Shown one piece after another: positions 1-64,000 of a stretch of DNA of 64,000 nucleotides (positions are counted from its first letter, which is position 1; every line of letters begins with the position of its first letter). A program made the position numbers and the translations under genes. This stretch comes from Cellulosimicrobium cellulans (GTDB lineage Bacteria; Actinomycetota; Actinomycetes; Actinomycetales; Cellulomonadaceae), in assembly GCF_016921195.1 (NCBI RefSeq), contig NZ_JAFGYF010000005.1, forward strand, positions 124,001-188,000, given 5' to 3'. The notes under the pieces were generated by a model. It had not been told where the DNA came from. It made no database searches and worked only from the letters and a program-made list of their open reading frames with translations.

Positions 1-623
1 TCAACCGTCTCGCGCGAACCCCGAGGGGTGATGAGGGCGGAGAACACTGCCGCGTGGGTCGTCGTGGAAGTGCCGTCGTCGAGCGCTGCCGCGTCAGGGT
101 TGATGCCGGGCGCCAACCCGATTTGATCCCCGTACGTCATGACGGCCGACGCGGCATCGACCGCACCGGCAGGCAGGTCGCCGTCGAACCGGCGGGCGAG
201 CGCCGGCAGCGTGACGGCGACGAGCTCGGCACGCATCCCGGTCCAGCGCTCGGGGCGCGTCGTCACGACGACGTCCGGTCGCGTGGCGCCGCCACCCGTC
301 GTAGCGTCGTCCTCGGCGGCCACGAGCACGACCGTCGCTCCGACGCGCCATACAGCGAACGCCCAGACGACCGTGCGCCAATGCACGGGAAGGTCGAGGA
401 CGACTCGTGTACCGGGGCCGGCGTCGAATTCTTCGACGAGAAGGTTGGTCGTCTTGTTGACCCAGTTCTCGAGCACGGCGCCGGAGAGCTCGACGCGCTC
501 ACCGTCGTCGCCGTACCACGTCAGACGCGGCCGGCCCGGGTCCCGGGTCAGGAGATGCAGCAGGTCAGCGACGTGCGCGGGGCGGTCGCTGCGAGGTCCG
601 AGGGGATGGGGAGCGGTCACCAT
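1..623 (-). CDS. TIGR03089 family protein (3' end beyond the window)
   Basis: The minus strand is open from an ATG at 623 to the window edge, so only the N-terminal ~207 residues are seen. The start (MVTAPHPLG) has a GGAG ribosome site six bases upstream; a GTG follows as the second codon. The protein shows the look of adenylate-forming enzyme N-termini (LTWYGDDGERVELSG, then VLENWVNKTTNLL and a hydrophobic VVWAFAVWRVGATVVL stretch). It matches the actinobacterial TIGR03089 family, a truncated acyl-CoA-synthetase-like group of unknown function commonly found beside whiB. It is divergent from the whiB gene and shares its ~180-bp upstream region. The family call is from recall of motifs and neighbourhood; the catalytic part is outside the window, so activity cannot be judged. 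Confidence 0.75.
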   Translation of the reverse strand, partial: MVTAPHPLGPRSDRPAHVADLLHLLTRDPGRPRLTWYGDDGERVELSGAVLENWVNKTTNLLVEEFDAGPGTRVVLDLPVHWRTVVWAFAVWRVGATVVLVAAEDDATTGGGATRPDVVVTTRPERWTGMRAELVAVTLPALARRFDGDLPAGAVDAASAVMTYGDQIGLAPGINPDAAALDDGTSTTTHAAVFSALITPRGSRETV

Positions 624-802
624 GGACTCCACCCTAGAGTGCTGATATCGCGTCCCGACATGTCGGAATTTCACCCCTCGCCTCCTCGTCGCTATCACAT
701 TTCGGCTTGACGCCCGCGGACGACACGCGTGTAATTTCCTCAATGCAGTTTCCGGCGGGGTTCTCGCCACGAGGCCCGGCGAACGGCATGAAGGGGCGCA
801 CG

Positions 803-1132
803 ATGTGGAACATGCTGGACGGGACGGGAGGGGCTTTCCCCTCCGACGCTGAACGAGAGGTGGAGCGCGTGGCACCGGTGCTGCCGCTCTTCGGCGAGCC
901 GGTCGACGACTCGCTCATGGGGTGGCAGGAGCGCGCGCTCTGCGCCCAGACGGACCCGGAGGCCTTCTTCCCGGAGAAGGGCGGGTCCACGCGCGAGGCC
1001 AAGAAGGTCTGCACGGGCTGCGAGGTCCGCGCGGAGTGCCTGGAGTACGCGCTCGAGAACGACGAGCGGTTCGGCATCTGGGGCGGTCTCTCGGAGCGCG
1101 AGCGCCGCAAGCTCAAGCGCCGCGTCGTCTGA
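803..1132 (+). CDS. whiB: WhiB-family iron-sulfur transcription regulator (WhiB/WhiB2 type)
   Basis: This is a 109-residue protein with the complete Wbl signature: a first Cys in ERALCAQTD, the pair in VCTGC, a fourth in AEC, then FGIWGG and a basic tail ERRKLKRRVV. The four Cys hold a 4Fe-4S cluster in this family. The GIWGG turn and basic tail contact sigma factor and DNA. The sequence around EAFFPEKGGSTREAKKVC is the form found in Streptomyces WhiB and mycobacterial WhiB2, which act in septation and cell division. The frame is open upstream to a TTG at 707 with ATGs at 743 and 788, but the ATG at 803 has an AAGGGG site six bases ahead and gives the usual family length. It sits divergent from the TIGR03089 gene and ahead of a large glycosyltransferase. 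Confidence 0.93.
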   Translation: MWNMLDGTGGAFPSDAEREVERVAPVLPLFGEPVDDSLMGWQERALCAQTDPEAFFPEKGGSTREAKKVCTGCEVRAECLEYALENDERFGIWGGLSERERRKLKRRVV

Positions 1133-1134
1133 GG

Positions 1135-1161
1135 ACGAGGACACCTCGGGCGGGTCCTCGT
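1135..1161 (+). terminator. possible weak terminator after whiB
   Basis: An 8-bp inverted repeat (ACGAGGAC / GTCCTCGT) with an 11-base loop begins three bases after the whiB stop codon. There is no U-tract. The stem is short, so it may only be an mRNA-end hairpin. Confidence 0.35.
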
Positions 1162-1263
1162 ACGGGACGCCGGGCCGCACCCTGACGGGGTCACGACACC
1201 CCGCCACACCGGGGCGCGCAAATGCCGCGCCCGGAGCCGTGTCCGTCGCATGATCGACGGGAC

Positions 1264-4200
1264 ATGACTTCCTCCGACCTCACCACGTCCGCACGCAGCG
1301 CCCGCCCCGGCGACCTCACGCCGGGGGCGGCCGCGCGTGCCGCTGCGGTGCCGGGCGTCGTCGCGGCACCCGAGATCGTCGCCGCCATCACCGGGGCGCT
1401 GCCCGTCGTCACGACCGTCACGGCCGTGGTCGTGACACGCGGGAGCACGCCGTTCCTCGCGCACACCTTGGCCGCGCTGCGCGCACAGACGACGAGCCCG
1501 CACGCGGTCGTCGTCGTCGACGCCGCGACCGGCGACGCGACGCGTGAGCACGAGGGCCTCCAGCTGGGGGACGCGCGGTTCGTCGCGGCCCCGCGGGCCC
1601 GCTCGTTCGGGGACGCTGTCGATACCGCGCTCGCGCACGTCGAGCCGGGCACGTGGCTCTGGTTGCTCCACGACGACTCGGCCCCCGCGCCCGACGCGCT
1701 CGCCGAGCTCCTGCGCGCGGTCGAGCACTCGACCGCGGTCGCGGTGGCGGGACCCAAGCAGGAGCGCTGGACGGTGGGCAGAGGAACCGATCCCGCCGCG
1801 CCGTTCGAGCCGGGCACGGCGAGCCGCCTCGTCGAGGTCGGCGTCACGACGACGCCCCTGGGGCGGCGGATGACGGGGATCGACGACGACGAGATCGACC
1901 AGGGCCAGCACGACGCGCGCGACGACGTGCTCGCCGTCGGGCTCGCCGGCGCGCTCGTGCGCCGCACGGTGTGGCAGGAGCTCGGCGGGACCGACCCCGA
2001 GTACGGGCCGTTCGGCGACGGTCTCGACCTGTGCCGCCGGGCGCGGCTCGCCGGGCACCGCGTGATCGTCGTGCCGTCCGCGGTGGTGCGGCACGCGCAG
2101 GCGTCCCTCCTCGGCCTGCGCGAACGACGACGCGGGACGAGCGCGCTCCCCGCGCCCGACCCCGACTCCTCGTCGGCCGCACGGCGCAGGTCGCAGCTTC
2201 ATGCGCGGCTCGTCGGGGTCGCTGCGCCGTGGTTGCCGTTCGTCGCGCTCGCGATGGTCCTCGGCGCGCCCTTCCACGCCGCCTACCGGCTGCTCGTCAA
2301 GCAGCCCGGCCACGCCGGGGACGAGCTGCTCGCTCCGTTGTGGGCGCTCGTCCGGGTCGGGCCCGTGTGGCGCGCGCGGCGCGCCGCGCGACGCACCCGC
2401 AGGCTCCCGCGTCGTGCGCTGCGTCCGCTCCGCGGCACGTGGCGCGAGGTCCTCGCGGAGCGTCGCGACCGCCGTCTGGCCCGCGCGGAGCAACGGCGGA
2501 CCGCATGGGCCCCGACGGACATCGAGCGGCGCGAGCTGCGCGCCCTCGCCCTACGGCGGCGGACGGGGCTCGTCGCGACGGTCGTGGCCCTGGGGGCGTT
2601 CACGGCCCTCGTGTTCGGCCCGCTCGCGGGGGCGCTGCTCGCCGGCGGGCGCCTCGTCGGCGGGTCGCTGCTCCCCGCGACGGGCACGCTCGGCGACGTC
2701 TGGCGCGCCGCCACGACCGGGTGGGTCACGACCGGGCTCGGAGCCCCGGCGCCGGCCGATCCCTATGTGACGGCGCTGGTCCCCGCCTCCCTGCTCGCGG
2801 GCGGGGCGACGCAGACCGCGGTGAACCTCCTGGTGCCGGCGTGCTTCGTCGTGGCGGGGCTGGGCGCCTGGTTCGCTGCGGGGACCCTCGTCCGCTCGGT
2901 CCCGGCGCGTGCGTGGGCCACCCTCGTGTGGGTGGCCGCGCCGGCGCTGCTCGCCGCCGTCGGCGCCGGGCGGGTGGGCGCCGTGCTCGTGCACGCCACC
3001 CTGCCGTGGCTCGCGCTCGCGATCGTCCGGGCGCTCGGGCTGCAGCGCGTCGACGCCGTCGCCCCGGCAACGCCCGATGCCGCGCGTCCGGTCCCGCGGC
3101 GCGAGCCGGGGTCGCTCGCCGCGGCCGCGACCGCGGGCCTGCTCTTCGCCGTCGTCGTCGCGGGCTCGCCCGTGCTCCTCCCGGTCGGCGTGCTCGTGCT
3201 CGTGGTGGTCGCGGTCGGGGTGCCGGCCCACCGCCGCTACCTGGCCCTCGTGCCGGTCCCCGCACTCGTGCTGTTCGCACCGTTCCTCGTGCACGTGGCG
3301 AGGACCGCGGGCGACGGCGGGTGGCGTCTTCTGCTCGCCGACCCCGGTGCGCCCGTCGCGGCCACGGCCGCGCCGCCGTGGCAGCTGCTCCTCGGCCTGC
3401 CCGTGACGCCGGGCGCCTGGTTCGGGCTCGACGGCTCGGGCGCTGTCGACCTGCTCGCGCGGTGGGCGCCGTTCGCGGCCGGGGCGGTGGTCGTGGCGCT
3501 CGCCGTCGTGGCCGTGCTCCGCGGTCGTCGCCTCGCCGTCGGCGCGTGGTTCGTCGCCGCGCTCGGCCTTGCGACCGCCATCCTCGCCGGCTCGACCGTC
3601 GTCGCCGCCGGGACGACGCCGGACGCCCCGGTGACGGGCTGGCCCGGTGCGGGCACCTCGCTCGCGCTGCTCGCGCTCCTCGGTGCCGCGCTCGCCGGGG
3701 CGCCGCGGCTGCCCGACGGCGACGCCCCGCCCTGGCGGTCGGGTGCCGTCGTCGCCCTCGGTCTCGTCGTGACGCTGCTTCCGCTGGGCACCGCGGCGTC
3801 GTGGACGGCGGGCGTGCTCGACCGGGACGACGCCCGGGTCGGCGACGTCCGCGCGACGACCCAGCCCGTCGTCCCGCCGGTCGGCCGCCAGATGCAGTCC
3901 TCCCCGCGCCAGGCCCGGGTGCTCAGCCTCGAGCTCGGTCCCGGTGGGGTGGTCGAGTACGCGGCCCTGCGCTCGGACGGTCCGCAGGCTGTCGACTCCT
4001 CGGTCGTCGTGGAGGCGTGGCAGGCCGCGGACCCCGGCGCGACCGAGGGCGAGCTGCCCCGGGTCGTCGCCGACCTGGTCTCCGGCACGTCCGCCGACGT
4101 GAGCGACGGCCTCGGGCGCCTCGGCGTGGGCGCCGTGCTCCTGCCGGCGTCGGCGGAGCAGGACCAGGCGCGCGCGGAGCTCGTCGCGCGGCTCGACACG

Positions 4201-4629
4201 GTGCCCGGTCTCGAGCGCATGACGGAGGGGCAGTCGGGGCTGGTGTGGCGCGTGGCGCCTGACGGCCTCGACCCCGCCTACGCGCGGGTCGAGTCGGCCG
4301 CGGGGGCGCAGCCGCTCGACGCCGACCGTCAGGCGCTCCGACCGGTCGACACGGCCGTGCCGGCGGGGTCCGAGGACCGCGTGGTCGTGCTCGCGGAGGA
4401 CGCCTCGTCGGGGTGGCGGGCGACGCTCGACGGCCGGCCCCTCGAGGCCGTCGACCCGGCGACCACCGGGGGGCTCCAGGCGTTCGCCCTGGGTGGCGCG
4501 GGCGGGCGGCTCGAGGTGTTCCACGCGGCCGACCACCGGTCGGGCTGGATGACGGCGGCAGGGATCACCCTGCTCGTGTACGTGCTGCTCGCGCTGCCGG
4601 TGCGGCGTCGTCGGGCGGGGACGAGGTAG
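1264..4629 (+). CDS. large membrane glycosyltransferase (GT2 domain plus polytopic membrane region)
   Basis: About 1121 residues. The N-terminal part is a family 2 GT-A fold: VTAVVVTRG, then a nucleotide-binding region VVVVDAATGD and the metal-binding HDDSAPAPDAL near residue 140. A basic linker follows. After that come about a dozen hydrophobic segments typical of a polytopic membrane protein, then an extracytoplasmic domain and a last membrane segment before the RRRR end. It resembles the large GT2-membrane fusions found beside whiB in Actinobacteria and probably transfers a sugar to an envelope glycan or lipid; donor and acceptor cannot be read. The ATG at 1264 (MTSSDLTT) is preferred, but the frame is open to an ATG at 1222 and neither has a strong ribosome site. 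Four bases separate it from the DUF5719 gene, so the two are probably cotranscribed. Confidence 0.85.
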   Translation: MTSSDLTTSARSARPGDLTPGAAARAAAVPGVVAAPEIVAAITGALPVVTTVTAVVVTRGSTPFLAHTLAALRAQTTSPHAVVVVDAATGDATREHEGLQLGDARFVAAPRARSFGDAVDTALAHVEPGTWLWLLHDDSAPAPDALAELLRAVEHSTAVAVAGPKQERWTVGRGTDPAAPFEPGTASRLVEVGVTTTPLGRRMTGIDDDEIDQGQHDARDDVLAVGLAGALVRRTVWQELGGTDPEYGPFGDGLDLCRRARLAGHRVIVVPSAVVRHAQASLLGLRERRRGTSALPAPDPDSSSAARRRSQLHARLVGVAAPWLPFVALAMVLGAPFHAAYRLLVKQPGHAGDELLAPLWALVRVGPVWRARRAARRTRRLPRRALRPLRGTWREVLAERRDRRLARAEQRRTAWAPTDIERRELRALALRRRTGLVATVVALGAFTALVFGPLAGALLAGGRLVGGSLLPATGTLGDVWRAATTGWVTTGLGAPAPADPYVTALVPASLLAGGATQTAVNLLVPACFVVAGLGAWFAAGTLVRSVPARAWATLVWVAAPALLAAVGAGRVGAVLVHATLPWLALAIVRALGLQRVDAVAPATPDAARPVPRREPGSLAAAATAGLLFAVVVAGSPVLLPVGVLVLVVVAVGVPAHRRYLALVPVPALVLFAPFLVHVARTAGDGGWRLLLADPGAPVAATAAPPWQLLLGLPVTPGAWFGLDGSGAVDLLARWAPFAAGAVVVALAVVAVLRGRRLAVGAWFVAALGLATAILAGSTVVAAGTTPDAPVTGWPGAGTSLALLALLGAALAGAPRLPDGDAPPWRSGAVVALGLVVTLLPLGTAASWTAGVLDRDDARVGDVRATTQPVVPPVGRQMQSSPRQARVLSLELGPGGVVEYAALRSDGPQAVDSSVVVEAWQAADPGATEGELPRVVADLVSGTSADVSDGLGRLGVGAVLLPASAEQDQARAELVARLDTVPGLERMTEGQSGLVWRVAPDGLDPAYARVESAAGAQPLDADRQALRPVDTAVPAGSEDRVVVLAEDASSGWRATLDGRPLEAVDPATTGGLQAFALGGAGGRLEVFHAADHRSGWMTAAGITLLVYVLLALPVRRRRAGTR

Positions 4630-4633
4630 CGCG

Positions 4634-6400
4634 GTGACGACGGAGAACGAGACGGGCGAGGGCCGGGCGGTCCCGGACGGGACGACCGCCGGGACGTCCC
4701 GCAGCCGGCGGCGCGGGGTGGTGCGACGCGTCACGACGACCGGCGCCGGCCTGGTTGGGATGCTCGCGGTCGGCGCCGTGGCCGCGTTCGGGAGCACGGG
4801 TGCGACGCTCGTCCCCGCCGCGCCGGCCCCCGCCGACCCGGTCGAGCAGGTCGCCGTCGAGCCGGCCCCCGAGGTCACGGTCTGCCCGGGCCCCGCGCGC
4901 CTCACCGACCCGGAGACGGTCGGCGACGCGCAGTTCGGTCCCGCGCCGGTGGGCACGGAGAGCAGCCTGCGCGCGGTCGTGGCGGGCGACGGGTCGGCCG
5001 AGCTCGGCGCGTTCGACGGCACGGCCGCGCGCGCCGACGCCCGGGCACTCGATCGCGCCCCGGACGCGGACGCGACGGTGAGCACCGTCGAGGACCCTGC
5101 TGCGGGCAGCGTCCTGACCGTGCGCCCGGGCGAGGGAGCGGCGCCGCGGGTCGCGGCGTCGGTCGGGTCCGTGACGACCGCCGGCGACCTGCGCGGCCTC
5201 GCCGCGGCGAGCTGCGCACGGCCCGGCATCAGCCAGTGGCTCGTGGGCGGGAGCACCCAGATCGGCAGCAGCACCCAGCTCGTGCTCCAGAACCCGGGCC
5301 TCACGCCGGCGGTCGTGCAGGTGGACGTCTGGGGCCAGGGCGGCCCGGCGGTGCTCTCCGGGGGCGGGCAGCAGCTCGTCGGGCCGGGCGAGGAGGTCGT
5401 GACGCTCGTCGAGGCCGCCGCCCCCGAGCAGCGCCGCCTCGTCGTGCACGTCGCGGCGTCCGGCGGGCTCGTCTCCGCGTACCTCCAGCACTCGACGCTC
5501 GACGGTCTGGTCCCGCTCGGGGTCGACTATGTCGTCCCCGGTTCGGAGCCTGCCGAGGACCTCGCGCTCGCGGGTGTCACGAGCGTCGGCGAGGCCGTCG
5601 ACGACCCGCACGCCCCGCAGCTGCGCCTCCTCGCCCCGGGCGACGCCGCCGGGACCGCGCGCGTCACGGTCTACGGTGCGGACGGCCCCGTGCCGCTGCG
5701 TGGCGTGGAGGACGTCGCCCTCACGCCCGGGGTGGTCACCGACGTCTCGCTCGGCGGGCTCCCGGCCGGCTCGTACGCCGTGGCCGTGCACGCGGACGTC
5801 CCCGTCGTCGCCGGCGCGTCGGTCGACCGGCGCGGCGAGGCAGACCCCGACCTGCTGCACGAGGAACGTCAGTACGACCGGGCGTGGATCGCGGCGCGCG
5901 CGCTGACGCCGGCGTCCGCGGACGCTCTTTCCGACGAGGACGCCCCCGTCCACGAGGCCGACGCGCGTGCGGGTCAGGTTGCGCTCGTGCCCGGGACGGC
6001 GTCGGCGCTGACGCTGGCGGCGGTCCCGACGGCGGGCGGGGCGGAGGGCGACGACGTGACCGGACGCCTCGAGCTCCGCGTCCGCGCCTACGACGAGGAC
6101 GGCGCCGAGGCCGGGACCACGACCGTGCAGCTCGCGGCCGGCACGGCGCAGACGCTCGACCCGTCCACGCTGCGGCCCGAGGGCTCGGAGGCGGTGGTCG
6201 CGGCCCTGACGGTCGACGTCGTCGGTACGCGGGGTGACCTGGACCCCGTCTGGTCGGTCACGGCGAGCGCGGGTCCGCCGAGCGGCGACGAGGGCGACGA
6301 GACACCGAGCCTGCTCTCGGTGCTGACGCCCGTCGTCGACGCGCCCGCGCCCGGCGAGGTCGCCGTCCGCGCGTCGAACACCGCCGGCCTCGGGGCCTGA
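4634..6400 (+). CDS. DUF5719 family secreted/anchored protein
   Basis: This 588-residue protein starts at a GTG only four bases after the preceding glycosyltransferase. A basic stretch (SRRRGVVRRV) precedes one hydrophobic segment (GLVGMLAVGAVAAFG) around residues 35-55, so the rest is expected outside the membrane. The body is Val/Gly/Ala-rich and beta-strand-like. A conserved-looking motif (SQWLVGGSTQIGSSTQLVLQ, with NPG following) occurs near residue 200. It matches DUF5719, a family of unknown function that follows whiB-linked glycosyltransferases in Actinobacteria. No catalytic motif is visible. Cotranscription suggests it serves the same envelope glycan process. It ends 12 bases from the convergent metallopeptidase-like gene. 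Confidence 0.75.
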   Translation: MTTENETGEGRAVPDGTTAGTSRSRRRGVVRRVTTTGAGLVGMLAVGAVAAFGSTGATLVPAAPAPADPVEQVAVEPAPEVTVCPGPARLTDPETVGDAQFGPAPVGTESSLRAVVAGDGSAELGAFDGTAARADARALDRAPDADATVSTVEDPAAGSVLTVRPGEGAAPRVAASVGSVTTAGDLRGLAAASCARPGISQWLVGGSTQIGSSTQLVLQNPGLTPAVVQVDVWGQGGPAVLSGGGQQLVGPGEEVVTLVEAAAPEQRRLVVHVAASGGLVSAYLQHSTLDGLVPLGVDYVVPGSEPAEDLALAGVTSVGEAVDDPHAPQLRLLAPGDAAGTARVTVYGADGPVPLRGVEDVALTPGVVTDVSLGGLPAGSYAVAVHADVPVVAGASVDRRGEADPDLLHEERQYDRAWIAARALTPASADALSDEDAPVHEADARAGQVALVPGTASALTLAAVPTAGGAEGDDVTGRLELRVRAYDEDGAEAGTTTVQLAAGTAQTLDPSTLRPEGSEAVVAALTVDVVGTRGDLDPVWSVTASAGPPSGDEGDETPSLLSVLTPVVDAPAPGEVAVRASNTAGLGA

Positions 6401-6412
6401 CGGGCGCCGCCC

Positions 6413-6991
6413 TCAGCGGTCGCCCGTGTACCGGGGGTCGATCTCCTCGGGGGTGCGAGCCAGCAGGTGCGCGACCTGCTCGACGAGCACGTCCCGGACG
6501 AGGTCCTCGAGATCCTCGGCGTCGAAGGCACGAGCCTCGATCGGACGCCGGTAGACGACGATGCGTGCGGGCTGCCCGGACTCCGCGGGGAAGCACCGGC
6601 CGAGCGGCACGCCACCGTCCTCCCAGGGTGCCGGGTCCGACGGCGGGACGTCCTCGACCGCGAACTCCGTCCCGCGCAGCTGCTTGGCCCACGAGCGCTC
6701 GACCCGTTCGACGACGTCCACGACGACGTCGTCGAACTTCTCCGCCCGCGTGCGGCTCGCGGGGGCGGTGGGCGGCAGGAGCGGCCCGCGGATGCCGCGA
6801 CCACGGCGGTCCCGGCGTCGCGGCACGGGTCCCTGGCCGCCCGGGCCGGGCGCACGGGGCGGGATGACGAGGTCGTCGAAGGAGACCGGAGGAGGGGTGG
6901 CGGCGCCGCGCCGCGACCAGCGGTCGCGGGCTCGGCGCCCCTTGCCGGCGGGCTCGGGCCGCGAGCCGGGGGAGGGAGTGTTGCCACGCAC
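6413..6991 (-). CDS. metallopeptidase-family (zincin-like) protein with degenerate active site
   Basis: About 192 residues from a GTG start. The first ~80 residues are Arg/Pro/Gly-rich and probably disordered. The C-terminal ~110 residues resemble the short Zincin_1 (DUF1025) metallopeptidase family: FDDVVVDVVERV, then PARIVVYRRPIEARAFD, then LEDLVRDVLVEQVAHLL. Family members carry HExxH at this last helix; here the residues are V-E-Q-V-A-H, so the first zinc-binding His is absent while the Glu and second His remain. The protein may therefore not be an active protease. It is convergent with DUF5719 and divergent from DUF3499, the usual neighbour in Actinobacteria. The true start could lie inside the low-complexity N-terminus. 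Confidence 0.72.
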   Translation of the reverse strand: MRGNTPSPGSRPEPAGKGRRARDRWSRRGAATPPPVSFDDLVIPPRAPGPGGQGPVPRRRDRRGRGIRGPLLPPTAPASRTRAEKFDDVVVDVVERVERSWAKQLRGTEFAVEDVPPSDPAPWEDGGVPLGRCFPAESGQPARIVVYRRPIEARAFDAEDLEDLVRDVLVEQVAHLLARTPEEIDPRYTGDR

Positions 6992-7105
6992 ACGACGACT
7001 CTAGCCCGCGGCGAACCGGCGCAGCGTGCCCACCACCGGCGGCGCAGGCACCTCGGACGGCGTGTGGCGTCTCCGCGACACGCCCGGAGGGCGTAAGGTC
7101 AGCGC

Positions 7106-7459
7106 GTGAGATCCGTCAGGCAGTGCTCGCGCACGGCGTGCGTCCGTGCCGCCGTCGCGACCCTCACCTACGTCTACGCCGACTCCACGGCGGTCCTGGG
7201 CCCGCTCGCGCACCTCGCCGAGCCGCACAGCTACGACCTGTGCGCCGAGCACGCGGAACGCCTCACCGCGCCGCGCGGCTGGGAGGTCGTGCGTCTGTCG
7301 CCGCAGTTCGTCGAGACCGGCCCGAGCGACGACGACCTGTCAGCGCTCGCGGACGCGGTGCGCGAGGCCGGCAAGGTGCGGACGGAGCCCGAGCCGCCGG
7401 ACGTCACCGAGGTCGGACGACGTGGTCACCTGCGCGTGCTGCGCGCCGAGGGCGACTGA
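7106..7459 (+). CDS. DUF3499 family protein
   Basis: A 117-residue protein starting at GTG (MRSVRQCSRTAC). The CSRTAC pair near the start and the later YDLCAEHAERL segment provide three Cys and a His, suggesting a small metal-binding or zinc-ribbon fold. This arrangement, followed by RGWEVVRLSP, is the DUF3499 signature. The family is restricted to Actinobacteria and has no assigned function as far as I know. It lies 40 bases upstream of the phosphomannomutase gene in the same direction and is likely in the same transcript. Confidence 0.85.
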   Translation: MRSVRQCSRTACVRAAVATLTYVYADSTAVLGPLAHLAEPHSYDLCAEHAERLTAPRGWEVVRLSPQFVETGPSDDDLSALADAVREAGKVRTEPEPPDVTEVGRRGHLRVLRAEGD

Positions 7460-7499
7460 CCCGACGCACCCCGTGCCCCGCCTCGGTAGGGTGGGCGGC

Positions 7500-8975
7500 G
7501 TGACGACCGACCTCTCCCACCTCATCAAGGCGTACGACGTCCGCGGCACCGTCCCGGACCAGCTCAACCCCCGGGTGGCGAAGGCCATCGGTGCCGCGTT
7601 CGGTCGGGCGGTGGTCCTGCCCGAGGTTCCCGTCGCGGACGGCGACGCGCCGGCCCGGGCGAGCGTCGTCGTCGGGCACGACATGCGCGACTCCGGGCCC
7701 GAGCTCGTCGACGCGTTCGCCGCGGGTCTCGCGGAGGCCGGGGTCGAGGTCGTGCGGATCGGGCTGTGCTCCACGGACGGGCTCTACCACGCGTCCGGCG
7801 CGCTGGGCGTGCCCGGTGCCATGTTCACGGCGAGCCACAACCCGGCCGTCTACAACGGGATCAAGCTGTGCCGCGCGGGGGCTCGTCCCGTGGGGCAGGA
7901 CTCGGGGCTCGCGGAGGTGCGCCGACTCGCGGAGGGCTACCTCGACGAGGGCCTCCCGGACCCCGCGGACGACCCGGGATCGGTCACGGACCGCGACACG
8001 CTCGCGGACTATGCGGCGTTCCTGCGCTCGCTGGTCGACCTGTCGGGGATCCGGCCGCTCAAGGTCGTCGTGGACGCGGGCAACGGGATGGGCGGCTACA
8101 CCGTCCCAGCGGTGCTCGGCACGGGTGCCGGGCTGCCCGCGCTGCCGCTCGACGTCGTGCCGCTGTACTTCGAGCTCGACGGCACGTTCCCGAACCACGA
8201 GGCGAACCCGCTCGACCCGGAGAACCTGCGCGACCTCCAGGCCGCCGTCGTGGAGCACGGCGCCGACCTCGGGCTCGCGTTCGACGGTGACGCCGACCGC
8301 TGCTTCGTCGTCGACGAGCAGGGTGACCCGGTGTCGCCGTCGGCCATCACGGCGCTCGTCGGCCTGCGCGAGGTCGCCAAGGAGGTCGAGGCCGGGCGCA
8401 CGCCGACCGTGATCCACAACCTCATCACCTCGCGCGCCGTGCCCGACTTCCTCGGCGCCGCGGGCGCGCGGACCGTGCGCACGCGCGTCGGCCACTCGTT
8501 CATCAAGGCGGAGATGGCGGACAACGACGCCGTGTTCGGCGGCGAGCACAGCGCGCACTACTACTTCCGCGACTTCTTCTTCGCGGACACCGGGATGCTC
8601 GCGGCGATGCACGTGCTCGCCGCGCTCGGGTCGCAGCCGCACTCGCTGTCGGCGCTGGGGGAGATGTACGAGCCGTACGTCGCCTCGGGCGAGATCAACT
8701 CGACCGTTGCCGACGTGCGCGCGGCCCGGGCGCGCGTCGTCGAGGCCTACGTGACGCAGCAGGGCGGGGGCCCGGTCGAGGTCGACGAGCTCGACGGGCT
8801 GACCGTCTCGCACTGGGACTCCCACCCGCAGTGGTGGTTCAACCTCCGCGCCTCGAACACCGAGCCGCTGCTGCGGCTCAACGTCGAGGCGGCCGACGAG
8901 GACATCATGGAGAAGGTGCGCGACGACGTCCTGTCGCTCGTGCGCACGCACGACGACGACGAGGAGCGAGCATGA
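7500..8975 (+). CDS. manB: phosphomannomutase/phosphoglucomutase
   Basis: This 491-residue enzyme interconverts mannose 6-phosphate and mannose 1-phosphate (and often the glucose phosphates), feeding GDP-mannose and wall glycan synthesis. All four alpha-D-phosphohexomutase signatures are visible: the active-site loop TASHNP with the phosphoserine at about residue 112, the Mg loop DGDADR at about 262-267, the sugar-binding GEHSAHYYF, and the phosphate-binding RASNTEPLLRLN near the C-terminus. The start is the GTG (MTTDLSHLIKAYDVRG); the frame is open upstream but that extension overlaps DUF3499. Its stop overlaps the start of the Trm112 gene (ATGA). The mannose-6-phosphate isomerase gene that often follows in relatives is not present. 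Confidence 0.95.
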   Translation: MTTDLSHLIKAYDVRGTVPDQLNPRVAKAIGAAFGRAVVLPEVPVADGDAPARASVVVGHDMRDSGPELVDAFAAGLAEAGVEVVRIGLCSTDGLYHASGALGVPGAMFTASHNPAVYNGIKLCRAGARPVGQDSGLAEVRRLAEGYLDEGLPDPADDPGSVTDRDTLADYAAFLRSLVDLSGIRPLKVVVDAGNGMGGYTVPAVLGTGAGLPALPLDVVPLYFELDGTFPNHEANPLDPENLRDLQAAVVEHGADLGLAFDGDADRCFVVDEQGDPVSPSAITALVGLREVAKEVEAGRTPTVIHNLITSRAVPDFLGAAGARTVRTRVGHSFIKAEMADNDAVFGGEHSAHYYFRDFFFADTGMLAAMHVLAALGSQPHSLSALGEMYEPYVASGEINSTVADVRAARARVVEAYVTQQGGGPVEVDELDGLTVSHWDSHPQWWFNLRASNTEPLLRLNVEAADEDIMEKVRDDVLSLVRTHDDDEERA

Positions 8976-9160
8976 GCCTGCAGATCGACCCCTGGGTGCG
9001 CGAGGCGCTGCGCTGCCCCGTGACGGGCGCGCGGCTCGTCGAGGGCACCGGGCCGTCCGGCGAGCCGGAGCTGCACTCCACGGATCCCGACCGCCCGCTC
9101 GCATACCCGGTGCGCGACGGGATCCCGGTCCTGCTGGAGGACGACGCGCGCGAGCTGTGA
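8972..9160 (+). CDS. Trm112 family protein
   Basis: A 62-residue protein overlapping the phosphomannomutase stop by ATGA. It has the Trm112 layout: a short helix (IDPWVREALRCPVTG) and a C-terminal LAYPVRDGIPVLLEDDAREL, the conserved YPIRDGIPVML-like ending. Canonical members have two CPxC zinc-ribbon halves; here only one Cys remains. Trm112 proteins activate methyltransferases in eukaryotes, while in bacteria they are often fused or adjacent to sugar-metabolism genes with unclear role. The position directly after manB is the standard actinobacterial arrangement. Confidence 0.85.
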   Translation: MSLQIDPWVREALRCPVTGARLVEGTGPSGEPELHSTDPDRPLAYPVRDGIPVLLEDDAREL

Positions 9161-9250
9161 GCAGTCAAACCACGGTGGCCACAATCGGTAGAGTCGGCCC
9201 GGTGCTCCGCTCGTCGGCGAGCCGGAGCGAGAGACGAAAGGACACACACC

Positions 9251-9949
9251 GTGAGCAACGCGCCCCAGGTCGTCATCCTGGCCGCTGGGATGGGAACCCG
9301 CCTCGGGCGGCCGTTCCCGAAGCCGCTGACCGAGCTCAAGGACGGGCGCACGATCCTCGCGCAGCAGCTGGGCAACGTCCGCGGCGCGTTCGGCCGTGAC
9401 GTCCAGGTGCTCGTCGTCGTCGGGTTCAAGCTCGAGCAGATCCTCGAGGCCGCGCCGGACGTGACGTTCGCATACAACGAGCTCTACGACCAGACGAACA
9501 CGTCCAAAAGTCTCCTCAAGGCGCTGCGCGCGACGGGGGACCGCGGCGTGCTCTGGATGAACGGCGACGTCGTGTTCGACCCCCGCGTCCTCGAGCGGCT
9601 CAAGCCGTACATCGAGTCCGGGCAGTCGTTCGTCAGTGTCAACACCGCGGCGGTGGGCGACGAGGAGGTCAAGTACACGGTCGACGCCGACGGCCGGATC
9701 GACGAGCTCTCGAAGACGGTCCAGGGAGCGCTCGGCGAGGCCGTCGGCATCAACTTCGTCGCGCCGGCGGACAAGGCGGCGCTCGTGGCACGGCTCGCCG
9801 AGGTGGGCGACCAGGACTACTTCGAGCGCGGCGTCGAGGTTGCGATCGAGAAGGACGGGCTCCAGGTCGTGCCGGTCGACGTCTCCGACCTGTACGCCGT
9901 CGAGGTGGACTTCGCCGAGGACCTCGATCGGGCGAACGAGTTCCTCTGA
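9251..9949 (+). CDS. LicC-like nucleotidyltransferase (phosphocholine cytidylyltransferase family)
   Basis: A 232-residue protein starting at GTG with a good GAAAGGA site. It has the nucleotidyltransferase signature ILAAGMGTRLG followed by the Lys motif PFPKPLTEL. The segment YNELYDQTNTSKSLLKALRA near residues 75-95 matches the LicC/choline-phosphate cytidylyltransferase branch, whose members read similarly (YNPFY..TNN..SL). Metal-binding Asp lies in WMNGDVVFD, and a second acidic site in YAVEVDFAEDLDRA. The expected reaction is activation of a phosphorylated alkanolamine or sugar with CTP. A LicD-like transferase is encoded 1.3 kb downstream on the opposite strand, so the pair may activate and transfer a phospho-substituent onto a wall glycan. 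The substrate cannot be read from sequence. Confidence 0.8.
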   Translation: MSNAPQVVILAAGMGTRLGRPFPKPLTELKDGRTILAQQLGNVRGAFGRDVQVLVVVGFKLEQILEAAPDVTFAYNELYDQTNTSKSLLKALRATGDRGVLWMNGDVVFDPRVLERLKPYIESGQSFVSVNTAAVGDEEVKYTVDADGRIDELSKTVQGALGEAVGINFVAPADKAALVARLAEVGDQDYFERGVEVAIEKDGLQVVPVDVSDLYAVEVDFAEDLDRANEFL

Positions 9950-9969
9950 ACCACCCGCACGACACCAAC

Positions 9970-9999
9970 GGGCCGGTCTCCCCGGGAGGAGACCGGCCC
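9970..9999. terminator. bidirectional terminator between convergent genes
   Basis: A perfect 12-bp stem (GGGCCGGTCTCC with GGAGACCGGCCC) around a 6-base loop lies 20 bases after the LicC-like gene and 22 bases after the stop of the opposing GT2 gene. The symmetry would serve both strands. No U-tract, as is common in GC-rich Actinobacteria. Confidence 0.8.
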
Positions 10000-10021
10000 G
10001 CCCTCGTTCCGCCGGCCGCGG

Positions 10022-10951
10022 TCAGCCTGCGCTCGGCGCCTTCGCCGAGCGCTGCGGGAACTGCGGCTGCGGGTTGAACCGGATGCCGGCGAGAAGCTGG
10101 CGGACCATCTGCACCTGGAGATTGCGCGGGACCCCGCCGCGACGCATCTTGCCCATCACGGTCTTCACGTACGTGATCCACGAAAGCTTGCCCTCGTAGT
10201 GCCAGCGGTACGACGACTGGTTGCGGGCGCCGTACTTGAACTTCCAGACGTTCTGCGCCGTGATCTGGCCGTAGTTCACGCCCTTGTTGTCGCCCATGTC
10301 GTGCACGACGTAGCTGTCCAGCACCTGGATTCCAGGGCGCGTGCGGCTCGAGAGACGCTTGGTGAACTCCTTGTCGTCGTACCAGATGAAGTACTCGGCG
10401 AGGGGCAGGCCGTGCTCCTCGACGGTCCAGCGCGGCAGCAGCACGGACACGAACGTGCACTCGCGGACCTTGACCGAGCTCAGCCCCTGGACGAGGTAGC
10501 GGGGCCAGTCCCACGTGGTGACGGCCTCGTTCATCTCGCAGAGCTGGCCGTCGACGAACTTCACGACGGAGCACGCGAAGGGGACGCGGTCGTGGACGTG
10601 CTCCTCGACCGCGCGGTGCTCGTCGAGGAGCCGCCCGAGCGCGTCCGGCTCCGGGTAGCAGTCGTCGTCCATGATCCAGAAGAAGTCGGCGCCGAGGTCG
10701 TACGCCCGGCGCAAGCCGGCGGCGAATCCTCCCGCGCCCCCGACGTTCTCCGGCAGCGACAGGACGTGCACGTCCTCGTCGCCGGCGATCGAGCGCAGGT
10801 AGTCGCCCGTCCCGTCCGTCGATGCGTTGTCGACGAGCACGATCGTCCTCGGGCGGACGCTCGAGGCACGGATCGACGCGATGCCCTTCTTGAGCTTGTC
10901 GAGGCGGTTGTAGGTCACGACGACGGCCGCCACGTACGGGGTCTGGGTCAC
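10022..10951 (-). CDS. family 2 glycosyltransferase (GlfT-like GT-A fold)
   Basis: About 309 residues. The N-terminus AAVVVTYNRLDKLKKGI, the VLVDNASTDGT nucleotide-binding strand and the metal-binding FFWIMDDDCYPEP near residue 95 define a GT2 enzyme. PENVGGAGGFAAG and the later WYDDKEFTKRL resemble galactofuranosyl and rhamnosyl transferases of the GlfT1/GlfT2 type. It probably adds a sugar during assembly of the glycan exported by the nearby Wzm/Wzt. The GTG start (MTQTPYVAAVV) gives a clean GT2 N-terminus; the frame is open ~43 codons further but those residues look non-coding. It lies 47 bases downstream of the small coiled-coil gene and is likely in its transcript. Confidence 0.87.
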   Translation of the reverse strand: MTQTPYVAAVVVTYNRLDKLKKGIASIRASSVRPRTIVLVDNASTDGTGDYLRSIAGDEDVHVLSLPENVGGAGGFAAGLRRAYDLGADFFWIMDDDCYPEPDALGRLLDEHRAVEEHVHDRVPFACSVVKFVDGQLCEMNEAVTTWDWPRYLVQGLSSVKVRECTFVSVLLPRWTVEEHGLPLAEYFIWYDDKEFTKRLSSRTRPGIQVLDSYVVHDMGDNKGVNYGQITAQNVWKFKYGARNQSSYRWHYEGKLSWITYVKTVMGKMRRGGVPRNLQVQMVRQLLAGIRFNPQPQFPQRSAKAPSAG

Positions 10952-10998
10952 AGGGTCTGCTCGCTGTTCGTCGGGAGAAACGATGGACTGGAGGTCGG

Positions 10999-11223
10999 TC
11001 AGGCGGAGGGCGGACCACCGGCGAGACGAGTCTCCACGATCTCGGTGAGCTCCGCGATCCGGATGTTGTCGCGCCGGCACTCGTCGATCTCGGCGCGGAG
11101 TTCGCGCACGTCGTCGCGCAGCGCATTGATCTCGCGGGCGAGCTGAGCCTTGCTCGTGCTCCGGACGCGCTTCATCGTCGCGGGCGCGATGCGCTCGCCG
11201 AGCCGGAGGATGTGCTGCTTCAT
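10999..11223 (-). CDS. small coiled-coil protein (unknown function)
   Basis: A 74-residue protein whose ATG overlaps the stop of the LicD-methyltransferase gene (ATGA), with an AAGGA site eight bases upstream. The first ~30 residues are basic (LRLGERIAPATMKRVRSTSK). From about residue 30 a long charged helix with heptad-like spacing follows (INALRDDVRELRAEIDECRR, then RIAELTEIVETRL). I do not recognise the family. Translational coupling to the fusion gene and the following glycosyltransferase suggests it may be a scaffold for the glycan-modifying enzymes at the membrane; that is inference. Confidence 0.7.
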   Translation of the reverse strand: MKQHILRLGERIAPATMKRVRSTSKAQLAREINALRDDVRELRAEIDECRRDNIRIAELTEIVETRLAGGPPSA

Positions 11224-12797
11224 GCCGTCCTTGCCTTGTTCGTCGTGAGGTGGGTGATCACTGTGCCGCGAAGGCGGTCGCGCTCGCCGCCGTCGAGCGG
11301 GGTGGTGCCGGTGAGGCCCAGTCCGAGCGGCGCAAGCTCCTCGGAGATCTCGTCGAGCACGAGGTGCCACGTCGTCGGGTCGCGGAACGTCACCGCGGGG
11401 TCGGGCGCGGTGTCGACCACGAGGGTGACCTCGCCGCCTGCACGCACCACCTGGCGAAGAAGGCGCCAGGCGGTCGACCTGCCGTGGTGCCCCAGCCGCT
11501 CGACCAGATGCGTCGCCAGCGCGTGCACCCTGGGTCGCTCCGCGATCAGGGCGATGAGGCCAGCGGTGTCCCGTGAGTCGATGAGGTTGGCCCGGCGCCA
11601 CGACACGAGGCCGGCGGCCGCCTCGTCGGACGCGGACTGCGCGAGGCGGAGCGCCATCTCCGAGTAGTCGACGGCGACGACACGTCGACCGTGGGCCGCG
11701 AGGTGCCGCGCCGCAGCACCGAGTCCGCACCCGAGGTCGAGTACCGTGTCCCCCTCCGCCGTCCTGTCCAACAGGGAGTCCGCGCCCCGGAGGTCGGCGT
11801 CCTCGCCGGCGTGTGGGTTGTAGAGGTAGTGCTCCTCCCAGAAGTCGCGCTGGAAGTTGTACGACCCGAACCAGTTCCGGAAGCGCCGCGCCGTCGCGCG
11901 CGGGGTGCGGAGCTTGTACCCGGGCAGCGGGGTCCGCCAGTTCTCGTCGTAATTGACGACGAGCCAGTCCTGGGGCACCGCGGGAGCGGGGTAGTCGTGA
12001 CCCTCGAGGGTCACGGTCGAGAACGGCAGCATCGACGCCTGCTCCATGGGCCCGCGGACGTGGAACGGCTGGTTGATCTGCCCGTCGGGCGTGAAGAACG
12101 CCGTGAAGACGTCGATGTACCCGTCGACGAGGCCGTCGTCGCGCCGGAACGTGACCTGCAGGTGCGCGTTGCTGTGCCGAACGAGCTCGTAGCCGCGGGC
12201 CTCGAGCTCTCGCGCGACGACCGACTGCTCGATCGCGACGTCGGCAGGGTTCTCGTGCATGGAGAGGTAGGCGAGGTCCGCGTCGTCGTCGTGCGGGAGG
12301 ATCTTCCCGGACCGGACGGCGCCGAGGAGCGTGCCGCCGACGACGAACGGGAGCTTGTCGAGCTCGCGCAGGAGCGCCACGAGCGTGTCGAGCCGGTCGA
12401 GGAGCCGCTCCTTCAGGCCGGTGGCATCGCCGTCGAAGGTCTTTCCGAGCCGCCCCCACTTGTTCATGGCGACGTGGCGACCCGTCGCGTCGACGACCCG
12501 GATCGGTCCGTCCCCGGTGCCGATCTGGACGTCGCGCGTCCAAAGCACCCTCCCGGTGGCCGAGTCGCACAACGAGATCTCGGTCCTGCCGTCCAGGAAC
12601 GGGCGCAGCGGCGCCGGCCAGGCGTGCTCCAGCCTCTCTCGAGCGGACGGGTTGGAGACGAGGTCGATCGACCAGACTCGGTACCCGTCGAGGAGCACGT
12701 CGACCGACGAGACGTCCGTCGGGACAGGTGCAGGGAGGCGGATCTCCGCGGCGCTGACGTCCAGGTGATCCGGGCGGGTCGCGGTGTGGCGGTGCAT
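11220..12797 (-). CDS. LicD-like transferase fused to a class I methyltransferase
   Basis: About 525 residues in three parts. Residues 1-130 are a beta-rich region with no family recognised. Residues ~145-290 are a LicD-like nucleotidyltransferase-fold domain: FVVGGTLLGAVRSGKILPHD then DDADLAY is the LicD/fukutin signature with its Asp metal ligands, followed by DVFTAFF. Residues ~345-525 are a SAM-dependent methyltransferase with motif I VLDLGCGLGAAARHLA, the acidic loop VVAVDYSEMAL and a C-terminal beta-sheet. LicD enzymes move phosphocholine-type groups from CDP carriers to glycans; the methyltransferase could act on the same substituent or on the sugar. The start is uncertain: ATG at 12797 lacks a clear ribosome site and the frame is open to 13010. 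The 5' end faces the divergent GlfT2 gene. Confidence 0.82.
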   Translation of the reverse strand: MHRHTATRPDHLDVSAAEIRLPAPVPTDVSSVDVLLDGYRVWSIDLVSNPSARERLEHAWPAPLRPFLDGRTEISLCDSATGRVLWTRDVQIGTGDGPIRVVDATGRHVAMNKWGRLGKTFDGDATGLKERLLDRLDTLVALLRELDKLPFVVGGTLLGAVRSGKILPHDDDADLAYLSMHENPADVAIEQSVVARELEARGYELVRHSNAHLQVTFRRDDGLVDGYIDVFTAFFTPDGQINQPFHVRGPMEQASMLPFSTVTLEGHDYPAPAVPQDWLVVNYDENWRTPLPGYKLRTPRATARRFRNWFGSYNFQRDFWEEHYLYNPHAGEDADLRGADSLLDRTAEGDTVLDLGCGLGAAARHLAAHGRRVVAVDYSEMALRLAQSASDEAAAGLVSWRRANLIDSRDTAGLIALIAERPRVHALATHLVERLGHHGRSTAWRLLRQVVRAGGEVTLVVDTAPDPAVTFRDPTTWHLVLDEISEELAPLGLGLTGTTPLDGGERDRLRGTVITHLTTNKARTA

Positions 12798-13034
12798 CGG
12801 GAACCAATCGGATGGAGGTGGGATCGTCGCGAGCGACGCGCGCGGTACCCCCGGAGTGTACGTGAACCGGCATGCCGGTCGCTCCTGTGAACACGAGCCG
12901 TACGTTCTGTGAACTCGGCCGTCGGGACGCGTGTCCGAGGTGCGGGGCGAGTACCCTGTGCCAGCGGGTGCGGTGGCGACGCAGCGTCGTCGCAGTGCCC
13001 GGACTCCCATCCCCTACGACGATCGAGGCGTGCC

Positions 13035-14888
13035 GTGACTACTGTCCAGAACGTCGTCTTTCCCACCGACCTGGACAAGCTCCCGCTTTATGTCGAGAGT
13101 CCGCGTGACGCCACGTCGTCGATCGACCTGGTCTCACGGCGATCCGCACGCCTGATCGCGGGCAGCGAAGTGTCGTTCGCGTCGTACTTCAACGCGTTCC
13201 CCCTGATGCACTGGGCGGCCAACACGTCGGCCGGCGCGGTCACGCTGGTTCTTGAGCTGTCGGGGCGCGGTCAGGTGCGCGTCGTCCGGACCGACGCCCG
13301 AGGACAGGCTGCCCGGCTGGACGCCGTGCGCTTCGAGGGCGAGGAGACCGTCCGTCTCTCCGTCCCAACCGCGGGTGCCGCCGACGGCGGGTGGTGCTGG
13401 TTCGAGCTCACGGCGTCGTCCGACGTGGAGCTCATCTCCGGGCGCTGGGAGGTCGACGCCGTGCCCGCAGAGGGCACCGTGACGGTGGCGATCACCACGT
13501 TCAACAAGCCGGACTACTGCGTGCGCACCCTCGGCGCACTTGGTGCGGACGACGACGTGCTGGCGGTCCTCGACCGCGTGGTCGTGGTCGACCAGGGGAC
13601 GCAGAAGGTCGCGGCCGAGTCGGGCTTCGCGGACGCGCAGGACGGGCTCCAGGGCCGGCTGCACATCGTGGACCAGCCCAACCTGGGTGGTTCGGGCGGC
13701 TTCTCGCGCGGGATGATCGAGGCGATGGCCGCGGGCTCGACCCACGTGATGCTTCTCGACGACGACGTCGCGATCGAGCCCGAGAGCATCTTCCGGGCTG
13801 TGCGCTTCGCCGACGCGTGCTCGCGGCCGACGATCGTCGGTGGGCACATGTTCGACATGTACCGCCCGACAAACCTGCATGCCGTGAGCGAGATCGTGCA
13901 GCAGTCGAACTTCATGTGGGGACCCGCCGACCCCGACCACCGGCTCGTGGACTTCTCGGAGGAGTCGCTGCGCGCGACGCGCTGGCTGCACCGTCGCCCG
14001 TCGGCCGACTACAACGGCTGGTGGATGTGCCTCGTCCCCACCGCGGTGGTGCGCGAGATCGGGCTCTCGATGCCGTACTTCATCAAGTGGGACGATGCCG
14101 AGTACGGGCTCCGGGCGAAGTCGGCGGGCGTCCCGACCGTCTCGCTGCCTGGCGTCGCGCTCTGGCACATCACGTGGCAGGACAAGGACGACGCGATCGA
14201 CTGGCAGGCGTACTTCCACGCGCGCAACCGGATCGTCTCCGGACTGCTCCACTCGGTCCGCGACAACGGCGGCGCGCTCCTCGCCGACAGCAGCCGTCTC
14301 AACCTCAAGCACCTGCTGTCGATGCAGTACTACGCCGCGACCCTGCGCAACACCGCGATCCGTGACGTGCTCCAGGGCCCGGACCAGCTGCACGCGTCGA
14401 TGGGGACCCGTCTGGGCGAACTGCGGGCGATGTCCAAGGGCTTCGGCGAGGCCCGCACATACACGGCGGAGGATCCCGCGCCGCCGGCCGCTCACGGGGA
14501 CGTCCCGCCCTCGGGGCGGGACCGCGGCCCACGTGGTGTTGCGCTCGCGCTCTTCACGCTCCGCGCGATCGCGCGCCAGCTCGTCGTCCCCGTGAGTGCC
14601 GAGCAGCGCCGGCGGCCCGACGCCCAGCTCGAGCGACGGCAGGCCGTGTGGTGGGAGCTGCCTCGGCACGACAGCGTCCTGGTCCTCGCGGGCGAGAACC
14701 GGACCGGAACCTGGTACCGGCGCGACCGCAGGGCGTTCGTCTCCTTGGGGTGGGAGTCGATGCGCCTGCACCGCGAGCTCAGGCGTCGGTGGCCGGCGCT
14801 CCAGGAGGCGTACCGCGGAAGGGCGGACGAGCTCGTCTCCCCGAGGGCGTGGCGCGAGACGATTGGCATCGTTGCCGGTGATGACTGA
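13035..14888 (+). CDS. glfT2: GlfT2-like galactofuranosyltransferase (galactan polymerase type)
   Basis: About 617 residues from a GTG start (MTTVQNVVFPTD), close to the ~637 of mycobacterial GlfT2. Parts in order: an N-terminal beta domain (to ~150), a GT-A domain (TVTVAITTFNKPDYCVRTL, then metal-binding LLDDDVAIEP at 242-244), and a C-terminal helical domain. Further residues match the GlfT2 active site as I recall it: FIKWDDAEYGLR (Asp353/354) and ALWHITWQ (His378). GlfT2 polymerises UDP-galactofuranose into lipid-linked galactan at the cytoplasmic face. The two downstream genes encode a matching exporter, which strengthens the call. Linkage pattern is not readable. It shares a ~240-bp divergent region with the LicD fusion gene. 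Confidence 0.88.
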   Translation: MTTVQNVVFPTDLDKLPLYVESPRDATSSIDLVSRRSARLIAGSEVSFASYFNAFPLMHWAANTSAGAVTLVLELSGRGQVRVVRTDARGQAARLDAVRFEGEETVRLSVPTAGAADGGWCWFELTASSDVELISGRWEVDAVPAEGTVTVAITTFNKPDYCVRTLGALGADDDVLAVLDRVVVVDQGTQKVAAESGFADAQDGLQGRLHIVDQPNLGGSGGFSRGMIEAMAAGSTHVMLLDDDVAIEPESIFRAVRFADACSRPTIVGGHMFDMYRPTNLHAVSEIVQQSNFMWGPADPDHRLVDFSEESLRATRWLHRRPSADYNGWWMCLVPTAVVREIGLSMPYFIKWDDAEYGLRAKSAGVPTVSLPGVALWHITWQDKDDAIDWQAYFHARNRIVSGLLHSVRDNGGALLADSSRLNLKHLLSMQYYAATLRNTAIRDVLQGPDQLHASMGTRLGELRAMSKGFGEARTYTAEDPAPPAAHGDVPPSGRDRGPRGVALALFTLRAIARQLVVPVSAEQRRRPDAQLERRQAVWWELPRHDSVLVLAGENRTGTWYRRDRRAFVSLGWESMRLHRELRRRWPALQEAYRGRADELVSPRAWRETIGIVAGDD

Positions 14889-14966
14889 CTGCGTGGCCGG
14901 GTCGTCCGGCAGGGATAAGGTGTGCCACGGTCTCGCGTGCGAGGCATCGAGCACGTGGAGGCTGAA

Positions 14967-15785
14967 GTGAGTGGTTCAGGCGTCGTCGCGGCGAGCAACA
15001 GGCCGATGACGCTGTGGAGAGCGCGTTCGGTGCTCGGCCTGCTCGTCCGGCGCGACCTCAAGGTGCGGTACGCGGACTCGCTGCTCGGTTACTTCTGGTC
15101 GATCCTCGACCCGCTGCTCATGGCGGCGGTGTACTGGTTCGTCTTCACCAAGATCTTCCCGCGCCCGATGGGCGAGGAGCCGTACATCATCTTCCTGCTC
15201 GCTGCCCTGCTGCCCTGGACGTGGTTCCAGAACTGCGTCGGCGACAGCGCCCGCTCCCTGCGGCAGGACTCCAGGCTCGTCCGGTCGACCCGTCTCCCGC
15301 GGGAGGTCTGGGTCATGAGGGTTGTGCTCTCCAAGACGGTGGAGTTCGGATTCTCCCTTCCTGTGCTCGCGGTCTTCCTCCTCATCTACCACCCCCACGT
15401 GAACAGCTACCTCTGGCTCTTCCCGCTGGGGATTGTCATGCAGCTCGTCCTGCTCGCCGGTCTCGGGCTCCTGCTCGCCCCGCTCGAGGTTCTGCTGCGC
15501 GATATCGACCCGCTCATCCGTGTCGCCATGCGGGTCCTCTTCTACGCGTCTCCGGTGTTGTACGGGCTTCAAGACGTCTACAACGCGGCGATCCCGGAAG
15601 TGTTGCAGACGCTCTACCTGCTCAACCCGATGACCGGCATCATCGCGGCTTTTCGCGCTGGATTCTTCCCGGGGATCGTGCACTGGGACGCGATCGCCAT
15701 GGCGGGGGCCGTGTCGGTCCTCACGCTCGTCGTCGGGTGGGTCGTCTTTGCGCGGAGCGAGCGCTCCGTGCTCAAGGAGCTCTGA
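14967..15785 (+). CDS. wzm: ABC-2 type polysaccharide exporter permease
   Basis: About 272 residues with six hydrophobic segments and the ABC-2 layout of polysaccharide permeases: LLVRRDLKVRYADSLLGYFW before the first membrane segment, LLPWTWFQNCVGDSARSL, and the exporter-type LFYASPVLYG. It is of the Wzm/RfbD kind (compare mycobacterial Rv3783). It would flip lipid-linked glycan to the outer face with the ATPase encoded immediately downstream. The GTG at 14967 is chosen because a GGAGG ribosome site sits five bases ahead. The frame is open to 14922. Its stop overlaps the start of the ATPase gene (TGATG). Confidence 0.92.
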   Translation: MSGSGVVAASNRPMTLWRARSVLGLLVRRDLKVRYADSLLGYFWSILDPLLMAAVYWFVFTKIFPRPMGEEPYIIFLLAALLPWTWFQNCVGDSARSLRQDSRLVRSTRLPREVWVMRVVLSKTVEFGFSLPVLAVFLLIYHPHVNSYLWLFPLGIVMQLVLLAGLGLLLAPLEVLLRDIDPLIRVAMRVLFYASPVLYGLQDVYNAAIPEVLQTLYLLNPMTGIIAAFRAGFFPGIVHWDAIAMAGAVSVLTLVVGWVVFARSERSVLKEL

Positions 15786-16531
15786 TGGTCAAGCCTGCGG
15801 GTCAGCCGGACCCGATCATCTCGGTCAAGGACGTCGGCGTGCAGTTCAACCGCGGCCGCCGTAGCGCGGGACTGCGCCAGATGATCCTGCGCGGCGACCG
15901 TGGCACGAGCCACGACTCGTTCTGGGCCCTGCGGAACGTCTCCTTTGACGTCGCGCCTGGGGAGGCGATCGGCGTCATCGGCCGTAACGGTCAGGGGAAG
16001 TCGACGCTGCTCAAGGTGGTTACTGGGGTCCTCATTCCGGACGAGGGCACGGCGACCGTCCGCGCCGAGGTGTCGCCGCTTATCGAGATCACTGGCGGCT
16101 TCGTGCCCGACCTCACCGGCCGGGAGAACATTTATCTTGCCGCGGGCCTGCACGGGATGTCGCGGAAGCTCATCGACGAGAAGTTCGACGAGATCGTGGA
16201 CTTCGCGGAAATCCGCAAGTTTCTGGACTCGCCGTACCGCCATTACTCCTCCGGCATGCAGGTGCGGCTCGCGTTCTCCGTCGTCTCCCAGCTTGACGGG
16301 CCGATCCTCCTGGTCGACGAGGTCCTCGCAGTCGGTGACAAGGCGTTCCGTGAGAAGTGCTATAAGCGCATCGACGAGCTGCTTGACGCGGGGCGGACGT
16401 TGTTCCTCGTGTCGCACAACAACGGCGACCTCAAACGGTTCTGCGAGCGGGGCCTCTACCTTCGCGGAGGGGAGTTGCGCGCGGACGGACCTCTCGGCGC
16501 GGTCTTGGAGCAGTACGCGAAGGAAGGCTGA
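15785..16531 (+). CDS. wzt: ABC polysaccharide exporter ATPase
   Basis: A 248-residue ATPase. Walker A is GRNGQGKST (Lys at ~72), the signature is HYSSGMQVRLAF, Walker B is ILLVDEVLAVGD and the switch His is in LVSHNNGD. FWALRNVSFDVAPGEAIGVIG is typical of the Wzt/RfbE/TagH branch. It lacks the C-terminal carbohydrate-binding extension of many Wzt proteins, so chain-end recognition is not apparent; it matches the short mycobacterial Rv3781 form. With the overlapping permease it exports the galactan-like polymer made upstream. It is the last intact gene before the transposase remnants. Confidence 0.93.
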   Translation: MVKPAGQPDPIISVKDVGVQFNRGRRSAGLRQMILRGDRGTSHDSFWALRNVSFDVAPGEAIGVIGRNGQGKSTLLKVVTGVLIPDEGTATVRAEVSPLIEITGGFVPDLTGRENIYLAAGLHGMSRKLIDEKFDEIVDFAEIRKFLDSPYRHYSSGMQVRLAFSVVSQLDGPILLVDEVLAVGDKAFREKCYKRIDELLDAGRTLFLVSHNNGDLKRFCERGLYLRGGELRADGPLGAVLEQYAKEG

Positions 16532-16577
16532 TACACCCGCGCGTATCACGACGGGGCCGTTACCTCGCGGGCCGGTC

Positions 16578-16746
16578 TTTGTTGTACTGACCGGACAGGT
16601 TGGTCAATCGGGTGATCGGTGGCTTGTTCCCGCAAGTGGTCTGGGTCGGTGGTGTCGTACTCATGGATCCAGGCTGGCAGTGCTGCGCGGCCTTCGGTCT
16701 CGGAGGTGTAGCAGCGGGCGTAGCCCGATCCGTTTGCGGGGACGTG
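16578..16746 (-). pseudogene. IS481-type transposase, C-terminal remnant
   Basis: Read on the minus strand, two frames together give the recognisable end of an IS481 transposase: GYARCYTSETEGRAALPAWIHEY in one frame, then NKPPITRLTNLSGQY in another. At least one frameshift separates them, and everything upstream (N-terminus and most of the catalytic core) is missing. The remnant ends where the IS30 coding remnant begins on the other strand, consistent with nested insertion followed by decay. Confidence 0.7.
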
Positions 16747-18030
16747 TCGTTGCACGAGCTCAAGGCGAGGTTCTTCGAGGTCGTTGACGACGTCGGTAGT
16801 ACGACGGTCGCTGCGCGCATGGTCGTGGTGAACCGGCACACGGCTGCGGGGTGGGTTCGGAAGGCTGGTCGCTGCTCCTAGAGGGCCGGGGTCATGGGCC
16901 ACATTCGCGCAAGGGTGAGTACGAGCAGCTTCGGCGCGCGGGAATGCCTCGACGGCGGGCTGCCGAGCAGGGAGTCAATGTGTGCGCACGGTGGAGGACT
17001 GGGACCACGGGGTGCGTAAGGCACGCGGGGGCTCGAATCTACCGGAGGGCCGGCGGGCGGACTAAAAGATGGGGGTGACTAGCCATGTCGATGCGTCCGC
17101 GGGGCTGTCGGTCGTTGGTGTTGAAGCCGAGCTGAACCCACGATTCTCGCGACGTTGCCCGAGCGGGAGCAGATCGCTGACCTGCGCCGCGAGGGCGTGT
17201 CCTTGCGGGATATCGGGCGGATGTCGGGTCGCGCGGCCTCGACGATTATTCGGGAGGTCGATGCTCGGTCGGTAGAGGGGTCTACCGCCCGAACGCCGCG
17301 CACCGAGCCCGGGTGGCATCCCGCGCGCGCCCCAACGCGTCCAAGCTCGGGACCGCCGGGCGGTTACGTGACTTCGTCCCCGAGGGGCTGCATTTGCGGT
17401 GGTCGCCGAGCAGATCTGCCACACTCTGACCAAGGAGTACCCCGACGCCTGCGCCGTGAGGTCGGCGCGCTGCGCACTGGACGCACCCGCCGCAAGCGCG
17501 GCCCGGATCAACGCCAACCCCGGTTCGTCGAGGAGATGGCGATAATCTCCGAGCGACCGCCCGAGATCGAAGGCCGAGCCGTACCCGGGCACTGGGAGGG
17601 CGATCTGATCGTCGGCACCGGGTCGCAGTCCGCGATTGTGACCCTTGGTCGAGCGCAGCACCCTTCGTCATTCTGCGGCGCCTGCCCGGCGGGAACAGCG
17701 CCGAGGAGGTCCGCGACGTCCTGACATCACTGATCACGACGCTGCCGGCGCACCTGCGCGGATCGGTGACCTGACACCAAGGCTGCGAGATGGCCGCGCA
17801 CAAGCAATTCACGATCGCCACGAACGTGCCGGTCTACTTCTGCGACCCCGCTCGCCCTGGCAACGAGGCTCGAACGAGAACGCCCAACGGGCTCCTGCGC
17901 CAGTGCTCTCCTGGGCACCGACCTGCGGGTACGGGGCCGAGGACCTGGAGCGCGTCGTACAGGGACTCAACGACCGACCACGCAAGACGCTCGACTGGTA
18001 CCCCAGCCGAGCGCCTGCGTGATCTCGCCT
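16744..18030 (+). pseudogene. decayed IS30-family transposase
   Basis: The plus strand reads as an IS30 transposase broken into several frames. Visible in order: an HTH start (VSLHELKARFF, then NRHTAAGWVRKAG), [26 protein letters not shown], then after a shift [19 protein letters not shown] and [10 protein letters not shown], then [18 protein letters not shown] with [15 protein letters not shown], then AAHKQFTIATNVPVYFCDPA, and finally TPAERLRDL. At least four frameshifts are needed to join these. The DDE acidic residues are therefore split over frames and no active transposase can be made. Terminal inverted repeats were not found by eye. It separates the glycan cluster from the osmolyte importer. 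Confidence 0.85.
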
Positions 18031-18177
18031 GCGGGATCTACTTACGGCCACATGAACCATGCGATGGTGCGACGATCGCCAAAGCGGCCCCCGCGGCGAC
18101 AGCCTTCGTCAGCGCAGCCGGGGCGCCCCGACGCGGCTGCGGTGAACCGAGGACCGCAGCGCGTCCGTCGCGCGGCG

Positions 18178-19116
18178 TCAGACGCCCGCGGACTCCTTGA
18201 GGTCGTCGACGAACGTCGGGTTCGCCTCGAGCCACGCCTGGACGGCCTCGGCCTCGTCGGCGTACTCGTCGGAGTTGAACATCATGTTCTCGAGCGAGAA
18301 GAGCTGCTCGTCGTCCAGGGTGAAGGCACCGACGAGCTTGGTCAGCGTCGGGTAGCGCTCCTCGAAGTCGCCCGCACCGTAGGTGTGGATGGACTCGGCG
18401 TCGCCGAGCGTGCCCTCGGGGTCCTCGAGGTCGCGCACGGGGAACTCGTCGTACGCCCAGTGCGGTCGCCAGAGCGTGACGGCGATGTTGTCGCCGGCCT
18501 CGGTCGCGCCCTTGAGCTCGGCGAGCATGGCCGGGGTCGAGGAGATCGTGTAGTCCATGCCCTCGAGCCCGTACGTGGGGATGACCGCGTCCTGGGTGAC
18601 CTTGGTCAGGCCGGCGCCCGCTTCGATCCCGACGAGCTTGTTGCCGTACTCGTCGGCCATGGACGCGAGGTCCTCGAGGGACTGCGCGGGCGAGTCCTCG
18701 TTCACGGCGATCGTGAGCTTGGCGTCGTCGTACCAGGTGCCGAGGTCGGTGATGTCGTCGCCGTACTTCGCGACGTACTCCTCGTGGGTGATCGGGAGCC
18801 AGGCGTCGAAGAGCAGGTCGAAGTCGCCGCCCGCGAGGCCGGTGAACACGACGCCGATCTCGCCGGTCTGCGTCTCGACCTCGTAGCCCTCCTCCTCGAG
18901 GATCGCCTTCCACAGGTGGGAGACGGCGATGCCCTCGTCCCAGCCGGACGGGATGCCGATCGAGACCGAGGTCTCGTCCTCGCCGGTCGAGCCGCTGCCC
19001 GAGCCGGAGTCCGAGCCTGACGCGCAGGCGCTCAGGCCGAGGCCGAGCACCGCGGCGGTGGCGACGGCGGCCGAGCGGCGGGCGGTACGGGTGCGGGGCG
19101 TGCGTGCAGGGGTCAT
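18178..19116 (-). CDS. opuAC: glycine betaine/proline ABC transporter substrate-binding lipoprotein
   Basis: A 312-residue lipoprotein. The N-terminus is basic ([10 protein letters not shown]) and hydrophobic, ending in the lipobox LSAC with the modified Cys near residue 31. The mature part has a Ser/Gly linker, then VSIGIPSGWDEGIAVSHLWK and DLLFDAWLPITHEEY, typical of the OpuAC domain that cages quaternary amines with aromatic residues; ALWRPHWAYDEF-like VTLWRPHWAYD is the second such motif. It delivers betaine- or proline-type osmolytes to the permease encoded upstream. The ATG has a GGAAGGA site eight bases ahead. It is the third gene of the minus-strand operon (ATPase, permease, binding protein), about 110 bases after the permease. 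Confidence 0.93.
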   Translation of the reverse strand: MTPARTPRTRTARRSAAVATAAVLGLGLSACASGSDSGSGSGSTGEDETSVSIGIPSGWDEGIAVSHLWKAILEEEGYEVETQTGEIGVVFTGLAGGDFDLLFDAWLPITHEEYVAKYGDDITDLGTWYDDAKLTIAVNEDSPAQSLEDLASMADEYGNKLVGIEAGAGLTKVTQDAVIPTYGLEGMDYTISSTPAMLAELKGATEAGDNIAVTLWRPHWAYDEFPVRDLEDPEGTLGDAESIHTYGAGDFEERYPTLTKLVGAFTLDDEQLFSLENMMFNSDEYADEAEAVQAWLEANPTFVDDLKESAGV

Positions 19117-19226
19117 GCATGTCCTTCCGTCGGGCGACCGGGAGTCCGGGCGCCGTGGGTGGGTGTGATGCCCGACGGCGTCGGGCGGGACGTGCGGGGG
19201 CGGGGGCGGGGGCGCGGTGCCTGAGG

Positions 19227-20096
19227 TCAGGCCCGGGTCGCGGCGAGGGCGCGCGCGACGGGCGCCTTGGCCCCGAGGCCGGCGGTCACGCGGTCGAGGA
19301 ACATCGCGAGGATGACGACCGAGAGACCCGCCTCGAAGCCGAGCGCGATGTCGATGCTCGACAGCGCTGCGACGACGTCGTTGCCGAGGCCGCCGGCGCC
19401 GACCATGCCCGCGATGACGACCATGGAGAGCGACAGCATGATGACCTGGTTGACGCCGGCCATGATCGTCGGCAGGGCGAGCGGGAGCTGGATCTGGCGC
19501 AGGATGCGACCCGGCGTGGAGCCGAACGCGTGGCCGGCCTCGACGACCTCGGAGTCCACCTGCCGGATGCCGAGCTCGGTGAACCGGACGCCGGGCGCCA
19601 TGGCGAAGATGATGGTGGCGATGATCCCGGGCACGGGGCCGGTGAGGAAGATGACGACGGTCGGGATGAGGTAGACGAACGCCGGCATGGTCTGCATGAA
19701 GTCGAGCACCGGCCGCACGACCGCGGAGACACGGTCGTTGCGCGCGGCCCAGACGCCGAGCGGGATCGCGACGACGAGGGCCAGGACGGCCGACAGCAGG
19801 ACGAGCGCGAGCGTGTCCATCGCGTTGTCCCACTGGTCGACGCCGGCGATGACGACGAACCCGACGAGCGATCCGAGCGCGAGCTTCCAGCCCTTGGAGA
19901 GGAGCGCGAGGGCGGCGAGCGCGAGCGCGACCACCCAGAACGGCGGGCTCGACAGGACGGCGTCGAGGCCGTCATAGATGCCGACGAGCACGTCCTTGAC
20001 GAAGCGGAAGAGCGGCCGGAACGTCGTCGTCATCCAGTCGACGAACGTGTCGACCCACTCGCCGAGCGGGATGCGGGGGACGAGGGTGTCGTTCAC
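19227..20096 (-). CDS. opuAB: glycine betaine/proline ABC transporter permease
   Basis: A 289-residue integral membrane protein with the ProW/OpuAB pattern: an amphipathic N-terminal region (VDWMTTTFRPLFRFVKDVL), several membrane segments, and the MetI-type coupling loop ELGIRQVDSEVVEAGHAFG with LPLALPTIMAGVNQ. Coupling-loop residues contact the ATPase. The start GTG overlaps the stop of the ATPase gene (GTGA), so translation is coupled. It imports osmoprotectants under osmotic stress in family members. Confidence 0.94.
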   Translation of the reverse strand: MNDTLVPRIPLGEWVDTFVDWMTTTFRPLFRFVKDVLVGIYDGLDAVLSSPPFWVVALALAALALLSKGWKLALGSLVGFVVIAGVDQWDNAMDTLALVLLSAVLALVVAIPLGVWAARNDRVSAVVRPVLDFMQTMPAFVYLIPTVVIFLTGPVPGIIATIIFAMAPGVRFTELGIRQVDSEVVEAGHAFGSTPGRILRQIQLPLALPTIMAGVNQVIMLSLSMVVIAGMVGAGGLGNDVVAALSSIDIALGFEAGLSVVILAMFLDRVTAGLGAKAPVARALAATRA

Positions 20097-21448
20097 GCGG
20101 CACCTCCCTCGGTCGAGGGCGCACCGTTCACGGGCGCGTCCTCCACGGGCGCGTCGGCCGGGGAGCCCTGCGCACCGAGGTCGATCTCGCCGGTGCGCGG
20201 CTGGTCCGGCGGGACCATGGCCTCGAGCAGGGTGACGCGCGGGACCACGCCCACGAGGCGGCCCTCGGCGTCGGTCACGGCCACGGGGAGCGAGGACTCG
20301 GCGGCGGGCGCGAAGATCTCCGCCAGGGGCGTGTCCGGGGAGACCGGGGCGACGCCGTCGTGCACGAGGTCCCCGATGGACTCCTTGCCGGCCTTGAGCG
20401 CGGCCACCGCGTCGTCGTCGCGCACGATGCCGTGCAGCACGCGCTGGCGGTCGACGACGTACGCGGCCGACACCTGCGCCTCGCGCATGGCGCGGCTCGC
20501 CTGGCGCGGCCCGCCGCTGACGGGGACGACGACGGCGGGGCGGACCATCACGGACGACGCGGTGAGCACGCGCGTGCGGTCGACGTCGGCGACGAACTGG
20601 GCGACGTAGTCGTTCGCCGGGTCGGACAGGATCTGCTCGGCGGTGCCGATCTGGACGATCCGCCCGTCACGCATGACGGCGATGCGGTCGCCCAGGTGCA
20701 TGGCCTCGTTGAGGTCGTGGGTGATGAAGACGATCGTCTTGCCGAGGCGCTGCTGGAGGTCGAGGAGCTGCTCCTGCATCTCGCGCCGGATGAGCGGGTC
20801 CAGCGCGCTGAACGCCTCGTCCATGAGCAGGACGTCGGTGTCGGCCGCGAGCGCGCGGGCGAGGCCGACGCGCTGGCGCATACCGCCCGAGAGCTGGGAC
20901 GGGAGCGAGTCCTCCCAGCCGCCGAGCCCGACGAGGTCGAGCGCGGTGCGCGCCTTCTCGCGGCGCTCGGCCTTGCCGACGCCCTGAATCTCGAGCGGGT
21001 AGGCGGCGTTGTCGAGCACGGTGCGGTGGGGGAGCAGCGCGAAGTGCTGGAACACCATGCTCACGCTGCGGCGGCGCAGGGCACGCAGCTGCTTCGCGTC
21101 GGTCGCCGCGAGGTCGGTCCCGCCGACCACCACGTGGCCGGCCGTCGGCTTCCACAGGCCGTTGAGCATGCGGATGAGCGTCGACTTGCCCGAGCCGGAG
21201 AGGCCCATGACGACGAAGATCTCGCCGCGGCGGACCTCGAAGGTCGCGTCGATGACCGCGGCGGTCCCGAGCGCCTTGACGTCGTCGCGCGACGCGCCCT
21301 GCTCGAGGCGCCGGATGGCCTCGACCGGCCGGCGGCCGAAGACCTTGTAGACGTCGCGGACGGAGACGGCGACGTCGGCGGCGGTCGTGGCCTGGTGCTC
21401 GGGTTCCGCGGTGGTGCGGTCTGGTGGGGTGATGCTGGGAGCAGTCAT
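20093..21448 (-). CDS. opuAA: glycine betaine/proline ABC transporter ATPase with CBS domains
   Basis: About 451 residues. The ATPase part carries Walker A GLSGSGKST, signature LSGGMRQRVGLARALA, Walker B VLLMDEAFSALDP and switch His in FITHDLNEAM. After residue ~290 two CBS motifs follow (AAYVVDRQRVLHGIV and LPVAVTDAEGRLVGVV), which in OpuA sense ionic strength or cyclic di-AMP. The extreme C-terminus is an acidic, Pro/Ala-rich tail. The ATG (MTAPSITPPDRT) is the likely start; the longer open frame upstream has no family support. First gene of the opuA operon, divergent from ahcY across a 569-bp region. Confidence 0.93.
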   Translation of the reverse strand: MTAPSITPPDRTTAEPEHQATTAADVAVSVRDVYKVFGRRPVEAIRRLEQGASRDDVKALGTAAVIDATFEVRRGEIFVVMGLSGSGKSTLIRMLNGLWKPTAGHVVVGGTDLAATDAKQLRALRRRSVSMVFQHFALLPHRTVLDNAAYPLEIQGVGKAERREKARTALDLVGLGGWEDSLPSQLSGGMRQRVGLARALAADTDVLLMDEAFSALDPLIRREMQEQLLDLQQRLGKTIVFITHDLNEAMHLGDRIAVMRDGRIVQIGTAEQILSDPANDYVAQFVADVDRTRVLTASSVMVRPAVVVPVSGGPRQASRAMREAQVSAAYVVDRQRVLHGIVRDDDAVAALKAGKESIGDLVHDGVAPVSPDTPLAEIFAPAAESSLPVAVTDAEGRLVGVVPRVTLLEAMVPPDQPRTGEIDLGAQGSPADAPVEDAPVNGAPSTEGGAA

Positions 21449-22017
21449 GCGGGCGGGTCTCGCCACCTTCCGTGCGGGGGACCGGCACGCCCCGCGCGAG
21501 GACGGCGCCAGAGTGGTCCGGCGGCGGCGTCTCGGGAGCGTGGCACGTGACCCTGGTCGCGTCGCGGTCGGGCGCCCGAGGGCGACCTCCGCGCTCTGCG
21601 CGCAGCGAGCCACATGCTGGTCCGACGTCAATCGGTACTCCAGCACCCTGCCTGATTCGAGGTTCAACTTCTACCCAGAGGGCCGCGACCAGGGGCCATT
21701 CCAGGACGTTTCTTGACCCAGCATCGTTGGAACGACGCGGACGACGGGCGATCCTGGATCGTTATCTCTTTGTGATCTTGTGATGGTCAAGCATTCGTGT
21801 TACGCGCGCGCCCGGGCGCGCGCGCCGGACGAACGGTGTGACGCGCGCCGGGCGTCCCCATCGCCGGGGCCGGGCGGCGCCGTCGTCGGTAGGCTGGGCA
21901 CGGGCGGGCCGCGGTCCCGTCCGGCGCGGACGGGAGCCCCCAGCGCAGCCACCGGCCGACCACCGGGACCGGCCGGCAGCACCGGCCCGACCGGCACCGA
22001 GAACGCACAGGAGAACC
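21449..22017. other. 569-bp divergent intergenic region, opuA to ahcY
   Basis: No convincing gene. A relatively AT-richer patch near 21740-21790 (around ATCGTTATCTCTTTGTGATC) is the best place for promoters in either direction. It is followed by a GC palindrome and a run of CGG/CCGG repeats before ahcY. I looked for the conserved core of the SAH riboswitch ahead of ahcY and did not see it. Confidence 0.5.
21803..21824. repeat. 22-bp perfect GC palindrome
   Basis: CGCGCGCG-CCCGGG-CGCGCGCG, perfectly self-complementary, about 190 bases upstream of ahcY. Alternating CG of this length can extrude or adopt Z-DNA in principle; no role is evident from the sequence. Confidence 0.6.
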
Positions 22018-23583
<1,566 letters not shown>

Positions 23584-23624
23584 GCACCGCGCCGAGTCGT
23601 CCGGCACGCGCCCGAGGAGGCCGT

Positions 23625-24242
23625 ATGGACCCGTCGTCCGACGAGCGCACGCCGGTCGTGCCCTCGCCCTCCACGGGCGGGGGCACGGCGGGACAGGCCG
23701 GACTGCCGGTCGAGGGCGATCCCGACGGGCCGCCTCCGGGCGTCCGGCCCCTGTGGCACCGCGTCGGCGACCGGTGGGAGCGCGAGCCCCCGCACGACCT
23801 GCTCTACGGCGCGATCGTCGCGGGGTTCGTCATGGCCGTGTCGAGCGTGCACGCCCCGACGGGGGACCGGGTGGTGGTGGCGACGGGCCTCGTCGCCGTC
23901 GGGTACTGGCTCGCGCACTGCTACGTCGACGCGGTCAGCGGGCGCTTCCACGACAGCGGGCACTCCCTGTGGGACCGCACCCTCACGGCGCTCCGGCTCA
24001 ACGTGGGGGTGCTGCTCGGCGCGGTCCCGGGGATCGTCGTCTACCTGCTCGCGTCCGCGTTCGGGCTCGACGTGGAGGACGCGGCGCTCGTCGCCGTGTG
24101 GTTCACCGTCGTCCTGCTCGGCGTCGTCGGCTTCCTCGCCGCGTACCGGGCGGGCGCCCGCGGCGGCCGCCTCGTGGGGGAGACCCTGCTCGCCGCGGCG
24201 TTCGCGGGCGTCGTCATCGGCGTGAAGTACCTCCTGCACTGA
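23625..24242 (+). CDS. hypothetical integral membrane protein
   Basis: About 205 residues from an ATG with a GAGGAGG site. Residues 1-60 are Pro/Gly-rich and hydrophilic (PSTGGGTAGQ), then ~4 hydrophobic segments follow: LLYGAIVAGFVMAVSS, VVVATGLVAVGYWLA, VGVLLGAVPGIVVYLLA and ALVAVWFTVVLLGVVGFLA, with a last segment near the C-terminus. HCYVDAVSGRFHDSGHS between segments contains several His. I do not recognise the family. It follows ahcY by 41 bases and may be cotranscribed. Confidence 0.75.
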   Translation: MDPSSDERTPVVPSPSTGGGTAGQAGLPVEGDPDGPPPGVRPLWHRVGDRWEREPPHDLLYGAIVAGFVMAVSSVHAPTGDRVVVATGLVAVGYWLAHCYVDAVSGRFHDSGHSLWDRTLTALRLNVGVLLGAVPGIVVYLLASAFGLDVEDAALVAVWFTVVLLGVVGFLAAYRAGARGGRLVGETLLAAAFAGVVIGVKYLLH

Positions 24243-24274
24243 CGCGCGCCGCCCCGTCGCCGCCGGGCGGAGGC

Positions 24275-24292
24275 GGGGGTTGTCCCTACCCC
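24275..24292. promoter_or_regulatory. candidate operator upstream of the histidine kinase gene
   Basis: GGGGGTTGTCCCTACCCC lies about 55 bases before the kinase start. Its 11-base core, GGGGTTGTCCC, recurs in reverse orientation just after the response regulator gene, which suggests a shared regulator site. Binding is inference. Confidence 0.45.
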
Positions 24293-24346
24293 GGTGCGGC
24301 GGCGGCCACCCTGTCGTCGTGACCGCGGCTCGCCCAGACTGGCACC

Positions 24347-25864
24347 ATGACTGCCGTGACCCCTGACCAGCCGAGCGTCGCGCCCGCGGGCGACCCGACG
24401 TCGGGCGCCCCCCACCCCCGACCGGCGCACGGCGCGGCGACGGCGCAGACCGGACCCGCGACGGGTGTCGCGTCGACGCCCACGACGGGGGACGTGCCGG
24501 CGTTCGCCGGCACGCAGCCCGACCCGCGGTACGTCGACCACCACGAGCGGGTGCCGTTCGCGCGCGCTCCGTTCCACCGGCAGACGTGGAGCGCGTACGG
24601 GTACCTGTGGCTCGCGCTCCTGCTCGCCCCGTTCGCGTTCGCCTACGGGCTGTTCGCGGTGGTCTTCCTCGTGGCGATGCTCGTGCCGGTCATCGGCCTC
24701 GTCGCCGCGGGCTGGGTCGTGGTCGGCGGGCGCGGCTGGGGCTCGATGTACCGGTCGCTGGCGCGCTCGGGGCTCGGCGTCGACGTCGCGGCCCCCGCCC
24801 CGTACGTCCGGCGCCGCGGGTTCTGGAGCACCCTGTGGGGCGGTATCGGCGACGGGACCGGGTGGCGGGCCGTCCTCTTCCTCGTCGTGACGTTCCCCCT
24901 CGCGATCGTGTCGTTCGTGGTGAGCACCGTCTTCCTCGCCGTGGGGCTCGGCGGGACGACGCACTGGATCTGGTCGCGCTGGCTCCCGCTGCAGCAGGCG
25001 AGCGACGGGTCGTGGCACCGCGGCGCGTCGTTCGGCACCGACTGGTACGTCGACACCCCGGTGCGCCAGCTCGGCCTGGTCCTGGTGGGCGTGCTGTTCC
25101 TCTGGCTGTGGGCGCAGGTCACGCGGGGCTTCGCCCAGCTGTTCCGCGCGCTCACCGTCGCGCTGCTCGGCCCGACGCTCTCGAGCCTGCGCGTCGCCGA
25201 CCTCGAGGAGTCGCGCGGCCGCACCGTCGAGGACGCCGACGCGAAGCTGCGGCGCATCGAGCGCGACCTGCACGACGGCACGCAGGCCCGGCTCGTCGCC
25301 GTGGCCATGCAGCTCGGGGAGGCCAAGGAGCAGCTCGCCGCGGGCGGCGACCCCGACGAGGCGCTCGAGCTCGTCGACCTCGCGCACTCCTCGACCAAGG
25401 AGGCGCTCGTCGAGCTCCGCGAGCTCGCGCGCGGCATCCACCCGCCCGCGCTCGACAACGGGCTCGCCGTCGCTCTCGAGACGCTCGCGGCGCGCTCGCC
25501 GCTCCCCGTCACGGTCGACGTCGACCCCGCCGTCGAGGCGTCGGGGCGCCTCGCGCCGGCCGTGGAGTCGATCGCCTACTTCTGCGTCGCCGAGCTCGTC
25601 ACGAACGCGGTCAAGCACGCGCGCGCCACGGGCGTGTACGTGCTCGTCGAGCGGCAGGGCAGCGGTCGCGGCGCGCGGCTGCGCCTGCGGGTGCGCGACG
25701 ACGGCCAGGGCGGCGCGCGCGTCGTGCAGCCCGGGTCCGACGGCCAGCGGTCCGGCCTCGCGGGCCTCGCGGAGCGCGTGCGCTCCGTGGACGGCTCGTT
25801 CGAGCTCACGAGCCCGGTCGGCGGCCCGACCGTCGTCACGGTCCTCCTGCCCGTGCGGGTCTGA
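24347..25864 (+). CDS. sensor histidine kinase (NarL-type partner, HisKA_3)
   Basis: A 505-residue membrane kinase. After ~75 disordered residues come paired hydrophobic segments (LWLALLLAPFAFAYGLFAVVFL and a second set near 185-215), forming a small putative sensor domain. The dimerisation helix carries ERDLHDGTQARLVAVAMQLG with phosphoacceptor His at about 309. A HATPase domain follows: FCVAELVTNAVKHARA (N box), VRDDGQGG and a GLAGLAERV loop. Kinases of this type pair with LuxR-type response regulators; such a gene follows 115 bases downstream. The signal is unknown, though short membrane sensors of this type often detect envelope stress. Confidence 0.92.
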   Translation: MTAVTPDQPSVAPAGDPTSGAPHPRPAHGAATAQTGPATGVASTPTTGDVPAFAGTQPDPRYVDHHERVPFARAPFHRQTWSAYGYLWLALLLAPFAFAYGLFAVVFLVAMLVPVIGLVAAGWVVVGGRGWGSMYRSLARSGLGVDVAAPAPYVRRRGFWSTLWGGIGDGTGWRAVLFLVVTFPLAIVSFVVSTVFLAVGLGGTTHWIWSRWLPLQQASDGSWHRGASFGTDWYVDTPVRQLGLVLVGVLFLWLWAQVTRGFAQLFRALTVALLGPTLSSLRVADLEESRGRTVEDADAKLRRIERDLHDGTQARLVAVAMQLGEAKEQLAAGGDPDEALELVDLAHSSTKEALVELRELARGIHPPALDNGLAVALETLAARSPLPVTVDVDPAVEASGRLAPAVESIAYFCVAELVTNAVKHARATGVYVLVERQGSGRGARLRLRVRDDGQGGARVVQPGSDGQRSGLAGLAERVRSVDGSFELTSPVGGPTVVTVLLPVRV

Positions 25865-25979
25865 CGTGCGCACGGACGACCGTGTCCTGCCGGGGCGCGT
25901 GGGCCCCGTCGGGCACGATGTCCCGGGGGCACACCGCCCGCCGGGGTCGTCGCACGGCCCGCCCGACCGGAAGGACACC

Positions 25980-26639
25980 ATGCGGCTCGTCATCGCCGAG
26001 GACTCCGCCATCCTGCGCGACGGGCTCGTCGCGCTCGTCACCCGCCGCGGTCACGAGGTCGTGGCCGCGGTCGCGGACGGCGACGAGCTCGTCGCACGGG
26101 TGGCCCGGCTCGCGGCCGAGGACGCGCTGCCCGACGTCGCCGTCGTCGACATCCGCATGCCCCCGACGTTCACCGACGAGGGCCTGCGCGCCGCCCTCGC
26201 GCTGCGGGCCGCGCACCCCGACCTGGGCGTGCTCCTGTTCTCGCAGTACGTCGAGACACGGTTCGCGAGCGAGCTGCTCACCGGGGGCGCGCGCGGCGTC
26301 GGCTACCTGCTCAAGGACCGGGTCGCGGACGTCGGCGAGTTCGTCGACGCGCTCACCCGCATCGCGGCCGGGCAGACCGTGCTCGACCCCGAGGTCGTGA
26401 GCCAGCTCATGGGCGCGTCGCGGTCCGACGACGGTCTGGCGCGCCTCACGCCGCGCGAGACCGAGGTCCTGGAGCTCATGGCGCAGGGCCGGTCGAACTC
26501 CGCCATCGCGGAGACGCTGTTCCTCTCCTACGGCGCGGTGGAGAAGAACGTCACGTCGATCTTCGGCAAGCTCGGCCTGCCCCAGGACGCGGGCGACCAC
26601 CGCCGCGTGCTCGCCGTGCTGCGCTACCTCAAGGTCTGA
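25980..26639 (+). CDS. LuxR/NarL-family response regulator
   Basis: A 219-residue two-domain regulator. The receiver has acidic residues Glu7 and Asp8, phosphoacceptor Asp57 in VVDIRMPP, and Lys in YLLKDR. The C-terminal LuxR helix-turn-helix reads LTPRETEVLELMAQGRSNSA then GAVEKNVTSIFGKL. The ATG follows a GGAAGGA site by seven bases. The kinase gene just upstream is the expected partner. A motif matching the one ahead of the kinase occurs just after its stop. Confidence 0.94.
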   Translation: MRLVIAEDSAILRDGLVALVTRRGHEVVAAVADGDELVARVARLAAEDALPDVAVVDIRMPPTFTDEGLRAALALRAAHPDLGVLLFSQYVETRFASELLTGGARGVGYLLKDRVADVGEFVDALTRIAAGQTVLDPEVVSQLMGASRSDDGLARLTPRETEVLELMAQGRSNSAIAETLFLSYGAVEKNVTSIFGKLGLPQDAGDHRRVLAVLRYLKV

Positions 26640-26646
26640 GCGGGGC

Positions 26647-26660
26647 GGGGGACAACCCCC
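26647..26660. promoter_or_regulatory. second copy of the regulator motif (inverted)
   Basis: GGGGGACAACCCCC contains the exact reverse complement of the core found ahead of the kinase gene. It lies between the response regulator stop and the acyltransferase start. It is also self-complementary enough to form a small hairpin (five G with five C around ACAA), so a terminator role is an alternative; a second hairpin CGGACC/GGTCCG follows directly. Confidence 0.45.
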
Positions 26661-26781
26661 GTCGGACCGGGTGGTCCGCCGCGTCCGGCGCGGGGGACCG
26701 TCCCGTACCGGGACGAACGTGATGTTTCGAGACTGGTGAGCACCGGGGATCCTCCCGGGCACGCCGACCTTGGAGCATCCC

Positions 26782-28167
26782 GTGGCCGTCCTGTCGCCGC
26801 CGCCGTCCCCGACCCGCGCACCTTCCCCCGCGCCCGCCCGACCGGCTTCCCCGGGCGGGCCGCACCCTCGTCCTGGCCGGTCGTCGTCGGACGCCGCGCG
26901 GACGCCCGTCCCCGCTCGCCTCTCCGCCCCCGACGTCGTCCGCCGACCTCGGCGCGACGTGTTCGTCGACGCCGTGCGCGCCGTCGCGACGCTCAGCGTC
27001 CTGACGGTGCACTGGCTCATGGCGGACGCGACGTGGGACGGCGAGCACCTGGACATCGGCAACGCCCTCGCGCACGGCGCCGGCTGGACCGTCACCTGGG
27101 TCTTCCAGGTGCTCGCGCTGCTGTTCTTCGCCGCCGGCGCCTCGGCCGCCTACGGGCTGCGGCGCGGGCCCGACGGCGGTCGCTCGCCCGGGCTCGCGGG
27201 TCCCGGGCGGGTGGTGGCCCGCCCGAGCGTCCTCGCCGACCTCGCGGCCGGGGCACGGCTCGCCGCACGGCGCGTGCCCCGGCTGCTGCGGCCCGTCGGG
27301 GTGTTCGTCGGGGCGTGGGCCGTCGCGATCGGGGTGCTGCTCGCCGCGGGGCTGCCCGGGGACGCCGTGCGCTCGCTCGCGACGCTCGCGCCGCAGCTCC
27401 TGTGGTTCCTCGCGGTCTACCTCGGCCTCGTCGTGCTGACCCCGCTCCTGCGGCGTGCGCTGCACGCCGCCGGCTGGTGGGCCGTCGGCGCCCTCGTCGC
27501 CGCGCCGCTCGCCGTCGAGGCGCTCCGCTTCGGCGCCGGGTTGGAGCGCCTCGCGCTCGTCGACGTCGTGCTCGTGTGGGCCGTCCCCTACGCGATCGGG
27601 CTGCTGTACGCCGACGCGCGCTCGGGGACGCGGGTCGTGCGCCGGGGGCGCGTGGTGCCCGTCGCCGTCCTGCCGCGGCCGCTCGTGCTCGTCGGGGTCG
27701 GGCTCGCGGCCGTGGCGCTCGCGGCCGTGCTCGTCGTCGTCGGGCCGTACCCGGTCTCGCTGATCGGCATGCCCGGGGACGCGATGTCGAACCTCGGCCC
27801 GCCCACGGCACCGGTCGTCCTGCACGCGATCGCGCTCGTCGCGCTCACGCTCGCCGCCCGGGGGCCGCTCGTGCGCTGGGCGGACGGGCGCGGCCGGGCG
27901 GTCGTCGCGGGCCTCGCCCGACGGTCGATGACCGTCTACCTGTGGCACCTCACGGCGATGATCGTCGTCGTCGGGACGGTGCTCGTGGTCCTCGGCCAGG
28001 AGCTCCCGACGCCGGGCAGCGCCGACTGGTGGGCGAGCCGCCCGGTCTGGTTCGGCGCCTTCGCGCTCGTGCTCGTGGGCATCTCCCGCGTCGTCGGGCG
28101 CTTCGAGGACGCGCGTCCGGTGCGACGCGCGTCGGGGCGTCAGCGCGCGGGGTCGGGGATCGAGTAG
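26782..28167 (+). CDS. acyltransferase 3 family membrane protein
   Basis: About 461 residues. After a ~55-residue Pro/Ser/Ala-rich tail, the family start appears as RDVFVDAVRAVATLSVLTVHW, whose VH motif is in the place of the catalytic His of acyltransferase-3 enzymes. About ten membrane segments follow, and the late segment SMTVYLWHLTAMIVVVG carries the conserved YLWH. Such enzymes move acetyl or acyl groups across the membrane onto envelope sugars. The GTG at 26782 has GGAG six bases ahead; a TTG at 26770 is the alternative. Its end overlaps the end of the convergent RDD gene by 28 bases. Confidence 0.85.
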   Translation: MAVLSPPPSPTRAPSPAPARPASPGGPHPRPGRSSSDAARTPVPARLSAPDVVRRPRRDVFVDAVRAVATLSVLTVHWLMADATWDGEHLDIGNALAHGAGWTVTWVFQVLALLFFAAGASAAYGLRRGPDGGRSPGLAGPGRVVARPSVLADLAAGARLAARRVPRLLRPVGVFVGAWAVAIGVLLAAGLPGDAVRSLATLAPQLLWFLAVYLGLVVLTPLLRRALHAAGWWAVGALVAAPLAVEALRFGAGLERLALVDVVLVWAVPYAIGLLYADARSGTRVVRRGRVVPVAVLPRPLVLVGVGLAAVALAAVLVVVGPYPVSLIGMPGDAMSNLGPPTAPVVLHAIALVALTLAARGPLVRWADGRGRAVVAGLARRSMTVYLWHLTAMIVVVGTVLVVLGQELPTPGSADWWASRPVWFGAFALVLVGISRVVGRFEDARPVRRASGRQRAGSGIE

Positions 28168-28958
28168 GGGAGCCGGTGCAGCAGCTCGGCCTGCTGGCCT
28201 GCGAGAGCCTGCGCGCGCTGCGCCGTCGCCCAGTCCCGGTCGCGCCGCTCGGCGAGCACCGCCAGGAGGAACGTCTCCGGGTGCGTGCCGGGCGGCGGGC
28301 CCGGCGCGACGTACCGCTCGACCTGTCCCGCGAGCTCCTGGCCGAGCCGGGCCCGCGACGCCGGGTGGAGCCTGCCCGCGCGGGAGAGGAACTGCCGCGC
28401 GGCGAGCGCGAGACCGTCGGGCAGGCGGCGCATGTCGGCGTGGGACGCCCACGCCGCGAGGTGCGGCGGCATGACGAGCGGCGCGAGCGTCGGTCGCCCG
28501 CCCCGCACCCGGATCGCGTACGTCCCCGCCGCCATGTCGCCGAGGCGCTTGCCCTTGTCGTTCGTCAGCGACGCGACCAGCGCGACCGAGCCGAGCGTCA
28601 GCCAGATCTCGCCGACGCCGACCAGGGCGCGCAGGAACGCGTGCCGGAAGCGGACCGGGCCGCCGTCGTCGCGGACCACCCGGATGCCCAGCGCCAGCTT
28701 GCCGAGCGAGCGGCCGCGCGACAGCGTCTCCACGGTCGTCGGGACGACGACCATGACGAGGACGGCGAGCGCGATCCCGATGGCCGGGGCGAAGTCCGGG
28801 TCGACCAGCTCGAGCGAGCCCGACGTCGCGAAGAGCAGCGCGAACAGCGCGACGAAGAGCGTCAGCATGTCGAGGAAGAGCGCGAGACCGCGCGTGACGA
28901 ACGACGCCGGTCGCGCGTCGAGGACCACGCCCTCGCCGATCAGGATGCCGTCCCGCAC
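28140..28958 (-). CDS. RDD family membrane protein
   Basis: About 272 residues. The RDD domain occupies residues ~10-150: an N-terminal VVLDARPASFVTRGLALFLD with the family's Arg/Asp pattern, membrane segments (LTLFVALFALLFA, GIALAVLVMVVVP) and SRGRSLGKLALGIRVVRDDG, then KRLGDMAAGTYAIRVR. The C-terminal ~120 residues are a soluble, Arg/Ala-rich helical extension. RDD proteins are of uncertain function; some transport ions or metabolites. The GTG at 28958 has GAGGAG just upstream; a GTG at 28979 is possible. It is divergent from the SpoIIM-family gene, its usual partner. Confidence 0.87.
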   Translation of the reverse strand: MRDGILIGEGVVLDARPASFVTRGLALFLDMLTLFVALFALLFATSGSLELVDPDFAPAIGIALAVLVMVVVPTTVETLSRGRSLGKLALGIRVVRDDGGPVRFRHAFLRALVGVGEIWLTLGSVALVASLTNDKGKRLGDMAAGTYAIRVRGGRPTLAPLVMPPHLAAWASHADMRRLPDGLALAARQFLSRAGRLHPASRARLGQELAGQVERYVAPGPPPGTHPETFLLAVLAERRDRDWATAQRAQALAGQQAELLHRLPYSIPDPAR

Positions 28959-29047
28959 GCTGCTCCTCGCTCTCCTCACGTCACGGGCCCGTGCCCGCGC
29001 GCCGGTCGGCGCACCGGCGGCACGCCCTGTGTGGCAGGGTATCGGTC

Positions 29048-30037
29048 GTGGACCTCGACGCCTTCACCGACGTGCACCGCGCGCAGTGGGACCGCCTGGA
29101 GACCCTCACCTCGCGGCGCACGCTCGACGGTGCCGAGGCGGACGAGCTGGTCCGGCTCTACCAGGCCGTCGCGACGCACCTGTCGACCGTCCGGTCGGTC
29201 GCGCCCGACCCCGTGCTCGTCTCGCGACTGTCCGTGCTGCTCGGCAAGGCGCGGACGCGCATCGCCGGGGCGCACGAGCCCGCATGGCGCGACGTCGTAC
29301 GGTTCCTCACGGTGTCCCTCCCGGCCGCCCTGTACCGGATCCGGTGGTGGTCGGTCGGCGTGACGGTCGCGTGCCTCGTCGTCGCGCTCGTCGCCGGTGT
29401 CTGGGTCGCGACGACGCCCGAGGGCCTCGCGTCGATGGGCCCGCCGAGCGTCCAGGAGAACTACGTGAACGAGGCGTTCGCGTCGTACTACGACCCCGGG
29501 CTCGACTTCGCGACCGTCGTCTGGACCAACAACGCCTGGATCGCGGCCCAGTGCATCGGGCTGGGCATCACGGGGATCTTCCCCGCCTACGTGCTGTTCT
29601 CGAACGCCGTGGCCATCGGGTCGACCGGCGGCATGATGGCCGCGCACGGGGAGCTCGGGCTCTTCCTCCAGCTCATCGCGCCGCACGGTCTGCTCGAGCT
29701 CATGTCCGTGTTCGTCGCCGGGGCCGCGGGGCTCCGCATCTTCTGGGCCTGGGTCGACCCAGGCCCGCTGCCGCGCTCGCGCGCGCTCGCCCAGGAGGGC
29801 CGCGCACTGGTCACCGTCGCGATCGGGCTCGTCATCGCGCTCGCGATCTCCGGCGTCATCGAGGGATTCGTCACGGGCTCGACCATGCCGTGGTGGCTCA
29901 AGATCGTCATCGGCGCGATCGCCCTCGCGGCGTTCTGGGTCTACACGATCGTGCTCGGCCGTCGTGCCGTGGCGGCCGGCGAGACCGGCGACCTCACCGC
30001 CGACCACGCGGGCGACGTCGCCCCGGTTGCGGCCTGA
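29048..30037 (+). CDS. stage II sporulation protein M (SpoIIM) family membrane protein
   Basis: A 329-residue polytopic protein. A soluble helical N-terminus (VDLDAFTDVHRAQW, then ELVRLYQAVATHL) is followed by ~5-6 hydrophobic segments. YVNEAFASYYD, FVNN-like VWTNNAWIAAQCIGLGI and APHGLLELMSVFVAGAAGLR are characteristic of the SpoIIM domain. This organism group does not form endospores. In Actinobacteria these proteins accompany RDD and MoxR/DUF58 genes, as here, and are thought to serve envelope or membrane remodelling; mechanism unknown. The GTG start is supported by the conserved first residues. Confidence 0.9.
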   Translation: MDLDAFTDVHRAQWDRLETLTSRRTLDGAEADELVRLYQAVATHLSTVRSVAPDPVLVSRLSVLLGKARTRIAGAHEPAWRDVVRFLTVSLPAALYRIRWWSVGVTVACLVVALVAGVWVATTPEGLASMGPPSVQENYVNEAFASYYDPGLDFATVVWTNNAWIAAQCIGLGITGIFPAYVLFSNAVAIGSTGGMMAAHGELGLFLQLIAPHGLLELMSVFVAGAAGLRIFWAWVDPGPLPRSRALAQEGRALVTVAIGLVIALAISGVIEGFVTGSTMPWWLKIVIGAIALAAFWVYTIVLGRRAVAAGETGDLTADHAGDVAPVAA

Positions 30038-30109
30038 GGGTTCATCCTTCTCGGCTCTCGGCTCTCGGCTCTCTGCCTGCCGGTCGCGGTTCTTCGTGCC
30101 GGACGCCGT

Positions 30110-31420
30110 TCAGTCGTGCACGACGACGCACACCCGCGCGGCCGGCCATGCGCACCGGACCCAGTCCTCGGCGCGCGCGACGAGCGCGTCACGCACCTCG
30201 GGCTCGCGAAGCCGGTCCGCGGGAGAGCGGGGGACGTCGGCGCCGCTCACGCCACCCGCACCCGTGCCGCGCCCGGTGACGTCACCCGCGGGGCCGCGCA
30301 GCGGGCGCACCTCGACGTGCACGACGTCGTCCGCGGGCTCGTCGGGCGACGTCGCCCCGGTCGTCGCGGTGGTGGGGGCGGACGGGGTGGTCGTGGCGGT
30401 CGGGCGCGCCGTCCACGCCCCGGCCACGCGTCCGTCGACGAGCACCGTCGCCGCGACCTGGCCGTTGACGCTCACGACGCTCTTGACCGGGACGTCGCCG
30501 AGGATCCGCGTCCGGTCGTCGTGGGAGAGCACGAGGTTGTCGAAGTCGCCCGCGAGGACCACCGGCACGGACGCGTCGCCGGGCGGGCGGGGCGCGTCGG
30601 GAAGGTCGAAGAGCTCCTTGCCGTCCGGGCCGGTGAACGTCTCGAGATCGGGACGCAGGGCGTCGAACGCAGCCTTGAGGCGCGTCAGGCCCGACCATCG
30701 CTGGGCGTCGGCCACCGACGCCGGGCCGAACGCCGCCAGGTATCGCCGCACGAGCCGGACGCGTGCCGCGAGGTCCGCGTCGGGGTCGGTGCCGCGCGCG
30801 ACCGCGTCGAGGGCGTCGTTCGACCGCCCGAGCCACGCCTGCGCCGTCGTCCACGTGGTGGTGGTCCCGGGTCCGCTCGCCCCCCAGAGACCGCGCGGCG
30901 GCACCTGGACCAGCGGCAGCAGGCAGCGTGCCCCGTACGCGAGGTGCTTGGGGTCGACGTCGGGCCACCGCTGCGCCAGCCGCCTGCCGAGCTCGACGGA
31001 CGTGAGCGGCTCGTCGAGCACGTCGCGCGCGACCTCCTCGAGGTCGTCGAGGTCCACGTCGGCGAGGGCCGCGCCGTGCTGGTTCTTCGCCCGCAGGTAC
31101 GCGGCGAGCGTCGGCCGCACCAGCGCGGTGAGCTCCAGGGCGTCGTCCGCGGCGACCAGGTGCACCGTGCCGCGCAGCGCGCCCACGCGCACGACCTCGC
31201 GGTCGGTGAGCAGCGAGCCCAGGTCGTCGGGCGTGAACGCCGCGAGCCGCGACCACAGGGCGGGATACGGCGACGACGGCACCTGCGACTGCAGCCCGAC
31301 GAGGTGCCGTACCTCGTCCAGCACCGACGCGTCGCGCGGGGCGTCGAGGTGCTGGCGCGCGAGCAGCGCCCGGTTGAGGTCGTCGTGGCTGAGCCGCGGC
31401 CCGAACCGCTCGTCGCTCAT
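30110..31420 (-). CDS. winged-helix DNA-binding protein of the AlkZ/HTH_42 family
   Basis: A 436-residue protein of the HTH_42 superfamily. The N-terminal winged-helix part contains LVGLQSQVPSSPYPALWSRL: the Q-S-Q in this place corresponds to the QxQ catalytic motif reported for AlkZ, a DNA glycosylase that unhooks bulky and crosslinked adducts. Later segments (ALRGTVHLVAADDAL and VVLAGDFDNLVLSHDDR) are typical of the family. It may therefore act in DNA repair rather than transcription. Residues ~350-400 are an unusual Thr/Ala/Asp-rich insertion. It starts seven bases after a 40-residue membrane-protein gene and is likely cotranscribed with it. Confidence 0.85.
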   Translation of the reverse strand: MSDERFGPRLSHDDLNRALLARQHLDAPRDASVLDEVRHLVGLQSQVPSSPYPALWSRLAAFTPDDLGSLLTDREVVRVGALRGTVHLVAADDALELTALVRPTLAAYLRAKNQHGAALADVDLDDLEEVARDVLDEPLTSVELGRRLAQRWPDVDPKHLAYGARCLLPLVQVPPRGLWGASGPGTTTTWTTAQAWLGRSNDALDAVARGTDPDADLAARVRLVRRYLAAFGPASVADAQRWSGLTRLKAAFDALRPDLETFTGPDGKELFDLPDAPRPPGDASVPVVLAGDFDNLVLSHDDRTRILGDVPVKSVVSVNGQVAATVLVDGRVAGAWTARPTATTTPSAPTTATTGATSPDEPADDVVHVEVRPLRGPAGDVTGRGTGAGGVSGADVPRSPADRLREPEVRDALVARAEDWVRCAWPAARVCVVVHD

Positions 31421-31427
31421 CAGCAGG

Positions 31428-31550
31428 TCAGGACAGGACGATCGCGAGCGCCGGGATGAGGAACGTCGCGAGGAGCGCCGCCACGACGATCATCGCGACG
31501 CGACGGTTGCGCCGTGCGCGCTGTCGGGGATCGGTCGGCTGCCAGGCCAC
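31428..31550 (-). CDS. 40-residue single-pass membrane protein
   Basis: A short gene with an AGGAG site and a GTG start. It encodes a basic N-terminus (VAWQPTDPRQRARRNRR) followed by one hydrophobic segment (MIVVAALLATFLIPALAIVL) ending at Ser-stop. Positive residues before the segment predict the N-terminus in the cytoplasm. It ends seven bases before the AlkZ-like gene. I do not recognise a family. The ribosome site, sharp hydrophobic pattern and operon spacing make it a credible gene in spite of its size. Confidence 0.7.
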   Translation of the reverse strand: MAWQPTDPRQRARRNRRVAMIVVAALLATFLIPALAIVLS

Positions 31551-31626
31551 GGGGTTCTCCTGAGGTCGGTGAGCGTACCCGACGACCCTACCGTCGTGCC
31601 CCGACACGGGTCGCCTCCGGGCCGAC

Positions 31627-31766
31627 GTAGAACCGGGGTCCCGCGAGGTAGAACCGCGGTCCCACGAGGTAGAGCCGTGGTCCCACGAGGTAGAGCCGTG
31701 GTCCCACGAGGTAGAGCCGTGGTCTAGCGAGGTAGAACCGTGGTCTGGCGAGGTAGAGCCGTGGTC
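31627..31766 (+). repeat. tandem array of a 21-bp unit (six copies and a partial)
   Basis: Consensus GTAGARCCGNGGTCNNNCGAG, head to tail with exact 21-base period at 31627, 31648, 31669, 31690, 31711 and 31732, plus a partial unit at 31753. Units 3 and 4 are identical; units 1, 5 and 6 differ at the three variable bases. The array lies 77 bases upstream of the 40-residue membrane-protein gene. A 21-bp period equals two helical turns, which would place each unit on the same DNA face. Confidence 0.9.
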
Positions 31767-32227
31767 AGATTACGGGCCCGCGTGGTCGGGTCCGCGGCGC
31801 GGGTGGTCTCGGTGCTCGGGGCTGCGGCGCCGTCACCCTGGTCCCTCGGCCGTGGGTTCGAGGAGCGCCGCTCTGACGCCCCTTCGCATCCGAGCCCACC
31901 CCCACCGCTCGGCGATCGTCTCGCCCGGGACGTCGGTCACCGCTCGCGACCATCGGGAGGCCCACCAGGGCCGGTGCGCCCATGCCGGCTCGGCATGAGC
32001 CCGACCAGGCCGTCCCGGCGGGTCGAGCAGGCGAGGCGGGTTCGTCCCGCGCGGCGGACGCGCCAAGACCACCTGCTCGTCGTGACGGCACCGCGATCGG
32101 CGATCGTTCCGGCGCGACGGTGCGGCGTCCCGGCCGGTCGCGCGACCCGGCAGGTCGCGCGGCCCGGGCCGAACCCACCCCGCGGGCGGTCGCCCGAGGT
32201 GAGGGCCGACCAGGGTGGGTCAACGCC

Positions 32228-32326
32228 GGTCGGGGTGGGTGGTGGTGCCGCGTCGTGGCGGGCCTGGCGGGAGCCGCGAGGAACGAGCGGCGGATGGTAG
32301 ACGCGGCACCACCACCCACCCCGACC
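32228..32326. repeat. 27-bp perfect inverted repeat (long hairpin)
   Basis: The arm at 32228-32254 is exactly complementary to 32300-32326, around a 45-base spacer. The arms are GC-rich and contain GGGTGGGTGGTGGTG on one strand. The stem is far longer than a usual terminator. It could be a strong bidirectional terminator for the upstream DUF58 operon, the end repeat of a small mobile element, or a structured RNA. Confidence 0.85.
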
Positions 32327-32358
32327 ACCCAAGGCGACCAGAACGCCGTCGAACACAA

Positions 32359-32436
32359 GAACCACGGTTCTACCTCGCGTGACCACGGTTCTACCTCGCG
32401 TGACCACGGTTCTACCTCGCGCGACCACGGTTTCTC
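32359..32436 (-). repeat. second 21-bp repeat array, opposite orientation
   Basis: The same unit as the array 0.6 kb away, but inverted. Two full units start at 32374 and 32395, with a partial at each side (32359 and 32416). The three variable bases are CGT or CGC here. The array lies 34 to 111 bases after the stop of the DUF58 gene. Confidence 0.88.
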
Positions 32437-32469
32437 CCTCGGCGGACCGAGGTGCCCCGCGGCCACGAG

Positions 32470-33762
32470 TCAGAGGCGGCCGGCGGCCTTGAGGGCGAGG
32501 TAGGTGTCGGCGAGGCGGGGGGCGAGGTCGTCGGGGAGGGCGTCGACGACCTCGACGCCGCGCTGGCGCAGGACGGTCGTCACGGCGGCGCGCTCGATCT
32601 CGCCGCGGGCCGCCGCGGCGGCGTCGTAGACCTCGGCGGTGCCGGTGCGGTCGTCGCGCAGGGCGGCGACCTCGGGGTCGCCGGCCGCGGCGAGCACGAC
32701 CTGGTGCTTGGCCGTGAGCTGCCCGACGACGGGCAGCAGCCCGGTCTCGACGGCGGCGGGGTCGAGGGTCGACAGGAGCACGACGAGCGCGCGCTGGGAC
32801 AGCCGTTCGTGGACCGCACCGACGAGCCCCGGCCAGTCGGTCTCGAGCAGGGCCGGCTCGAGGGGGGCGAGCGCGTCCGCCATGGCGGGCATGAGGCGCG
32901 GCCCGGCGGCTCCGGCGACGCGCGAGCGCACGGTGCGGTCGTACGCGACGAGCTCGACGCGGTCCCCCGCGCGCCCGGCCAGCGCGGCGAGCAGGAGCGC
33001 GGCCTCGATGCTCGCGTCGAGGCGCGGCTCGTCCCCGACGCGCGTGGCGGAGGTGCGCGACGTGTCGACGACGACGAGCACGCGCCGGTCGCGCTCGGGC
33101 CTCCAGGTGCGCACGACCATGTCGCGGCCCCGGGCGGACGCGCGCCAGTCGATCGAGCGGACGTCGTCGCCGAGGACGTACTCGCGCAGCGAGTCGAACT
33201 CGGTGCCCTCGCCGCGCACCTGGACCGCGGCGCGACCGTCCATCTCGCGCAGGCGCGCGAGCCGGCTCGGGAGGTGACGGCGGGACGCGAACTCGGGGAG
33301 CACGCGCAGCCGGCCGGGCACGGCGATCGACGCCTGGCGCGCCGCGAGCCGTAGCGGGCCGAACGAGCGGATCGTGACCCGGTCGGCGACACGCTCGCCG
33401 CGCCGCGTCGGCACCAGGACGGTCGTGACGCGCGTCGCCTCGCCGGGCGGGAGGTCGACCGGGTGCCGGTTGACCTGGGTCCCGGCCGACGGCGGCCACG
33501 CGTCGCGCACGAGCGCGCGCAGCCGCCGCGGTGCGAGGTTGGTGAGGGTGAGGCGCGACGTCGTCGTGTCGGTGAGCCGGACGGAGCCGGGCACGCGGCG
33601 CTCGACCGCGACCCGCCGGGGGGACGCCGCGAGCGACACGTCGAGCGCGCACAGCGCGACGACGAGCAGCGTCCACACGAGCACCGTCCCCGGCACGGGG
33701 AACAGCAGCACGGGGACGATCCCGAGCGCCGTGAGCACGACGGCGCGCCACGTCAGGGCCAC
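32470..33762 (-). CDS. DUF58 domain-containing protein
   Basis: A 430-residue protein from a GTG start. Two hydrophobic segments at residues ~5-45 (VVLTALGIVPVLLF, VLVWTLLVVALCALDV) anchor it. The DUF58 core follows: GTEFDSLREYVLGDDVRSIDWRASARGRDM, with the near-invariant YxxGDDxRxIDW motif, then VLVVVDTSRTS, the metal-ion site of a von Willebrand A-like fold. DUF58 proteins work with MoxR ATPases, encoded ten bases upstream, in assembly or maturation of envelope complexes. Last gene of the minus-strand operon. Confidence 0.92.
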   Translation of the reverse strand: MALTWRAVVLTALGIVPVLLFPVPGTVLVWTLLVVALCALDVSLAASPRRVAVERRVPGSVRLTDTTTSRLTLTNLAPRRLRALVRDAWPPSAGTQVNRHPVDLPPGEATRVTTVLVPTRRGERVADRVTIRSFGPLRLAARQASIAVPGRLRVLPEFASRRHLPSRLARLREMDGRAAVQVRGEGTEFDSLREYVLGDDVRSIDWRASARGRDMVVRTWRPERDRRVLVVVDTSRTSATRVGDEPRLDASIEAALLLAALAGRAGDRVELVAYDRTVRSRVAGAAGPRLMPAMADALAPLEPALLETDWPGLVGAVHERLSQRALVVLLSTLDPAAVETGLLPVVGQLTAKHQVVLAAAGDPEVAALRDDRTGTAEVYDAAAAARGEIERAAVTTVLRQRGVEVVDALPDDLAPRLADTYLALKAAGRL

Positions 33763-33772
33763 GTGCGACGCC

Positions 33773-34959
<1,187 letters not shown>

Positions 34960-34963
<4 letters not shown>

Positions 34964-36225
34964 GAGTGGTAGACCTCGCTCTCGATCCGGTCAAGGTGAC
35001 GCGCGAGCTCGAGCAGTGCCGCGTCGTCGGCGGGTGGTGGTCCGTACAGGAGCTGGGCGACCTGCTCGCCCGGGCGGCCCGTCGCACGGGCGACGGCGTC
35101 GACGAGCGCGGGCGCGTCGGCGGAGCGCGGGAGGCCGAGCCTGTTCGCGAGCCGGTCCGCGGTGCCGGCGCGCAGCCCGGCCGCGGCGTGCCCGCGCGCC
35201 CCGGCGCGGCGGTAGAGGCGACCGCGACCGCGCGTCGTCTCCGCGGAGCGCACGACGACGGGCAGGTCCTCGGTCACGAGCGGGCCGAGCCGGCGGCCGC
35301 GCCACAGCACGACGACGAGCACGACCACGAGCACCTGGAGCGCGACGACGCCGAACCACGGCGGGAGGGAGAGAGCCGGAGTCTGCTCGTCCTCGCCACC
35401 GCCGAGCGACGTGTCGAACGGGTCGGGCACGAGCCACACGAGGCGGTCGTTCGAGCCGAGCGTCCACAGCGCGAGGGCGGCGTTGCCGTCGTCGGTGACC
35501 GTGTCGTTGCGCAGCACGGTGGTCGTGTCCACGGCCCGCACGGTCCGCTCGTCGGTCTCGTGCACGAGGTAGGCGCCGACCGTCGGGTCGTCGGGGGAGG
35601 GGAAGCACAGGACGGTCGTCCGGTCGACCGCGAGGAAGCCGACGCCGTCCGAGCGCAGCGCGCCGGCGGCCTGTGCGGCCGGGTCGTCGCAGCGCGGGGA
35701 GCGCGTGGCCGTCCCGGGTCCCCAGTCGTAGGCGAGCTCCGCGCCGGCGTCCGTCGCGGCCGAGAGGAGGAAGTCGGGCGGCGCCACGAGGACGAGGTCG
35801 GTGGGTGTGCGCACGAGCGCCTCCACCTGCTCGTCGAGCAGGAAGTCGCCCTGCGCGACGAGCAGCGTGCCGCCGTCCGCGGCCGCCGTGACCGCGTCCG
35901 CGACCGTGGTCACGTAGGTGACCTCGACGCCCTGGTCGCGCAGGACCTCCGCGACGGCCCGGGCGCCGGCGGGCCCGGGGTTGTCGGGCGCGAGGGGCGT
36001 GGACGACGTCGTCGGGCGTGCGAGCGCCGAGAGGCCGGCGAGCGCGACGAGGGCGAGGACGACCACGAGGGGCCAGCGCGCGCGGCGCCACCGGCTGCGG
36101 GCGCGCGACCCGGCGGTGGTGCCGTCGCCGACGACGGGCACGTACGCCGTCGTCACCGCGCGCGGCCCGCCCGCGTGGTCCGCGGGTCCCGCGGCGGGCG
36201 GTGGTCCGGGGTGGGTCGTGCTCAC
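34960..36225 (-). CDS. DUF4350 domain-containing membrane protein
   Basis: A 421-residue protein from GTG. A Pro/Gly-rich cytoplasmic tail precedes a basic stretch and membrane segment (RWPLVVVLALVALAGLSAL) at ~50-70. The outer domain has SSTPLAPDNPGPAGARAVAEVLRDQGVEV, the DUF4350 start, and LDEQVEALV. A second membrane segment near 300 (PPWFGVVALQVLVVVLVVVLW) returns to a cytoplasmic tail. Function unknown; the family is a fixed member of MoxR-DUF58-DUF4129 operons. Start and stop both overlap neighbouring genes by four bases. Confidence 0.88.
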
Positions 36226-36893
36226 GCCTCACCGCCGGGGGTCGTGGTGGCCGCCGTCGCGACCTCGGCGCGCAGCACGGGACGCGTCGCGAGCGTGCGC
36301 TCGTCGAGCGCGCGCAGGAACGCGTCCGCCTCGGGCCCGACCGCGGCCTTGCCGTACGCGACGTCGTCGAACAGGTGCGCGCCGCGCTCGAGGCCGTCGG
36401 CCACGTCGGGGACGCGCTCGCCCGCCGCCTCGGCGGCCTCCCACGCCGTGCGGCCGGGACGGGCGTCCAGGACGGCCCGCTCCTCGAGCGAGCGGACGAC
36501 GGCGCGGAAGCGCTCGAGCGCCGCGGTCGCCCAGTCCGCACGGGAGGCCGCGGCGTCGGCCGCCGCGCGCATCTCGGCGGCGGTTCGCACGTCGTCGTCC
36601 AGCACGACGGCGGACGCGGCCGCCCGGCGCGACAGGCGCACCGGACCGGCGACCCAGTACGCGATGCCGGCCACGAGCAGCACGACCACGACGACGAGCA
36701 CCGCGGTGAGCGGGCCGCCCAGGTCGAGCGTGGGCGCGCCGTCGAACAGCCCGAGCACCCAGTCGACGAACCGCTGCAGGAGCGACGGCTCCGTGCGGTA
36801 CTCCGGCCTCGCGAGCTCCTCGACGAGCCATCGGCGCGCCTCGTCGGCGCCGGGCTGCACCGGCACGTCGGCCGCGAGCGACCGCAGCGTCAT
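36222..36893 (-). CDS. DUF4129 domain-containing membrane protein
   Basis: A 223-residue protein starting at ATG overlapping the preceding stop (ATGA). After [21 protein letters not shown] comes one membrane segment ([20 protein letters not shown]) and a cytoplasmic helical DUF4129 domain: [44 protein letters not shown]4129 sometimes occurs fused to transglutaminase modules in related systems; here it stands alone. Part of the overlapping MoxR operon. Confidence 0.9.
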
Positions 36894-38350
36894 GCGGGCG
36901 GCTGCGCGTTCGCCGCCGCGGCGAGCTCGACGTCCAGGCCCTCGCGGCGCATGCGCACGTCGATGTAGAGGAGCGCGACGACGCTCCCGAGGAACAGCGT
37001 CATGACGATCGTCGAGAGCGCGACACCGAGCGCCAGCAGGGCGTTCGCCACGAAGCTCTGCCCTGCGGCGAGGAGGAACGTGCTCACGAGGCTGAACGGC
37101 GAGACGACGATCTGCACGACGACGTACATCGCGACGTACGCGAGCAGGTAGATGCCGAAGAGGCGCCAGAAGCTGCCGCGCGTGAGGAGCCACGAGCGTC
37201 GGACGGTCGCCCAGAACGGCTGGCCCTCGAGCGCGAGCGCCGGTGGCACGAGCCCGGTGCGGGTCCCGACCCAGACCGCGAGCACCAGGAGGCCCGGGAG
37301 AGCGACCAGGAGCAGGACCACGCCGAGCGCTGTCGCGGCGGCGAAGCCCAGGGCGACGAGGAGCACGACCAGCCCGACGGCGACGGCCCAGGCCAGGCCC
37401 AGCAGCAGGGAGAAACCGATGAGGAACCACGCGCGCCGGCCGACCTGCGACCAGACCTCCCCGGTCGTGGCCTTGCGGCCGATGACGGACTGCCCGATGG
37501 ACACCGTCAGCAGGCCGCTGACGATCGGGGTGGCCAGGCTGGTCGTGAGCCCCGTCCCGAGCGTGCTCGAGTAGAGCATCGCGAAGTCGTTCTCCATCCC
37601 GCCCAGCCCGGTCTCGTCCGGCAGGGAGAAGAAGAAGTCGGCGAAGTAGCCGGAGAACGCCCAGCCGAGCAGCGCGCCGACGATCGTCGCGACGACGACG
37701 ACGAGGGAGCTCAGGCCCAGCATCACGCGCGGGTTGTGGCGGATCGCGCCGAACGCGCCGTCGAAGATCTCGCCGAGCGACAGCGGGCGCAGCGGGACGA
37801 TCCCCGGCTTCGCGGCGGGGGCCACGTAGGGCGCACCCGCGAAGCCGGCAGGCGGGCCGTAGCCGGGGGCGCCGTATTGCTGCTGCCCGTACTGCTGCTG
37901 CCCGTACTGCCCTTGCCCGTACTGTCCCTGGCCGTACTGACCCTGCCCGTGGCCCGGCTGGCCGTACCCGCCCGGACCCTGCGGCGCTGACTGTCCGTAC
38001 TGCGGCTGCCCGTACTGCGGCTGCCCGTACTGCGGCTGCCCGTACTGCGGCTGCCCGTACTGCGGCTGCCCATACGACGGCTGTCCCCACGCCCCTGGCG
38101 CGGGGGCCGCGGGCGGCTGGTCCGCCGTCGTGTCCTGACCGGGTCCGTACCCGGGCGCGTACTGGCCGTACCGGGGCTGCGGCTGCGACGGCGCTGAGCC
38201 GCCCGGTGCTCCGTAGCCGGGTGCCCCGTGCGCGGGGGCGCCCCAGCCGTCGGCGTCACCACCGGGGCCCGTGGGCGTCGTCGGGCCGGGCGCCGCCGCC
38301 GGGTCCGGCGTGGCACCGTCCGGCGTGCCGGAGGTGTCGGGTGTGCTCAT
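36890..38350 (-). CDS. membrane protein with GPDPase_memb-like domain and Q/Y/G-rich tail
   Basis: About 486 residues. The first ~190 are low complexity: repeats of [10 protein letters not shown] and [10 protein letters not shown], probably disordered. The rest is a polytopic domain beginning [26 protein letters not shown], the hallmark of the glycerophosphoryl diester phosphodiesterase membrane domain family, with ~6 hydrophobic segments and [17 protein letters not shown]. No catalytic phosphodiesterase domain is present. First gene of the operon leading to MoxR/DUF58, and divergent from mtrA. The ATG at 38350 (MSTPDTSG) is chosen; an ATG at 38416 is in frame. Confidence 0.85.
37991..38080 (-). 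repeat. 15-bp tandem repeat inside a coding region
   Basis: Six head-to-tail units, CTGCCCGTACTGCGG on the plus strand, with single changes in the first unit and three in the last. They encode the five-residue period PQYGQ in the N-terminal tail of the membrane protein. In-frame copy number could change by slippage without breaking the gene. Confidence 0.9.
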
Positions 38351-38520
38351 GTGCTCGTGGTCCCCCGCGGTCGGCTCGGGCGTGTCGGTCCAGGCTGCCG
38401 GGCGGCGATCGGCCACGGCGGCGAGGCCACCCTAGTACGCGCCTCCCGCGCGCGGGGGTTCACCCGCGCCGCGGCGCCGGGCCGCGCCGAGCGGAGGCCC
38501 GTCGATGGCAAGATGTCCGC

Positions 38521-39204
38521 ATGAAGGTTCGTGTGCTCGTGGTCGACGACGACACCGCCCTGGCCGAGATGATCGGGATCGTCCTGCGCTCCGAGGGCTT
38601 CGAGCCGGTGTTCTGCGCGGACGGCGACCTCGCGCTCGAGACGTTCCGCAGCACCCAGCCGGACCTCGTGCTCCTGGACCTCATGCTCCCGGGCAAGGAC
38701 GGGACCGAGGTGTGCCGCCTCATCCGTGCCGAGTCGGGCGTGCCCGTCATCATGCTCACCGCGAAGAGCGACACGGTCGACGTCGTGCTCGGGCTCGAGT
38801 CGGGCGCCGACGACTACATCTCCAAGCCGTTCAAGCCCAAGGAGCTCGTCGCCCGCATCCGGGCGCGCCTGCGCCGCACCGAGGAGCCGGCCCCGGAGCA
38901 CCTGTCGATCGGCGACGTGGAGATCGACGTGACGGGCCACCGCGTCTCCCGCGGGGGCGAGCAGGTCGCGCTCACCCCGCTCGAGTTCGACCTCCTCGTC
39001 GCGCTCGCGCGCAAGCCCTGGCAGGTCTTCACGCGCGAGGTCCTCCTCGAGAAGGTGTGGGGTTACCGGCACGCCGCGGACACGCGCCTCGTCAACGTCC
39101 ACGTCCAGCGTCTGCGCTCGAAGATCGAGCACGACCCCGAGAACCCGGAGATCGTGCTGACCGTCCGCGGCGTCGGGTACAAGGCGGGCGCGACCCGCAC
39201 GTGA
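38521..39204 (+). CDS. mtrA: response regulator MtrA (OmpR/PhoB family)
   Basis: A 227-residue regulator. Receiver: Asp9-Asp11 acidic cluster (VVDDDTALAEM), phosphoacceptor Asp53 in LVLLDLMLPGKDG, and Lys in ISKPFKPKEL. The C-terminal winged helix reads LTPLEFDLLVALARKPWQVFTRE, VWGYRHAADTRLVNVHV and LTVRGVGYKAG. Together with the downstream kinase and lipoprotein genes this is the MtrA-MtrB-LpqB module controlling cell wall hydrolases, division and osmotic response in Actinobacteria. The ATG gives the standard length; its ribosome site is weak. Confidence 0.96.
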   Translation: MKVRVLVVDDDTALAEMIGIVLRSEGFEPVFCADGDLALETFRSTQPDLVLLDLMLPGKDGTEVCRLIRAESGVPVIMLTAKSDTVDVVLGLESGADDYISKPFKPKELVARIRARLRRTEEPAPEHLSIGDVEIDVTGHRVSRGGEQVALTPLEFDLLVALARKPWQVFTREVLLEKVWGYRHAADTRLVNVHVQRLRSKIEHDPENPEIVLTVRGVGYKAGATRT

Positions 39205-41042
39205 GCGCGACGGCCGGCTCCAGCGACGGGCGCTGGCGGGGGCTCTGGCGCCGGGTCCGTCGACGTGCGCGAGCGACCGCCCGCCGCGTCGTGTGGCGTT
39301 GGCGCTCGTCGATGCAGCTGCGCGTCGTGACCTCCGCGCTCGTGGTGGGCGTGCTCACGGTCGGCGCGCTCGGCGCCTACCTCACCGACGCGATGCGCGA
39401 CGGGCTCTACGAGCGGCGCGCGGCCGAGGTCGACCTGGAGAGCGCGCAGTCGACGCAGCAGGCGCGCAGCACGCTCGACGCGTCGCCTGCCGCGAACGCG
39501 ACGGAGGCGCAGTCGCTGCTGTTCGACCTCTTCTCCATGCTGCAGACCACGGGATCGTCGCGCGACGTCTTCCTGTGGCAGGCGGGAGGGTCGAGCACCG
39601 TCGGGTTCCTCGACCTGTCGACGAACCCGCAGCTCGTCGACCTCGTCACGCCCGAGATGCGCGCGGCCACCGTCGCCGCCGACGGCGAGCAGTACCTGCA
39701 GTCCGTCGCCATCCCGGTCGACCCGGCGGACCCGGACTCGTCGGTCGTGCCGGGCATCGTCGTGGGCTCCACGGTCGAGGTGCCCGTCGCCGGCACGTAC
39801 GAGCTCTACTACCTCTACGACCTCGAGGCCGACCAGGAGACGCTGCGCTTCCTGCAGTCCGTCCTGCTCGTCGGCGCGCTCGTGCTGCTCGCGCTGCTCG
39901 TCGGCATCACCGCGCTCGTCACGCGCCAGGCCGTGCTCCCCGTGCGGCAGGCGGCGACCGTCGCGGAGCGGCTCGCCGACGGCCGCCTCGACGAACGGCT
40001 CCCGGTCAAGGGGCACGACGAGATGGCGTCGCTCGCGCACTCGTTCAACGAGATGGCGCGGAGCCTCCAGGACCAGATCGGGCGCATGGAGGAGCTGTCG
40101 ATGCTCCAGCGCCGGTTCGTCTCCGACGTCTCGCACGAGCTGCGCACGCCGCTCACGACGATCCGCATGGCGTCCGAGGTGCTGTACTCCTCGCGCGAGG
40201 AGTTCGACCCCGTCTCGAAGCGATCGACCGAGCTGCTCCAGACCCAGCTCGACCGGTTCGAGGACCTCCTCGCGGACCTGCTCGAGATCAGCCGGTTCGA
40301 CGCCGGGGCCGCGGTCCTCGACGCCGAGCGCCGCGACCTGCGCGACGTCGTCAACGCCGCGGTCGACCACGCCGCCCCGCTCGCCGAGCGCAAGGGCGTC
40401 TGGCTGTCGGTCCACCTCGGGGACGAGCCCGTGACCGCGGACGTCGACCCCCGGCGGGTCGAGCGCATCGTGCGCAACCTCGTCGTCAACGCGATCGAGC
40501 ACGCCGAGGAACGGCCCGTGGAGATCACGGTCGAGGGCGACGGGCACGCCGTCGCGGTCGCGGTGCGCGACCACGGGGTCGGGATGACCGCGGACGAGGT
40601 CCAGCACGTGTTCGACCGATTCTGGCGCGCGGACCCGGCCCGCGCGCGCACGACCGGCGGCACGGGCCTGGGGCTCGCGATCTCGCTCGAGGACGCCCAC
40701 CTGCACGGCGGCTGGCTCGAGGCCTGGGGCCGCCCGGGGCGCGGCGCCAGCTTCCGGCTGACGCTCCCGCGACGCGCGGGCATCCGGCTCCAGTCCTCGC
40801 CGCTGCCGCTCGTGTCGGAGGCGGCGGTCGGCCGAGGGCTCCCCGCCGAGTGGAGCGCCACGACGGCGGTCGTCGAGGACGTCGAGGGGACGGCGGGCCC
40901 CGCCGACCTGCCCTCCGTCACGGGCGGGATCCCCGTCGTCCTGCCCCGCGACCACGACCCGTCCCCGGGCCGTGGGGCGGAACCCCCGCCCGGGGAGCAG
41001 ACGGAGCGGCTGACCACCGACGACGTGCAGGAGGCGCGATGA
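39201..41042 (+). CDS. mtrB: sensor histidine kinase MtrB
   Basis: A 613-residue membrane kinase from GTG overlapping the mtrA stop. Order: basic N-terminus, first membrane segment (RVVTSALVVGVLTVGALGAYL), ~150-residue external domain, second segment (VLLVGALVLLALLVGITALV), HAMP (RQAATVAERLADGRLDERL), dimerisation helix FVSDVSHELRTPLTTIRMA with His at ~312, and a HATPase domain with NLVVNAIEHAEE, RDHGVGM and TGGTGLGLAIS. It phosphorylates MtrA. The Pro/Gly-rich C-terminal ~90 residues are an extension beyond the catalytic domain. Confidence 0.95.
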   Translation: MSATAGSSDGRWRGLWRRVRRRARATARRVVWRWRSSMQLRVVTSALVVGVLTVGALGAYLTDAMRDGLYERRAAEVDLESAQSTQQARSTLDASPAANATEAQSLLFDLFSMLQTTGSSRDVFLWQAGGSSTVGFLDLSTNPQLVDLVTPEMRAATVAADGEQYLQSVAIPVDPADPDSSVVPGIVVGSTVEVPVAGTYELYYLYDLEADQETLRFLQSVLLVGALVLLALLVGITALVTRQAVLPVRQAATVAERLADGRLDERLPVKGHDEMASLAHSFNEMARSLQDQIGRMEELSMLQRRFVSDVSHELRTPLTTIRMASEVLYSSREEFDPVSKRSTELLQTQLDRFEDLLADLLEISRFDAGAAVLDAERRDLRDVVNAAVDHAAPLAERKGVWLSVHLGDEPVTADVDPRRVERIVRNLVVNAIEHAEERPVEITVEGDGHAVAVAVRDHGVGMTADEVQHVFDRFWRADPARARTTGGTGLGLAISLEDAHLHGGWLEAWGRPGRGASFRLTLPRRAGIRLQSSPLPLVSEAAVGRGLPAEWSATTAVVEDVEGTAGPADLPSVTGGIPVVLPRDHDPSPGRGAEPPPGEQTERLTTDDVQEAR

Positions 41043-42769
41043 CCACGACCGGGACGCTGCGTCGTCGGACCGTGCGCGCGCTCGCCGCCGGGTTCGCGAC
41101 GGCGTTCGTCGCCGCGCTCGGCGCGTGCGCCTCGATCCCCACGTCCGGACCGGTCACCGAGGGCGAGGCGACCCCGGAGGATCCCGGCCAGCCGTTCGTC
41201 AGCGCCGCGGCCCCGCGCCCCGACGCGTCCCCGTCCCAGATCGTCCAGGGCTTCCTCGCCGCCCAGGCCCAGGGCGCGCGGAGCTCGTTCGACGTCGCCT
41301 CGGAGTTCCTCACGCCGGAGGTCCAGGAGGAGTGGTCCCCGCTCGCCCAGGTGGCGGTCGTGGCGGGCGAGCCCGAGCTCGTCGTGGACGAGTCGACGCT
41401 CGAGGGCGGGACGACGACGGTCCGCACGACGGCGGAGCTCGTCGGCACCGTGGACGAGCACGGCGTCTACACCGAGGAGGTCCCCGGGCAGACCATCGAG
41501 ATCTCCTACGGCCTGGTGCGCGACGACCACGACCAGTGGCGCATCGACACGGTCGACGACGGACTGACGATCACCGAGACGAACTTCGCGCAGACCTACA
41601 AGCAGGTCAACCTCTACTTCCCGACCCTCGACCGGGAGTACCTCGTGCCCGACGCGCGCTGGTTCCCCAGCCGCAACTGGCAGGCGCTCGCGGTCCGGGA
41701 GACCCTGCGCGGGCCGGCGGAGTGGCTGGCCGGCTCCGTGGCGACCGTCGCCCCCGAGGGCACCGCGCTGAGCATCGACTCCGTCCCGGCGGCGGAGGGG
41801 ACGATCTCCGTGCCGCTCACGGATCCCGTCACCGCGGCCTCGTCCGCGGACCGCGCCCTCCTGCTGGCCCAGCTCCAGGCCTCCCTCGGGGGACGCGTCG
41901 AGATCACGGTCGACGTCGGCGGGTCGGTGCTCTCGGCCGACGAGGTCCCGACGATCGGCGTGGCCACGACCCCGGACGACCCGGTCGTCCTGGCGGGCGA
42001 CCAGATCATGAGGCTGCAGGGCCGCACGACCGAGCCGGTCGCGTCCGCCGCACCGCTCACCGGCCTCCAGCCCACGGCCCTCGCGTTCCGCGGGCGCTCC
42101 ACCGACGCGGCGTTCGTCGTCCGCGACGGAGGGAGCCGCATCGTCACGGCGCCGACCGCGGAGGCCGGGCCGACGACGCTCCTGACGGGATCGAACCTGC
42201 TCGCCCCGTCGATCGACCGCTTCCAGTACCTGTGGAGCGGTCCGCAGGTCCAGGCGGGTGCGTTGCAGGTCGTGAAACTCGGGGAGGCGGGTTCGGACGA
42301 GGCCGTGACCCCCGTCGCGGCGGCCTGGCTCGAGGGGCGCACGATCATGTCCGTGCGGGTCGCTCCGGACGGTGCGCGGATCGCCGTCGTGAGCGACGCG
42401 GGGAGCGGCGCGCAGATCCACGTCGCCGGCATCGTCCGCGACGAGGCGGGGCGCCCGACCCAGCTCTCCGAGCCGGTGCGGGTGGGCCAACCCGTGCTGG
42501 CGGCCACCCAGGTCACGTGGGTCGACCGCGCGCTCCTGGGGGTCCTCGGGCGGACGTCGGGGACGGCCGAGCCCGTGGTGCAGCGTGTCCCCGTCGGCGG
42601 GCCCACGGTGCCCTCGTCGCCGGTCGAGGACGCGGTCTCGCTCGCCTCGGCGACGGGCGCCTCCACGACGCTCGTCGGGACGAGCGACAGCAGCCTCTAC
42701 GCGGCGGGCACCTCGACCCTCTGGACCAGGGTCGCGACCGAGGTGCGGCTGCCCACCTTCCCGGGCTGA
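41039..42769 (+). CDS. lpqB: lipoprotein LpqB
   Basis: A 576-residue lipoprotein whose ATG overlaps the mtrB stop. The signal peptide ends at lipobox LGAC (Cys near residue 30). A GerMN (sporulation/germination) domain lies at ~200-320, including VNLYFPTLDREYLVPD and RETLRGPAEWL, followed by a C-terminal beta-propeller-like region (LAFRGRSTDAAFVVRDG, VAPDGARIAVVSD). In Actinobacteria LpqB interacts with MtrB outside the membrane and tunes its activity; the three-gene order is conserved. Confidence 0.95.
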   Translation: MTTTGTLRRRTVRALAAGFATAFVAALGACASIPTSGPVTEGEATPEDPGQPFVSAAAPRPDASPSQIVQGFLAAQAQGARSSFDVASEFLTPEVQEEWSPLAQVAVVAGEPELVVDESTLEGGTTTVRTTAELVGTVDEHGVYTEEVPGQTIEISYGLVRDDHDQWRIDTVDDGLTITETNFAQTYKQVNLYFPTLDREYLVPDARWFPSRNWQALAVRETLRGPAEWLAGSVATVAPEGTALSIDSVPAAEGTISVPLTDPVTAASSADRALLLAQLQASLGGRVEITVDVGGSVLSADEVPTIGVATTPDDPVVLAGDQIMRLQGRTTEPVASAAPLTGLQPTALAFRGRSTDAAFVVRDGGSRIVTAPTAEAGPTTLLTGSNLLAPSIDRFQYLWSGPQVQAGALQVVKLGEAGSDEAVTPVAAAWLEGRTIMSVRVAPDGARIAVVSDAGSGAQIHVAGIVRDEAGRPTQLSEPVRVGQPVLAATQVTWVDRALLGVLGRTSGTAEPVVQRVPVGGPTVPSSPVEDAVSLASATGASTTLVGTSDSSLYAAGTSTLWTRVATEVRLPTFPG

Positions 42770-42928
42770 TCACGGCGGCGACGCCGCGCCGTCCGGGGCG
42801 GCACGTCGCCTGTCCAGGGTGGACCACAGGACCGGCCGTCGGCCCGCACGAGCGCCCGTACGGCGCCGTCGTCCACAGGTCCCGCGACCGCGCCCGCACG
42901 CGGGACCCTGCCCGGGCAGGCTGGTCCG

Positions 42929-43819
42929 GTGCTCCTCCGTGCCCTCGACGACGTCGCGCGCCTCGTGCTGCCTGTCGCCTGCCCGGGGTGCGCCCGCCCC
43001 GACGTCCGCTGGTGCGCCGACTGCCTGGCGCCGCTCGGCGCTCCGCTGCGGCGCCGCGAGGAAGGAGCTCCGCGCCTCGACCGGCTCGACGGCGTCGCGC
43101 CCCTGCCCGTCTGGGCTCCGGCGCGTTACGAGGGCCCGGTGCGCGGCGTGGTCGTCGCGTGGAAGGACCGTGGCCGCGCCGACCTCGACCGTCCGCTGGC
43201 CGCGGTCGCGCGCCGCGCGGGCACCGCGCTCCCGGTGCTCCTCGGCGCGGGCGCCCGACCCGTCGCGAGGCCGTCGACGCGCGCGGTCCCCGGGCGACCG
43301 GCCCGAGCGGTCCTCGTCGTTCCCGCCCCGACGTCCGCCGCGGCGCGCAGGGCCCGCGGCCGGGACCCCGTCGTCGTGCTCGCGCGCGGTGTCGCGGCGG
43401 GCCTCAGGGCCTCGGGGACGCCGGCACGGGTCGCACCCCTGCTCGTGCAGCGCGGGCGTGCGCGCGACCAGGTCGGGCTGGGCTCCAGGGCGCGCGGCGC
43501 ACGTCTCGGCGCGGTCGGGGCCGCGACCGGGCCGGTGACGCGTCGTCGGGTGCGCGAGGCCGAGCGGGACCGGCTCCCGTGCCTCCTCGTCGACGACGTC
43601 CTCACCACCGGAGCGACCCTCGCCGCGAGCGAGACCGCCCTCGCCCGCGCCGGCCTTCCCGTGCTCGGGGCCTTCGTCCTCGCGGCGACACCCGCGCCCT
43701 CGAGGCGTCGTGAGGCCGCCCCGGAAGGCGCCGTGACGCGCCTCTCGACGACGGGCCGAAGGTCCTCCGGTTCACCTCCCGTTGGTGCTGCCGACACCCC
43801 GGAGCGCGGGTTAGTCTGA
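42929..43819 (+). CDS. comF: ComF family protein (amidophosphoribosyltransferase-like)
   Basis: A 296-residue protein from GTG. A four-Cys zinc site (ACPGCARP, then WCADC) begins the protein. A phosphoribosyltransferase-type domain follows with the PRPP loop CLLVDDVLTTGATLAAS near residue 215 and RARDQVGL. Homologues help take up DNA in competent bacteria; in Actinobacteria comF is a fixed neighbour of lpqB and hpf and its role is unclear. The central region (~95-140) is longer and more Arg/Ala-rich than usual. The last ~40 residues look disordered. Confidence 0.88.
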   Translation: MLLRALDDVARLVLPVACPGCARPDVRWCADCLAPLGAPLRRREEGAPRLDRLDGVAPLPVWAPARYEGPVRGVVVAWKDRGRADLDRPLAAVARRAGTALPVLLGAGARPVARPSTRAVPGRPARAVLVVPAPTSAAARRARGRDPVVVLARGVAAGLRASGTPARVAPLLVQRGRARDQVGLGSRARGARLGAVGAATGPVTRRRVREAERDRLPCLLVDDVLTTGATLAASETALARAGLPVLGAFVLAATPAPSRRREAAPEGAVTRLSTTGRRSSGSPPVGAADTPERGLV

Positions 43820-44007
43820 GGGCCAGTCGCCGCGGACGACGGAGGTGCAGCGCACGTCCGGCGCCGCGCGAGCGTACCGAGCGCGCGGCCTCGCGCCGCA
43901 AGGAGGTGGTAGCCCACCGCACCCGCAACGGGTGCTCCTACCGAATCCGAACGAGGCGCTCGGACGCATCGAGCCGGGCGCCGCACAAGATCCTCGCGGA
44001 GGCTCAC

Positions 44008-44661
44008 ATGGAGATCGTCGTCGTCGGCAGGCACACGGAAGTGGCAGACCGCTTCCGCCGGCACGTGGAGGACAAGCTCGCCAAGGTCCAGCAGCTCGCG
44101 CCCACGGCGCAGCGCGTGGACGTCGAGGTCACCCACGAGAACAACCCGAGGCTCTCCGGGGTTCGCGAACGCGTCGAGCTGACCGTGCGCGCCAAGGGAC
44201 CCGTCGTCCGTGCCGAAGCAGCGGCCGACGACCGGTTCGGCGCCCTCGACCTCGCGATGGACAAGCTCGCCGAGCGCCTGCGCCGTGCCCGCGACCGTCG
44301 CAAGGACCACCGCAACCACACCGTCGTGCCGCCCGTCGACGTGCGCCCCTACGACGCGGCCACGCACGCCGCACCCCCGCCGCCGGCGCCGACCGCGCCC
44401 ACCGAGCCCGGGGAGGCCGTCGAGACCACGCTCGGCGACTCGCCCGTCGTCATCCGGCAGAAGCTGCACTCCGCGGAACCCATGACCGTGGACGACGCGC
44501 TGTACGAGATGGAGATGGTCGGCCACGACTTCTTCCTCTTCGTCGACGTCGAGACCTCGCGCCCGTCCGTCGCCTACCGGCGCCGCGGCTGGACGTACGG
44601 GGTCGTCGCGCTCGACACGTCCTGCGACTGCGCCGACGCCGTGGTCGAGAAGACCGCCTGA
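44008..44661 (+). CDS. hpf: long-form ribosome hibernation promoting factor
   Basis: A 217-residue protein. The N-terminal S30AE domain (MEIVVVGRHTEVADRFRRHV, then KGPVVRAEAAADDRFGALDLAMDKL) binds the decoding site of the 30S subunit. A ~50-residue Pro/Ala linker leads to the C-terminal dimerisation domain (EPMTVDDALYEMEMVGHDFFLF and GWTYGVVAL), which joins two 70S ribosomes into a 100S dimer. ATG with GGAGG seven bases ahead. A 188-base leader between comF and this gene has an AAGGAGG sequence at ~43899 that is not placed before a start codon; the frame is open to 43906 but that extension is not family-like. Confidence 0.95.
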   Translation: MEIVVVGRHTEVADRFRRHVEDKLAKVQQLAPTAQRVDVEVTHENNPRLSGVRERVELTVRAKGPVVRAEAAADDRFGALDLAMDKLAERLRRARDRRKDHRNHTVVPPVDVRPYDAATHAAPPPPAPTAPTEPGEAVETTLGDSPVVIRQKLHSAEPMTVDDALYEMEMVGHDFFLFVDVETSRPSVAYRRRGWTYGVVALDTSCDCADAVVEKTA

Positions 44662-44669
44662 CCGGCACC

Positions 44670-44704
44670 GACGCGCCCGGACCCACCCCGGGTCCGGGCG
44701 CGTC
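44670..44704 (+). terminator. intrinsic terminator after hpf
   Basis: A perfect 15-bp stem (GACGCGCCCGGACCC with GGGTCCGGGCGCGTC) and five-base loop, nine bases after the hpf stop. No U-tract. Confidence 0.85.
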
Positions 44705-44848
44705 GCGCTGTCCGGACCCCGTCGTTCGTCGACCGGACGACCGTGGCGGGCCCAGAGGTGGTCGTGGCGCGTCCGGTGGCCGAGACGTGCCGGGAGCACG
44801 TGGTCGGCACGGGACGGGCGTGTGGGTGGGGGCGGGCAGGATCGGGGC

Positions 44849-46114
44849 GTGGTCGCCACGCCGTCGAGGTCCGAGTCGATGTCCCTGTCCCAGGCGCGCC
44901 GCGTCGCGCTCGCCGCGCAAGGGCTGCACCGTCCGCGCCCGTACGACGGCACGAGCGGTCGAGCGCCGACGATGCGGCAGGTCCAGGGGGTGATCGACCG
45001 CCTCGGGCTCCTGCAGATCGACTCGGTGAACGTGCTCGCGCGGGCGCACCTCATGCCGCTGTACGCGCGTCTCGGCCCGTACGACACGGCGCTGCTGGAC
45101 CGCGCGGCGGGACGGGCGCCGCGCCGTCTCGTGGAGACGTGGGCCCACGTCGCGTCGTACGTGCCGCCCAGCACGTGGCCGCTGCTCGAGTGGCGTCGCC
45201 GCCGGTACCGGACGGAGGCGTGGGGGACCATCAGCGCGGTCGAGATGAGCCACTCCGAGGCGGTGGAGGACGTGCGCCGCCTCGTCACCCAGCGCGGCCC
45301 GATCACGGCGAGCGAGGTGCACGAGATCCTGGAGGCGGAGGGTCGGGCGCACCCGCGGGACCGGTCGCAGTGGGGCTGGAACTGGACCGTCGCCAAGCGC
45401 GCGCTCGAGTTCCTGTTCTTCACGGGCGAGATCACGTCCGCGCGCCGCAACGGCGCGTTCGAGCGCTGCTACGACCTCACCGAACGCGTGCTGCCGCCGG
45501 AGGTCCTCGCGGCGCCGCCCGTCGCGGACGCCGACGCCGTCCGGGCTCTCCTCGAGATCGGTGCGCGGGCGCACGGGATCGGGACGCTGCGCTGCTTCAA
45601 GGACTACTTCCGGCTCAAGGGCCCCGCGGTGCGCACGGCGTTCGACGAGCTCGTCGAGGCGGGCACGCTGCGGCCGGTGACGGTGCGCGGCTGGGACGAG
45701 CCGACGTACCTGCACGCCGACGCCGCGCTGCCTCGGCGCGCGACCGCGACGACCCTGCTCAACCCGTTCGACCCGCTCGTGTTCGAGCGCACGCGGCTCG
45801 AGCGGCTGTTCGACGTGCACTACCGGATCGAGATCTACGTGCCCGCGGCCAGACGGGTCCACGGCTACTACGTCCTGCCGTTCCTCGAGGGCGAGCAGCT
45901 CACGGCGCGCGTCGACCTCAAGGCCGACCGGCGGGCCGGCGTGCTGCGGGTGCTGTCGGCGCACCGGGAGCAGGCGGCGGGGGAGCAGACGGCGGCGCGG
46001 CTCGCCGCGGAGCTCCGCGTGCTGGGCGGGTGGCTCGGCGTCCCGGACGTCGACGTCGCACCCTCGGGCGACCTGGCCCCTGCGCTCGCGGCCGAGGTGG
46101 CGGCGACGGGCTGA
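44849..46114 (+). CDS. ycaQ: crosslink-repair DNA glycosylase YcaQ-like
   Basis: About 421 residues of the HTH_42 superfamily. RLGLLQIDSVNVLARAHLMPLY contains the Q-I-D motif, matching the catalytic QxD of E. coli YcaQ (AlkX), which unhooks interstrand crosslinks. Three winged-helix segments are suggested (RRLVTQRGPITASEVHEIL, FDELVEAGTLRPVTV), and LNPFDPLVFERTRLERLFDVHYRIEIYVP is a family hallmark. The start is ambiguous: GTG at 44849 or ATG at 44879 (MSLSQARRVAL), with the frame open to 44822. It shares its superfamily with the AlkZ-like gene near 31 kb but has the other catalytic motif. Confidence 0.9.
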   Translation: MVATPSRSESMSLSQARRVALAAQGLHRPRPYDGTSGRAPTMRQVQGVIDRLGLLQIDSVNVLARAHLMPLYARLGPYDTALLDRAAGRAPRRLVETWAHVASYVPPSTWPLLEWRRRRYRTEAWGTISAVEMSHSEAVEDVRRLVTQRGPITASEVHEILEAEGRAHPRDRSQWGWNWTVAKRALEFLFFTGEITSARRNGAFERCYDLTERVLPPEVLAAPPVADADAVRALLEIGARAHGIGTLRCFKDYFRLKGPAVRTAFDELVEAGTLRPVTVRGWDEPTYLHADAALPRRATATTLLNPFDPLVFERTRLERLFDVHYRIEIYVPAARRVHGYYVLPFLEGEQLTARVDLKADRRAGVLRVLSAHREQAAGEQTAARLAAELRVLGGWLGVPDVDVAPSGDLAPALAAEVAATG

Positions 46115-46363
46115 CGGGTCGGTCGGGCCCCGCGGCCCCGGTGGGCGGGCCGCCCGCGTGGGGCCCCGACGTCGTACCCTGGCGCCGGGCTCGCCGGTGA
46201 GGTTCGTCGTCGGCGAAACCTGGGCTGGTCCGACGCCGCTCCGACTCGCCTACGATGTTGTGTGACGTTGCCGACGTCCGCTGCCGTGCGCGCCCGCGCG
46301 GGAGAGCGTCGGCGCTGCTCCCGGACCACCCGGCCCGGGCACCGATCGATACGGGAGTCCTGC

Positions 46364-49414
<3,051 letters not shown>

Positions 49415-49450
49415 TCCTCGGCCCGTCCGACGCACGTCGTGACGGGACCG

Positions 49451-49494
49451 CGACGGCGGGGCGCGTCACCAACGGGTGGCGCGCCCCGCCGTCG
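49451..49494. terminator. bidirectional terminator after secA
   Basis: A 20-bp stem, perfect except for one G-T pair (arms 49451-49470 and 49475-49494), with a four-base AACG loop. It sits between the convergent secA and Rv3235-like genes and would serve both. Confidence 0.88.
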
Positions 49495-49511
49495 TCGGGA
49501 GAGGTGCGCTG

Positions 49512-50102
49512 TCACCCGATCTCGAGCGCGACCACGCGCCACGTGCCGCGGCGTGCCTCGAGCCGTGCCGCGGCCGCACGGACACGGTCGCCGTCCTCGA
49601 CCACGACCGTGCCCTCCGCGACGCCGTCGCCGATGCGCAGCACGCGGGCGCGTCGCACGGTGACGGGCCGTGTCGTCGTCCGCCGCGGGCCGTCGGCGAC
49701 GAGCCGCGACCGCCGCGCGAGCGTCTCGTAGATCTCGGGCGACACCCACCGGGCGAGCTGGCCCACGGTGCGCTCGCCGCGCACGACCTCGACGGCAGCG
49801 CGCACGACGGCGCAGCACAGGGCGGTCGGGTCCGGGAGCGGGAGCGGTGCGGTCGGGGGCGCGAGGGGGCGGCCCCGTACGACGTGCTGCGGTGCCCGCG
49901 CGGTCGTGACGTCGTTCACGTCGATCGTCGCGACGGGGCGCTCGCCGACGCAGCGCAGCAGGCGAGCCGGCGGGTCGGCGGGCACGCTCGTGGTGCGGGT
50001 GGGGCGCCCGGGACGGCCGGGCGGCGCGGGGGTGGCCTGACGGCGCAGCGGCGCGACGACGTCGGTCGTGGTCTCGGCGGTGGTCAGCAGGGGAGCGGTC
50101 AT
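49512..50102 (-). CDS. Rv3235 family protein
   Basis: A 196-residue protein from ATG with an AAGGAG site. The first ~90 residues are Pro/Thr/Ala-rich. The compact C-terminus has LCCAVVRAAVEVVRGERTVGQLARWVSPEIYETLARR then a beta-rich part ending AAARLEARRGTWRVVALEIG, matching the actinobacterial Rv3235 (DUF6459) family near secA. No function is established to my knowledge. It follows the LysM gene by 28 bases and is probably cotranscribed with it. Confidence 0.78.
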   Translation of the reverse strand: MTAPLLTTAETTTDVVAPLRRQATPAPPGRPGRPTRTTSVPADPPARLLRCVGERPVATIDVNDVTTARAPQHVVRGRPLAPPTAPLPLPDPTALCCAVVRAAVEVVRGERTVGQLARWVSPEIYETLARRSRLVADGPRRTTTRPVTVRRARVLRIGDGVAEGTVVVEDGDRVRAAAARLEARRGTWRVVALEIG

Positions 50103-50130
50103 GGTGGGGCTCCTTCGCGGCGGGCGGTCG

Positions 50131-51072
50131 TCAGGAGGCCGGTGCGACGAGCACCTGGCCGGGGCGGACGAGGTCGGGGTCGTCCCCGATGACCCCGACG
50201 TTCGCGGCGTACCAGCGCTGCACCGCGTGGGCGACCTGCGCGTCGGACGCGCCGTCCGGCAGGTGGCGTGCGGCGATCGACCAGAGCGAGTCGCCGCGCA
50301 CGACGACGACCTCGCGCGGCCCGTCCGCGGGGACGTCCCGCACCACCGTGAGCACGGCGTCGCGCTGCTCGGTCGCGGTGACGGGTGACGTCGCCCGTGC
50401 CGGAGCCACGGCCGACGGTGTGCTCGCGTCCGTGCTCGGAGCGTCCGGGGCGTCCGGGGCGTCCGACGGCCTCGTGGGCGCGCCGGTCGCGGTGGCGGGT
50501 GGCTCCCCGGTCCGGGCGGTGACTGCCGGCGAGGGCTGGTCGGAGGGCGTCGTCGAGGCCGAGGGAGCGGGTGACGGAACGTCCGTCGGGAGGGGAGCGG
50601 GCTGCGCCGGCCCGGTCGGTTCGGGAGCGGTCGTCGACGTCTGCCACCCCAGGTCGACCGCCACGACGCCGGGGTCGGCGTCCGGGGCCGTGGCGGCGTG
50701 CGCGGTCCCCCCGGCCAGGGCCAGGCCCGCACCCACGGTCAGCCCCACGCCGGCCCGCGCGGCCCGGCGGACGACGGCAGGCGCCGCGCGCAGAAGGAGA
50801 CGTTCCCCGGCTCCCCACGAGCGGCCCACCGCGCGCGCGACGACGCAGCCGAGGCCGAGGAGGGCGCTGGCCGCCACCCAGGTGGCCGCCACCGCCCCGA
50901 GAGCGACGGCGAGAAGCTCGACGTAGGGCTCCGGGCGGGCAGCCGGGAGGCTGCCGACGAGGTGGGTGGCGCGCAGCGCGAGCGCCGTGACGGCGCCGCC
51001 CATGACGAGGACGAGCGCGAGGAGGACGGTGACGCCTCCGGCTCGCCCGGGTACGGCGGTACGACGGTCCAT
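50131..51072 (-). CDS. LysM-domain membrane protein
   Basis: A 313-residue protein. Two hydrophobic segments at the N-terminus (VTVLLALVLVMGGAVTALAL, then VELLAVALGAVAATWVAASALLGLG) and a third near 115 precede a ~110-residue Pro/Thr/Ser-rich linker. The C-terminal ~55 residues are a LysM domain: VVVRGDSLWSIAARHLPDGA, NVGVIGDDPDLVRPGQVLVAP, expected to bind peptidoglycan. The layout suggests a wall-contacting anchor. The upstream region contains 10-bp direct repeats. Confidence 0.88.
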   Translation of the reverse strand: MDRRTAVPGRAGGVTVLLALVLVMGGAVTALALRATHLVGSLPAARPEPYVELLAVALGAVAATWVAASALLGLGCVVARAVGRSWGAGERLLLRAAPAVVRRAARAGVGLTVGAGLALAGGTAHAATAPDADPGVVAVDLGWQTSTTAPEPTGPAQPAPLPTDVPSPAPSASTTPSDQPSPAVTARTGEPPATATGAPTRPSDAPDAPDAPSTDASTPSAVAPARATSPVTATEQRDAVLTVVRDVPADGPREVVVVRGDSLWSIAARHLPDGASDAQVAHAVQRWYAANVGVIGDDPDLVRPGQVLVAPAS

Positions 51073-51110
51073 CGGTGCCCCCTGCGTTGCCGTCTGTGGA
51101 CGACGGCTCT

Positions 51111-51135
51111 TGATGTCGTTTGATGTCGTTTGATC
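51111..51135. repeat. 10-bp direct repeats in a divergent promoter region
   Basis: TGATGTCGTT occurs twice head to tail, then a half copy TGATC. The units sit one helical turn apart, about 40 bases upstream of the LysM gene and 95 upstream of the divergent hypothetical gene. The spacing would suit a regulator that binds side by side on one DNA face. Confidence 0.55.
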
Positions 51136-51229
51136 GATCTAAGCGCGACATACCGCTCCTGTCCAGAGGGCTTCTCGTGATGTGGACAGGGCGCGGACCG
51201 GTGGCGCGAGGGACCGCTACGGTGTCCCG

Positions 51230-51769
51230 GTGCGATGGGACGCGCTCTTCGACGACCTCGCGGGGCAGCTCGCCGCCGCGGAGTCGCAGGACCGGGCTGC
51301 CGCCGTCGCGGACCTCACCCGCGCGGAGCACGCGACGATCACGCTCGTCGAGCGGCTGCGCGGCACGCCCGGCACCGTGACGCTCGAGCTGCGCGACGGG
51401 TCGGCCGTCACCGGAGAGCTGCGCCAGGCGGCGGACGAGTGGGTGCTCGTGGGCGAGGCCCGACGTCAGCACCTCGTCCCGAGCGGCGCGATCGCGGCCG
51501 TCCAGGGCCTCGGTCGCCATGCCCAGCCCGCGCCCTCGGGGAGGTCGGCACGGCTGGGTCTCGGCCACGCCCTGCGCGCGCTCATGCGCGACCGTCGGCC
51601 CGTCCAGGTGCGCACCTCCGCCGGCGTCTTCCCCGGCTGGGTCGCGCGCGTCGGCAAGGACCACGTCGACCTGGAGGTCGCCCCGGGCAGCGGGCACGGC
51701 TCGCGGGTCGTGCCCTGGTCCGCCGTCCTGTGCGTCAGCGAGTCGGAGACGGGGTTCGTCCCGCGGTGA
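51230..51769 (+). CDS. hypothetical actinobacterial protein (soluble)
   Basis: A 179-residue protein from GTG (VRWDALFDDLAGQLAAAESQDRAA). A helical N-terminal ~50 residues precede two small beta-rich repeats: TVTLELRDGSAVTGELRQAADEWVLVGE and RPVQVRTSAGVFPGWVARVGKDHVDLEV, which look like duplicated Sm-like or SH3-like barrels by pattern. No catalytic residues and no membrane segment. A homologue at this position near secA and an excisionase-type HTH gene is usual in related Actinobacteria, but I know no function. Confidence 0.75.
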   Translation: MRWDALFDDLAGQLAAAESQDRAAAVADLTRAEHATITLVERLRGTPGTVTLELRDGSAVTGELRQAADEWVLVGEARRQHLVPSGAIAAVQGLGRHAQPAPSGRSARLGLGHALRALMRDRRPVQVRTSAGVFPGWVARVGKDHVDLEVAPGSGHGSRVVPWSAVLCVSESETGFVPR

Positions 51770-51852
51770 GGAGCGTGCAGGGGGAGCGCGGGACGCTCGC
51801 GGGGGTTGCCGCGCGGCCCCGTCGGGTCCGAGGTCGAGGATGCGGCGGTCGC

Positions 51853-52068
51853 TCAGCCGTCGAAGTCGCCGGCCTCGATGCGCTGGCGCGTCTGGGCGTA
51901 CATCCGCTGGATGTACGCCTCGAGCTCGCTGACCTCGACGCGCCACTGCCCCCGGCCACCCACCTGGATGGCGGGGAGCTCCCCGGAGCGGACGAGCGCG
52001 TACGCCTGCGCCGCGGAGATGTTGAGCTCGTCCGTGACGTCGGCGAGGGTGAGGAACCGCTGGGCCAT
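51853..52068 (-). CDS. excisionase-family helix-turn-helix DNA-binding protein
   Basis: A 71-residue protein whose bulk is one HTH_17 (MerR-like) domain: RFLTLADVTDELNISAAQAYALVRSGELPAI then GGRGQWRVEVSELEAYIQ. The winged-helix form of this family includes BldC and phage excisionases. There is no mobile element around it, so a chromosomal regulator is more likely. It is divergent from the SAF-domain gene across ~125 bases and convergent with the hypothetical gene. Confidence 0.88.
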   Translation of the reverse strand: MAQRFLTLADVTDELNISAAQAYALVRSGELPAIQVGGRGQWRVEVSELEAYIQRMYAQTRQRIEAGDFDG

Positions 52069-52194
52069 GGCGTCAGTCTGGCACGCGCGCGCCGGGCCAC
52101 GGCGGTCGTCCACAGCCACTGCCGCAGGTGGCGCAGACCCGGGATCATGAAGCCGCGGCACGGCTGACGTGCCGGACGACCGAGGGGGAGATCG

Positions 52195-52899
52195 ATGATG
52201 ACGACGACCACGGAACGACCCGTGGCGGTCGAGCCGGCACCACGGCCCGCCGCGCGCCTGAGGCGGCCCGGCTGGAAGGACCCGCGGCTCCTCGTGGGGA
52301 TCGTGGTGGTCGCGCTGTCCGTGGCCCTCGGGTCGTGGGCCGTGAGCACCGCGAGCCGGACCGTCACCGTCTACGCGGCCGGGGCGGCGCTGACGCCCGG
52401 TACGTCGGTGACCGCGGCGGACCTGCGGGCGGTCGAGGTACGGCTCGGGCCGCAGACGGACCGCTACCTCCTCGTGGCCGACGGGCTCCCGGACGAGGCC
52501 GTCGTCCTGCGGACCGTCGCCGCGGGCGAGCTGGTCCCCGCGTCGTCGCTCGGCGCGTCCGCCGACCTCGCGGTGCGCGCCGTCGCGGTCCCCGTGACGA
52601 CGGGCCTCTCGGAGCGGATCGTCGCCGGGGCGGCGGTCGACGTCTGGTACGTCCCCGAGCCTCCCGCCCCGACCGCCGGTGCCGAGCCGGGCACCACCGC
52701 GGGGGACGAGGCGTCGCAGCCCGAGCTGCTCGTCGGGGGCGTCACCGTCGCGCAGGTCGACGAGGGCGAGGGCACCCTCGTCGTGGGCGGTCCGACGACG
52801 GTCCACCTCCTGGTCGGTGTCGACGACCTCCCGGCCGTGCTCGCGGCGGTGGCCGGGGACGGGACGATCGCGCTCGTCCCCGTCGGGGGTGCGGGATGA
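52195..52899 (+). CDS. SAF-domain (CpaB-like) protein
   Basis: A 234-residue protein with GGGGGAGA ahead of the ATG (two ATGs are adjacent). One membrane segment (LLVGIVVVALSVALGSWAV) at ~35-55 precedes a SAF domain (VTVYAAGAALTPGTSVTAADLRAVEVRL and VLRTVAAGELVPASSLG). CpaB proteins with this fold help assemble Flp/Tad pili. A downstream overlapping gene encodes a CpaE-like ATPase, but no TadA ATPase, secretin or pilin is visible nearby, so a pilus role is not proved. Confidence 0.85.
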   Translation: MMTTTTERPVAVEPAPRPAARLRRPGWKDPRLLVGIVVVALSVALGSWAVSTASRTVTVYAAGAALTPGTSVTAADLRAVEVRLGPQTDRYLLVADGLPDEAVVLRTVAAGELVPASSLGASADLAVRAVAVPVTTGLSERIVAGAAVDVWYVPEPPAPTAGAEPGTTAGDEASQPELLVGGVTVAQVDEGEGTLVVGGPTTVHLLVGVDDLPAVLAAVAGDGTIALVPVGGAG

Positions 52900-54272
52900 G
52901 CGGCGCGACCGCGGTCGCGACCGTCCTGTGCGCGGTCCGGGGCGCGCGCGAGGCCGAGGTGGTCACGACGCTCGCCGCCCCGGGTCTCCAGGTCACGCGG
53001 CGGTGCGCAGACGTCGTCGAGCTGCTCGCCGCCGCGGCGGCGGGTGCGGGCCGGGTCGCCGTCGTGTCGTGCGACCTGCCCGCGCTGGACCGGCAGGCGG
53101 TCGCCGACCTGCACGCCCACGACGTCCGGATCGTCGCGCTCGCCCCGGCCGGGACGTGGGAGGAGGGACGGGTGCGGGCCTTCGGGGTCGACGCGGTCGT
53201 CGACCTGGACTCCGCCCCGGACACGCTGCGCGACGTCGTCCGGGCCGTCCTGCCGTCGCGCGAGGCGGCCACGGGTGCCCCCGGTGCGCCCCGGGAGGCC
53301 GTCGGCGCCGGCGCCACGGACCCCGGGCCCCAGCCCCGCCGAGGACGGACCGTCGCCGTGTGGGGGCCGACCGGCGCACCCGGTCGTACGACCGTGGCGA
53401 CGAACCTCGCCGCCGAGCTCGCGGGACCGGCGCCCGCGAGGCGTACCCGTCCGCCGCGCCGGGCGCGGCGCTCCGCGGACGGGGACGTCCCTGGCCCCGT
53501 CCTGCCGGCACCCGACGCGGAGGTCCTGCTCGTCGACGCGGACACGTACGGCGGGAGCGTCGCCCAGCGCCTCGGCCTGCTGGACGAGTCACCGGGGCTC
53601 GCCGCCGCGGCCCGGAGCGCGGGCCAGGGGGCGCTCGACGCCGCGGGCCTGCTCGCCCTGGCCCCGACCGTCGTGCCGCGGGTCCGGGTCCTCACCGGGC
53701 TGACCCGAGCGGCTCGGTGGCCCGAGCTGCCCGGGGCGTCGCTCGACGCGGTGTGGGAAGTCGGGCGGTCCGTCGCGGACTGGACGGTCGTCGACTGCGG
53801 GTTCGGGATCGAGCGGGACGAGCTCCTGACGTACGACACCCGGGCACCGCAGCGCAACGACGCGACGTGGAGCGCGCTCGCGGCCGCGGACGTGGTGGTC
53901 GTCGTCGGCGCGGGCGACCCCGTCGGGCTCCAGCGTCTGGTCCGTGCGCTCGACGAGCTCGGCGAGACGGGCGCCTGCGTCGGCGCGGCGCGCGTCGTCG
54001 TGGTGAACCGCGTGCGCTCGAGCGTCGTCGGGCCCCGGCCCGAGCGAGCGGTGCGCGACGCGATGGCCCGCTATGCGAGCGTCGACGACCTCCACGTCGT
54101 GCCCGAGGACGCCGCGGTCGACCTCGGTCTCCGCGAGGGCCGGACGCTCGCGGAGTCGGCGCCCGCGAGCCCCGCCCGTCGCGCCCTCGCGCGGCTCGCC
54201 GCGCACGTGCGGGAGGCGGCGCCGCCCGGGCGTGGTGCGGCGCACGGACTCGCGCTCGAGGCGGCACACTGA
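52896..54272 (+). CDS. CpaE-like MinD/ParA-fold protein with deviant P-loop
   Basis: A 458-residue protein overlapping the SAF gene stop (ATGA). Residues 1-130 look like a receiver-like domain lacking phosphorylation residues (VVSCDLPALDRQAVADLHAH). A ~30-residue linker leads to the ATPase-like domain: TVAVWGPTGAPGRTTVATNLAAEL is the P-loop region, where the usual Lys residues of GKT are replaced (G-R-T-T). Later segments (VLLVDADTYGGSVAQRLGL and WTVVDCGFGIERDEL) are of MinD type. ATP hydrolysis may be weak or absent. It pairs with the CpaB-like gene upstream; a septum or pole-localisation role is only a suggestion. Confidence 0.82.
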   Translation: MSGATAVATVLCAVRGAREAEVVTTLAAPGLQVTRRCADVVELLAAAAAGAGRVAVVSCDLPALDRQAVADLHAHDVRIVALAPAGTWEEGRVRAFGVDAVVDLDSAPDTLRDVVRAVLPSREAATGAPGAPREAVGAGATDPGPQPRRGRTVAVWGPTGAPGRTTVATNLAAELAGPAPARRTRPPRRARRSADGDVPGPVLPAPDAEVLLVDADTYGGSVAQRLGLLDESPGLAAAARSAGQGALDAAGLLALAPTVVPRVRVLTGLTRAARWPELPGASLDAVWEVGRSVADWTVVDCGFGIERDELLTYDTRAPQRNDATWSALAAADVVVVVGAGDPVGLQRLVRALDELGETGACVGAARVVVVNRVRSSVVGPRPERAVRDAMARYASVDDLHVVPEDAAVDLGLREGRTLAESAPASPARRALARLAAHVREAAPPGRGAAHGLALEAAH

Positions 54273-54276
54273 ACCC

Positions 54277-54807
54277 ATGCGCATCTACCTCCCCGCGACG
54301 CTCGACGAGCTCGACGCCGTCAGCGTGACCGCCGACGCCGCCCGCTGGAGCGTCGCCCCGCGCGGCGCCCACGCCGTGACCGCCGCGCTGACGCGCGCGC
54401 TGCCCGACGAGGACGAGGAGGGCCTTGAGTACGCGGCCGCGCTCGAGGCGGCGGACGACTCGCTCGCGCTCGTCGCGGCGCGCCCGGACGCGCCGCGCCA
54501 GCGGCTCGTCGTGACGCTCGAGGTGCCCGACGGCGCGGTGCAGGTCGTGGGCGGCGACGACTCGGACGACGAGGACGCGCCGGCACCGAGCGCGGTCGAG
54601 ATCCTGCGGACCGTGCCCGACGTCGCGATCGTCTGCGTGCACGTCGACGAGCCCGAGGCGGTCGAGGACGTCGAGGCGGTGCTCGCCGCCGCCGACGACG
54701 ACGGCCCCGGTGCCGACGCCGCGCTGGACGCGGCGATCGATCGCGTCAACGAGCGCGACCTGCTCTGGTACGACTGGTCGGAGCTCAAGGACGTGCCGCG
54801 CGGCTGA
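54277..54807 (+). CDS. DUF6912 family protein
   Basis: A 176-residue, very acidic protein starting MRIYLPATLDELDAV, the typical start of this actinobacterial family. Helical segments (AHAVTAALTRALPDEDEEGLEYAAALEAADDSL), a strand-rich middle (RLVVTLEVPDG) and the C-terminal RDLLWYDWSELKDVP are visible. No function is known to me. It follows the CpaE-like gene by four bases and is probably cotranscribed. Confidence 0.7.
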   Translation: MRIYLPATLDELDAVSVTADAARWSVAPRGAHAVTAALTRALPDEDEEGLEYAAALEAADDSLALVAARPDAPRQRLVVTLEVPDGAVQVVGGDDSDDEDAPAPSAVEILRTVPDVAIVCVHVDEPEAVEDVEAVLAAADDDGPGADAALDAAIDRVNERDLLWYDWSELKDVPRG

Positions 54808-54870
54808 CGGCTGCGCGGGGCGGAGCGGCCGACCGGCCGGGAGCCGGGCGGTGCCCGACGGCGGTCCGCG

Positions 54871-55665
54871 TCAGCCGAGGCGGCCGAGCACCTCGTCGTG
54901 GAGCAGGCCGTTCGTCGCGACGGCGTTGCCGCCCCACGGCCCGTCGGCGCCGTCGAGCGACGTGAACCGGCCGCCCGCCTCGGTGACGATGGGGACGAGC
55001 GCGGCCATGTCGTAGAGCTCGAGCTCGGGCTCGGCCGCGGCGTCGACCGCGCCCTCGGCGACGAGCATGTACGACCAGAAGTCGCCGTAGCCGCGCGTGC
55101 GCCACGCGTCGCGCATGAGGTCGAGGAACGGCTCGAGCTTGCCGCGCTCCTCCCAGCCGTCGAGCGACGCGTAGGCGAGCGACGCGTCGGACCACGACGA
55201 GACGCCCGACACCTGCAGCCGTGACGCGGCGGCGAGCGACTTGCCCGTCCACGCGCCGGTGCCCTTCGCGGCCCACCAGCGCCGACCCAGCGCGGGCGCC
55301 GAGACGAGCCCGACGACGACCTCGTCGCCGTCGGCGAGCGCGATGAGCGTCGCCCACACCGGGACACCGCGCACGAAGTTCTTGGTCCCGTCGATCGGGT
55401 CCACGATCCAGCGCCGGGCGCCGTGGCCGGTCTCGCCGTACTCCTCGCCGACGATCGCGTCGCGGCCGCGCGCCCGGCCGAGCTGGCTGCGGATGATCTC
55501 CTCGGCGGTGCGGTCGGCGTCGCTCACGGGCGTCGAGTCCGGCTTCGACTCGACGTGCAGGTCGAGGGCCTTGAACCGGGACATCGTGTGGGCGTCGACC
55601 TGGTCGGCGATCACGTGGGCGAGGCGCAGGTCGTCGTCGTAGCCGCGCGTCGAGGGGGGCGTCAT
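54871..55665 (-). CDS. hisN: histidinol-phosphatase / inositol-monophosphatase family enzyme
   Basis: A 264-residue lithium-sensitive phosphatase-fold enzyme. Metal ligands are present in VGEEYGE, IVDPIDGTKNFVRG (the DPxDGT motif) and YDMAALVPIVTEAGG. STPVSDADRTAEE and NAVATNGLLHDEVL fit the actinobacterial HisN branch, which removes phosphate from histidinol phosphate in histidine synthesis. An inositol phosphatase remains possible. It lies downstream of rsgA and aroA on the minus strand, the usual actinobacterial order. Confidence 0.9.
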   Translation of the reverse strand: MTPPSTRGYDDDLRLAHVIADQVDAHTMSRFKALDLHVESKPDSTPVSDADRTAEEIIRSQLGRARGRDAIVGEEYGETGHGARRWIVDPIDGTKNFVRGVPVWATLIALADGDEVVVGLVSAPALGRRWWAAKGTGAWTGKSLAAASRLQVSGVSSWSDASLAYASLDGWEERGKLEPFLDLMRDAWRTRGYGDFWSYMLVAEGAVDAAAEPELELYDMAALVPIVTEAGGRFTSLDGADGPWGGNAVATNGLLHDEVLGRLG

Positions 55666-55721
55666 GGCTCACACCGTAGCGGTGCGTGCCGCGGTGGTGG
55701 GGAGCGCCGCGCGGTCCGGGC

Positions 55722-56798
55722 TCAGGCCGCGCCGGTGCGCGAGGCGAGCACCCGGCGGAACGACTCGAGCCGGGCGGCGCGCGCGGCGCGCGTCTCGTCG
55801 TCGGGCGACGCCGCGACCCACTCGTCGAGCGCGCAGTCCGGGGCGTAGTCGAGGTGCGTGCACCCGCGCGGGCAGTCCGCGGCGACGGCGTCGAGGTCCT
55901 CGAACGCGCGCAGCAGGTGGTCGACCTGCACGTGCGCGAGGCCGAACGACCGCACGCCGGGCGTGTCGATCACCCAGCCGCCGCCGGGCAGGCGCAGCGC
56001 GACGGCCGAGGTCGACGTGTGCCGGCCGCGGCCCGTGACGTCGTTGACGTGGCCCGTCGCACGCTGCGCGTCCGGGACGAGCGCGTTGACCAGCGTCGAC
56101 TTGCCGACCCCCGAGTGCCCGACGAACACCGACGTGCGCCCGGCCAGCGCCTCGCGCACCGCGTCGAGCGGCTCGATCGCCCAGCCGTCCGGCGCGAGGC
56201 CGTCGGGCGCGCGGCGCGTCACGACGACGGACACCCCGAGCGGCTCGTACAGCGCGCGCAGGGGACCGGGGTCGGCGAGGTCGGCCTTCGTGAGGCACAG
56301 GAGGACGTCCATGCCGGCGTCGTACGCGGCGACCACGCACCGGTCGATCATGCGCGTGCGCGGCTCGGGCTCGGCGAGCGCCGTGACGACGACGAGCTGG
56401 TCGGCGTTGGCGACGATCACGCGCTCGTACGGGTCGGTGTCGTCCGCGGTGCGCCGCAGCACGGACGAGCGGTCCTGGATGCGGACGATCCGGGCGAGCG
56501 AGCCGTCGTCCCCGGACACGTCGCCGACGAGGTCCACCCGGTCCCCGCACACGATGCGCGTGCGGCCGAGCTCGCGCGCCTTCATCGCGAGGACCGTGCG
56601 CTCGTCCTCGGCGCGCACCGCGCTGCCGTCCCCGCTGCCGTCGTCGCCCACGAGCAGCGTGTAGCGGCCTCGGTCCACGCCGGTGACGAAGCCCGTGACC
56701 GCGTCGGCGTGCTCGGGCCGCTGCTTGGTGCGCGGGCGGCTGCTGCGCTTGCCCGGGCGCGACCGGAAGTCGGACTCGTCCGGGACGCGACGCGCCAT
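55722..56798 (-). CDS. rsgA: ribosome small-subunit GTPase RsgA
   Basis: A 358-residue circularly permuted GTPase that helps mature the 30S subunit. The motifs appear in permuted order: G4 CLTKADL, then G1 GHSGVGKST, then G3 DTPG. An N-terminal OB-fold part contains RIVCGDRVDLVGDV. A C-terminal zinc site is given by CPRGCTH and the following DC. The ATG overlaps the aroA stop by one base; the longer open frame to 56855 runs into aroA and is disfavoured. Confidence 0.94.
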   Translation of the reverse strand: MARRVPDESDFRSRPGKRSSRPRTKQRPEHADAVTGFVTGVDRGRYTLLVGDDGSGDGSAVRAEDERTVLAMKARELGRTRIVCGDRVDLVGDVSGDDGSLARIVRIQDRSSVLRRTADDTDPYERVIVANADQLVVVTALAEPEPRTRMIDRCVVAAYDAGMDVLLCLTKADLADPGPLRALYEPLGVSVVVTRRAPDGLAPDGWAIEPLDAVREALAGRTSVFVGHSGVGKSTLVNALVPDAQRATGHVNDVTGRGRHTSTSAVALRLPGGGWVIDTPGVRSFGLAHVQVDHLLRAFEDLDAVAADCPRGCTHLDYAPDCALDEWVAASPDDETRAARAARLESFRRVLASRTGAA

Positions 56799-58153
56799 CA
56801 GCGGGCCGCCGCTCCCGTGCCGGTTGCCGCCCCGCCTCCGAGCATGCGCTCCCACATGCCCGCGAACCCGGGCAGCGTCTTGGCCGTCGTCTCGACGTTC
56901 TCGACCCCCACGCCCGGGACGCGCAGGCCGATCACGGCCGCGGACGTCGCCATGCGGTGGTCGTGGTACGTGCGGAACAGCGCACCGTGCAGGGGGCGCG
57001 GGGTGATGACGAGACCGTCACGCGTCTCCTCCGCCTGCCCGCCGAGACGCGTGATCTCCGTCGCGAGCGCGGCCAGACGGTCGGTCTCGTGCCCGCGCAG
57101 GTGCGCGATGCCGCGCAGGCGGCTGGGGGAGTCGGCGAGGGCGGCGAGCGCGGCGATCGTCGGCGCGAGCTCGCCGGCGGCGTGCAGGTCGACGTCGACG
57201 CCGCGCACCTCGCCCGTGCCCGTCACGGAGAGCACGTCGCCGTCCAGCGACGCGGTCGCGCCCATCGACTCGAGCAGCTCGGGGACCATCGCGCCCGGCT
57301 GGGTCGTCTCCGTCGGCCAGCCCGTGACGCGCACGGTGCCGCCCGCGACGAGCGCGGCGGCGAGGAACGGCGCGGCGTTCGACAGGTCGGGCTCGACCTG
57401 CACGTCGCGGGCCGCGATCGGCCCCGGCTCGACGCGCCAGATGGCAGGCCGGGAGTCGTCGACGACGACGCCGACCTCGCGCAGGACCTCGACCGTCATC
57501 TCGATGTGGGGCATGCTCGGCAGCGTGTGGCCGATGTGCCGGACGGTGAGGCCCTGGTCGTAGCGCGCGGCGGCCAGCAGGAGCCCGGAGACGAACTGGC
57601 TCGACGCCGACGCGTCCACGTCGACGGCCCCACCGCGCACCCGGCCGCGGCCGCGGATCGTGAAGGGGAGCGTCGTCGGCAGCCGGTCGCCGTCGCCCTC
57701 GACCGGCACGTCGAGGGCGCTGAGCGCGGCGAGCACCGGGCCCATGGGCCGCACGCGCGCCTCCGCGTCGCCGTCGAACCGCACCGCGCCGTCGGCGAGC
57801 GCCGCGAGCGGCGGGAGGAAGCGCATGACGGTGCCGGCCAGGCCGCAGTCGACCTCCACGGGGCCGCGGAGCGGGCCGGGGGTGACGAGCAGCTCGCTGG
57901 GGGACGCGCCCTCCTCGACGACAACGCCGAGCGTGCGCAGGGCGGCGATCATGAGGTCGGCGTCGCGGCTGCGCAGCGCGCCGCGCAGCGTCCCGGGGCC
58001 GTCGGCGAGCGCGGCCAGCACGAGCAGCCGGTTCGTCAGCGACTTCGACCCCGGGACCTCGACCGTCGCGTCGAGGGGCCCGCCCGCCGTGGGCGCGGCC
58101 CAGCCCTCGTCGACGGCGGGGGGCACGGGCGCGGCGGAGGGCGAGGTCGTCAT
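56798..58153 (-). CDS. aroA: 3-phosphoshikimate 1-carboxyvinyltransferase (EPSP synthase)
   Basis: A 451-residue shikimate-pathway enzyme joining shikimate 3-phosphate and PEP. Signatures: [65 protein letters not shown] and [17 protein letters not shown]. Length is normal for the family. It overlaps rsgA and is 71 bases downstream of the DoxX-like gene. The ATG (MTTSPSAAP) is clear. Confidence 0.96.
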
Positions 58154-58224
58154 GGCCTCCAGGCTAGTGGAGGCACCGCGCCCGACGGCGGAGGGTCCCG
58201 CCGCGCGGACGCGTCACCAACGCA

Positions 58225-58950
58225 TCAGGCGACCTTCGCGCGGACCGCGGCCTCGGCGTCGTGCACCGCACCCGCGGCGAGGGTCGCGGCGTGCTCGGCG
58301 GCCTCCTGCGCGGCCTTCGTGGCGCGCCGTGCCGAGCGTCCCGCCTCCTTCGCGGCGAGCCGCGTCGATCGCCTCGCCTCCTTCGCGGCGTGCTTCGCCG
58401 AGCGCCCCACGCCCTTCGCGGCTCCTCGTGCCGAGGCCGAGACGTCCTTCGCGGCAGCCTTGGCGCCGGAGACCACGGCTTCCTGCTTCGCCTGCTTCGC
58501 GAGCGCGAGGTCGTGCCGCGCCTTCGCCAGGCGCCACTGCACGCCCGGGCGGCCCTCGTAGTCCGCGCCCGCGATGAGTGCCGCGCCGATCGCGCCGACG
58601 TTCGCGACGAACTTCCGCGTGCGCTCGGCGCGCGTCGCCTCCCCGCCGGTGAACGGCTGGTTGACGACCGCCAGCGGCACCGTGAGCGCGGCGAGCGTCA
58701 GTGCGGCCGTGCGGGGAGCCTTGCCGACGGCGAGGAACAGCCCGGCGACGGCCGTCGCCGCACCGTGCGCGCGCACGAGCGTCGCGACCTGCTTCTCGCT
58801 GAGCGGAGCCTCGATGCCGGCGCTCTTCTCGACGAGCTCGACGCCCGAGCGCGCGGCTCGCACGTGCTCGGCGGGCTTGAGCGCGGCCTGGAGCCCGTCG
58901 TAGACGAACCACGAGGCCAGCATGGGCCTCGCGACGTGACGCAGCAGCAT
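58225..58950 (-). CDS. DoxX-family membrane protein with histone H1-like tail
   Basis: A 241-residue protein in two parts. Residues 1-145 are a DoxX-like membrane domain: [23 protein letters not shown], then hydrophobic segments at AAVAGLF and [16 protein letters not shown], and [17 protein letters not shown]. Residues ~150-241 are a Lys/Ala/Arg-rich tail of repeats such as [24 protein letters not shown] and [11 protein letters not shown], resembling the nucleic-acid-binding tails of actinobacterial HupB and H1-like proteins. DoxX proteins act in thiol and redox resistance in mycobacteria. The neighbouring sigR gene fits that theme. Confidence 0.8.
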
Positions 58951-59064
58951 CGGTTCTTCTCCTCATCGCCGGTGTCTCGCCGGCGCGCGCCTGGGGCGCC
59001 CACCGGTGGGTCCCAGCCTGCCGCGACCGCCGGGTCGGCGCCACCCACGGACCGTGCGGCCCGC

Positions 59065-59091
59065 GGGAATGCGCGCGGCCACGCCGAGGTT
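59065..59091 (+). promoter_or_regulatory. SigR-type promoter upstream of sigR
   Basis: GGGAAT, exactly 18 bases, then GTT: a perfect match to the actinobacterial SigR consensus. It would make sigR self-activating during thiol stress. Transcription would begin near 59098-59101, where an in-frame GTG opens the sigR frame 55 codons before the chosen ATG. Confidence 0.75.
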
Positions 59092-59265
59092 GCACCACTC
59101 GTGACCGCCCTCCTCGAGACCCCCGTACCCGCCGCCCGGGCCGTGCCGCCGACCCCGGGGACACCGGCGTCGGACGCCGCGTTCGCCGCCGCGTGGTCGG
59201 TGCCGAGCGGTGCGCGGGTCGCCTCATCGAACACCCAGACGAACGGGGGACTAGGCTCGTTGTTG

Positions 59266-59982
59266 ATGACAGAGCGAATCTCCGGCAGCGACGTCTCCGG
59301 CAGCCCCGCGACGGCGTCGGGAACGACGCCGGTCGAGGGCGCGACGCTGCCCACGGACACGGACGCCGAGGACACGAACCGCGCGCCGCAGACCGAGAGC
59401 GACGCCGCGCGCGCCGCACGGTTCGAGCAGGACGCGCTGCAGTACCTCGACCAGCTGTACTCCGCGGCGCTGCGCATGACGCGCAACCCGTCGGACGCCG
59501 AGGACCTGGTGCAGGAGACGTTCGCGAAGGCGTTCGCGGCGTTCCACCAGTACCGGCCGGGCACGAACCTCAAGGCGTGGCTGTACCGCATCCTCACGAA
59601 CACGTTCATCAACACGTACCGCAAGAAGCAGCGCGAGCCGCAGCAGGCTCAGACGGACGACGTCGAGGACTGGCAGATCGCGCGTGCGGCGTCGCACACG
59701 TCGCAGGGGCTGCGCTCCGCCGAGGCGGAGGCGCTCGACCGCCTGCCGGACTCGGACGTCAAGCGCGCGCTGCAGGAGCTGCCCGAGGACCGGCGCATGG
59801 TCGTGTACTACGCGGACGTCGAGGGCTTCCCGTACAAGGAGATCGCGGAGATCATGGGGACACCGATCGGCACGGTCATGTCCCGCCTGCACCGAGGCAG
59901 GCGCCAGCTGCGCGAGCTGCTGGCCGACTACGCCGCGAGGCGAGGACTGGTGGGGGCCAAGAGCCCCGGAGGTGAGTCGTGA
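59266..59982 (+). CDS. sigR: thiol-oxidative-stress ECF sigma factor SigR
   Basis: A 238-residue group IV sigma factor of the SigR/SigH type. Region 2: [48 protein letters not shown]-like core with the AEDLVQET and [12 protein letters not shown] blocks. Region 4: [44 protein letters not shown]. It directs thioredoxin, mycothiol and protease genes when its anti-sigma partner is oxidised. The ATG at 59266 is preceded by TTG codons without a good ribosome site. A longer isoform from GTG 59101 is possible from the SigR-type promoter. The stop overlaps rsrA (GTGA). Confidence 0.95.
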
Positions 59983-60317
59983 GCACGTCAGAGATCCGTG
60001 AGCCCGGGCGGGGCGCCGTCGATGAGCAGGTGACCCCGATCCCGCACTCGACCGCGGGCGAGTCCGAGTGCGAGCACGCGCTCACGCACCTGTACGAGTA
60101 CCTGGACTCGGAGATGACGCCGGACGACGAGCTGCGCATGCGCCAGCACGTCGCGCACTGCTCGCCGTGCCTGGCCGAGCTGAGCATCGAGGAGCTCGTC
60201 AAGCAGCTCGTGCGCCGCTCGTGCCACGAGAAGGCGCCCGCGGGGCTGCGGGAGCGGATCCACACGCAGCTCACGGTCATGGTCACGACGACGACCACGG
60301 TCGTCGAGACCCGCTGA
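59979..60317 (+). CDS. rsrA: zinc-dependent redox anti-sigma factor RsrA
   Basis: A 112-residue ZAS anti-sigma factor, coupled to sigR. The zinc-switch residues are present: Cys31 (ESECEHAL), His57-x3-Cys61-x2-Cys64 (HVAHCSPC) and a further Cys82 near VRRSCHEK. Oxidation forms a disulfide, releases zinc and frees SigR. The C-terminus is Thr/Val-rich and shorter in charge than the N-terminus. Start GTG. A strong terminator follows 40 bases after the stop. Confidence 0.94.
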
Positions 60318-60357
60318 GGCCCGGGGCGCGCGTCAGCGCCGCCCGGAGCGAGAACGG

Positions 60358-60396
60358 GAGAGGGCCCGTACCGACGTCGTCGGTACGGGCCCTCTC
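60358..60396. terminator. terminator between rsrA and bL37
   Basis: A perfect 17-bp stem (arms 60358-60374 and 60380-60396) with a CGTCG loop, between the convergent rsrA and bL37 genes; it can end transcription from both sides. Confidence 0.88.
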
Positions 60397-60422
60397 GTCG
60401 TCCCCCGCGGGGGTGCGCCGTC

Positions 60423-60497
60423 TCAGGCGTTGGGGCGCTTGCCGTGGTTCGCGGCGTTGCCCTTGCGGCTACGACGCTTGCGTCCGCGCTTGCTCAT
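60423..60497 (-). CDS. 50S ribosomal protein bL37 (24 residues)
   Basis: A very short gene encoding MSKRGRKRRSRKG at its start and NHGKRPNA at its end. It has an AGGAG site five bases ahead of the ATG. The sequence matches the tiny actinobacterial ribosomal protein bL37 found in mycobacterial ribosome structures (as I recall, near-identical NHGKRPNA ends). Highly basic, binds 23S rRNA. It converges on rsrA and is divergent from the DUF4097-PadR operon, whose operator-like palindromes lie ~95 bases upstream of its start. Confidence 0.88.
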   Translation of the reverse strand: MSKRGRKRRSRKGNAANHGKRPNA

Positions 60498-60592
60498 GGT
60501 GTTCTCCTGACGATCGGGGGAGCCCCGCCGGTCCCGGCGGGTCAAGTCCGCCTCCCATCGTCCCACACGCGATCCCTTGCCAGGGTCGAGCA

Positions 60593-60630
60593 CGCGATAT
60601 ATCGTGTCTGGAGGAACGAGATATATCGCG
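60593..60630. promoter_or_regulatory. paired palindromic operator, probably for the PadR regulator
   Basis: CGCGATATATC at 60593-60603 and its reverse complement GATATATCGCG at 60620-60630, 27 bases centre to centre. Each half is itself nearly palindromic around ATATAT. This AT-rich double site in very GC-rich DNA is typical of PadR-family operators. It lies 60 bases before the first DUF4097 gene, whose operon encodes a PadR protein, suggesting autorepression. It could also affect bL37 on the other strand. Confidence 0.65.
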
Positions 60631-60690
60631 AGTGTCCTCGCGGTGTCGCCGTCGCGGCCGCACAGGACGCGACCACGGACGGAGCACAGG

Positions 60691-61614
60691 ATGACGCAGG
60701 AGAGCTGGACCGTCACGGGTCCGCAGGCCATCGACCTGGCGCGCGTGCGGACGCTCGACGCGACCGTCATCGGCGGGCGCGTCGACGTCGTCGCGCACGA
60801 CGACCCGGCGCGCACGGACACGCGCGTCGAGGTCCACTCGGTGGTCGGGCGCCCTCTGGAGGTGCGTCTCGAGGGGACGACGCTCCGCGTGGGCTACGGT
60901 CCCTTCGTCGCGGGCTGGAAGGGCTTCCTCGAGCGCTTCCGCACCTACACCGGCAAGGACGCGGCGGACGTGCACGTCGCCGTGCCGGCGACGACGCAGG
61001 TCAAGCTCGCGACCGTGCAGGGCGAGGCGCTCGTCGCTGGGGTGCGCGACGGCGCCCGGCTGGCGACCGTCTCCGGCTCGGTGATGACGAGCCGCACGCG
61101 CGGCGAGCTCCGCGTCGACACGGTCTCGGGCGAGGTCTCGGCGAGCGAGCACGACGGCCCGGTCCGCATGGACTCGGTGTCGGGCGGCCTCACGGCGACC
61201 GGCTCGCTGCACTCGCTCCGTCTCGACTCGGTCTCGGGGTCCGTCACCGTGGACACCCGCACGACGCCGTCGGAGATCACCGTGAGCGCCGTCTCCGCCG
61301 ACGTGCTCGTGCGCCTGCCCGACCCCGACGCGATGGACTACGCGATCCGCTGCGTGAGCGGGCGCCTCCTCGTCGACGGCACCGAGCAGCGCGGCTCCGC
61401 GCGCTCGTTCCACCAGCCCGCGCGGTACGGGAAGGGCTCCCCGGTCCGCGTCTCCGCCGTCTCCGGCGACGTGACCGTCCTGCGCGGGGCGCCGGACGAG
61501 ACCCCGTGGGACACGGACCCGGTCGAGGACGCCCCGGCCGACACGGACGCCCCCGCGTGGGGGAGCCCGGGGCCGCGAGGCACGGCGTCGTCGGGCGGGC
61601 CGGTGGACCGCTGA
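60691..61614 (+). CDS. DUF4097 family protein (beta-helix type)
   Basis: A 307-residue protein from ATG with GGAG ahead. The central ~170 residues consist of short strand repeats of the DUF4097 type: VSGSVMTSRTRGELRVDTVSG, GPVRMDSVSGGLTATG, LRLDSVSGSVTVDT, each ending in a SVSG or TVSG turn. These stack into a right-handed beta-solenoid (adhesin-like) fold. No signal peptide or membrane segment is visible, so it appears cytoplasmic. The last ~40 residues are Pro/Asp-rich. Its stop overlaps the PadR start (TGATG). Function unknown; family members are often under PadR or anti-sigma control. Confidence 0.87.
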   Translation: MTQESWTVTGPQAIDLARVRTLDATVIGGRVDVVAHDDPARTDTRVEVHSVVGRPLEVRLEGTTLRVGYGPFVAGWKGFLERFRTYTGKDAADVHVAVPATTQVKLATVQGEALVAGVRDGARLATVSGSVMTSRTRGELRVDTVSGEVSASEHDGPVRMDSVSGGLTATGSLHSLRLDSVSGSVTVDTRTTPSEITVSAVSADVLVRLPDPDAMDYAIRCVSGRLLVDGTEQRGSARSFHQPARYGKGSPVRVSAVSGDVTVLRGAPDETPWDTDPVEDAPADTDAPAWGSPGPRGTASSGGPVDR

Positions 61615-62213
61615 TGGCCACCGTCTTCGCGCACGGGGAGCTCCGGCTCTACCTGCTGGCGCTCCTCGACGCCGGGCCCAAGCACGGCTACGAGCTCATC
61701 ACCGAGCTCTCCGAGCGCTTCGGCGGCACGTACCGACCGAGCGCCGGGACGATCTACCCCCGCCTGGCGCGGCTCGAGGACGAGGGCCTCGTGCACCGCA
61801 GCGCCGACGGCCGCAAGACGACCTACGAGCTCACCCCCGCCGGGCGCGCGGAGATCGAGGCGCGTCGCGGGGACGTCGCCGCGCTGGAGCACGGCATCGC
61901 CGAGACGGTGCGCCAGCGCGCCGAGGCGCTGCGTGCCGACGTGCAGGGCTCGCTGAAAGGCCTGCGTGCCGAGCTCGCGGCCGCCGCGCAGACGGCCCGC
62001 GCTCGCCCGCGCGACGGCGGCCCGGACCCGCGCCGTCGTGAGTCCTACGCGTGGCGGATGGAGGCCGAGGCCGTGCTGCAGCGGTTCCGCGAGGACGTGC
62101 GCGCGGACCTGCGGCGCGCGGACGCCGCGAACGTGGTCTCGGAGCTCACGGTCGACACCCTGCGCACCGTGCTCGACAGCGCGCGCAAGGCCGTGCGAGC
62201 GACCCTGCCCTGA
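61614..62213 (+). CDS. PadR-family transcription regulator
   Basis: A 199-residue regulator. The N-terminal winged helix has the PadR hallmark LRLYLLALLDAGPKHGYELITELSERFGG, then SAGTIYPRLARLEDEGLV and TYELTPAGRAEI. The C-terminal ~110 residues are a long helical dimerisation arm (GIAETVRQRAEALRADV). It lies between two DUF4097 genes in the same direction, overlapping the first by one base. AT-rich palindromes upstream of the operon are the likely operator. Confidence 0.94.
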   Translation: MATVFAHGELRLYLLALLDAGPKHGYELITELSERFGGTYRPSAGTIYPRLARLEDEGLVHRSADGRKTTYELTPAGRAEIEARRGDVAALEHGIAETVRQRAEALRADVQGSLKGLRAELAAAAQTARARPRDGGPDPRRRESYAWRMEAEAVLQRFREDVRADLRRADAANVVSELTVDTLRTVLDSARKAVRATLP

Positions 62214-62278
62214 CCGACCGTCACGAGAACCTCTCGACGAACGCACCCCGCACCAGAGAACCGAACGAGGAGAAGCGC

Positions 62279-63082
62279 ATGAGCACCGAGTCCTGGGTCA
62301 TCAACGCCCCCCAGACCGTCGACGTCGCCGACGTCCGGCGCGTCGTCGTCCAGCTCACCGACGGGTCGGTCGACGTCGTCGCCGACCCCTCCCGCGAGGC
62401 CGGGGCGCACCTCGACGTCAGCGAGGTGTCGGAGCGTCCGCTCCAGGTCAGCGCGCACGACGGCGAGCTACGCGTCGGCTACGACTTCGCCGGCGTCGAG
62501 GGCATCGTCGAGCGGGCCAAGGGCCTGCGCGACAAGGACCGCGCCGTCGTGCGCCTCACGGTCCCCGCGCACGTGCCGGTCAAGGTGACGACCGCACGAG
62601 CGAGCGCGAGCGTCCTCGGCACGCAGGCGGACCTGTCCGTGACGACCGCGACGGGCGCCGTCCGCGTGCAGGGCGTGTCGGGCACGGCGTCGATCAAGAC
62701 GGCGACCGGCGCCGTGGACGTCGGCGAGCACGTCGGCGACGTCCACGTGAGCACCGCGTCCGGCGCGGTCACGCTCGGCGGGACGCTGGGCCGCGTGTCC
62801 GTGAACACCGTGACGAGCGGCGTCGAGGTCGTCGCACGGGAGAGCACGCCTCTCGTCGACGCGCGCACGGTCTCGGGCGACGTGGCCGTGCGCCTCGGCG
62901 CCGGCTCGCCGGTGAACCTCAAGGCCCGCAGCGTCACGGGCAAGGCCGTGCTCGACGGCGTCCGCCTGGACTCCGCCGCGCAGCGCACGACGTCCGTCGA
63001 CCACGTCGACCAGCCCGGCGCCCGCGGCGCGTACGTCTCGGCGAACACCGTGTCGGGCGACCTCACCGTCTCGCGCGGCTGA
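62279..63082 (+). CDS. second DUF4097 family protein
   Basis: A 267-residue paralogue of the first DUF4097 protein: both begin ESWxxxxPQxxDxAxVR and carry the same solenoid repeats (TTATGAVRVQGVSG, ATGAVDVGEHVGDVHVSTASGAVTLGG, TVSGDVAVRLG, VSGDLTVSRG). It has a GAGGAGA site before the ATG and lies 65 bases after the PadR gene. No membrane signal. A terminator follows directly. The pair looks like a duplication that flanked the regulator. Confidence 0.87.
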   Translation: MSTESWVINAPQTVDVADVRRVVVQLTDGSVDVVADPSREAGAHLDVSEVSERPLQVSAHDGELRVGYDFAGVEGIVERAKGLRDKDRAVVRLTVPAHVPVKVTTARASASVLGTQADLSVTTATGAVRVQGVSGTASIKTATGAVDVGEHVGDVHVSTASGAVTLGGTLGRVSVNTVTSGVEVVARESTPLVDARTVSGDVAVRLGAGSPVNLKARSVTGKAVLDGVRLDSAAQRTTSVDHVDQPGARGAYVSANTVSGDLTVSRG

Positions 63083-63092
63083 CGCCCGCGCG

Positions 63093-63141
63093 CGACGACG
63101 GCCCGTCACCCCGGGGTCTCCGGGGCGGCGGGCCGTCGTCG
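63093..63141. terminator. terminator after the DUF4097 operon
   Basis: A 13-bp perfect stem (CGACGACGGCCCG with CGGGCCGTCGTCG) around a 23-base loop that itself pairs CCCCGG/CCGGGG. It stands between the convergent DUF4097 and SGNH genes. Confidence 0.8.
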
Positions 63142-63152
63142 TGGGGGCGGGG

Positions 63153-63776
63153 TCACACCGTGTCGTCCGGCAGGCCCAGCCAGGCGTGCCAGCCCGTGTG
63201 CAGCACGAGCCACGCCATGAGCCCGTAGCCCGCCTGGCCGGGGAAGCCGTTGCCGCTCTGCGCGAGGTCCGCGAGCCACTGCTCGTGCGTCACGAGCGGG
63301 CTGAACGTGTCGACGTACGGCACGCGGCGCCGGTTCGCGACGTCCGAGAAGGCGTGCGAGAGCTCGGCGAGCCGCTCGGCGTCCTGCGCGTGCCCCGGCG
63401 GGGGGCCCACGACGAACGTCGGCAACCGGTGCGACTCCGCGACGTCGAGCACGTTGGCGAGGTTGAGGCGCGAGCGCGCGACCGAGAGCCCGGCGTCGAG
63501 GTCGTGGCGACCGAGGCCGATGACGAGGCGGTTGTCCACGTCCGGCTCGGGGGAGAACCGGCGCGCCGTCTCCGCCTCCCAGCGCTGGCTGAGCGCCGTC
63601 GTCGTCTCGCCGGGGATGGCGAGCGGGAACACGTACGCCGGCTGGGGGAAGCGTGTGCGCGCGACGACGCGTCCCGCCCACCCCAGGGCCTTCGCGTCGC
63701 CGACGCCGGCGCTCAGCTCGTCGCCGACGACGCAGATCCGTACCTCTCGACTCACCGCGTCTTCCACGGGCGCCAT
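63153..63776 (-). CDS. SGNH/GDSL hydrolase family protein (atypical motifs)
   Basis: About 207 residues. The fold is suggested by RICVVGDELSAGVGDAKALGW, the place of the GDS nucleophile block, and by GLGRHDLDAG for the GxND block; C-terminal HTGWHAWL could hold the catalytic His. The nucleophile Ser of GDS is replaced by Glu (G-D-E-L-S), with a Ser two residues later, so catalysis is doubtful. The ATG at 63776 has GGGGAGA directly ahead; a GTG seven codons upstream is an alternative. Convergent with the DUF4097 operon. Confidence 0.75.
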   Translation of the reverse strand: MAPVEDAVSREVRICVVGDELSAGVGDAKALGWAGRVVARTRFPQPAYVFPLAIPGETTTALSQRWEAETARRFSPEPDVDNRLVIGLGRHDLDAGLSVARSRLNLANVLDVAESHRLPTFVVGPPPGHAQDAERLAELSHAFSDVANRRRVPYVDTFSPLVTHEQWLADLAQSGNGFPGQAGYGLMAWLVLHTGWHAWLGLPDDTV

Positions 63777-63869
63777 TCTCCCCGACGCGGGCGGCACGGG
63801 GCGAAACCGCCCTGCGGGGACGGCGTGTCCAGCCGGGCATTCCGGACGGACCGCCCACCGGGCGTCGGG

Positions 63870-64000
63870 TCAGAGCAGCGTCGCGCCCCAGGTGACCTCG
63901 TGGGAGGCGCCCGGCTCGAGCCGCACGAGGCGCTCGCCGGTGCGGAACGCGTCCGCGATGCAGCTCATGGGCTCCGCCGCGACCCCGGACCGGCGGAACG
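63870..64000 (-). CDS. aldose 1-epimerase family protein (C-terminal end only)
   Basis: The last ~43 codons of a minus-strand gene entering from the right edge. The translation GVAAEPMSCIADAFRTGERL then LEPGASHEVTWGATLL matches the C-terminus of galactose mutarotase-like enzymes (the EPMSCxxDAF motif and the WG near the end). The catalytic part is outside the window. Too short to appear as a separate long frame. Confidence 0.7.
   Translation of the reverse strand, partial: FRRSGVAAEPMSCIADAFRTGERLVRLEPGASHEVTWGATLL

Follow-up and report, generated by a model that had tools for sequence, protein, structure and literature searches.

A LicD-type transferase fused to a methyltransferase in Cellulosimicrobium cellulans probably adds a phosphate-linked small alcohol, with glycerol likelier than choline, together with a methyl group to a sugar chain, and its small DUF6752 partner may have a role similar to that of the spacers in other bacterial enzymes that end sugar chains. 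The genes lie in a window of 64,000 nucleotides (contig NZ_JAFGYF010000005.1, positions 124,001 to 188,000), which is the whole stretch of DNA analysed here. An earlier note on this DNA had placed a LicC-type cytidylyltransferase and a LicD-type transferase beside galactan polymerase and exporter genes, and Pfam matches at 9251-16531 bear this out:

9251..9949, plus strand: LicC-like (NTP_transf_3) cytidylyltransferase, 232 aa (NTP_transf_3 65.5 bits, cut-off 27)
10022..10954, minus strand: GT2 glycosyltransferase, GlfT1-like (Glycos_transf_2 75.3 bits, longest ORF)
10999..11223, minus strand: DUF6752 protein, 74 aa, possible coiled coil (DUF6752 28.7 bits, cut-off 27)
11220..12797, minus strand: fusion of LicD and class I SAM methyltransferase, 525 aa (Methyltransf_25 35.6 bits, cut-off 27)
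12909..14888, plus strand: GlfT2-type galactofuranosyltransferase (Glft2_N 87.5 bits, GlfT2_domain3 126.3 bits)
14922..15785, plus strand: Wzm-like ABC exporter permease (ABC2_membrane 62.8 bits)
15785..16531, plus strand: Wzt-like ABC ATPase, 248 aa (ABC_tran 64.7 bits in ORF 15014-16531)

The LicC-like gene and the fusion are convergent and do not form one operon. Directly after the fusion follows the DUF6752 gene, which was absent from the earlier note and whose ATG overlaps the fusion stop (ATGA). The start of the GlfT1-like gene was placed at the GTG after the DUF6752 gene (the longest ORF extends to 11080), the fusion length was counted from the ATG implied by the note's end coordinate 12797, and the real start of the GlfT2-type gene is probably downstream of 12909. 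Against the NCBIfam models, both the GlfT1-like protein (NF050113 GlfT1, 72.6 bits, cut-off 330) and the Wzm-like permease (NF050109, 65.5 bits, cut-off 380) scored well below cut-off. The genome's own Glf gene lies about 20 kb to the left of the window.

The fusion consists of an N-terminal beta-rich part (aa ~10-120), the LicD-type transferase (~125-300) and the class I SAM methyltransferase (~312-522). Against the LicD profile, the longest ORF reached 22.5 bits, slightly below the cut-off of 22.6, and a six-frame genome search gave 24.8 bits, above the cut-off; both matches span just 25 of the 227 profile positions. GTLLG..R, DDDxD and a later D of the LicD part are either invariant or conserved to 90% across 53 fusions and also across 32 LicD parts. 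A profile of the LicD part had FKRP, a ribitol-phosphate transferase, as its sole solved match (E 7.7e-12), with the catalytic acids aligned. A chance alignment of the LicD motif, raised by the earlier note as a possible objection, is ruled out by this conservation and the FKRP match; together with the Methyltransf_25 match, they also confirm that LicD is fused to a SAM methyltransferase, as had been claimed. The SAM-site residues of the methyltransferase are conserved as computed, and its fold matches are nearly tied and not specific. This domain filled the structural matches of the fusion; WbdD was absent among the matches listed, which has no bearing either way. No kinase family was found among the Pfam matches of the fusion, and the phosphate-adding part is LicD-type. 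In the open-access literature, we found no paper joining LicD, methyltransferase and galactan, and a search for LicD, methyltransferase and teichoic acid in actinobacteria gave none on the fusion by title among the matches listed (including PMC10434233, checked in excerpt).

The partner of this transferase is LicC-type by sequence and fold, with PntC closer by fold; LicC-like is used here as a family name and says nothing of the substrate. The three best solved matches of the family profile were LicC (top), PntC and inositol-1-P cytidylyltransferase, followed by a 'nucleotidyl transferase' (4y7t) in fourth place and GlmU lower down. As a single sequence, the protein matched CTP:inositol-1-P cytidylyltransferase best among solved structures (E 0.0051) and GlmU weakly, and LicC gave no match at E 0.01. 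The fold comparison put PntC above LicC, with GlmU and GalU level with LicC, and because of this tie the fold alone cannot decide between a LicC-type and a sugar-1-phosphate enzyme. The latter is not favoured, and by profile the protein falls into the LicC/PntC/inositol-1-P group.

That note had further suggested that one protein transfers a phospho-alkanolamine and methylates it. Both domains are indeed present in one protein, but the alkanolamine is weakened. On that view, CDP-choline or CDP-ethanolamine comes from the LicC-like enzyme, LicD puts the phospho-alkanolamine on galactan and the methyltransferase N-methylates the group. The top rank of LicC in the family profile counts against a polyol; against the alkanolamine, PntC outscores LicC in fold, and the methyltransferase matches are nearly tied and unspecific. 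Moreover, the Choline_kinase profile PF01633, the one kinase family searched for, gave no match in the own genome, whereas the same model matched in 5 of 14 controls. With the genomic patterns described below, we consider an alkanolamine improbable.

The CDP-donor enzymes of the fusion loci are exchangeable. The earlier note had proposed looking for the fusion and its neighbours elsewhere, and this search yielded 78 loci (ORF set: homology-supported ORFs). A LicC-like gene is present in 7 of them, a TagD-type gene in 5 and IspD with a reductase in 29 (28 as fused IspD-reductase; the separate genes of L085 were counted as a pair), never two together, while 37 had no recognised donor enzyme within the fetched stretch. 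The five fusions of the clade to which that of the window belongs (SH-aLRT 100) divide into three with LicC-like and two with TagD, and in the sister Leucobacter clade TagD occurs in 6/6 genomes tested, away from the fusion. Since these other partners make CDP-glycerol or CDP-ribitol, the choline or alkanolamine reading is weakened. Lone IspD genes (L033, L038, L057, L058, L059, L062 and L086) were left out of the partner count. Those of L033 and L038 (the latter's 368 bits are not independent, as it is a member of the set behind the IspD-SDR model) are probably housekeeping enzymes because each is the sole full IspD in its genome; the one of L059 may be a further donor partner because its genome has three full IspDs. 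As no IspF motif was found in the eight loci scanned (the seven lone-IspD loci and L085), the housekeeping reading is unconfirmed. The own genome encodes one full-length IspD.

LicC-like and TagD belong to separate Pfam families (NTP_transf_3 and CTP_transf_like), and their distribution would fit a common product. PF04464, a family of teichoic-acid polyol-phosphate transferases, lies within 7 kb of LicC-like relatives in 18 of 24 hand-picked neighbourhoods (expected 0.29), although four of the 18 matches are weak (27-51 bits). Among 297 genomes, 58 carry LicC-like, 50 TagD and none both (Fisher 8e-6), and among the 100 in which PF04464 matched strongly, 44 carry LicC-like only, 36 TagD only, 20 neither and again none both (5e-13); these tests ignore kinship, and LicC-like and TagD have just one genus in common. 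A strong PF04464 match is missing from 14 of the 58 LicC-like genomes, and the own genome has neither a PF04464 (Glyphos_transf) match nor a TagD at E<=1e-10. By these co-occurrence counts, LicC-like stands in TagD's place among genomes with PF04464 transferases, as if one replaces the other. The exclusion and the proximity to PF04464 argue against an alkanolamine, and the exclusion is simplest if both enzymes share the product CDP-glycerol. A polyol is thus the fairly likely substrate, and for glycerol in particular we see a chance just short of even.

LicC-like could also make another CDP alcohol (inositol, mannitol, glycerate or aminoethylphosphonate), which would lead to an unusual galactan phosphodiester. 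The single-sequence match to the inositol-1-P enzyme and the fold match to PntC are in line with this, as is a mannitol-dehydrogenase-family gene (Pfam) that adjoins the LicC-like and PF04464 genes in L133, with a cluster mate in L134. In addition, CpgD, a COG1213 enzyme unrelated to TagD, produces CDP-glycerate (PMC12275187). Nevertheless, the exclusion of TagD is most simply explained by shared CDP-glycerol, and such an alcohol has only a small chance in our view.

A constant companion of the fusion is the DUF6752 protein. In 70/70 loci tested (72/72 copies), a DUF6752-type homologue comes directly after the fusion or forms part of it (fused in 12), and none was found elsewhere among 17,223 ORFs. 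A heptad signal was detected in 37 of 70 DUF6752 segments compared with 5 of 46 controls, and the window's own segment gave none (p 0.59). We found no paper on DUF6752 in the open-access literature. ABC-exported glycan terminators, two of which are methyltransferase-kinases, carry coiled-coil rulers (PMC11231755). Against the terminator reading stand the small size of the DUF6752 protein, which would make a short ruler, the lack of a heptad signal in the own segment, and a Wzt with no extra domain. Polyol phosphate may instead decorate the galactan repeatedly along its length, as in the phospho-glycero-beta-galactofuranan known from Bifidobacterium bifidum (PMC8551831), with the DUF6752 protein serving only as a dimer or docking piece. 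The short partner and the Wzt-like ATPase, which by Pfam matches and length has no C-terminal extra domain, fit such side groups. On the other hand, a methyltransferase-phosphotransferase fusion with a constant helical partner better matches the known terminators (PMC11231755), and we regard side groups as unlikely, though deserving serious weight. Whether the group sits at the chain end rather than at a side position is, on this evidence, evenly balanced.

All seven LicC-like fusion loci carry GlfT2 or Glf. A galactan-specific role of the fusion was rejected as a rule, because GlfT2 or Glf is near just 32 of the 78 fusions (2 of the 29 IspD-type fusions); any of GlfT1, GlfT2, Glf, Wzm or Wzt is present in 42 of the 78 loci.

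For the window, we tentatively favour a cap-and-methylate mechanism, plausibly analogous to WbdD, which as a whole falls somewhat short of an even chance. The LicC-like enzyme would make a CDP-polyol, most likely CDP-glycerol, instead of TagD; the LicD domain would transfer the polyol phosphate to cytoplasmic galactan built by GlfT1/GlfT2-type enzymes, and the fused methyltransferase would methylate the added group or the underlying sugar. The DUF6752 protein would tether the fusion to the polymerase or the membrane, like the WbdD-type coiled coil, in which case the group would probably cap the chain end ahead of export by Wzm/Wzt. Precedents are CpgD, which makes CDP-glycerate and has no kinship to TagD (PMC12275187), and the B. 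bifidum galactofuranan with its phospho-glycero groups (PMC8551831). A broader generalisation is doubtful: a spacer-coupled terminator, widespread in Actinobacteria, that ends wall polysaccharides by adding a methylated polyol phosphate from CDP-glycerol or CDP-ribitol through a LicD-type transferase, along with a LicC-type CDP-glycerol family replacing TagD in about one fifth of the 297 genomes of the host's order. The proposal suggests, in a form open to testing, how actinobacteria that lack TagD could obtain CDP-glycerol for their wall polymers. It also puts forward a possible chain-terminating enzyme for a Gram-positive galactan, comparable to the terminators that control glycan length in Gram-negative bacteria, and cautions that 'LicC/LicD' labels need not imply phosphocholine.

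Several known systems share parts of this arrangement. CpgD (CTP:phosphoglycerate cytidylyltransferase) is, like the proposed LicC-like enzyme, a COG1213 member with TagD-like chemistry, but acts on glycerate in a sphingolipid pathway of Caulobacter (PMC12275187). Compared with the wall teichoic acid enzymes TagD/TagF, the LicC-like family occupies TagD's place in PF04464 genomes but is another protein family, and the window's genome lacks a PF04464 match. The Lic-1 phosphocholine pathway has the cytidylyltransferase family and the LicD catalytic motif in common with the window; unlike Lic-1, the own genome has no Choline_kinase match, the fusion's relatives pair with CDP-polyol makers, and a methyltransferase and a DUF6752 partner are added. 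FKRP/FKTN with ISPD (CDP-ribitol, ribitol-phosphate transfer) resemble the fusion family in its FKRP-matching LicD part and the IspD-type enzyme with reductase in 29/78 loci, whereas the fusion is bacterial and joined to a methyltransferase, and the donor enzyme in the window belongs to another type than IspD. In WbdD-type systems, the exporter Wzt has a cap-reading domain, in contrast to the window's Wzt of 248 aa without an extra domain. Like the fusion, the WbdD and O7 ORF6 terminators (E. coli O9a, Klebsiella O3/O7) combine a methyltransferase and a phosphate-adding domain in one protein within an ABC-exporter glycan cluster, and a coiled coil accompanies them (PMC11231755); the DUF6752 protein may be its counterpart here. 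Their phosphate-adding part is a kinase, whereas that of the fusion is LicD-type with a CDP donor, a separate DUF6752 gene usually encodes its helical part, and its host is actinobacterial.

The LicD-methyltransferase fusion lies in the following group of genes, in which the LicC-like cytidylyltransferase gene is convergent with the minus-strand genes:

7146-8975, plus strand: phosphomannomutase/phosphoglucomutase (PMM)
9251-9949, plus strand: LicC-like gene
about 10022-10954, minus strand: GlfT1-like GT2
10999-11223, minus strand: DUF6752 gene, 74 aa
11220-12797, minus strand: LicD-methyltransferase fusion
12909-14888, plus strand: GlfT2
14922-15785, plus strand: Wzm
15785-16531, plus strand: Wzt, 248 aa

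The stop codon of the fusion and the start codon of the DUF6752 gene overlap as ATGA, a common sign of coupled translation. The single match to Glf (UDP-galactopyranose mutase) in this genome is located on the same contig, about 20 kb to the left of the window. Among named relatives, Cellulosimicrobium cellulans and C. funkei are closest, with identities of 97-98% for the LicC-like protein and 70% for the fusion. Against L036, a Cellulosimicrobium locus, conservation falls from 97% for the LicC-like gene and 94% for PMM on the flanks to 70% for the fusion and 81% for GlfT2, as if the surface locus were diversifying or had been exchanged. Broken ORFs at about 17060-18040, between the exporter genes and a betaine-type transporter, resemble what we take to be an IS30-type transposase remnant.

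Among the matches listed, the fusion aligned over both domains in 5 of 297 genomes sampled from the order (six copies) and in 1 of 24 genomes drawn from its own family. Any match at E <= 0.001 was present in 208 of the 297, the remaining matches listed being short and nearly all single-domain. One scan, run over named contigs, turned up 107 relatives, of which we kept 80: 73 with both domains (L036-L108; the alignment of L101 reaches residue 379 only) and seven with LicD only. They originate from Leucobacter, Arthrobacter, Geodermatophilaceae, Microbacteriaceae, Actinomycetospora and others. In all, 78 loci with the fusion were studied, the window, L032-L035 and some near-duplicates included. 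L033 and L057 each carry two fusion copies in one cluster, every copy followed by its own DUF6752-type protein; in L033 (8745-10328 and 13657-15108) TagD and Glf adjoin them. IspD-SDR, the fusion, a GH1-like protein, GT4 and often a metallophosphoesterase recur in L034, L068-L071 and other Arthrobacter-type loci, where the same module probably serves a different polymer. A further Arthrobacter-type cluster, L099, is on a contig titled Vibrio cholerae, probably a mislabelled or contaminated record.

With a small-protein model that had been retrained on sequence following the fusions on their 3' side, we found a DUF6752-type homologue at the fusion 3' end in all 70 loci tested (69 by the counting window; that of L052 in the same place inside an overlong ORF), in 12 within the fusion's own reading frame. 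Only two further matches occurred among 17,223 ORFs, each after a second fusion copy (L033, L057); matches near the fusion are partly circular. The L057 second copy was one of three seeds, so only the L033 second copy was held out. The lack of matches elsewhere in these ORFs is independent. A stricter motif was found at the fusion 3' end in 47/70 loci and in no other place. Heptad periodicity was significant in 37 of 70 segments versus 5 of 46 overlapping control segments; for the window's own segment it was not significant (p 0.59).

The donor enzyme differs between fusion loci. Within the fetched stretches of the 78 loci, seven contain a LicC-like gene (four close; three distant, in Actinomycetospora) and five a TagD-type gene by motif search. 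CTP_transf_like was confirmed for three of the latter, and the glycerol-3-phosphate cytidylyltransferase model scored L033 above and L038 slightly below its cut-off. In 29 loci an IspD-type enzyme is paired with a short-chain reductase (28 fused), lone IspD in seven being left out of the count. No recognised donor enzyme was found in the fetched stretches of 37, and no locus combined two donor types. For the fused enzyme of L034, a search with the IspD part placed TarI-type enzymes within the top four solved matches, and PMC4873967 describes IspD-reductase fusions as CDP-ribitol makers. On a fusion tree built by a quick method from 53 of the 80 copies, the window, L036 and L032 (LicC-like) form one clade (SH-aLRT 100) with L038 and one L033 copy, L033a (TagD). 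Its sister clade is Leucobacter, where all six tested genomes have TagD, outside the fetched stretches around the fusion, and none has a close LicC-like gene. Five donor-type changes were counted over 26 labelled rows, as expected if interchangeable CDP-polyol makers serve one transferase family.

LicC-like relatives (E <= 1e-30) occur in 58/297 genomes and TagD (E <= 1e-35) in 50, but never in those 58 (Fisher 8e-6; kinship ignored). The 100 genomes with strong PF04464 (E <= 1e-60), a polyol-phosphate transferase family, divide into 44 with LicC-like only, 36 with TagD only, none with both and 20 with neither (5e-13; kinship ignored); 14 of the 58 LicC-like genomes are without strong PF04464. 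Both enzymes were seen in separate genomes of the same families (f1, f6, f13, f15) and genus (g2). Such exclusion is a usual mark of two unrelated enzymes with one job. Away from fusions, 18 of 24 LicC-like neighbourhoods had a PF04464 (glycerophosphotransferase) match within 7 kb (about 0.29 expected, independence assumed), 14 strong and four weak at 27-51 bits; three of the other six have a weak match 13-15 kb off. The window's genome alone lacked PF04464 among 26 searched genomes with a LicC-like gene. A mannitol-dehydrogenase-family gene of L133 (Pfam; 10882-12492) and its cluster mate in L134 stand beside LicC-like and PF04464 genes and might indicate a mannitol-phosphate polymer. TagD-like chemistry is known from a COG1213 enzyme, CpgD (PMC12275187).

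As to choline, it counts against the polyol reading that a seven-sequence LicC-like profile ranks LicC first among its solved matches. The window's LicC-like protein alone reaches E 0.01 only with inositol-1-phosphate cytidylyltransferase and GlmU. The one kinase family searched, Choline_kinase, had no match in this genome. Betaine/choline-type transporter genes lie at 19.2-21.7 kb, past transposase-like remnants (the ATPase also in L036); we see no link with the galactan cluster.

TagD exclusion and neighbouring genes suggest that the LicC-like enzyme would convert CTP and glycerol-3-phosphate, or another polyol phosphate, to a CDP-polyol. The LicD transferase of the earlier note is borne out by its fold and motif and would here move polyol phosphate; the cluster points to galactan as the probable acceptor. 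GlfT2 or Glf is present in 7/7 LicC-like fusion loci versus 2/29 IspD-type loci. The fused methyltransferase, which has a SAM site, may then methylate the added group or the sugar beneath it, and the constantly paired DUF6752 protein could dock or space the enzyme. Judging from gene order, Wzm/Wzt would export the polymer; cap reading by a Wzt of 248 aa is unlikely.

No description of the fusion module or of DUF6752 was found in the open-access literature searched, most subscription papers lying outside it; the single parts are already known, and what looks new is the way they are combined and the swapping of donor enzymes. For ABC-exported O antigens, PMC11231755 ties the terminator to a coiled-coil ruler and describes two known terminators as methyltransferase-kinases. 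By analogy, the group added here would be an end cap rather than a side group. The module has parts similar to those of the methyltransferase-kinase terminators with their coiled-coil ruler, a CDP-dependent LicD domain replacing the kinase.
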